Virus record (IMG/VR): IMGVR_UViG_3300042321_000162
Location: 1 to 29,225 of that record
Length of the DNA stretch: 29,225 bases
DNA from: a virus
Reading direction: 5' to 3' (one strand)
The notes under the pieces were generated by a model that saw only the letters and a list, made by a program, of their open reading frames with translations, did not search any database and had not been told where the DNA came from. The translations under genes and the position numbers were made by a program. This document shows positions 1-29,225 of this stretch, one piece after another. Each line of letters starts with the position of its first letter. Position 1 is the first letter of the stretch.

Positions 1-1873
1 CGCCTGAATTGTTGGCAAGCAAAATAATGGCGTACATGCCAGCAGGCAAGACTTGTGAAATTGTGATCTCTTTAGTGCCAGATGACTCTAGACCCAAAGC
101 GCCAGCGTCTAGCACTCGCGTTGTAGGGATGCCGTTTTCCATACGGTAAACGCCAAGGTACGCAAACACGCCAGCCGTGCCAGTTGTGACATTGCAACCG
201 ATCTTTGTCCACAACTGTTGCTGACGCACAACGAATGGCGTGGCGTACATGATGTTTGCTGAAATAGCCAAAGTACCAGAGGCTGCGGGGGTTAGCGCTT
301 CACCAGCGTAGTAGCGACCAACTGCATAACCACCATAGTCAAACACATCAAACGCGCCTGGGTTATCGCGGAAAATCTGCGAGATGGACGCTTGGTTAGG
401 CGTAACGAAAATCGCTTGGCCAGATGTCCAACTGTTGCCGTTCATCTGGTTGTCGTTGACTGTGATGTACTGAGGGCCAGAAGCCGTGCCGTAGAAGTAC
501 ACAGCAGCGTAAGCATCGCTTGCGGGAGCCCACATGTTGTTGCCAACGATCAAGATGTAGCGCGGCTGGTTAGGGCTTGCGGTCAGTGAGATAAATCCAA
601 CACAGCTTGCGTTAGGGAACGAGGCGCTGTCGCGTCTTGGGTTATACAAAGTATTACCCGTGATCGTGGCGTATTGCACATCGGTCAATGAAATGCAGTC
701 GCTATCGGTGTCGCCAATAAAGTTACCGCTGATTGTGTGGAAGCCGCCACCAACTTCAATACCAGACGCAGAAATGTACTTCTTGGTCTGGCCGCTGATC
801 CAGTTGTTAGAAATGACGTTGTTGCTGCCGGTCATAAAAATGCCCGACTCTTTGTTGCTCGACAAGTAATTACCAATGATCGACAGGCGGTTGCCATTGG
901 CGTACATGGCCGACCAGTTGTTGTTGTTAAAGTTACACTCAGTAACGCTCACATCAAACGATATGGTGGTGTCGCCTGCTGGCCCCATCCACAACGCTGC
1001 GCCACCCTCAATGATGACGCTATCACTTCCGCACTCAGTAAACGAGCAACTTGACACAACTGCGGCCAAACAACCCGCCAAGGCCAGACCAATGTATTGC
1101 ACGTTGAAAACTTGGCAATTGGTAATGTGTAAATCATTAACCTTGCCAAACGACACCAACTCAGCCGTGCGCGAACCTAAGTTGTTACCATCAAAGCGGA
1201 TATTGCTAATGCTAATACCAACATCTGTGTAAGAGTAAGCCGTGCCAGATTGGTTAGGGTTCTTCAATAGCGCAGTTGACGCGCCCAGAGTACCCTTGGC
1301 TTTGATAATAGAAGTTGTAGGCGAATCGCCATACATGTTTGTGCCGCTATAGATTGTCAGGCCTGTGCAAAGGTATGTGCCGTTGGGGACATACAAGGAC
1401 TTGCCAGCAGCCGCAGTCAACGCGTTTTGGAATGCTGTCGTGTCATCTGTCGTGCCGTCACCCGTAGCGCCAAAGTCTTTAACGCTCAATGTCTGGCGAA
1501 GTTTAGCCTGCACAGTCGTTGTGACTGCGCCAGTGCCAGACGGTGTGTAACCGACCAAAGACGAACCAGTTGCACCAGACAAAGTTGTAATAAACGCATC
1601 AATTGATGTGATGTTGTCAACTGTCCAAATCTCGGTGTCTGTAGATGTGGTCAGTTTAAATTTGTATGAGCCAGAGCCAAGCCACACATTAGCTTCGCCA
1701 CGCGAATCCAAGATGATTGGGTTGGTGTTGGCAGTTACACCAGCCGAGTCAACATAAGTCGTCAGGGGCGTTGTCGTGCCAGCTTGGTATGTGTAGAGTT
1801 TGCCGCCAACTAGCAAGTCACCGCTAGACGCAAAGAACTGTAGTTTTGGGCTGGGGGATAGCATTGCAGTCAT
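1..1873 (-). CDS. Tailspike with beta-helix pectate-lyase-like fold (3' end outside window)
   Basis: About 624 residues are visible and the C-terminus lies beyond the left edge. The reading frame is open from an ATG at 1873, preceded by AAGGAAAAAC as ribosome site; a second ATG three codons later is possible. Residues about 10-90 (FFASSGDLLVGGKLYTYQAG, then DSRGEANVWLGSGSYKFKL) resemble the head-binding N-terminal domains of podovirus tailspikes. Residues 131-152 (VKDFGATGDGTTDDTTAFQ) are the hallmark start of the Pectate_lyase_3 family, followed by Asn/Gly-rich coils typical of a right-handed parallel beta-helix. By family, such proteins form trimers on the tail and bind or cleave surface polysaccharide. 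The gene begins 8 bp after the S74 fibre gene, so the two host-contact proteins are probably co-expressed. Whether it is a lyase, hydrolase or only a binder cannot be told here. Confidence 0.9.
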   Translation of the reverse strand, partial: MTAMLSPSPKLQFFASSGDLLVGGKLYTYQAGTTTPLTTYVDSAGVTANTNPIILDSRGEANVWLGSGSYKFKLTTSTDTEIWTVDNITSIDAFITTLSGATGSSLVGYTPSGTGAVTTTVQAKLRQTLSVKDFGATGDGTTDDTTAFQNALTAAAGKSLYVPNGTYLCTGLTIYSGTNMYGDSPTTSIIKAKGTLGASTALLKNPNQSGTAYSYTDVGISISNIRFDGNNLGSRTAELVSFGKVNDLHITNCQVFNVQYIGLALAGCLAAVVSSCSFTECGSDSVIIEGGAALWMGPAGDTTISFDVSVTECNFNNNNWSAMYANGNRLSIIGNYLSSNKESGIFMTGSNNVISNNWISGQTKKYISASGIEVGGGFHTISGNFIGDTDSDCISLTDVQYATITGNTLYNPRRDSASFPNASCVGFISLTASPNQPRYILIVGNNMWAPASDAYAAVYFYGTASGPQYITVNDNQMNGNSWTSGQAIFVTPNQASISQIFRDNPGAFDVFDYGGYAVGRYYAGEALTPAASGTLAISANIMYATPFVVRQQQLWTKIGCNVTTGTAGVFAYLGVYRMENGIPTTRVLDAGALGLESSGTKEITISQVLPAGMYAIILLANNSG

Positions 1874-1881
1874 GTTTTTCC

Positions 1882-3390
1882 TTAAAGTGCGGCGATGACA
1901 AAAGCCAATAATTCTTCGTAACGCACGCCTAAACGAGTTTTGGAAGTTCCATCTAGTGTAGTCCATGTGTCACTGCAAAACAAACCATATTTATAGGGAT
2001 CCAGACCTTCCGCAACGAAAGCATCATGGACATCTTGTGCGATCACGCCAACGTGGATTCGCGCTCCGTCGCCCTTTTCGGCGACTGAATCATTGAACTT
2101 AAACTTACGAATCAAGCCCTTGATGCGTTTGGCCACGGCCAACTCAGCAGCGCTTAGTTCTTCAATCTGTTGTTTTTCGTTGCCGTCCGATGTCTGGATT
2201 GTGCCATTAACAGCGTACACGGCTGTCCAGCGCTGTGGGCCAGTGCCAAGGCTGTAAGAAGCGTCGGCAAAAGGACGGAAAGAAACAGAATCACCCACAT
2301 ATCGGGCGGTTCCTGGATAAGTTACCCCGTCAGCCAATACAACGCCACTAACGCCGCCGACAACGGCGTATGCGCTGCTTTCACCAAAATAAGCATTACT
2401 TGCTGAAATGCCGTCAGAAGTAGCATAAGTGATGCCAAGGAATTGATTGGTATAACTGGTAAAAGATTTTTGCCCGCTGATTGTTTGATTGGCGGTTGTT
2501 GTAACAATCCCCGCGCCAGTCAAAGAACTGCTACCAGTGCCGCCGTAAGCCGTGCCAATAACTGAGCCATTCCAAGTGCCGCTAGTGACTGTGCCGCTAA
2601 CGGCCAAGTTGACGGTGTGCATACTGCTCCAGCGCTGGGATCCAGTGCCGCAACTGTAAGTTGCATCTACATAAGGGCGCCAAGAAACCGAGTCACCTAC
2701 ATAGCGGCCAGTGCCAGGAAAAGTTGAGCCACTAGCCAACACAACACCGTTAACACCGCCAATTGTGGCATACGCAGCATTTTCACCAAAGTATGCGTTA
2801 CTGCCTGATCCACCGTCCGATGTGGCATAGGTAAGACCAAGGAACTGGCTAGTGGGGCTGGTAAAAGACTTTTGGCCTGTAATGACTTGGCTGTCTGAGA
2901 TTGTGACAATGCCAGCGCCAGTTAAAGAGGTAGAGCCAGTGCCACCATTGGCCACAGGAAGCGCCGTTCCGCTGTAGGTAATAGCGATAGTGCCCGCCGT
3001 GGTGATCGGCACGCCAGAGACGCTTAAAAACGAAGGGACTGTGGCGTCAACGCTAGTGACTGTGCCTACTCCAATAGCAGCAGGGGGTGCATTGTTAAAA
3101 TAGTCAGGCGCCGACACCAAAGACGTTGGCGCGGCATTACTAAAATAGTCTGGCGAAGAAATCGGCTGCACTGGCGGCGTTAGGCCAAAGGCTTGTGCCA
3201 AGGCCAGTTCAACCAAGTTCTGATGTGATGGTGGGCCAACTTGGATGTCGTCCAGCGTAATCTGGTTGTTGCCACTACCAGTCAGCGTGAACAAATTTAA
3301 AAGAAAGCGATACCATTCACGCGAAATCAAGCCCGTGTTGGGGTCAATGAAAGGAACCCGTAAGGCGGGGATTTGCGTGACATTAAGCAT
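1882..3390 (-). CDS. Tail fibre with C-terminal S74 intramolecular chaperone
   Basis: 502 residues from the ATG at 3390, which overlaps the gp10 stop by 8 bp as in coupled translation; a longer version from 3429 would overlap more. The N-terminus (IPALRVPFIDPNTGLISREW) is of a kind seen on podovirus fibre-like proteins and may attach to the virion. The middle contains VANGGTGSTSLTGAGIVT-type repeats and a tandem duplication of about 110 residues (FLGLTYATSD...GRYVGDSVSWRP and FLGITYATSD...ARYVGDSVSFRP). The last ~102 residues begin SDGNEKQQIEEL and contain GVIAQDV, features of Peptidase_S74. In that family the domain helps fibre trimerisation and then cuts itself off next to the conserved Ser. 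Inference: a second receptor-binding protein next to the tailspike. Confidence 0.88.
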   Translation of the reverse strand: MLNVTQIPALRVPFIDPNTGLISREWYRFLLNLFTLTGSGNNQITLDDIQVGPPSHQNLVELALAQAFGLTPPVQPISSPDYFSNAAPTSLVSAPDYFNNAPPAAIGVGTVTSVDATVPSFLSVSGVPITTAGTIAITYSGTALPVANGGTGSTSLTGAGIVTISDSQVITGQKSFTSPTSQFLGLTYATSDGGSGSNAYFGENAAYATIGGVNGVVLASGSTFPGTGRYVGDSVSWRPYVDATYSCGTGSQRWSSMHTVNLAVSGTVTSGTWNGSVIGTAYGGTGSSSLTGAGIVTTTANQTISGQKSFTSYTNQFLGITYATSDGISASNAYFGESSAYAVVGGVSGVVLADGVTYPGTARYVGDSVSFRPFADASYSLGTGPQRWTAVYAVNGTIQTSDGNEKQQIEELSAAELAVAKRIKGLIRKFKFNDSVAEKGDGARIHVGVIAQDVHDAFVAEGLDPYKYGLFCSDTWTTLDGTSKTRLGVRYEELLAFVIAAL

Positions 3391-4912
3391 TGGTTGCGCT
3401 CGCGTGTAGTTCAGCGCCCATAATAGCAATTTGGATTGGGTCAGTGCCTGACAACTCGTAGACCCTGTCGCGCAGTTTCAATGTCATGCCAAGGCGACGC
3501 CAAAAGATACGAGTGCCGTAAGCACCCACGGCGCCACCGCTAGACCAATGTTCGTTTGACCATGTGTGGCCACCGTCATCTGACCAACGCAGCATGAACT
3601 CAGGCGCTTTGTTAACTGTTGCCGAGCCTGCGGTTTCGTCAATCAAATACTCATCATTTTCAGTAATCAGTAAGTCGCCCGACTCAGTAGTTAGGTATTG
3701 AGCAATGATCGACGCAGTGCCAACTAAATAGTGACCAGCCTGCGCGTCAAGTTGCAAAGTGTGGTGCGCTGAACGGTTTAGGTTGTTTTGCCCTGTCGGT
3801 AGCGCACGCCATGAGCGTAGCCACTTTTGAATCTGACCATCGTCTGAGTAAACATCAAGGTCAAACGCATAGATGTTGCCGTTGGCGTAGTCGCCCACAA
3901 CGACTTCGCTGTTAAACGCCATCTGGCAGTTTGACCAGTGACGTGTGAAGTAACCGTTGTCAAAGCCAGCACGCTCATGCCAAGCCTGAGTAGCCACATC
4001 GTACACCCAAGTGGCGTTGGCTGATGGGAAAGTCAGCACATAAAAGGCGTGGCCGTCTTGTTGGTATGTGTAAGCAATTGCGTCAGAGATGTTGCCGTAC
4101 TCTTGAATCTGCCATTCAATCGCATGGGTAGAAACCCTAACACCCGTATAACCATTAGCACGATAAACAATACCACGGCCACGGGCATCAGCACCAAGCC
4201 AAAACAGACCGTTATCCAGTTTTGCAACCGAGTAGGGGGCTATGCAACCGATCTCGTTAAATGCGCCTTGGATGCGTTGTAATGGGAAGTCAGGCGTGCC
4301 TGCGTCGTACCAAACTTCAACCGAGTTAGTTCCAAACAGCCAAGCCTCGCGGTGATCAACAATCAACGCCACCAAGCCGTCTGGCGCACCTTCAGCGCTT
4401 GCAAAGTCAAGCGGGTCAACGGATGTGCCGTCCAACAAAGAAGTCACCCAAATTTGTTGGCTGTCAGGTGGATTAAAAACAAAGTAGCCGTCTAGATAAC
4501 CCACGGTCACAGCGCCTGGGAAGTCTGGGTCAGAAATCTGCACAAACTGGCCAGTCTGCGTGTTGTAGATAAAACCGCTTGGGTTGCAAGCAATAAAAAT
4601 CTGAACACCATTGTCAGACATACTGACAGGGCCTGTGCCATTAACCGTGCCAAGCGCGGTGTATGTCCAGTCTTTGTTGATCTGATAAAACGTCTGGTCA
4701 GACACAGCGTAACCGTATTCGCCAAGTGTCCACAGACCGCGAACAGGGCCAGAGCCTACAGTGGCCAGTTTACGAAGGCCAGGCGCTCGTTGAAGGTACG
4801 CCGCCTCTTTGCCGCCTTCGGGAATAGCCTCGGGGAACAGATTCACCATGCGGTTGTCGGCAGCGTTGACGCTGCGTGCAACGTAACTGCTGCCAAGAAT
4901 CGGCGTCTTCAT
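3383..4912 (-). CDS. P22 gp10-like packaged-DNA stabilization / tail hub protein
   Basis: 509 residues, close to the 472 of P22 gp10. It begins MKTPILGSSYVARSVNAADN and continues RMVNLFPEAIPEGGKEAAYLQ, the typical opening of the Phage_stabilise (gp10) family. The rest is rich in beta strands and aromatic blade-like segments (VEVWYDAGTPDFPLQRIQG, RGIVYRANGYTGVRVSTHAI), which agrees with a propeller-like hub. By family it attaches below gp4, closes the filled head and provides the platform for needle and tailspikes. The ATG overlaps the gp4-like stop by one base (TAATG), so it is probably translated by reinitiation. Confidence 0.9.
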   Translation of the reverse strand: MKTPILGSSYVARSVNAADNRMVNLFPEAIPEGGKEAAYLQRAPGLRKLATVGSGPVRGLWTLGEYGYAVSDQTFYQINKDWTYTALGTVNGTGPVSMSDNGVQIFIACNPSGFIYNTQTGQFVQISDPDFPGAVTVGYLDGYFVFNPPDSQQIWVTSLLDGTSVDPLDFASAEGAPDGLVALIVDHREAWLFGTNSVEVWYDAGTPDFPLQRIQGAFNEIGCIAPYSVAKLDNGLFWLGADARGRGIVYRANGYTGVRVSTHAIEWQIQEYGNISDAIAYTYQQDGHAFYVLTFPSANATWVYDVATQAWHERAGFDNGYFTRHWSNCQMAFNSEVVVGDYANGNIYAFDLDVYSDDGQIQKWLRSWRALPTGQNNLNRSAHHTLQLDAQAGHYLVGTASIIAQYLTTESGDLLITENDEYLIDETAGSATVNKAPEFMLRWSDDGGHTWSNEHWSSGGAVGAYGTRIFWRRLGMTLKLRDRVYELSGTDPIQIAIMGAELHASATNA

Positions 4913-5625
4913 TAGTAGTTACCCGCATAGATGTTGAAGCGCTGGCGGTTGGCCACCAAAGCGTAGGGCAGTGCCATCACATCGTCTGGGTTGTTGATGC
5001 GCTTCAAATTACGCTTAGAAGTCATGGCGATGCGCTGCACTTGTGGGCTTGGCTCAACGCCAAACTCAGGAGCAAATTCCATGGCCAAGTTGTAGGTGAA
5101 GGCACGCAGATAGCCAGGCGGGAAGTTCAGTTGCGTGTCAAGCGTTGCGGGTTGCGTCAACTCTTGCACAGAGATAAAATGCCACTCAAGCGTTTGAGTA
5201 GGCATTGGGTAAACATACATTTCCGCATTTGGGTATGTCATGTTTACAAAGATAACTTGCGGGAATGTCGATGTGACATTCTTAACAGCAATACCGTCGT
5301 ACTGCTGTTGATTGATAAATTTGATACCGTAAGAAACGCCGCTTGGCGCTTTGAAATATGTCGCGTCGTCAAACAACACGGGGCGGTTGCCGACAAAGTC
5401 ACCAGTTGGGCCAAGCGTGCGCTTGATCTGGCTTGATGGCCAGTTAAAAACTTGATCTTGAGTGCAGAACACAGACAAACGCTCTGTGTTCCACGACTCA
5501 ATCATCTGGTTCATCGCCATCAAAGCGTCGTTGGACATGGATGCGGAAGGCGTCTCGCCTTCGGCCAGTATACCTAGCAGTCGCAATGCTCGGTTGATTT
5601 GCTCGCCAGCGGTATACGTTGCCAT
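4912..5625 (-). CDS. P22 gp4-like tail accessory factor (head-completion protein)
   Basis: 237 residues from the ATG at 5625, with GAAGGAG seven bases upstream; a TTG six bases earlier in frame is less likely. Motifs such as MATYTAGEQINRALRLLGIL, ALMAMNQMIESWNTERL and PPGYLRAFTYNLAMEFAPEF are typical of the P22 gp4 / Sf6 gp4 family. The C-terminal helix-rich part carries the conserved LNFPPGY...A.ELAPE-like region. By family, gp4 multimers bind the portal after packaging and seal the head, and gp10 then binds gp4; the gene order gp4-gp10 is the same here. It is longer than P22 gp4 (166 residues). Confidence 0.88.
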   Translation of the reverse strand: MATYTAGEQINRALRLLGILAEGETPSASMSNDALMAMNQMIESWNTERLSVFCTQDQVFNWPSSQIKRTLGPTGDFVGNRPVLFDDATYFKAPSGVSYGIKFINQQQYDGIAVKNVTSTFPQVIFVNMTYPNAEMYVYPMPTQTLEWHFISVQELTQPATLDTQLNFPPGYLRAFTYNLAMEFAPEFGVEPSPQVQRIAMTSKRNLKRINNPDDVMALPYALVANRQRFNIYAGNY

Positions 5626-5627
5626 GT

Positions 5628-5822
5628 TCAAACTCCTTCGATTGTTTCCTCTACCGGCTTAGACCGGCGGCGCTTAATCTCCAACGTGTTCACCACGGGA
5701 GCCGCTTGTTCAGGCGTGTCTGGATTGTAGCGCGTCCAGCCATTTCTTTCATCTGCTTCGGCCTCAAGTTCCATGGTGGCAACTTTAGCGCCGTGAACAG
5801 GGTGAATCATTGTAATGTTCAT
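5628..5822 (-). CDS. Small protein of unknown function upstream of gp4
   Basis: 64 residues (MNITMIHPVHGAKVATMELE...KRRRSKPVEETIEGV). The ATG at 5822 is chosen because a longer reading frame upstream runs into the preceding gene; there is no clear Shine-Dalgarno, and an in-frame ATG four codons on (5810) is an alternative. The sequence has an HPVHGAKVA start, an acidic centre with NGWTRYNPDTPEQ, and a basic KRRR patch. Its stop is two bases before the gp4-like start. Its position between head and tail-completion genes suggests a virion or assembly role, but no domain is recognised. Confidence 0.6.
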   Translation of the reverse strand: MNITMIHPVHGAKVATMELEAEADERNGWTRYNPDTPEQAAPVVNTLEIKRRRSKPVEETIEGV

Positions 5823-5828
5823 ATTAGG

Positions 5829-5849
5829 AAGGGGGTGATTAGCCCCCTT
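5829..5849 (-). terminator. GC-rich hairpin in the late transcript (weak terminator or processing site)
   Basis: AAGGGGG and CCCCCTT pair around a 7-base loop, located between the stop of the 135-aa gene (5854) and the start of the 64-aa gene (5822). On the transcribed minus strand the stem is followed by CCTAAT and not by a run of U, so full Rho-independent termination is doubtful. It could lower downstream expression or protect the 3' end of the coat-region transcript. Confidence 0.4.
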
Positions 5850-5853
5850 TGGT

Positions 5854-6261
5854 TTAGCTTTCGCCGTGGATAACGCAGAAGTTAATAACAACAGCTTCAG
5901 ACAGCGTGCCGCCTGAAATGTTGCGCAATGTGATGCTGACAGAGCCTGTTGCCAATGAATTGGCAAACACGTTGTAAGAACCGGCAGTCGCTTGACCACC
6001 AGAAATTGTCAAAATCACAGTGTCGTTAGCGCTAATAGCGCTGTTGTTCAAAGTGAATGTAGCGTTAGTGGCGGTTGCCAAAGACGCATTATTCATTGTG
6101 ATGCGGCCCATAGACTTGTTCAGCGTGACCGCTGTTGACTTGTCTGTAGCCTGCGTCACAGTGCCTTGAGCCGCAGCAGCGTAGCCGATTTCATCGGTTG
6201 CGTACATTGTGCTGAATTCGGGATCCAGATATGCAACGCCGGTAGCTTTGGTATTTGACAT
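5854..6261 (-). CDS. Decoration/head-fibre-like small virion protein (unknown function)
   Basis: 135 residues, ATG preceded by TTAAGGAAAAACT. The N-terminal third (MSNTKATGVAYLDPEFSTMY) is followed by a Thr/Ser/Ala-rich beta-strand region ending FTLNNSAISANDTVILTISG and SLATGSVSITLRNISGGTLS before EAVVINFCVIHG. This SITLRN-GG-LSEAV-(I/L)NF ending occurs in small proteins near coat genes of many tailed phages. Inference: a beta-sandwich protein on the capsid surface. It lies just downstream of a strong terminator-like hairpin, so it may be made in lower amounts than the coat. A function is not proven by sequence. Confidence 0.65.
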   Translation of the reverse strand: MSNTKATGVAYLDPEFSTMYATDEIGYAAAAQGTVTQATDKSTAVTLNKSMGRITMNNASLATATNATFTLNNSAISANDTVILTISGGQATAGSYNVFANSLATGSVSITLRNISGGTLSEAVVINFCVIHGES

Positions 6262-6270
6262 AGTTTTTCC

Positions 6271-6293
6271 TTAAAAATAGGGGCCGAAGCCCC
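6271..6293 (-). terminator. Rho-independent terminator or attenuator between capsid-region genes
   Basis: Read on the minus strand: GGGGC, the stable TTCG tetraloop, GCCCC, then TATTTTT. This is a compact intrinsic terminator with a C(UUCG)G loop. It lies between the 131-aa and 135-aa genes, immediately before the ribosome site of the latter. With no new promoter evident behind it, partial read-through would set the ratio of coat to downstream tail proteins. Confidence 0.72.
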
Positions 6294-6300
6294 TTTGGGA

Positions 6301-6696
6301 TTAGGAAATGCGGTATGCAGTCCAAGCACCGTCGCCGGTTTTACGGGCGCGGAAGTGAGCAGAAGTAGACAGGGCAACAGCGGCAGCGCCGACAATTGTC
6401 CAGCCAGTGCCAACTGCCAGCGTAACAGCATCTGCGCCGTCAGTATTGACGACGAAGAAGTCGAACGCTGCGTTAACTTTCTGAGCGCTGCTGATGCTTG
6501 CTTCCAAGTCAGCAACTGTAGGCAAAGTCAAGTTGCCGGCAGTGCCGTTGAAAGTAAACAAACCATTTGCCAACTGAGCCGCTGTAGCGGTAGCGGCAGC
6601 AGTCAACGCTGTAGGAGCGCCTTGCACGAACAGTTGTGCTTCACCGACGTTACCGTCGCCGAGTTGATAACCGCCTGCACCATTAGGTAATGCCAT
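6301..6696 (-). CDS. Small virion-associated protein downstream of coat (unknown function)
   Basis: 131 residues (MALPNGAGGYQLGDGNVGEA...GAWTAYRIS), with AAAGGAAAATTATC before the ATG. The composition is low in charge and rich in Ala, Thr and Gly. The central AAQLANGLFTFNGTAGNLTL and the end FDFFVVNTDGADAVTLAVGT followed by GWTIVG suggest beta strands. Proteins with this SAQ-VN-AFDFFVVN pattern are repeatedly found beside P22-like coat genes. Inference: decoration or head-fibre subunit. The next gene downstream has a similar style but no clear sequence identity. Confidence 0.65.
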   Translation of the reverse strand: MALPNGAGGYQLGDGNVGEAQLFVQGAPTALTAAATATAAQLANGLFTFNGTAGNLTLPTVADLEASISSAQKVNAAFDFFVVNTDGADAVTLAVGTGWTIVGAAAVALSTSAHFRARKTGDGAWTAYRIS

Positions 6697-6724
6697 GATA
6701 ATTTTCCTTTAAAAGAATTACTAA

Positions 6725-7933
6725 TTAACCCCAGAGGCGGCAGGCCATCTGTGGACGAATGGCGCTGTAGCCATACAAAACGTCGATACGGCAAGGCATA
6801 CGATCGTTGTTGATGTCGTACTGACGAACAACGCGCAAGCTGATACCGTTGTGAACAGCGCGGGCAGCCATGTCAACACCTTGAGGCAACAACAAGTCAG
6901 CGGTCGCAAATGTGATCGCATCTTTGTGGTAAACCAAGTTTTGAGCGTATTGGCTGGATGCTGCACCAACGAACACAACAGCTTTGCCAGAAGCAGGGAA
7001 GCTGTCCACAGTTGCCAAGGCATTTGCAGAAGTGTAGATAGGAGCAACAGTGATGTTACCTTCGCCGCTTGAACCCAAAGTCACGTTTGCAGTAGCAACG
7101 AACTGGAACAAAGAGCCAGTAGATTCACGAGTCTGTGGGTTGACAGCATAGCAGTCAGCCACGGTGAACACATCGCCAATCTTCACAGTGCCAGCGTTAC
7201 CAGCGCCAGTGATAGCGATAGTTGTAGCGCCTTGTGTAGACACAGAAGCAGACAAAGTGCCGCCAGTAGCAGTGCGTGAGCCAGTTGTGAACTGCTTGAT
7301 AGACTGAGACATGTTGACTTCGTCAAAGCCCAACACACCAGTGCCCATCATGCCGTTCTTGAACTGCTTGCTGATGGTGTCTGTAGGATTGAACAGACCC
7401 TTCATGCCTTCAACCAAACCAGCGTTAGCGGCTGGGTTGACGGTGGCGTAACGGGGGTTCATCACAGCGGCGTTTTCGTTCAGCTTCTGCTGGGCTTGGA
7501 GCAAGACCAAAGAAGTAGAAGGAGTTGTGCCAGGTGTGCCGACAGAGTTACCAATGTTGAGGTAAGCGTTAGCCACATCAGCGTCGATAGAAGATGCCAA
7601 CTGGCTGATACGAGGCTTCAACACACGCTCTGCGAAGTCATCCAATTGCATGGTCAATTCAGCAGATGTGAAGTTGACACCGATGTGCTTTTGGCTGGCA
7701 ACGGTCAAAGTGGTGAACTGTTCGTTGTCGTCTTGAACTTGCAAGGCAGCACCGTCAGTTACCAAAGCGCGGTCGGGTAAACGGATACGCAGTGTGGAGC
7801 CAATTTTAGCGCCTTCAACTGCGAAAGAATCGTCATATTGACGGTTCACGTTACGGGTGATCACAAGGTTGTTTTCAAGGATCTCTAAAGCCTTCCTTGT
7901 GATCATGTCAATCGTCAGAATACTGTTACTCAT
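6725..7933 (-). CDS. Major capsid protein, P22 coat-like
   Basis: 402 residues against 430 in P22 gp5. Family features visible: the N-terminus MSNSILTIDMITRKALEILE with NNLVITRNVNRQYDDSFA, then KIGSTLRIRLPDRALVTDGA, VNFTSAELTMQLDDFAERVL, and the end GISLRVVRQYDINNDRMPCR followed by IDVLYGYSAIRPQMACRLWG. These agree with the P22_CoatProtein family, whose HK97 fold carries an inserted I-domain; residues ~220-300 here are beta-rich and could hold that insertion. AGGAAACTATC precedes the ATG. It assembles the icosahedral shell with the scaffold encoded upstream. An HNH gene separates coat from scaffold, which is unusual for this otherwise tight pair. Confidence 0.95.
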   Translation of the reverse strand: MSNSILTIDMITRKALEILENNLVITRNVNRQYDDSFAVEGAKIGSTLRIRLPDRALVTDGAALQVQDDNEQFTTLTVASQKHIGVNFTSAELTMQLDDFAERVLKPRISQLASSIDADVANAYLNIGNSVGTPGTTPSTSLVLLQAQQKLNENAAVMNPRYATVNPAANAGLVEGMKGLFNPTDTISKQFKNGMMGTGVLGFDEVNMSQSIKQFTTGSRTATGGTLSASVSTQGATTIAITGAGNAGTVKIGDVFTVADCYAVNPQTRESTGSLFQFVATANVTLGSSGEGNITVAPIYTSANALATVDSFPASGKAVVFVGAASSQYAQNLVYHKDAITFATADLLLPQGVDMAARAVHNGISLRVVRQYDINNDRMPCRIDVLYGYSAIRPQMACRLWG

Positions 7934-7956
7934 GATAGTTTCCTATTTAAAAAAGT

Positions 7957-8472
7957 TCAAACATTTTGATGAGGACAAACGCCACCGTTCTTGTGTTTGC
8001 CAACTTGACAGTTCATACATAATACTTGATAACCATTTGGAAAGTTGTTCTTGCGAAGCCAGTTGTAGAAAGCAGAGCCGCCACCACTGTATTTGCCTGA
8101 TTTTCTTTCTTCAGCACCATTATTATTTATATGGTCAATTGACAAAAACATTCGTTCTTTCTCGTTACAGCAACTACATATATAACCGCCATAGGCGCTA
8201 TAAACTTCATCTCTGCACCGGTCTTGATTACGCTTGGTTTTTTCAGATTCAGCAGCCCGTAATGCAGCTACTTCTTCTGGCGTTCCATTTGCAATCTTCC
8301 GGTTACGGTGTTCACGTTTATGCTCACGGTCTTTTTCCCGATTTGCATTACGCCAATCCCGCATACGCTGATTGAACTTTTCCCGATTTCGTTCTCTATA
8401 TCTAGCAGCAGCTTCCCTGTTACGTTGCCGTTTCAGTTCTTCAACTGTTAAATCTAAATTGTCACTCCTCAT
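7957..8472 (-). CDS. HNH endonuclease (probable free-standing homing endonuclease)
   Basis: 171 residues. Residues 15-60 form a very basic, helical RER/REK-rich segment that could bind DNA. The C-terminal half is an HNH zinc-finger nuclease: CxxC at 99-102 (CSCC), SIDHINNNG with the probable general base His114, and LCMNCQVGKHKNGGVC with a second CxxC at 152-155 and His160. It sits alone between scaffold and coat, is more AT-rich and has more Lys/Arg/Asn than its neighbours, all of which points to a mobile intergenic homing gene. AGGAG lies 7 bases before the ATG but inside a long hairpin. A role in packaging, as for HNH proteins beside terminases, is less likely because of the position. Confidence 0.88.
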   Translation of the reverse strand: MRSDNLDLTVEELKRQRNREAAARYRERNREKFNQRMRDWRNANREKDREHKREHRNRKIANGTPEEVAALRAAESEKTKRNQDRCRDEVYSAYGGYICSCCNEKERMFLSIDHINNNGAEERKSGKYSGGGSAFYNWLRKNNFPNGYQVLCMNCQVGKHKNGGVCPHQNV

Positions 8473-8479
8473 TTTTGTT

Positions 8480-8518
8480 CTCCTAATTTCAGGTAATCAT
8501 CTTACCCGATTTTAGGAG
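8480..8518 (-). promoter_or_regulatory. Stem-loop that buries the HNH gene's ribosome site
   Basis: On the minus strand CTCCTAA pairs with TTAGGAG and, inside this, GGTAA pairs with TTACC around a GATGA loop; between the two arms there are only two A-A mismatches, so the stem has about 17 positions. The 3' arm contains AGGAG, the ribosome site of the HNH gene (spacing 7). The structure also begins two bases after the scaffold stop. In T4, hairpins that hide the ribosome site of homing endonuclease genes are known; the same logic is inferred here. It could alternatively protect or end the scaffold mRNA. Confidence 0.7.
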
Positions 8519-8520
8519 AG

Positions 8521-9285
8521 TTAGCGGAGACGCTGTTGGGCTTCCCACTTTTTCATCTGTCTGGCACGTTCGGCTTCAATCCACTGCGAATCTGTCATGG
8601 TCTTGGTAGACCGTGGATCCGTGGTGTCATAGGCCGACACTCCTGCGGAGCGTGCTGTGACGGGTGAAATCGGCGGGGGAGCCGACGTTGTTTTCTTGAC
8701 TGGAGGGTTAGAGTCCAATTTGGCCTCAATCTTCCCAATCTCTTTTGCCTGCAAAATAGGCGATAAACGAGCGATTCGTTCCGCTTCTTTGATGTTGGTT
8801 CCGAGGTAGTATGCTACATCGGGGCCAATCTCAGAGTTTTGGATCGTCTCGGCCATCACGCTTGTAATTGGCACTTTGGGGTTGTAGGCGACTTGTTCAA
8901 AGTCATCATACTTGTCCCGCGCTGCTTCTTCACGGTCGTGATACTGCTCTAAGACTTCGGCTTGCTGCTTTGCCGCTTCGCGTCTGGCGATCAGTTCTTC
9001 TGCCTTTTGCAAGGTCAGTGCATCGGGGGTGTCCTCTGCATACTGCTCGATTGGCGCTGGCTGCGTTTGCTTGGCTGCCTGATCTCTTTCCCATTTGCGC
9101 TGTTCTCTTGCGAGGCGCTTGCCGATCATCGCGTCGATTTCAGCTTGAGAGTATTTTTTCTCTTCAGCCTGTTCGGGTTGACTTTCAGCGACTTCCGGCA
9201 CATTTTCTACAACTTCAGGAGTGGCCGTCACTTCCGTCGTTGGCACGGAGTCTACTTCCGCTAGGGCTTGGACTTCTTCAGTCAT
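8521..9285 (-). CDS. Capsid scaffolding protein
   Basis: 254 residues, highly charged and largely helical. The order is an acidic Glu/Val/Pro-rich N-terminus, then KKYSQAEIDAMIGKRLAREQ with RKWERDQAAK, a coiled-coil-like stretch around ELIARREAAKQQAEVLEQY, and a basic end (MKKWEAQQRLR). This pattern, directly upstream of the coat gene, is typical of podovirus scaffolds. By analogy with P22 gp8 it guides coat assembly, possibly through the C-terminal basic helix, and leaves before or during packaging. The ATG at 9285 has AGGA about nine bases upstream. Identification rests on composition and position rather than on an enzyme motif. Confidence 0.85.
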   Translation of the reverse strand: MTEEVQALAEVDSVPTTEVTATPEVVENVPEVAESQPEQAEEKKYSQAEIDAMIGKRLAREQRKWERDQAAKQTQPAPIEQYAEDTPDALTLQKAEELIARREAAKQQAEVLEQYHDREEAARDKYDDFEQVAYNPKVPITSVMAETIQNSEIGPDVAYYLGTNIKEAERIARLSPILQAKEIGKIEAKLDSNPPVKKTTSAPPPISPVTARSAGVSAYDTTDPRSTKTMTDSQWIEAERARQMKKWEAQQRLR

Positions 9286-9329
9286 GTGTTTGAATCCTGA
9301 GATTCCCTGGTGAACCGCGCCAGTACGGT

Positions 9330-9611
9330 TTAAATTGTATCTGCTCCATTGTCAGATGCAACAATTATTTCTTCTTGTTGCGGGCGAGCCTCAACACGAA
9401 CAGTGTATACGACATCGTTCTCAATGTATGGATCGCACCCAACAAGCATTTGGCTGGCGCGGTCGTGTTCCTTGAATACGCTGACCTTCAAGCAACCATT
9501 CTCGGTGTAGAAGTCATCATTAGGGCCAGTCACAGGGAATGATGTGTCGGGGAACAAATAGCGGTAGTCGCCCACTGTGATGATGCCATTGTCAATTTTT
9601 GCGATGTCCAT
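9330..9611 (-). CDS. Small conserved phage protein linked to adhesin genes (unknown function)
   Basis: 93 residues: MDIAKIDNGIITVGDYRYLF then PDTSFPVTGPNDDFYTENG and DPYIENDVVYTVRVEARPQQ. The ribosome site is AAGGACTAAT. The pattern (GDYR.LFP.TSFP..GP...F) occurs in short proteins next to fibre genes in many environmental phages and at the N-terminus of some tail-fibre-assembly-like proteins, but I cannot assign a function. It is the last gene of the adhesin cassette, eight bases after the LamG-like gene. A fibre chaperone is a reasonable guess only. Confidence 0.6.
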   Translation of the reverse strand: MDIAKIDNGIITVGDYRYLFPDTSFPVTGPNDDFYTENGCLKVSVFKEHDRASQMLVGCDPYIENDVVYTVRVEARPQQEEIIVASDNGADTI

Positions 9612-9619
9612 ATTAGTCC

Positions 9620-11638
9620 TTAATTATTTGGGAACGCTTGTGTTGGAGGCGTAAAGGTACTTGTATAACGAGCGTACTTGGTAATACGCAAATCGTCTAT
9701 GTAGCCAGTAATTGTTCTAGTTGTCGGTGCGTAAAAACCACCACCAATATATAAATTATCGCCTGCAGAAATTGTGTAACCCGATGTGTATGTTGAGCCT
9801 TCTTGTGTGCCGTTAACAAAAAGCCTTGTGTTATTTCCGCTTCGGCAAATAGCTAAATGTATCCAAGTAGATGTTTTTATATTTGAAGTTCCGTTAATAA
9901 TGTAAACGGCATTATTTGCGTTATACACATAATAACTAACTGTGTTTGCACTACCATTGAATTCTAACGACCATGTAGTGTTTGTTAAATTTCCAATAGG
10001 GCCTTTTGAAATAATGCCGCCATTGGCTGCAGCAGCAGATATGTTAACCCAACATTCAAGGGTGTAGTCTCCAGAACCAAGCTCAAGACTTTGATTTGCT
10101 ATTGACATTAAATAGTCACCAGTACCATCAAACGCCATTGAGCCAGTACCATACTTCTTAACGCTTGTAGAAATCTGTGCGTTACCCACAGTTTCTAAGT
10201 CGTTCATCATGGCGTTGTCTAGGATGCCAGCATTGGTAAAGTTGAGTAATAGATTTGTTCCAGAAACAGCAGTCAATGGTGAAGTTGGTATTGTTGTTAC
10301 TTCAGAGCCATCAATCAATCTAACATCGGACAAATATCCTGTTATATATTCTGAGCCAGTAAAATACTGACCAACATATATAGTTTTACTTGCAGAACCA
10401 AAAGTTCCAGATTGCGTATAAGTTCCAACAGAAGTCCCGTTGACTTTAAATGTAATTGTTGTGCCCGATCTTGAAAGAGTAACAAAACTCCATTGACCAG
10501 ACTTAATTGTTCCTGCGCCTCCAGTAATTCTTACTGTTCCACCATTTGTGTAAACATTTACAGAGCCATTAGAGGTAAATTCAATAAACCAGTCAGTTGA
10601 TGCAGTTGAAGTGTAATTCCCAATAACTGTGTTGTATGTATTTAAAGTTGTTGGGTAATACCAAAAAGAAACAGTAAAGTTTCCTGTTGGGGCAAACTGA
10701 CCGCTTGTAGGAGTGTTTAAATAATCCCCACTACCATCAAAGTACCCAGAGCCACCAATCACGCTTGTGGAGTAAGGGGCACTTGGAGCAAATGGGCTGA
10801 AGCGTTGGACGCTTACATCGCCATTTTTTGTAATAGTAAAGTTGTTTGTGCTGTCATCAATAAATCTGTTATCAGCACAAGTCAGCAATGATGTGTTGGT
10901 GATTGCTGTTAAGGGTGTTGTGCTTGGAGTAAATGCAGATGTGTAGACTGCTGTTCCTTTAACAACCCTAGCGTTAGAAATGTAACCAGTAAAGTACTGA
11001 GATTGTGTGTTTGATTCCGCACCAATTGTAAAACTATTTGTTGCATCGTAAAGTGAAGATGCATTTGTTGTTGTTGCTCTAGAAACACCATTTACATAAA
11101 TAGTAAAAGTAGTTCCATTACGAACAGCAGCAATGTGTTGCCATGTGTTTAAACTAAGTGCAAATGTTGATGTTGATAAATCAAACAAAACACTAGAACC
11201 ATTTGATGATGTTATTAAACGCAAATATCCAGTTGAACCAGACGAGAACATCAATGCCCAATTTAAGCCAGTCCCGCCCGTATCGCCAGACCATTGGCCC
11301 ATAACCATTGCTTCATTTGCAAATGATGTTGGATATATCCATGCTTCTGCGGTGAAGTCCCCTGACCCCATATTCCAAGCAGCATTATCTGGCAATGTTA
11401 AATAATCCCCAGACCCATCAAAATAGTTTGACCAATTACTACCATAAGGCGAATATGTGCCTTGAGTCGTATTGCCGTTGCGGGTGATGGTGAAGTTGTT
11501 TGTGGACGAATCTAAAAAAGTATTGTTTTGAGCGCCATTAGTCCCATCGCCATGCAACAACATGGTCACATAGTTAAACTGAGGGTCTGTGGCGGCAGCG
11601 GCTGACGCCGCTTTAGCTGTTTTAGATGCTGCAAACAT
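9620..11638 (-). CDS. Virion adhesin with three LamG/concanavalin A-like domains
   Basis: 672 residues. After a short Ala/Lys-rich N-terminus there are three related jelly-roll lectin-like domains at roughly 70-240, 290-470 and 495-668. Each has an FDGSGDYL or FDGTGDYL opening, an FT(A/V)xxW or YTLECWV strand, a segment such as TFTIYVNGVSRATT or TRLFVNGTQEGST, and a YISNARV / YLSDVRL / YIDDLRI closing. This is the Laminin_G_3 pattern. Such domains usually bind glycans or protein. The gene starts with a one-base overlap (TAATG) with the fibre gene. Inference: part of a fibre or capsid-surface adhesion structure. Ser/Thr/Asn are very frequent and Cys nearly absent. Confidence 0.85.
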   Translation of the reverse strand: MFAASKTAKAASAAAATDPQFNYVTMLLHGDGTNGAQNNTFLDSSTNNFTITRNGNTTQGTYSPYGSNWSNYFDGSGDYLTLPDNAAWNMGSGDFTAEAWIYPTSFANEAMVMGQWSGDTGGTGLNWALMFSSGSTGYLRLITSSNGSSVLFDLSTSTFALSLNTWQHIAAVRNGTTFTIYVNGVSRATTTNASSLYDATNSFTIGAESNTQSQYFTGYISNARVVKGTAVYTSAFTPSTTPLTAITNTSLLTCADNRFIDDSTNNFTITKNGDVSVQRFSPFAPSAPYSTSVIGGSGYFDGSGDYLNTPTSGQFAPTGNFTVSFWYYPTTLNTYNTVIGNYTSTASTDWFIEFTSNGSVNVYTNGGTVRITGGAGTIKSGQWSFVTLSRSGTTITFKVNGTSVGTYTQSGTFGSASKTIYVGQYFTGSEYITGYLSDVRLIDGSEVTTIPTSPLTAVSGTNLLLNFTNAGILDNAMMNDLETVGNAQISTSVKKYGTGSMAFDGTGDYLMSIANQSLELGSGDYTLECWVNISAAAANGGIISKGPIGNLTNTTWSLEFNGSANTVSYYVYNANNAVYIINGTSNIKTSTWIHLAICRSGNNTRLFVNGTQEGSTYTSGYTISAGDNLYIGGGFYAPTTRTITGYIDDLRITKYARYTSTFTPPTQAFPNN

Positions 11639-13728
11639 TAGTAGTTCTGTCCCACTGTTGTGCCGTACCAGTTAGTGCCATCGCTAAAGAAAGAATAAAT
11701 ATCTTGCTTAGATGCTGTGCCAGTGATTGTTGGTGCGGTAGCCGCAGGCCACACAACCGTTGACCAAGTCACAGATCGTGAGCCAGTACCATCTTGCTTG
11801 AGCATGATAATGAACGATTTACCAGCCACAGCCGTTGGCATGGTGATGGTTGCGTTGCCCGTCAAAGTCAACTGCTGAACCGTGCCGTTTGTCAAAGACA
11901 CAGTGATGGCCGTGCCAGTGTTGGCTGCGTACAAAGTCTCAACGTAGTTGGTAACCGTTGGGTTTGTCAGCGTTTTGTTTGTAAATGTCTCAGAGCCAGC
12001 CAGTGTGGCCAAAGTGCCAGTTGTCGGGAAAGTGACATTGGTCGCGCCAGTCAGTGTTCTGGTGTACGCAAAGTTACCAGACGATGTGACTGTGGCAGCC
12101 GCATTGTTAGCCACACCCGTACCGCCAGAGGCAGGGTCGATAGCCGTAGTTGTTGACAAAGTAGTAAATGCGCCAGCAGCGGGGGTTGTACCGCCAATGG
12201 CCATGTTATTTATCGTGCCAGCAGTTGCGGGGTTAACCGTCAATGTTCCTGTGCCTGTAGGTGCAATAGAAATAGTTGCATTGGCGGGGTTCATGTTAAA
12301 TGCGCCATCAAGCGTCAAGTTAACACCACCACCACCGCCCCATTGCAAACAATTTGAACCGCTTGAAGTTCTTAAAGCACCACCACCAGAACCTGAAGCA
12401 TCAAAATTAGTACCACTAAATTTTGTATTAGCCGTAACAGTTGTGCCTGTAATAGCCGCTGGTGCTGTTCCTCCAATTGCAGGAGGACTAGACAAATCAA
12501 GCGTGCCGCCTAAAGTCAAATTGCCAGATGTTGTGACTGTTCCAGATAAGGATATTCCATTGACTGTGCCAGTGCCACCAACAGAAGTTACTGTGCCTGA
12601 TCCACTAGAACCGTTTGCGGCTGCTGTAATTCTGCCTTGGGCGTCAACTGTAATGTTGGCTGCTGTGTAAGAACCCGCCGTGACAGCAGTGTCGGCCAAA
12701 GCAATAGTACCCGCTGCCGTAATGGGGCCGCCAGTTAAGCCAGTGCCAGTACCAACGCTAGTCACAGTGCCTGTGCCGCCTGCGGCGATCCATTCGGTAT
12801 CAGTTGCGCCAACATTTACCGCCAAGACTTTGCCGCCGTTGCCGGTGTAAGACGGCAAGATGTTGCCGCGAGCCTGCGAAGCGCTAGATGCGCCCGTACC
12901 ACCATAGGACAAACCAACTTCCGTGCCTTTCCAAACACCAACAGTCACCTCGCCTGAGTCGTTGATCACAACGCCAGAGTTTTGGATGATCTTGCCAGTT
13001 GTGCTGTCAAAACGAGCAACAGCGTTGTCGGTGCTTGAAGCTGGGCCAGTCACATCACCACTGCCGCTTGCAGTTGAGTTGATGGTTTGGTTTGGCCATG
13101 TGCCCGAGATGGTGACATTAGTTCCGGCCACCAAGGCTGGCGTTGCTGTGCCTGTACCACCGTTTGCGACTGGAAGTAGGCCAGTCACGCCAGTAGAAAG
13201 TGGCAGGCCTGTCAAATTTGTTGCAGTACCGCTAGAAGGCGTACCCAAAGCACCGCCGTTGGTCAAATACGAACCCGCAGGCTGCTTGTTGTTAAATGTG
13301 TTCCAGTCGGTCGATGCCAAATAACCGTTTGTTGACGCATTGGCCGCAGCCATGCTGATGTTGGGTGTTGAGCCACCGCTAGACACCACAGGCGCAGTGG
13401 CCGTCACATCAGTAACTGAGCCAGCAGTTGAGTTAATTGTCTGGTTAGGCCAAGTGCCAGAGATAGTGACATTGGTTCCGGCCACTAAAGCCGGTGTGGT
13501 TGTGCCAGTGCCGCCATGGTTAATGGGCAACACGCCAGTGGCCTGCGCAACAGGCACAAATGTGGCGTTGGTCAGATTGATCGCGGTGGGTGTACCCAAG
13601 TTGGCCGTAGTAAGCAGGCCGTCTACAGTGACTTTTTTGGTCGCTCCACTTTGAACAAGAGGGATCTGCTCAGTGCCTGCCAGCGGCGTGGTGGCCGATG
13701 GCAGCGCGGATATTTTAACGTCTGCCAA
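11638..13728 (-). CDS. Repeat-rich tail fibre / structural protein (TTG start)
   Basis: 696 residues, starting at TTG with AAAGGGG six bases upstream; no in-frame ATG fits. MADVKISALPSATTPLAGTE and IPLVQSGATKKVTV form a widespread N-terminal module of phage fibre-like proteins. The body consists of GGTGTxTPALVAGTNVTISG-type repeats (two nearly identical copies) and many Gly/Thr/Ser/Ala-rich short strands. The end (NATITMPTAVAGKSFIIMLK, then SKQDIYSFFSDGTNWYGTTV) resembles a small terminal domain found on other fibres. It lies between portal-side genes and scaffold, apart from the tailspike at the other end of the operon. Its exact place on the virion is unknown. Confidence 0.8.
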   Translation of the reverse strand: MADVKISALPSATTPLAGTEQIPLVQSGATKKVTVDGLLTTANLGTPTAINLTNATFVPVAQATGVLPINHGGTGTTTPALVAGTNVTISGTWPNQTINSTAGSVTDVTATAPVVSSGGSTPNISMAAANASTNGYLASTDWNTFNNKQPAGSYLTNGGALGTPSSGTATNLTGLPLSTGVTGLLPVANGGTGTATPALVAGTNVTISGTWPNQTINSTASGSGDVTGPASSTDNAVARFDSTTGKIIQNSGVVINDSGEVTVGVWKGTEVGLSYGGTGASSASQARGNILPSYTGNGGKVLAVNVGATDTEWIAAGGTGTVTSVGTGTGLTGGPITAAGTIALADTAVTAGSYTAANITVDAQGRITAAANGSSGSGTVTSVGGTGTVNGISLSGTVTTSGNLTLGGTLDLSSPPAIGGTAPAAITGTTVTANTKFSGTNFDASGSGGGALRTSSGSNCLQWGGGGGVNLTLDGAFNMNPANATISIAPTGTGTLTVNPATAGTINNMAIGGTTPAAGAFTTLSTTTAIDPASGGTGVANNAAATVTSSGNFAYTRTLTGATNVTFPTTGTLATLAGSETFTNKTLTNPTVTNYVETLYAANTGTAITVSLTNGTVQQLTLTGNATITMPTAVAGKSFIIMLKQDGTGSRSVTWSTVVWPAATAPTITGTASKQDIYSFFSDGTNWYGTTVGQNY
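13071..13514 (-). repeat. Direct repeat inside the fibre gene
   Basis: Two copies of about 90 bp, at 13071-13160 and 13425-13514, encode the same peptide block (LVAGTNVTISGTWPNQTINS) 118 residues apart. They differ mainly at third codon positions, so the peptide is conserved while DNA has drifted. Such repeats can recombine and change fibre length. Confidence 0.75.
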
Positions 13729-13739
13729 GATATGCCCCT

Positions 13740-14006
13740 TTATTCGTAAGAGATGGTCGCTGCAACTGTGCCGCTGATTACAATGTACAAGCCCTTGTTG
13801 AAGTACAAGCCTTGAAAGAAGTTGTGCATTGTGTTGCCAGTAGGCGTGAAAGTGGCCAAGATCACGGGGTCAGACGCGCTAGAAGCGGGTGAGTCGTACA
13901 CAGTGATGGCGGGCGTGCTAGAAGCACTGCTCACAAAGATACCGTTGAGTTTGCCTGCGCCGACTTTGATCTGGGTTGTCGCTGAAATGGCGGTGTAATT
14001 AGACAT
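13740..14006 (-). CDS. Small beta-rich structural-like protein (unknown function)
   Basis: 88 residues with a strong ribosome site (AAGGAGCCATC). MSNYTAISATTQIKVGAGKL and GIFVSSASSTPAITVYDSPA suggest beta strands, as do FTPTGNTMHNFFQGLYFNKG and LYIVISGTVAATISYE. Similar short proteins recur in structural regions of tailed phages and are thought to be virion components, but no family function is known to me. It lies 12 bp upstream of the fibre gene and 10 bp after the DUF5856-like gene. Confidence 0.6.
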   Translation of the reverse strand: MSNYTAISATTQIKVGAGKLNGIFVSSASSTPAITVYDSPASSASDPVILATFTPTGNTMHNFFQGLYFNKGLYIVISGTVAATISYE

Positions 14007-14015
14007 GATGGCTCC

Positions 14016-14378
14016 TTATGCCAAGAACTTCAATTTATAGAGGGTTCTGAGATATATCTCGATGATATTATCAATCAATTGCTGCAAAGATGAGTCGTTT
14101 TTATCGCAAATTTCATACCTGCAATCTTCAATTTGCTTAAGCGAATCTTCCAAAAACTCAATCACATTGTTAGTCTTTTTTGCTGAGTGTAGCGTGATCG
14201 GGCCAATCAGTCCATGCCTGCCTTGGTAGGCTTCAGCAAAATCATCAGCCGCGCCGATGATGCGGTCATAAAAGATGTTTAAAGCCACATGTTTGGAGTA
14301 GCTGCGGGTGTTCAAATGCACGCTGTGCGTGACATCCCGCGCTAGGAACAACAAGCCTACAAAATCTGCTGCGTTCAT
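14016..14378 (-). CDS. DUF5856-like helical protein
   Basis: 120 residues. MNAADFVGLLFLARDVTHSV followed by HLNTRSYSKHVALNIFYDRI and FAEAYQGRHGLIGPI fits the DUF5856 pattern, in which an H-(L)-T-S-(Y/F)-(A/S)-x-H-x-A-L-x-x-FY-D signature and an E-x-Y-Q-G motif occur in predicted helices. The spacing of His, Asp and Glu residues recalls ferritin/Dps-like four-helix bundles, but metal binding is only an inference. The start overlaps the portal stop by four bases (ATGA). The function in the phage is unknown. Confidence 0.65.
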   Translation of the reverse strand: MNAADFVGLLFLARDVTHSVHLNTRSYSKHVALNIFYDRIIGAADDFAEAYQGRHGLIGPITLHSAKKTNNVIEFLEDSLKQIEDCRYEICDKNDSSLQQLIDNIIEIYLRTLYKLKFLA

Positions 14379-16528
14379 TGCATCTCTCCAGGTGTTTCTT
14401 CACGCATTTCAGGCATCTGGTTGATCATGCCCTGCGACTCCAAAGCCGCAGCGACCACGCCCATGGCGATGTCTTGGATCTGCTCTTCAGTCATGCCAGC
14501 TTGCACGGCGCTGATGCGCTGTGTCTCAGCCTGATAGGCCTTAATCTCAGCTTCGTAAGACTTGATGTCCAAGTCGCGTGCTTCCATGGACTGCTGGACA
14601 TTTTGAAGCATGCTGTGCATCTGTTCCATCTCAGCGGCCATAGCCTGCATCTGCATCTCAGCAGCTTGCAAGGCGGGTGACTTGTCGCTGTCTTCCATGA
14701 TCTTAGGATCAATGGTTTTGGCAAAGCGCTTGGACATCTCTTGTGCGCCTGGCCAGTCCATGTTCTTAACAAACAAGTCGCCAGCCACTTGCCACAGTTG
14801 TGGGTTGCCTTGAAGCAGTTGAGCCATGGCTTCCAATGCTTCTTGGCGCTTGGTTGCGTAGCCTGGCCCTGTTGTGGCCACCACATCGTATTTTCCAACG
14901 CCTGGGTTGTAAATCTTTTCAATTACGATCTCAGGGTTTGCCATGTCACGAATCTCGCGCACGGGTTCTTCTTGCTCTGGATTGATCTTGACCATCTTGG
15001 TTTCGCCATCTTCACCAATGATGCGAGCGATACGCTGGGTGTCGTAAATCTTAGGAATCAGGTCAACCAATTGACGAGCCACATGGCGCACAGCGCGTGT
15101 CAGGTTGTCACCGTAATGATATGTACCAACATCACCTTCGCGCTGACGCGCAAGGATCGCTTTTCCGCTGCGCTCGTTGCTTCCCATGCCAAGAGATGCG
15201 TTGTATTGCCCTGTTGTGGACTTGATGTCCTCAGATGCGCCAGCTTTGGCCTGCAAAAGACCCGTAGAAGCCATTGGCGGCTGGGCGCGTTGGGGTAATG
15301 GTAAAACAGCACCCTGACCGTCTGTAACGTCAGGATTGACCTCCAGATAAGGCCAATTGTTTGTGTTTGCCGTCTTCCACTTGTCCTCATAGCCCTCGAA
15401 CTGGCCACCGTAACCAATAAACGGGGCTTTAGGCGCCAAAGCCAACATCTCGGCTTCTTGCGACACCCAATAGTTGTACATGCGCTGGGCGTCTTTGGCG
15501 TTTCTGACCAAACCAGAGACATAGATACGGCCATCAACCTCAAATTCGTTGCCGACCACACGGATCACGGGAATCCACTGGCCTGCCCACTCTTTTTCTT
15601 CCAAGATCTCGTAGCCGTTGATCTTGCAATACTTCACACGGCGGCGCTCAGAGATACGGCTGCGCTTGGGCTTGCCGTAGACCATTTTCAATTGCTTGTC
15701 TTCAGGTGTACCCTCAAACGCGGTCTGCCCACCTGGGTACATGTTCAGTGTCGCCTTGTCGTAGTCAATGTAATAGTAGCCAGCGATGCGAACCGTGTCT
15801 TCATTGAGCCAGTTGCTGATCGACTGATCACCCACACCAAGCGATTGCAAGGTCGAGATAGGCGCAGCGTCGGGATATTGACGCTCATATTCAGCTTTGG
15901 TCAGGTCTTCGGTGATAAAACAATACTTAGCGTCTGCACCAGTGGGGTCTTGGATCAAAGGATCCATGTAGACCGAAAATGAGTTGCGGATGCGGCCAAT
16001 CTTGATGTCTTGATCAAATGTGGCAGGGTCGCAGTACTCGGTCATCAGGGTGATGTACCCTTCGCCGTAGGCGACTTGGTTCTCACATGCTGTGTCGTAT
16101 GCCACATCAGCGTCTGAGATGTATTCAATGTGGCGGATCATGCCGTTAAAAATCTCAGCCACTTGCACATCGGCGTTGTCATCCACGGGGATGACTTTAG
16201 CGCCAGGCCTGTTCTGACGCATGTCATTCGTCACTTGACGGACATGTTGCGGCAGTTTGTTAATTGTCAGTGTTGGGCGTGCGTTGATCGTTTGACCTTG
16301 CACCGCACCGCGAGTGGCCAAAACGTCAGCAGGCCACTGCCAGTGGTTGTCAGGTGAGCCAGCATAGAAGCGCAGATCGTCGATTTCGTCTTCACGACTC
16401 TCAGCCAGCGCAGAGACAGCCATATCAAGGCGTGCGCGAGCGACGGTCAATATGTCAGAGTCACTTTTTAGAGGTTTGCCGCCGGCAGCTACATTAGCTG
16501 CTGCGACCATGCCGGTTGGGTCTGCCAT
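14375..16528 (-). CDS. Portal protein, P22 gp1-like
   Basis: 717 residues from the ATG at 16528 (P22 gp1 has 725); an upstream extension of 18 residues reads through the preceding small gene and is rejected. Diagnostic parts: a helical start with DDLRFYAGSPDNHWQWP, LTINKLPQHVRQVTNDMRQN followed by RPGAKVIPVDD, a clip/wing region with VYMDPLIQDPTGADAKYCF, SGKAILARQREGDVGTYHYG, and a long Gln/Glu/Met-rich C-terminal helix (about 630-700), which in P22 forms the barrel. Twelve subunits form the portal ring through which DNA is packaged. The gene follows the terminase genes, and its ribosome site is supplied by the Lys codons of the small gene before it. Confidence 0.95.
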   Translation of the reverse strand: MADPTGMVAAANVAAGGKPLKSDSDILTVARARLDMAVSALAESREDEIDDLRFYAGSPDNHWQWPADVLATRGAVQGQTINARPTLTINKLPQHVRQVTNDMRQNRPGAKVIPVDDNADVQVAEIFNGMIRHIEYISDADVAYDTACENQVAYGEGYITLMTEYCDPATFDQDIKIGRIRNSFSVYMDPLIQDPTGADAKYCFITEDLTKAEYERQYPDAAPISTLQSLGVGDQSISNWLNEDTVRIAGYYYIDYDKATLNMYPGGQTAFEGTPEDKQLKMVYGKPKRSRISERRRVKYCKINGYEILEEKEWAGQWIPVIRVVGNEFEVDGRIYVSGLVRNAKDAQRMYNYWVSQEAEMLALAPKAPFIGYGGQFEGYEDKWKTANTNNWPYLEVNPDVTDGQGAVLPLPQRAQPPMASTGLLQAKAGASEDIKSTTGQYNASLGMGSNERSGKAILARQREGDVGTYHYGDNLTRAVRHVARQLVDLIPKIYDTQRIARIIGEDGETKMVKINPEQEEPVREIRDMANPEIVIEKIYNPGVGKYDVVATTGPGYATKRQEALEAMAQLLQGNPQLWQVAGDLFVKNMDWPGAQEMSKRFAKTIDPKIMEDSDKSPALQAAEMQMQAMAAEMEQMHSMLQNVQQSMEARDLDIKSYEAEIKAYQAETQRISAVQAGMTEEQIQDIAMGVVAAALESQGMINQMPEMREETPGEMQ

Positions 16529-16529
16529 A

Positions 16530-16670
16530 TTACTTCTTCTTCGCTGGTGGGGCCGCGCGTTTGACAGAATACGCAATCGCAACGGCCTGTTTGACGGGTT
16601 TGCCAGATTTTACTTCAGCGGCGACGTTTTTGCGGAAGGCTTCGGGTGATTTTGACTTGACAAGTGGCAT
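16530..16670 (-). CDS. 46-residue basic protein, DUF6496-like
   Basis: MPLVKSKSPEAFRKNVAAEV followed by KSGKPVKQAVAIAYSVKRAA and PPAKKK. The KS-x(n)-KN-(I/V)-x-x-E-(I/V)-x-x-GKP-x-KQAVAIA-x-S-(V/L) pattern is common in tiny phage proteins near terminase and portal genes. It is strongly basic and may bind nucleic acid, but the role is unknown. The start at 16670 lies 2 bases after the previous stop, and the stop is one base before the portal ATG. Its last three codons (AAG AAG AAG) double as a purine-rich ribosome site for the portal. Confidence 0.75.
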   Translation of the reverse strand: MPLVKSKSPEAFRKNVAAEVKSGKPVKQAVAIAYSVKRAAPPAKKK

Positions 16671-16672
16671 GA

Positions 16673-16822
16673 TCACTTCTTCTTCGCTGTTTTGGCGGAT
16701 TCTTTGAACGCCTTGGCAGTCGGCGCGCCTTTGTCGCCTGGCTGGCGCATTTTTTCTTTGCTACCAGCGGCGATGCGCTCGCGTTTGGCGTGGATATTTG
16801 CGTAGAGTCCGGGCTTTTGCAT
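16673..16822 (-). CDS. 49-residue basic protein of unknown function
   Basis: MQKPGLYANIHAKRERIAAG followed by SKEKMRQPGDKGAPTAKAFK and ESAKTAKKK. The (K)PGLYANI-x-AK-(R/K)-x-RI-x-x-GS-x-EKMR-x-PG pattern is typical of tiny conserved phage proteins near the terminase/portal junction. The ATG is one base after the TerL stop, and GGAAG in the last TerL codons can act as ribosome site. It ends, like the next gene, with three AAG codons that form the ribosome site of the following gene. No function is known. Confidence 0.75.
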   Translation of the reverse strand: MQKPGLYANIHAKRERIAAGSKEKMRQPGDKGAPTAKAFKESAKTAKKK

Positions 16823-16823
16823 T

Positions 16824-18350
16824 TTAACTTCCCATCCAAGAGGTTGTCACCACGCTTCGATCCACATAAGTGCGGCGCTGCGTGGGTTCACGCGCCTCAC
16901 GATGCGCCACAGGGAAGGCAAAAGTCACACAGATCGCGTCTGCCGCGTCGGGTGATGCCAGCCCCCTGGCTTTCATGTCCTTTTTCGACTCCAGAAAAAT
17001 CGTACCCTTGGAGTCGGGCTTCATCATAGGTGAAATTAGATCAGTTTTAAGAAACCTGTCAAGCGGTATTGAGGCCGTTTTGAGCCAATCTTTCATTTTC
17101 CCCCACATTTCAGCCCTTTTGTTGCCGTACATGATGGGATTGGTCGATTTATTTCCAAAATTCACCCCTTTGACCTTGTATCGCTGCTCTTTTAAGCGGT
17201 CGACAATGCCAGCACCCAGCCCGCCCTCGTCGATCACGACCAGCGTGGGCTTAAATTCCTCAATCGCCTCGATCACATGCCCCACGACCGTCATGGTGTC
17301 GTCGCCCCGATGCCGCCGGATGTCCACCAAGTCCCGCCCCTGCCTGATAGCGATGACTGTCGCGTCCGCGCCAAACCGTGCGGGGTCAACGCCGATCACG
17401 ATAGGCGCTGACTGATCTTGATACTTAGGCCTTTTCATCGCCTCGTCTACTAACAAGGCGCCAATGAACTGATCGTCGCCCTCTGACGGGAACTGACCGT
17501 ACACCTCAACGTGCGCCTGTGCGCTGTCTGGGCCGTATTCGTCAATGATGCTCTGATAGACTTGCTTGTCCGTGCCCTCGACAGTCCTAGCGTCCACGAC
17601 TTTTGTTGTCCAAAAACCACGCTTGCTGTTGAATGTCTCGTAGAAGTACCCCGTGTTGCGGCGTGGGTTGCTAAACGCCATCCAGAAACGATTGGGCGTG
17701 TTCTCGGTAAAGAAACCCGCTGTCACAGCCCAAATGCTGTCGTCAATACCAGACGCCTCATCAAACACCACCAGTACACCGTCAAAGTTGTGGACACCCG
17801 CGTAAGCGTCGGGGTTTTCCGCTGACCAAAGCCGTCCCTCGACGCCCCAGTAGCGGGTGCCTTTCTTAAGATCACGCTCGACCAGTTCCGTGAGCCACTT
17901 GGCTGGCATCAGCCGTGTGGCTGAGACTTCAAACCAGTGGCTGTTAAGAGACATCGCCAGCCATTTGGTAATCTCGGCCCATGTGACAGAGCGCAGTTGT
18001 GATTCACTGTTGGCTGAGATGATGGTCGTTGACCCTATGCGGGTGGACAGCATCCATATCGTGATCCATGACACTAAGGCCGACTTACCAATACCACGGC
18101 CAGACGAGACGGCGTGGCGTAATGTGTCGAAGTCAATCTTGCCCTGGTTCTGTTTGATGTGCGCCGCGATGTCTGACAAGACCTCACGCTGCCATTTGCG
18201 TGGGCCTTTGAAATGCTCCAGTGGCGTGCCAGGTTGCCCCCAAGGAAACGCAAACATGACAAACGCCAGTGGGTTGTCTTTGATTGCCGGCGCCCATAAA
18301 CGCGCCATCAGTTCTTGTTCGTCTTCAGCGCTGTATATGGTCGATTGCAT
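16824..18350 (-). CDS. terL: Terminase large subunit (packaging ATPase-nuclease)
   Basis: 508 residues, P22 gp2 has 499. The N-terminal ATPase shows Walker A SGRGIGKS at 83-90 and Walker B VLVVFDEA at 192-199, followed by a coupling-like segment FWMAFSNPR. The C-terminal RNase H-like nuclease shows Asp322 in IGVDPARFGADATV, Asp374 in LVVIDEGGLG and Asp468/Asp471 in LASPDAADAICVTFAF. It pumps DNA into the procapsid through the portal and cuts the concatemer. The start overlaps the TerS stop by 26 bases. The packaging mode (headful or other) cannot be decided from the sequence alone, though P22-like enzymes use headful packaging. Confidence 0.96.
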   Translation of the reverse strand: MQSTIYSAEDEQELMARLWAPAIKDNPLAFVMFAFPWGQPGTPLEHFKGPRKWQREVLSDIAAHIKQNQGKIDFDTLRHAVSSGRGIGKSALVSWITIWMLSTRIGSTTIISANSESQLRSVTWAEITKWLAMSLNSHWFEVSATRLMPAKWLTELVERDLKKGTRYWGVEGRLWSAENPDAYAGVHNFDGVLVVFDEASGIDDSIWAVTAGFFTENTPNRFWMAFSNPRRNTGYFYETFNSKRGFWTTKVVDARTVEGTDKQVYQSIIDEYGPDSAQAHVEVYGQFPSEGDDQFIGALLVDEAMKRPKYQDQSAPIVIGVDPARFGADATVIAIRQGRDLVDIRRHRGDDTMTVVGHVIEAIEEFKPTLVVIDEGGLGAGIVDRLKEQRYKVKGVNFGNKSTNPIMYGNKRAEMWGKMKDWLKTASIPLDRFLKTDLISPMMKPDSKGTIFLESKKDMKARGLASPDAADAICVTFAFPVAHREAREPTQRRTYVDRSVVTTSWMGS

Positions 18351-18762
18351 GCGTGGGTGCCTCGATTATTTCTATGTCGGTCACATCTAACACTCTCTTC
18401 TGCGCCTCGGCCAGTGCGCCTGTGATGGATATGCGCTGGTCGACTTCGACAGATATGGCCTGCTTGGCCACCCAGCCGTGTTGATGTTTGAGGATCTCAA
18501 GCGCTGACTTAGCGTCGCCTTGGAGCGCTGCGCTGCGCAAGACGTTGGCCATCTCTATCTCAGCGTCTGCTTTGCCCTTTTGCGCGGCCATCTCGACCAC
18601 GGGGTCAAGTTGCGTGAGTTGTCGGTATTCGGTGGGCAACATGCCTGCGGCGAGTGCCAAGGCGTCGCCTTTGAGGCCAAGTTTGGCTGCGTCATACACC
18701 GCCTTCAAACGCGACTCTGTCGCTTCGACCTTGCGCGGTGTAAATGGTATTGAATAGAACAT
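18325..18762 (-). CDS. terS: Terminase small subunit
   Basis: 145 residues from the ATG at 18762, which has GGAG five bases upstream; a longer frame to 18921 enters the repeat region and is rejected. The protein is helical: VEATESRLKAVYDAAKLGLK and GDALALAAGMLPTEYRQL form a probable helix-turn-helix, followed by EMAAQKGKADAEIEMANVL, which fits the oligomer core, and a basic/variable tail. By family TerS rings recognise the pac site and stimulate TerL. It is the first gene of the late operon and directly borders the repeat region, so a pac site could lie in or near its gene. Confidence 0.85.
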   Translation of the reverse strand: MFYSIPFTPRKVEATESRLKAVYDAAKLGLKGDALALAAGMLPTEYRQLTQLDPVVEMAAQKGKADAEIEMANVLRSAALQGDAKSALEILKHQHGWVAKQAISVEVDQRISITGALAEAQKRVLDVTDIEIIEAPTHAIDHIQR

Positions 18763-18791
18763 AAGCTCTCCATGCTTTGCACGTGGCTGGG

Positions 18792-18820
18792 ATTGTATGC
18801 CGTTTTTTAAAAAATAAAAA
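18792..18820 (-). promoter_or_regulatory. Possible late promoter in front of TerS
   Basis: On the minus strand TACAAT (18792-18797) is preceded by an AT-rich tract with T6A6 (18803-18814). The -35 hexamer at 17-bp spacing (TTTTTA) is poor, so it would be weak or need an activator. The predicted start would give a leader of about 20-25 bases to the TerS ATG. Confidence 0.35.
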
Positions 18821-18910
18821 ATTGTTTGCGAGTCCACCGTTTTCACTAGGCCCTTGCCGCCGGCCCTTGGGGTACCCCTTCTGGCATTGTGGGTATTTTG
18901 CCATCGGCCC

Positions 18911-19135
18911 GGCGCCGGCATGGCCAGCGGCCACCGTGCGCATGCTGCAAGCTGGCGCCGGCATGGCCATCGTTTAGGTCATTTGGGTCATTTGGGTCAT
19001 GGTTTTTTATTTGTAAGCTGGCGCCAGCATGGCCATGCTTTGGGTCATTTGGGTCATTGTTTTTTGCATGACCTAAATGACCTAAACGCAAAGATCTGGC
19101 GCCCAGGCTTTGGGTCATTTGGGTCATTTTGTCAT
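18911..19135. repeat. GC-rich modules joined to 9-bp repeats
   Basis: GGCGCC(G/A)GCATGGCCA occurs at 18911-18926, 18954-18969 and 19020-19035, and a degenerate fourth start (GGCGCCCAGGC) lies near 19098. From the second copy on, each is followed after a few bases by two or three 9-bp repeats and a T-rich tract, giving imperfect modules with spacings of 66 and 78 bp. GGCGCC and TGGCCA are themselves palindromes, so the modules can fold or bind dimers. Confidence 0.75.
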
Positions 19136-19353
19136 GCCAGAAAAATTGGTGCGGGAAGGCGCGAGCGTTCGCGGGTGAGATTTCCTAGATACTAACCCTA
19201 CTGGCTATATATACAGTATATAAATTATTGATGTTATCTATAAACCATGACCCAAATGACCCAAAGCATAGTAAAACCCAGTATTTGCGCCGCTTTGCGA
19301 TTGGGTCATGCCAGCCCAAATCCATAACCTAACCCTAACCCAAATGACCCAAA
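18973..19353. repeat. Iteron-like array of TTTGGGTCA in a 717-bp intergenic region
   Basis: The region 18763-19479 has no credible gene. It holds a 9-bp unit TTT(G/A)GGTCA in clusters: three direct copies at 18973-18999, two at 19039-19056, two inverted at 19069-19086, two direct at 19109-19126, two inverted at 19248-19265, a variant at 19300-19308, and two inverted at 19336-19353. Neighbouring copies abut exactly with a 9-bp period. The array lies between divergent gene blocks next to AT-rich DNA. Arrays of this type serve as initiator-binding iterons of replication origins or as multi-site operators; which applies here is not known. Confidence 0.85.
19204..19245. other. AT-rich segment with a 15-bp dyad (possible unwinding element)
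   Basis: The stretch is almost free of G and C between two repeat clusters. It includes the perfect dyad TATATAC-A-GTATATA at 19208-19222. Together with the flanking iterons this is the usual layout of an origin's unwinding element; the dyad could equally be a protein site. Confidence 0.5.
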
Positions 19354-19355
19354 AT

Positions 19356-19372
19356 TATGCAATTTTTGCATA
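19356..19372. promoter_or_regulatory. Dyad upstream of the early promoter (candidate operator)
   Basis: TATGCAA-TTT-TTGCATA is a perfect inverted repeat of 7-bp arms. It begins three bases after the last 9-bp repeat and ends 24 bp before the -35 box of the early promoter. A related half site (TTTTTTGCAAAT) follows at 19380. Position suggests binding of an activator or repressor. Confidence 0.5.
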
Positions 19373-19396
19373 TTGTCACTTTTTTGCAAATAGGTG

Positions 19397-19424
19397 TTGA
19401 CAGTGTACGAAAATGCCTTACAAT
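19397..19424 (+). promoter_or_regulatory. Strong sigma70-type early promoter
   Basis: A perfect TTGACA at 19397-19402, a 16-bp spacer and TACAAT at 19419-19424 predict a start near 19431, about 49 bases before the first early gene. It would drive the plus-strand cassette using host RNA polymerase. Confidence 0.8.
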
Positions 19425-19430
19425 AGCGTC

Positions 19431-19451
19431 ACTGGGTCCGAAAAACCCAGT
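19431..19451 (+). promoter_or_regulatory. Hairpin at the predicted 5' end of the early mRNA
   Basis: ACTGGGT and ACCCAGT pair around a CCGAAAA loop, beginning at the predicted transcription start. A stem at the very 5' end can stabilise mRNA or be bound by a regulator. It lies well before the ribosome site at 19469-19473. Confidence 0.5.
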
Positions 19452-19479
19452 AAAACCTAAACTAACCTAAAGGCAAAAC

Positions 19480-19668
19480 ATGACTAAATCTGAAATTCGC
19501 GAGTTGCAAATTATCACAAAATACCGCGCTGCTGGCTTAGGCCCTGACTACGTCGCGCGCGCTATATCTGCACTCATTCGCGCGGCCCGTTCTAAGAAAA
19601 GCGCCGACGCGCTTCGCGCGCATGCCCTGGCATTCGGCGTTACAAATCACCCTGAATTCATTGTCTAA
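19480..19668 (+). CDS. First early gene, 62-residue basic helical protein (unknown)
   Basis: MTKSEIRELQIITKYRAAGL followed by GPDYVARAISALIRAARSKK and a His/Phe-containing end. It is small, basic and mostly helical, with no domain I can name. TAAAGG lies seven bases before the ATG within a 14-bp sequence that recurs before the next gene. It is the first gene after the strong early promoter and has its own terminator immediately behind it, so its mRNA should be abundant very early. That position is typical of host-takeover proteins, which is an inference. Confidence 0.7.
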   Translation: MTKSEIRELQIITKYRAAGLGPDYVARAISALIRAARSKKSADALRAHALAFGVTNHPEFIV

Positions 19669-19676
19669 ATCAAACC

Positions 19677-19699
19677 GGCCAGCAAAGCTGGCCTTTATT
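19677..19699 (+). terminator. Rho-independent terminator after the first early gene
   Basis: GGCCAGC-AAA-GCTGGCC followed by TTTATT. The stem is perfect over 7 bp. It lies 8 bp after the 62-aa gene and would let only part of the transcription reach the rest of the early cassette unless antitermination occurs. Confidence 0.8.
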
Positions 19700-19727
19700 C
19701 TCTAATCTTAACTAAAGGCAAAACAAC

Positions 19728-19826
19728 ATGAAAAAAGCATTATTTCTAGATCTACTGGCCGTGGCCATTGTCGCTGGCGCGCTGCTAATCGGCGCCCTGG
19801 CTTATTTTGACGTTTTAACCAAATAA
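19728..19826 (+). CDS. 32-residue membrane micropeptide
   Basis: MKKALFLDLLAVAIVAGALL followed by IGALAYFDVLTK. Two Lys, then one hydrophobic helix of about 20 residues, then a short polar tail: a single-pass inner-membrane peptide or an uncleaved signal. TAAAGGCAAAACAAC lies before the ATG, part of the same 14-bp sequence used for the preceding gene, which supports real translation. The stop is 10 bp before the next gene. Function is unknown; small early membrane peptides of phages can act in superinfection exclusion or as inhibitors, but nothing specific is visible. Confidence 0.65.
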   Translation: MKKALFLDLLAVAIVAGALLIGALAYFDVLTK

Positions 19827-19836
19827 GGGGCCGAGC

Positions 19837-20496
19837 ATGCAAGCACATCTAACCCTTAAAAGCGCAAACGTCAAAACCGGCCCGATTCCCGTTAGCACTA
19901 CAGAACGCGACTCTTGCCCCAGTGATTGCAGCATGCGCGGCGAATGTTACGCCGCCAGTGGTCCGCTGGCCTTGCATTGGGCCGCCGTTAGCGATAAAAA
20001 ACGCGGTACATCGTGGGCCGAATTTTGCAGCACAATCGACGCGTTACCCGCTGGGCAATTGTGGCGCCATAACCAAGCCGGTGATTTGCCTCAGCAAAAC
20101 GGGACAATCGACGCCGTAAAGCTGGGCGAACTAGTGGCCGCGAATGCTGGCAAACGTGGCTTCACTTATTCGCATCATCGCGACGCGGCCAGCATTGCAT
20201 GGATTCGCCACGCGAATGCTTGGGGCTTTACCGTCAATTTATCGGCTAATGATCTAATCGACGCCGATTATTTGGCCGACCAAAACGCCGGGCCCGTCGT
20301 CGTTGTTTTGCCCAGCACACAAAACGAAAACACAAAAACCCCAGCCGGCCGCCCGGTGGTGGTTTGCCCAGCAACCCAGCGCGACGATGTATCGTGCGCG
20401 ACGTGTCAATTGTGTCAACGTCAACGGTCCACAATTGTAGGATTCCCAGCCCACGGCGCGCGCCATCGCGTCATTAACTTGAGGTTAGCAAAATGA
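19837..20496 (+). CDS. DUF7227-like cysteine-rich protein, possible Fe-S protein
   Basis: 219 residues. The start KSANVKTGPIPVSTTERDSC and the parts LWRHNQAGDLP, KRGFTYSHH, GFTVNLSAND and VVVCPATQRDDVSCATCQLC match a conserved phage/bacterial family that I place near DUF7227. Two cysteine groups stand out, C27-x3-C31-x5-C37 near the N-terminus and C187-x2-C190-x2-C193 near the C-terminus, together with C177. They could hold Fe-S or zinc. The alternating strand/helix pattern suggests a barrel-like fold, loosely like the Gp37/Gp68 (DUF5131) proteins. It is the largest gene of the early cassette; GGGG lies before the ATG. The reaction is unknown. Confidence 0.7.
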   Translation: MQAHLTLKSANVKTGPIPVSTTERDSCPSDCSMRGECYAASGPLALHWAAVSDKKRGTSWAEFCSTIDALPAGQLWRHNQAGDLPQQNGTIDAVKLGELVAANAGKRGFTYSHHRDAASIAWIRHANAWGFTVNLSANDLIDADYLADQNAGPVVVVLPSTQNENTKTPAGRPVVVCPATQRDDVSCATCQLCQRQRSTIVGFPAHGARHRVINLRLAK

Positions 20497-20654
20497 GCTA
20501 TACATTAAAAAGATCACTCAACGGTTTGTCATTCGAAGACATAAAGCGCATATATGACAATAACCCAAATTTGACGTTAAAAGAATTGTCAAATTTAACG
20601 GGTTTTGCAATCCCTTTTCTTAAGAAAATTCTATTAGAAGAGGGCGCCAAATGA
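20493..20654 (+). CDS. 53-residue HTH-like protein (possible regulator)
   Basis: MSYTLKRSLNGLSFEDIKRI, then YDNNPNLTLKELSNLTGFAI and PFLKKILLEEGAK. LTLKELSNLTGFAIPFLKKIL has the length and hydrophobic spacing of a helix-turn-helix, and the protein is just large enough for one such unit. It overlaps the preceding stop by four bases (ATGA) and the following start by four bases, and GAGG lies eight bases before the ATG. It is far more AT-rich than the genes around it, which hints at a separate origin. It could bind the dyads or repeats of the control region; this is a guess. Confidence 0.65.
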   Translation: MSYTLKRSLNGLSFEDIKRIYDNNPNLTLKELSNLTGFAIPFLKKILLEEGAK

Positions 20655-20878
20655 TCAAAAGCATGCGCGCCAAATACCCTGGCCACTGTAGTAAATCAGG
20701 CGCCAGGATAAACCCCGGCGATGATATTAAATTCGACACGGTAACGCGCCGGGCATGGTTAGAAGAACCCGGCGATACCCGCGTTATTTTCTACGGTGAA
20801 AACGGGCCCACGGTATTTCACCGAAACCCACGCGGCCGGTGTATCGATGCACCATGTTGCGGGTGCTGCACTATTTAA
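20651..20878 (+). CDS. Small cysteine-containing protein with PGxC-SGxxI-GD motif
   Basis: 75 residues. MRAKYPGHCSKSGARINPGD followed by DIKFDT resembles the short zinc-ribbon-like module (KYPGxCxxxGxxIxxGD) found in many phage and bacterial proteins, here lacking the usual second Cys of the first knuckle (Ser-Gly instead of Cys-Gly). The end CIDAPCCGCCTI carries five cysteines that could complete a metal site. The start overlaps the previous gene by four bases (ATGA), with GAGG seven bases upstream. Probably binds nucleic acid or protein; not assigned. Confidence 0.65.
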   Translation: MIKSMRAKYPGHCSKSGARINPGDDIKFDTVTRRAWLEEPGDTRVIFYGENGPTVFHRNPRGRCIDAPCCGCCTI

Positions 20879-20887
20879 GGGGAAATT

Positions 20888-21103
20888 ATGGACCATTACG
20901 ACAAAACGACAGTGACATTCCACCGTGGGAATGCATTCACGCCAGAGGGAATAGACGCGGCGCCGTTTGCGACGCTAATTATCAATGACCTAGTGGGCCG
21001 GGAATTGATCGATTCAATTTGCGCCCTAATGCGCGGACACGTCAACCAGGCGCATGCGGATCATTGCAACATTAAATTAACTGTAGAAGATTGGGATTGT
21101 TAA
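20888..21103 (+). CDS. 71-residue acidic protein of unknown function
   Basis: MDHYDKTTVTFHRGNAFTPE is followed by a helical IINDLVGRELIDSICALMRG and an acidic end (VEDWDC). AAGGGGAAATT lies before the ATG. It is the fifth gene behind the terminator at 19677 and ends directly at the next start. No family is recognised. Small acidic early proteins can imitate DNA or bind host enzymes, but nothing specific supports that here. Confidence 0.6.
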   Translation: MDHYDKTTVTFHRGNAFTPEGIDAAPFATLIINDLVGRELIDSICALMRGHVNQAHADHCNIKLTVEDWDC

Positions 21104-21424
21104 ATGTTAAAAATGAGATTAGGACGGACAATTTATATTGTCAACGATGACCACGCCGGCGCGGTAATGAATGAACATGCTAAATGCACCGGAAAACATA
21201 AAATTGTCAAAAGTAAAGGCCCTGAGCGGCGCTATTTTCCGACATATTTTTATTCCACAGCGGACTATGTGACGCGTTATTACGCGCTCAATAGTGGCCG
21301 TGGCCACCAGGGTAAGGGCGCGCCTTATGGTAGTGAAAACACGTTAACCGGCTTTTATGAAAACCTAAATGAAGCGCCGACCACCTATTACACGGGAGAG
21401 GATCTATATGAAAACGAAGGATAA
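21104..21424 (+). CDS. 106-residue protein of unknown function
   Basis: MLKMRLGRTIYIVNDDHAGA, then CTGKHKIVKSKGPERRYFPT and a Tyr-rich end (YFYSTADYVTRYYALNSGRG). The ATG directly follows the previous stop; a second ATG three codons on is possible. The N-terminal part is basic with mixed strands, the C-terminal part is acidic and Tyr-rich. No domain is recognised. It overlaps the next gene by 17 bases. Confidence 0.6.
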   Translation: MLKMRLGRTIYIVNDDHAGAVMNEHAKCTGKHKIVKSKGPERRYFPTYFYSTADYVTRYYALNSGRGHQGKGAPYGSENTLTGFYENLNEAPTTYYTGEDLYENEG

Positions 21425-21623
21425 TTTACACCCACTTATGCGCGAGATAATCGCGCCCTGGGCGCCGCTCATGTATGCCGACCATTATTACGTCGATTTG
21501 GGTTACCGGCATAAACGCGGCCAAGTGTCAGAACATGAATATAAGATGGCTATCGCGGAGGGTCCAGAGGCTAGGCGCCTAATAAACCGTGGCGCCATGG
21601 AGTCTATCAAATGGTCTTACTAA
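21408..21623 (+). CDS. 71-residue protein of unknown function
   Basis: MKTKDNLHPLMREIIAPWAP followed by LMYADHYYVDLGYRHKRGQV and a helical end with EGPEARRLINRGAMESIKWS. The ATG at 21408 is chosen because GGGAGAGG lies about nine bases upstream; an earlier in-frame ATG at 21369 lies in the preceding gene without a ribosome site. It contains many Tyr, His and Arg residues. Coupled to its neighbours by overlaps on both sides. Confidence 0.6.
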   Translation: MKTKDNLHPLMREIIAPWAPLMYADHYYVDLGYRHKRGQVSEHEYKMAIAEGPEARRLINRGAMESIKWSY

Positions 21624-21670
21624 TTGCCCTTATACTGGGGGCGCTGCTGATCATTCTCCTAGATCTGTAG
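21611..21670 (+). CDS. 19-residue hydrophobic micropeptide (candidate)
   Basis: MVLLIALILGALLIILLDL: one all-hydrophobic helix with a final Asp. GGAG lies eight bases before the ATG inside the end of the previous gene, a correct ribosome site. It overlaps that gene by 13 bases and ends 16 bp before the terminator of the cassette. It recalls the 32-residue membrane peptide at the other end of the cassette and very short phage or toxin-type membrane peptides. Translation needs proof. Confidence 0.45.
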   Translation: MVLLIALILGALLIILLDL

Positions 21671-21686
21671 CAGTTGCCAAACCTTT

Positions 21687-21713
21687 AAGGCCCCAGCGAT
21701 GGGGCCTTTTTTT
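21687..21713 (+). terminator. Strong terminator between convergent early and replication genes
   Basis: AAGGCCCC-AGCGAT-GGGGCCTT followed by TTTTT on the plus strand. The 8-bp stem and U run form a good intrinsic terminator for the early cassette. Read on the minus strand the same stem ends the primase-helicase operon but lacks a full U run there. Confidence 0.85.
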
Positions 21714-24015
21714 ATTTCACCAGGCGCACGGCCTGGGGCGCTGGTAGATCCTCGACCATGCGGCGCAAATCTGACTTGCTCATGTTGACCATGTCAGGCG
21801 CGCAAAACAAGTGTTTTTTGCTGGGGCAATCACCCGACGCGACGCGGCCCAGGTCAACCCACCCCGCCTCTTTAAGCGCATGCAATAACGCCGGCTGGGG
21901 GACCTTCACGCCAGCGGGCGCGGCGCCGGCCACACGGTCACAAAGCGCATGGAAGGGCGACGCCACCACGCCTTTAGAAAATTCGCCCAGGCGCCCACGC
22001 ATCAGTTCCACTAAGTAACTCTCGGCCATGCTCATACCATGCTCGACAAGATTTAACTTAAATTCTGTCATGGCCGGCGCGGCGCCAGGGTTGAAGGCCG
22101 AAACATCACGGGCATGCAGCCAGGCGCCCACGGCCTCAAAACCTCCAGACCTATACCAAGCCCACATGCGCGCGGCGGCGTCGGTGCCCATACGCGGCGC
22201 ATGGGACCACACGCAAAACCACCGGCGATCCTGGGAATCTAAACTAATCGGCACGGGGTCATTGGAAAACGCCAACACGAACACGCGGTTAGCCATCTGG
22301 TAAGGGTGCAGGCCCTTACGGTTAACTGTCAACATTTCAGGCGGCGCGGCAATGATGGGCTTTAGCTTATTCGCTAATGCTCTCCTTTCCTTGGCGTCGG
22401 GTTCTTTCAACTCATTCAGAATCAAGATCTCGGACTCAAGGGCATAGCCAAATTGGCTGCTCATAGTGTCATTGTCCAGCAGGCCACGGTTTTTAAGGTG
22501 AGGGCCACACACGGCCCAAATAAACGGCGCCCACATCGTATCTTTGCCGGACCCTTGGTCACCACCGTGCAAAATCGCGTGATTGATCTTGATCTCAGGG
22601 CGCTGAATTTTAAAAGCCATCACGTTGAAAATATGGTCCAACTCGCGCTGATCAGGCACCAGCGTTTTGCAGTGGTCCAGCCACGGTGTAATGTCGCCGG
22701 CGGCCACTGGGGGCCTGGCGTCGCGCCAGCGGTTACCGTACAGATCACCATCGCGCGCCACAATCACGGACTCGCCAGCAGCGTAAGTGATGCCCACAAG
22801 CGCTTTGGCGCCGTAGTCCTGGCGGTTCTCGTCAAAGCAAATAGAAGCCTCAATTTTAGGGCGCTTGCCGTGAATTGAATTGCAGGGGATATGACGGAAT
22901 AACGCGTTGAAGGTGCTGCGGGAGATCTCGCGGCGGTCTTGCATGTCAAAGTAAGACTCATCGTCCTGAATGTACGCAAAGCGCTCATACCACTGCGTTT
23001 TTTGGACCCGTCCCAACTCTTTGCGCTCAACTTCAGCGATCACGGCAGCGGCGGCGTCAGGGAATGCTTCAGTTGGTTTAATTTTAGACAGCGCTTGGTC
23101 CATGGCCAAGGCGAGCAACTCATCACGCAAACCAGGCGCATGCTTGGGGCCGCCATTGTCAGATACCCACTCAAGAAATTTATTAGAATCAAAATCAATG
23201 CAATGACTATGCAGGCATCGATAGGCGCGATTAGCGGGCATGTAACGGCCCTCTGGATTGCCGTCGGTATGCTCGGCATGGTTTGGGCAGATCACGCCGG
23301 CCCAGCCTTCATTATTGGGCTTAGACAGCAAGGCGCCATGGCCAGACAGCCACGCCATCACATCGTCAGCGCCATCGTCCGACAAACGGATTGGGCGCAC
23401 GCCGACCGAATCAGCAGGCGCAGGGACAACACCAAACGCGTCGCAGATTTCCTTAAGAGTAAATTCACGCTTTGGCTCAAAATCCACCAACTTAGCGGCA
23501 AAATTATCACGCCCTGGCTTTAAGTTGATCGAGCCAGGCAAACGGAAATTGCGCACGGCGTTGACGGCGCCCTTGTCAGTAAAGCCAGCTTCAGCGATTG
23601 ATTTGATAGCGGCAGCAAAATCTGCTTTTGTAGGTTGATCAGAGAAAGCATAACCCCACTGGAACGAACCTGGCGAGGTTTCAATTTTCCATGTCGGTTC
23701 TAGCGGCGGTATGTTGGGCGCCTTCTCAGGGTCCCCCACATCGTCCAGCACCATTACAAGGACGTACTCACAGCATGCCACGCTGGCGCTTGGATATCCA
23801 TCTTTAAAACGGTCAACGATAAAGCTGGCCGTGTTGCCGTAAATTGCCCATTCGGGTTTTGTTTTGCTTGTGGGCAGCATGGCCGGCCATGTGCATTTGA
23901 TAGCGCCGTCAGGAAAAAATTGCATTTGGCCATTTTTAAGCTGGGGCTTTTGGCGCACGATTAGCGCAGTCTCACCCTCGGGAGCCAAAGAAATTAAAAA
24001 ATCAAGAAAATTCAT
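21712..24015 (-). CDS. Primase-helicase: AEP-type primase fused to SF3 helicase
   Basis: 767 residues. N-terminal part (about 1-190) resembles RepB-like/archaeo-eukaryotic primases: VLVMVLDDVGDP at 86-96 with the probable metal acidic pair, TSPGSFQWGYAF at 113-124 and AVRNFRLPGSINLKP at 153-167. Residues 238-285 form a possible zinc site (CPNHAEHT...CLHSHC). The C-terminal SF3/DUF5906-like helicase has Walker A GGDQGSGKDT at 484-493, Walker B EILILNELKEPD at 529-540, a sensor segment FVLAFSND at 579-586 and arginines in SQDRRW. It should prime and unwind phage DNA. The start overlaps the polymerase stop by four bases (ATGA). It is the last gene of the replication operon. Confidence 0.88.
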   Translation of the reverse strand: MNFLDFLISLAPEGETALIVRQKPQLKNGQMQFFPDGAIKCTWPAMLPTSKTKPEWAIYGNTASFIVDRFKDGYPSASVACCEYVLVMVLDDVGDPEKAPNIPPLEPTWKIETSPGSFQWGYAFSDQPTKADFAAAIKSIAEAGFTDKGAVNAVRNFRLPGSINLKPGRDNFAAKLVDFEPKREFTLKEICDAFGVVPAPADSVGVRPIRLSDDGADDVMAWLSGHGALLSKPNNEGWAGVICPNHAEHTDGNPEGRYMPANRAYRCLHSHCIDFDSNKFLEWVSDNGGPKHAPGLRDELLALAMDQALSKIKPTEAFPDAAAAVIAEVERKELGRVQKTQWYERFAYIQDDESYFDMQDRREISRSTFNALFRHIPCNSIHGKRPKIEASICFDENRQDYGAKALVGITYAAGESVIVARDGDLYGNRWRDARPPVAAGDITPWLDHCKTLVPDQRELDHIFNVMAFKIQRPEIKINHAILHGGDQGSGKDTMWAPFIWAVCGPHLKNRGLLDNDTMSSQFGYALESEILILNELKEPDAKERRALANKLKPIIAAPPEMLTVNRKGLHPYQMANRVFVLAFSNDPVPISLDSQDRRWFCVWSHAPRMGTDAAARMWAWYRSGGFEAVGAWLHARDVSAFNPGAAPAMTEFKLNLVEHGMSMAESYLVELMRGRLGEFSKGVVASPFHALCDRVAGAAPAGVKVPQPALLHALKEAGWVDLGRVASGDCPSKKHLFCAPDMVNMSKSDLRRMVEDLPAPQAVRLVK

Positions 24016-25913
24016 TTGCCATACCTTTTCATAGTTTCAACTTCAGCGTTAAGCGGCAGGCCTGTCGCCCACGCTGGCGCTGTACACATCACACGTTTTA
24101 ATTCTTCCGCTGCACCCACGCGGTTGGTTTCAAGCACGATCTCGTCATGCACATGAAGCACAACGTCATCGAGTTGTCTGAGGGAGTGGCGAAGTAGATC
24201 ATTGGCGACCGCTTGCGTCACATTTTCACACGCCAAGCCTTTCCATAGGCGGGCGCGTGGCCATTCTTTTGCATCTTGCGCAGGCTTCCATGCCGCTTTG
24301 GCATAGGTCACGCCCTCCGATTCCAATTTGGCATAGGGGTAGCACAAAATGCGGCCTGAGGGGAGCGCATACCACAGGTGTTGACCATCAAACAAATATG
24401 TGATACGGCCTGCTTTAAATTCACGCCCCTTGTTTCTCATCGCACGGGTATATGCGTCCTCAAGAGCAGACCAGTAAGGCACAGACCAAGGATTAGCGCG
24501 GCGCCATCCGTCAACCATTCGCTTTGCCACAGGCTCAGGTAAAGAAATGCCATAAGCACGACCCATTGCAGCAAAGGCACCAACACCACCGGCAAAGCCA
24601 CACGCCAGTTCTTGAACTTTGCCAATCTGTCGTTGATCTTTGGTGACATCGTCGACGCGGATGTTGAACGTCGCTGCTGCGTTAACTTTGTATACGTCTT
24701 CACCAGTCCTGAAGAGTTCCAGTTTGTCATCGCCACGGCCAGACAGCCACGGGTTAACGCGGGCTTCGATAGCCGCCCAGTCTGCAACAACCAGATGTTT
24801 TCCCTCTGCGGGGATGATGGCGGGTCTGAGCATTCCTTTAAGTACATCGGTAACGCGCTTTCCATACCGAGGCACGATTGCGTGGCCTCTGACCATGGCT
24901 TGCCTGACACTATCTGGCTCTTCAGCGCACTTTCGGGTGAAATTATGTACTTGGGCACCGTAGGACGACGCGCGGCCTGTTGCTGAACCTCCAGCAAATA
25001 CGAACGCTCCGCGTACTCGCGCATCCTCCTCATCCGCCAGATCTGCGAGGCGTTTGAATTTCGCAACAGAGGACGCCCAGAGGTCGTCGGCGCATTGGAT
25101 AACTTCTTGGACATCGGCGGGGACTTCATCGGGGTTCTCCATTAAAAGTAAATTAGCACGCACAGTCTTGTCGATGGAATACTTGCCGTCCTTCTCCATC
25201 AACTTCTTAGCCTCATCGCCCACACGCTCAAGCACCCACTCACGCATGCGTGGGGAGCGCACAGACGCGATCGCACCGCCTGTGACTTCTTGCACGATCT
25301 GCTCGATCTCGACCAACTCGTCAGACGCAAATTTCACAGCCGCATGGCACAGGGGTACATCGACCAACACGCCTCGGTCGTTGATCTGCTCGTTAACGTG
25401 ATAGTCGAGTAATTCTTCATCCGACATATCGCGCATGGCCTTGCTGATCGCACGCATGGCACGGACGTCTTGTTCACAGTAGGCGATCATCTCGGCCATG
25501 AGTTCAGGCGAGTCTTTGAACGGCGGCACGCACATCAGGCGAATGAGTTGCGCGCCTCTGTGGTCTTTCTTCATGGACGCGCCAGCAAAGCGGCCAACGT
25601 CCTCTAGACTGCCAGGCGCGCAGTTGGCGCGGGCTTGTGTGGCCGTGCAGTAAAACTGTTCCAACTTGAAGTTGATCTGCAACACATACCAAAAGATCAA
25701 GCGCTCAAACGCTGCGTTATGTGCCCTGATCTGGCCGGTGTAGTTGCGCACGCGCTCGGGGAATGGCTGTGCGGGCGTCCACGTTACGACATCCTCATCG
25801 TCAAACGCATACGACATACAGAGGACTTCGGTGCTTGCGTCTTGCGCGTAGTTGTATACGCCCTTGGAGCGTAGGTCGCAGGTACTGCGGGTTTCAAAAT
25901 CTAACCAAAGCAT
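24012..25913 (-). CDS. DNA polymerase, family A, with 3'-5' exonuclease
   Basis: 633 residues from the ATG at 25913; AAAGGAG is six bases upstream, whereas two earlier in-frame starts lie on or before that site. The exonuclease part has MLWLDFETRS (Asp5, Glu7), AHNAAFE (Asn66) and YCEQDV (Asp149). The polymerase part has motif A VVADWAAIEARV (Asp378), a motif-B region RQIGKVQELACGFAGGVGAF and motif C LHVHDEIVLE (Asp590, Glu591). It replicates phage DNA together with the primase-helicase encoded next to it. No 5'-3' exonuclease domain is present, as usual in phage enzymes. Confidence 0.94.
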   Translation of the reverse strand: MLWLDFETRSTCDLRSKGVYNYAQDASTEVLCMSYAFDDEDVVTWTPAQPFPERVRNYTGQIRAHNAAFERLIFWYVLQINFKLEQFYCTATQARANCAPGSLEDVGRFAGASMKKDHRGAQLIRLMCVPPFKDSPELMAEMIAYCEQDVRAMRAISKAMRDMSDEELLDYHVNEQINDRGVLVDVPLCHAAVKFASDELVEIEQIVQEVTGGAIASVRSPRMREWVLERVGDEAKKLMEKDGKYSIDKTVRANLLLMENPDEVPADVQEVIQCADDLWASSVAKFKRLADLADEEDARVRGAFVFAGGSATGRASSYGAQVHNFTRKCAEEPDSVRQAMVRGHAIVPRYGKRVTDVLKGMLRPAIIPAEGKHLVVADWAAIEARVNPWLSGRGDDKLELFRTGEDVYKVNAAATFNIRVDDVTKDQRQIGKVQELACGFAGGVGAFAAMGRAYGISLPEPVAKRMVDGWRRANPWSVPYWSALEDAYTRAMRNKGREFKAGRITYLFDGQHLWYALPSGRILCYPYAKLESEGVTYAKAAWKPAQDAKEWPRARLWKGLACENVTQAVANDLLRHSLRQLDDVVLHVHDEIVLETNRVGAAEELKRVMCTAPAWATGLPLNAEVETMKRYGK

Positions 25914-25929
25914 TGGCATCTCCTTTCCA

Positions 25930-25950
25930 AAGCCCCCTGTCACGGGGCTT
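25930..25950 (-). other. GC hairpin before the polymerase gene
   Basis: AAGCCCC and GGGGCTT pair around a short loop between the 213-aa gene and the polymerase ribosome site. There is no U run behind it on the minus strand, so it is more likely a stabilising or attenuating hairpin than a full terminator. Similar hairpins stand in front of genes at 5829 and 6280. Confidence 0.45.
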
Positions 25951-25957
25951 CAGAAAT

Positions 25958-26599
25958 TTAGACGCTACGGCGGCGGCGAGTAGGCGCTGCCGGCGCTTCT
26001 TCAACCTCTTTTTCAGCCGCAGGTGCTTCGCCATCCATGCTCACCCACTCGACAACCTCAAAGACTGGCGTGTAGATCTTGCCGTAGGACTTGTGGCTGT
26101 AGTGATCCTTCTTCAGACGAATCACAGGCACTGGCTTGGTCTGGTCTTTCTCAACTTGCTCGGCCAGAGCAACAGCCAAGGTTTGAACAGAGCGCTTGCC
26201 GCCCACTGATGTGGTTGTAAAGCGCGCTTCCATGCCCTTGTCTTCGCCAGAGATGCACTTGAGGGACATGCCCACTTGTGTTTCCCAGCCCTTCTTGGCT
26301 TGAGGTGGTGCCTCATCCAGTTCAGGCAATGGTTGTGACACGGACACCATCTTCTCACCCAAGACTTCACCGTCGCCCCAAGCGATAAAGCCATGCACGA
26401 ATGAGAAGGGATTGACCGCCCACTTGGCGTCGTCTTCTACTTCGGTTTGATCTGCGCCAAACACCCAGTGACCTGTCTTGTCCATCTTGAGGATGACAAC
26501 ACCGGCTGGGCCAACGTCGGCTTGAATCGAACGCAAAGCGCTAGACAAAGTTGAAACTGCTGGCAAGCCAGCTTGAGAAAAGGCTACTAAATTTGACAT
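25958..26599 (-). CDS. Candidate single-stranded-DNA-binding replication protein
   Basis: 213 residues with a ribosome site AAAGGAAAATC. MSNLVAFSQAGLPAVSTLSS is followed by a beta-rich core (GVVILKMDKTGHWVFGADQ, GWETQVGMSLKCISGEDKG, IYTPVFEVVEWVS) and a disordered tail with acidic EKEVEEAPAAP and a basic RRRRSV end. It lies between the DUF2800-like nuclease and polymerase genes. In many phages with DUF2800, PolA, VRR-NUC and SNF2 genes an SSB-type protein (DUF2815) holds this place, so position suggests SSB function. No direct SSB motif is proven, and most relatives are annotated as hypothetical. Confidence 0.55.
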   Translation of the reverse strand: MSNLVAFSQAGLPAVSTLSSALRSIQADVGPAGVVILKMDKTGHWVFGADQTEVEDDAKWAVNPFSFVHGFIAWGDGEVLGEKMVSVSQPLPELDEAPPQAKKGWETQVGMSLKCISGEDKGMEARFTTTSVGGKRSVQTLAVALAEQVEKDQTKPVPVIRLKKDHYSHKSYGKIYTPVFEVVEWVSMDGEAPAAEKEVEEAPAAPTRRRRSV

Positions 26600-26608
26600 G
26601 ATTTTCCT

Positions 26609-27736
26609 TTATTGGAGTTTATTTAAAGCACCGCGAAGCTGGGCACTTAGGAGCATCACTTCGGGGCGTGGATCATCCACGCTTGCCAAAGTGTTACCTG
26701 AAGAGATGGCGACGACGAGGTCTTCGGGTAGGCCGATCTTGCGTTTCTTCAACGCCTTCTCGGCCTTCGCCGGGGAGACTACGGACGTCTCCATCACTTC
26801 AGATTCTGTGAGGCCGTATGCGAAGAGGGCGACCTTGGCCTTCTCCTCATCCGTCCATGAACGAATGGCACGCTTGGCCACCAATTTGTATTCGGGCAAC
26901 TTAGCGCCAGACTCAAGCATTTGCAGTGCAAGAGCGCGCAAGTCACGGATCCAATCCTCAAGCATGTCTGCGTTCTTGAGGTATGTGCTGATCTGCGCGG
27001 CGGGCAACGCTTCAATTTGCACCTTGAGAGCGCGGTCAACTGCGCCAGTCATCTTGGGGCAGATGGGCTTGCCTGCGCACCAACGGCAGTGGTCACCCAC
27101 GGCTAAATGCGCGTCAGGATACTGCGAACGTGTAACTGCAACGACCAACTCATTCTCAAACTTGGCGATGCGATCTGGCGTTGTCACCCAGCGACGCACT
27201 TCAGGCGGCTGAACAATGACCATCTCAATCTCTGTTGCGCCATCAAACGCCCACTGTGCTTCTTTGGTACGCATGGCAGCGGCGGCGTAGAACATCAGTT
27301 GCGGGTTTTCTTCAGCCTCAACCATGACACCATCACCAAATTTCCAATCCAACACAATGGCACGATTACCAATCCGGCCAATAAGATCAGTGGAACCAAA
27401 GACACCAGGAAGCAGATCCCCAAACCCAACGCGAGTCTCGACTTCATATTCCATTGTCTGATCGGGGTCAATCGCATCGAGTGCCTCCAGTGCTGGTTTG
27501 ACTTTTTCGTCAATGAGTTCTTGCGTAAGCAGTTGGTCTTTGTAGCGTGCGCCAAGGTAAGACTCAGGCACATCGCCAGACGTCAGGATCTGTTCCATGG
27601 TGTTGTGAAGTAGCGTGCCACGGTCGGCGTGTTCGCTTGAGGGCTTGGGCGGCATCTGCTGCACCAACGCCACACTGCCTGGGCAGTTGATGACGCGTTT
27701 GGCTGTTGAGCCGCCTACGATATTTGAGTGTTGCAC
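26609..27736 (-). CDS. DUF2800 / Cas4-like PD-(D/E)XK nuclease
   Basis: 375 residues from a GTG start with AAAGGA seven bases upstream; no in-frame ATG fits. ASERGTLLH-type segment is seen as HADRGTLLHNTMEQ (His44), then GVFGSTDLIG (Asp117), AIVLDWKFG (Asp130, Lys132) and NPQLMFYAAA (Gln146), the RecB/Cas4 nuclease order. Cys18 (NCPGS) together with Cys217, Cys220 and Cys226 (CRWCAGKPICPK) would bind a 4Fe-4S cluster as in Cas4 and AddB. It opens the minus-strand replication operon. In phages the family is thought to help DNA processing or recombination; the precise role is unknown. Confidence 0.85.
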   Translation of the reverse strand: MQHSNIVGGSTAKRVINCPGSVALVQQMPPKPSSEHADRGTLLHNTMEQILTSGDVPESYLGARYKDQLLTQELIDEKVKPALEALDAIDPDQTMEYEVETRVGFGDLLPGVFGSTDLIGRIGNRAIVLDWKFGDGVMVEAEENPQLMFYAAAAMRTKEAQWAFDGATEIEMVIVQPPEVRRWVTTPDRIAKFENELVVAVTRSQYPDAHLAVGDHCRWCAGKPICPKMTGAVDRALKVQIEALPAAQISTYLKNADMLEDWIRDLRALALQMLESGAKLPEYKLVAKRAIRSWTDEEKAKVALFAYGLTESEVMETSVVSPAKAEKALKKRKIGLPEDLVVAISSGNTLASVDDPRPEVMLLSAQLRGALNKLQ

Positions 27737-27765
27737 TTTACTGTCCTTTCGTTTATTGAATCTTT

Positions 27766-27794
27766 AATGTAGCACAAAAATAATTGTTGTGCAA
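27766..27794 (-). promoter_or_regulatory. Promoter of the replication operon
   Basis: On the minus strand TTGCAC (27789-27794), a 17-bp spacer and TACATT (27766-27771) precede the GTG start at 27736 by about 30 bp. Its -35 box lies on top of that of the plus-strand promoter. Confidence 0.6.
27772..27792. promoter_or_regulatory. Inverted repeat between divergent promoters (candidate operator)
   Basis: GCACAA (27772-27777) and TTGTGC (27787-27792) form a dyad with a 9-bp AT-rich spacer. It covers the spacer and -35 of the minus promoter and the -35 of the plus promoter, so one protein could control both. Confidence 0.45.
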
Positions 27795-27814
27795 ATGTTT
27801 TTTACATGTATACT
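27787..27814 (+). promoter_or_regulatory. Promoter of the VRR-NUC/helicase genes
   Basis: TTGTGC (27787-27792), a 16-bp spacer and TATACT (27809-27814). The start would fall at or next to the A of the ATG at 27822, which lies 8 bases behind the -10 box, predicting a leaderless mRNA. Confidence 0.6.
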
Positions 27815-27821
27815 TCGCGGC

Positions 27822-28109
27822 ATGCGTGAAAAAGAAATTGAAACTTATTTTGACTGGGCGGTGCAGCGCATCGGTGGCCGGACTTGGAAGTTTACTTCGC
27901 CCGGACGCAAAGGTGTAGCCGATCGTATTGCGTGTTTACCCGATGGCCAGACATGGTTTGTCGAGTTGAAGACCAAAGGCGGTCGCCTGAGTGAACTACA
28001 AAAATTATTTGAAATGGACATGATGTTGTTGCGCCAAAACTACGCATGTCTTTGGACTAAGGAACAAGTGGATGCTTTCGTTAAGACCGTATCAAGAGAC
28101 AGCCGCTGA
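27822..28109 (+). CDS. VRR-NUC domain nuclease
   Basis: 95 residues from the ATG at 27822: MREKEIETYFDWAVQRIGGR, then GRKGVADRIACLPDG, WFVELKTKGGRLSELQ. This is the whole VRR-NUC core: an N-terminal Glu, Asp34, Glu48-x-Lys50 and Gln60 of the PD-(D/E)XK fold. Stand-alone VRR-NUC proteins of phages are structure-specific nucleases that probably cut branched DNA. There is no Shine-Dalgarno before the ATG and the -10 box is directly upstream, so the mRNA appears leaderless; an upstream GTG at 27789 lies before the -10 box and is unlikely. The gene overlaps the helicase by 38 bases. Confidence 0.88.
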   Translation: MREKEIETYFDWAVQRIGGRTWKFTSPGRKGVADRIACLPDGQTWFVELKTKGGRLSELQKLFEMDMMLLRQNYACLWTKEQVDAFVKTVSRDSR

Positions 28110-29225
28110 CTTTCTCTTTGAACACGACAGGGCGATGATTCTAGCGCCCGTTGGTGCGGGGAAGACTGCGATCACATTGACTGCTATGTGGGAGATGTTG
28201 CGTGATAACCACGTTAAGCGCTGGCTGGTGCTGGCACCCAAGCGCGTCTGCACTGATGTGTGGCCAGTCGAGCGCCCCAAGTGGGCTGACATGATGAGCA
28301 TGGCTCTGTGCGTTGGCACGCCCAAGCAACGCTTGGCAGCGCTCAAGTCCAACGCTCAAGTGGTTGTGACCAACTACGACAATTTGCAGTGGCTGGCCGA
28401 GCAAAAGCTAAACTTTGACGGCGTTGTGTTTGACGAATTGACGCGCCTCAAAAACCCCAGCGGCACACGCTTCAAGGCGTTCCTCAAAGTCATCGACGCC
28501 ATGACTGTGCGCTGGGGCTTGACTGGCTCGTTTACCAGCAACGGCTTAGAAGACGTCTTTGGCCAGTGCAAGATCGTTGACCAGTCTTTGCTTGGCCGCA
28601 GCAAAGGCGCGTTCATGCAGACGTATTTTGTGCTGATCAACAAAGAGTTTGGCGAGTGGGCGCCGCGTGTTGGCGCGCTTGAGAAAGTGATGAACGTGAT
28701 TAAGCCTGCCACATTTGTCTTGGAGGCAGGTGAGTATAAAGACAAACTGCCGCCTTTGCATACTGTCGAGTTGCCATGCACGATGGACATGACACCCTAC
28801 AACACCATGAAGAAAGACTTTGTGCTTGAAGGCATCACGGCTGTCAACGCCGCAGTGGTCACGGGCAAGCTGCAACAACTGGCGTCTGGGTTCGTGTACG
28901 ACACAACGACAGCGCCGTCAGACTCGCCAGGCAAGTTCACAGTGACGCAGATCCCTGTGTGGTTTAGTAGCCACAAGTTTGACCGCCTTGAAGAATTACT
29001 AGACGAGAACCAGCATGCCAACACCATCATTGCTTATACCTATCAAGAAGAACTTGCCGAACTCAAGCGACGCTTCAAAGTCACAACCCTTGACGACCCC
29101 GACGCCATCAAGCGATGGAACGATGGAAAGGTCAGGATACTGGCCGTCCATCCAAAGTCAGCAGGCCACGGACTCAACCTCCAACACGGCGGCTGTCACA
29201 TGGTGTTTCTGTCACTGCCGTGGAG
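28072..29225 (+). CDS. SNF2-family (SF2) helicase, 3' end outside window
   Basis: About 384 residues are visible from the ATG at 28072; AAGGA lies eight bases upstream inside the VRR-NUC gene. LRPYQ (residues 4-8) is the Q-like motif, APVGAGKT (25-32) Walker A, VVFDELTRLKNPSG (118-131) motif II with DELT in place of DEAH, and LTGSF (150-154) motif III. The second RecA lobe shows NTIIAYTYQEELAELKRRF and HPKSAGHGLNLQHGGCHMVF, the SNF2 motif V region; the last arginine motif is cut off by the window edge. Phage SNF2 helicases of this type accompany VRR-NUC in replication or recombination modules and are thought to remodel DNA or remove proteins. Confidence 0.9.
   Translation, partial: MLSLRPYQETAADFLFEHDRAMILAPVGAGKTAITLTAMWEMLRDNHVKRWLVLAPKRVCTDVWPVERPKWADMMSMALCVGTPKQRLAALKSNAQVVVTNYDNLQWLAEQKLNFDGVVFDELTRLKNPSGTRFKAFLKVIDAMTVRWGLTGSFTSNGLEDVFGQCKIVDQSLLGRSKGAFMQTYFVLINKEFGEWAPRVGALEKVMNVIKPATFVLEAGEYKDKLPPLHTVELPCTMDMTPYNTMKKDFVLEGITAVNAAVVTGKLQQLASGFVYDTTTAPSDSPGKFTVTQIPVWFSSHKFDRLEELLDENQHANTIIAYTYQEELAELKRRFKVTTLDDPDAIKRWNDGKVRILAVHPKSAGHGLNLQHGGCHMVFLSLPW

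Follow-up and report, generated by a model that had tools for sequence, protein, structure and literature searches.

In phage P4, a single polypeptide, the alpha protein, contains a primase, an SF3-type helicase and, for binding the origin repeats, a winged-helix domain (PMC4234260, citing Ziegelin and Lanka 1995, Yeo et al. 2002). In SaPI Rep or PriRep1 and in SCCmec Cch2, an initiator helicase uses its C-terminal domain to recognise short iterons downstream of its own gene. The origins of lambda, read by the O protein, and those of iteron plasmids follow a related plan, in which copies of the initiator site flank an AT-rich unwinding region. Their iterons are about 17-22 bp long, and the initiator is not the helicase.

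The locus described here lies on a virus contig of 29,225 bp from IMG/VR, called the window below and taken at its full length. It carries an array of 9-bp words that is very probably a phage replication origin of the iteron type, read by the phage's own primase-helicase, as judged from comparison of related sequences. Like P4 alpha, this enzyme combines primase and helicase in one polypeptide and is accompanied by repeats, and its C-terminal domain is predicted to be winged-helix-like. The P4 protein differs in having a TOPRIM-type primase and in belonging to a satellite, whereas here many apparently orthogonal words occur within one tailed-phage family. SaPI5 PriRep1 is among the fold matches of the window's primase-helicase, but the iterons described here are found 2.4 kb past the gene, beyond oppositely oriented early genes, in a lytic-type phage genome, as exact 9-bp tandem words and with another head sequence (the head being the C-terminal domain). 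Compared with lambda and the iteron plasmids, the words are shorter, at 9 bp, and no homologue of O, RepA or a loader is found near the array in the window, in agreement with the initial annotation, which had seen no RepA/O-type initiator nearby.

Twelve exact copies of TTTRGGTCA are present in the window, all within positions 18973-19353 (381 bp) and none elsewhere, while 100 dinucleotide shuffles gave a window-wide mean of 0.63 copies and a largest value of 4. The initial annotation had claimed at least 12 copies of TTT(G/A)GGTCA, arranged in blocks of two or three with an exact 9-bp period and in both orientations. This description holds: imperfect copies accompany the twelve exact ones, and six blocks of alternating orientation could be mapped, within which the period is exactly 9 bp (Table 1). 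One-mismatch copies lie within the array at 19300 (+) and 19336 (-), and a further one at 19463 (-) is placed slightly past its edge. Outside 18900-19480, the window contains just 8 copies when up to one mismatch is allowed, and the even spread of the 9-mer that the annotation had proposed to check for is not seen, exact copies being confined to the array. The AT-rich dyad claimed at this place was also recovered, in a 62-bp segment directly before block 5 that ranks in the top 0.16% of the window's 62-mers by A+T content. Many short direct repeats, above the chance level, are found at one site of the replicon, and they adjoin an AT-rich element that is a putative unwinding element. Rfam gave no match at the array.

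Table 1. Positions in the window of the array, the features that flank it and the primase-helicase gene.
Feature	Position	Strand	Description
terS-like gene	18325..18768	-	bounds the array on the left; assigned by position only
Iteron block 1	18973..18999	+	three tandem TTTRGGTCA, 9-bp period
Iteron block 2	19039..19056	+	two tandem TTTGGGTCA
Iteron block 3	19069..19086	-	two tandem TTTAGGTCA, inverted
Iteron block 4	19109..19126	+	tandem pair of TTTGGGTCA; delimits the central gap on the left
AT-rich centre	19186..19247		74% A+T, dyad TATATATA; putative DNA unwinding element
Iteron block 5	19248..19265	-	tandem pair of TTTGGGTCA, inverted; delimits the central gap on the right
Lone imperfect iteron copy	19300..19308	+	ATTGGGTCA
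Iteron block 6	19336..19353	-	inverted pair, one exact and one imperfect copy
Early promoter	19397..19424	+	TTGACA-16-TACAAT, precedes the 62-aa gene
First early gene, 62 aa	19480..19668	+	bounds the array on the right
Primase-helicase	21712..24015	-	767 aa, DUF5906 helicase domain; proposed initiator
C-terminal domain, residues 660-767	21712..22038	-	predicted winged-helix-like
Word-switching stretch, residues 722-744	21784..21852	-	discriminating columns

To the left of the array, the gene in terS position, terL and the portal gene are all on the minus strand, and the packaging and structural genes run leftward. To its right, the plus strand carries small early genes; beyond them, the primase-helicase, a family-A polymerase and an exonuclease are encoded on the minus strand. 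The early promoter is of the sigma-70 type, with 11 of 12 consensus matches, and stands 43 bp to the right of the array. Because of this promoter, the region may also act as a master control region, as the initial annotation had suggested alongside an origin; the origin part of that suggestion has been strengthened by the co-variation between the iteron word and the C-terminal head of the primase-helicase across three main motif classes. A terminator-like hairpin, GGCCAGCAAAGCTGGCC, with a T-rich tail follows directly 3' of the 62-aa gene at 19677-19693. The early operon also encodes a DUF7227 / phrog_2554 protein (19837-20496), which was found in class A loci only in the tested set. A 106-aa protein encoded at 21104-21424 has no Pfam or PHROG match. 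Its family (p106) evolves fast and has two N-terminal subtypes, EHAKCTGKHK or MDKPPKAK, with a common MSTADYV..Y..LN core. PADLOC returned no match.

Some 200 relatives were compared. The initial annotation had asked whether relatives lose the array; they keep it between terS and the early genes, but with another word. Three main classes were distinguished: class A with TTTRGGTCA, class B with TGTGGACAA and class C with TGTGRGTCA. Relatives whose primase is 83-88% identical to that of the window have, at the same place, an array of TTGTCCACA/TGTGGACAA with a 9-bp period. The tandem 18-mer is present in more than 120 viral-contig stretches, many of them with 8-13 copies in an unchanged block order. 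Eight near-complete contigs of 36-38 kb with the class A word have a single cluster (three also carry stray single copies), and the class B records likewise have one cluster of copies per genome. Tandem words are spaced by 9 in classes A and B and by 10 or 9 in class C, and inverted neighbours are spaced by about 20-21 or 29-30, in agreement between classes. The median gap between the facing blocks is 109 bp in class A, 108 bp in class B and 89 bp in class C, and its richest 50 bp reach a median of 74-78% A+T across the three classes.

Distant relatives have other words in a like layout, for example TGTNRGTCA, and repeats of GTTTAYRTAAAC occur in the GenBank phage MW202483, where an ORF near the primase (7083-7379) is annotated as a DnaA-like helix-turn-helix protein. 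When distant relatives were read by eye, the head GRLASHD went with a GGGTCAAATTGTCA-like word, GRLASSEYST (L492) with a TTGGCAA-like word and KSSEYQ with a TWKGGGTCA-like word. Several class B relatives of this distant set carry few exact copies of the word, and four loci (L509, L519, L523 and L552) with GRIKSR.FD or similar B-type heads have no clear array. A second repeat family, the dyad GTGAGCACTCAC (TTAGTGAGCACTCACTTAC), occurs on the terS side of the array in five loci of one clade (L186, L189, L191, L453 and L551) and is possibly the operator of another regulator. The tandem 9-mer was also seen scattered in bacterial sequences (L206, L212, L216, L223 and others), where one Chitinophagales MAG (JAFLBO) has it on many contigs and Saprospiraceae MAGs carry it as well; these are probably unrelated repeats. 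The phage collection searched held no close isolate of this phage group.

The change of word is matched by a change in the primase-helicase head. Residues 726, 728 and 731 distinguish all 74 loci of class A from all 29 of class B, the class A head being A726/G728/P731 and the class B head K726/R728/D731, and residues 722, 725, 736 and 744 nearly do so. In the same 74 and 29 loci, no column of TerS or TerL scores above 0.49 on a 0-1 scale. Of 127 dereplicated loci, 124 have a head class that agrees with the word (57/57 in class A, 35/35 in class B, 32/35 in class C); two of the three class C exceptions are degenerate C arrays, as read by eye, and the third, L015, is a true mismatch. A 128th dereplicated locus, L191, fits no class rule, with a KSRAHD head and two class B copies. 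Since class C consists largely of a single clade, the primase column counts for A versus C and B versus C are inflated. Changes were also counted on a primase tree built with the head left out, on which the word changed 8 times and the head residues 8 and 8 times. Of the supported independent contrasts, 6 of 6 agree when residue 726 is compared with the first half of the word, and 6 of 6 when residue 731 is compared with the second half (sign test p 0.031 for each). An out-of-sample set, chosen by the class B DNA word and by no other criterion, gave 29 new readable heads of the form KSR..D/E; all have K726 and R728, with D731 in 27 and E in the other 2.

Among the 14 families tested, the primase alone is both widespread and switching at fully discriminating columns. 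In the three-class test, TerS, TerL, the polymerase, a 213-aa protein and the exonuclease all stay at or below 0.60. The small protein p84, encoded beside the primase, separates A from B and A from C, and p106 separates A from B but is lacking in most loci of classes B and C. Outside class A, the 62-aa, 53-aa, 75-aa and DUF7227 proteins are seldom or never found. The binders named in the initial annotation have accordingly fared differently: the primase-helicase is favoured by the head-word co-variation, whereas the 62-aa first early protein is encoded by 23 loci of class A, 3 of class B and 0 of class C, and the 53-aa HTH-like protein by 4 of class A and 2 of class B, which speaks against both. 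Co-variation points to the C-terminal domain as the determinant of the cognate iteron.

Whole-protein matches to DUF5906 and to the phage DNA-primase PHROG indicate a primase and an SF3/D5-type helicase in one chain. Fold searches with the full model place the NrS-1 primase-helicase first (PDB 6k9c, 6k9e, 6lrb; fold E 1.8e-18), and also list SaPI5 PriRep1 and poxvirus D5/E5. Sequence profiles match NrS-1 as well (E 4.6e-10). Both enzymes have a DUF5906-type helicase, and the helicase part is the best match, but the sequence match spans the helicase region (profile 459-657) and not the head. The AlphaFold2 model of the C-terminal 108 residues has a pLDDT of 88 and predicts helices at 688-697 and 707-716, loop-joined strands at 720-725 and 734-738, and then a helix. 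The switching residues (722-731) sit in the predicted beta-hairpin, and the helix preceding it (ALLHALKEAGW) is nearly invariant. In this model the head looks like a winged helix: Foldseek with the head alone gave mostly winged-helix proteins as best matches, none of them significant and none with an E-value below 0.17, and a sequence search with the head found no match to any solved chain, the P4 domain included.

Other readers of the array have to be weighed against the primase-helicase. Packaging sites often adjoin terS, and here the terS gene is about 200 bp from an array that is rich in orientations and unique in each genome, so a pac or cos site read by the neighbouring small terminase was considered. 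The best TerS columns, at 0.50-0.56 against 1.00 for the primase, separate the motif classes poorly, and TerS identity to the window tracks the deep clade and not the word. The near-complete contigs start at scattered distances of about 7 to 36 kb from the array, and therefore no fixed genome end is seen there. With a terminase that does not co-vary and contig ends that scatter, a packaging site is very unlikely and was set aside. An operator of an early regulator (the 62-aa, 53-aa, p106 or 71-aa protein upstream of the primase) serving divergent promoters would suit the early promoter close by, and columns that tell A from B exist in p106 and p84 too. At first sight p106 even looked perfect; it was dropped as the binder, being absent from many loci of every class and having subtypes that break the rule (L040, L118, L197). 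The p84 protein does not separate B from C (0.50), clade 2 has in its position a different protein of 66-67 aa common to A and B phages, and the 62-aa and 53-aa proteins have the restricted distribution given above, which leaves the operator reading only a small chance.

The class B boxes TTGTCCACA are one base off the E. coli DnaA box TTATCCACA, and the exact box occurs 17 times in 35 class B arrays, so that host DnaA might be thought to read the array. The exact box is found 0 times in 57 class A and 0 times in 34 class C regions, although these have the same geometry, and TTTRGGTCA does not fit the box TTATNCACA of an oriC-type origin, which was accordingly rejected. TTATCCACA differs from the class B word by a single base, and the class B matrix shows exchanges at other positions about as often; variation of the phage's own word by one base explains the DnaA-like look at least as well. 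As the word also tracks a phage protein, reading by DnaA is extremely unlikely. Finally, the association of head and word could be one of linkage, with one block, comprising the array, the 3' end of the primase gene and what lies between them, exchanged whole and the real reader being another factor. The head lies at the gene end closest to the array, so linkage could contribute to the association, and the gene content between them differs between classes. The columns that discriminate A from B nevertheless end at residue 744, while residues 745-767 and the small genes are nearer the array, and the association recurs in separate clades. In L160, a class B array stands beside a 62-aa gene 97% identical to that of the window; the block has therefore been broken by recombination with the head-word match intact. 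Linkage as the whole explanation is improbable, and an origin read by the primase-helicase remains the preferred reading.

Some loci depart from the simple correspondence. L015, a 4.6-kb contig, has a head of class C and an array of class A; its left part is class A-like and its primase class C-like, with a breakpoint at 3193-3221, and it may be a chimeric contig or a real recombinant. In L503, a B-type head goes with an array of mixed B/C type. L108 and L492 have almost identical head cores and different repeats, which shows that among distant relatives the wing core is not enough to set the word. GC skew in six near-complete genomes had an extreme opposite the array in two and none in the others, without a consistent origin signal.

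By analogy, an origin read by the primase-helicase most likely works like those of P4 alpha or the SaPI Rep systems. Each 9-bp word would be bound by one C-terminal winged-helix-like head, and the hairpin loop (the wing, residues about 722-733) would select the bases. The left (+) and right (-) blocks face each other across an AT-rich gap of about 110-120 bp, and since they lie on either side of this centre, two oppositely oriented hexamers could load. These hexamers would melt the AT-rich centre and start both forks, with the primase part priming and the phage family-A polymerase extending. We infer in this way the binding, hexamer loading, melting, initiation, direction of replication and base reading by the wing. 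A more specific proposal, which we hold at about even chances, is that the beta-hairpin wing and not the nearly invariant recognition helix holds a two-part DNA-reading code, with residues 726/728 for the first half of the word and 731 for the second, and that repeated joint switches of word and wing have produced mutually orthogonal origin-initiator pairs within one phage family. For the first half, A.G would go with TTTRG, K.R with TGTGG and M.R with TGTNR; for the second half, D731 would go with ACAA and other residues with GTCA.

It is difficult to follow how the heads of helicase initiators evolve new specificity, since the protein has to change in step with dozens of sites. The phages described here provide a natural series in which a few residues and a whole array have been switched about eight times while the enzyme is otherwise similar. 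Their word and head pairs would form a natural key-and-lock series for the recognition of an origin by the starter of replication, and the related phages offer potentially orthogonal phage origins. At the same time, a probable origin and its initiator have been placed for a large, mostly uncultured group of aquatic-type (freshwater-type) phages.
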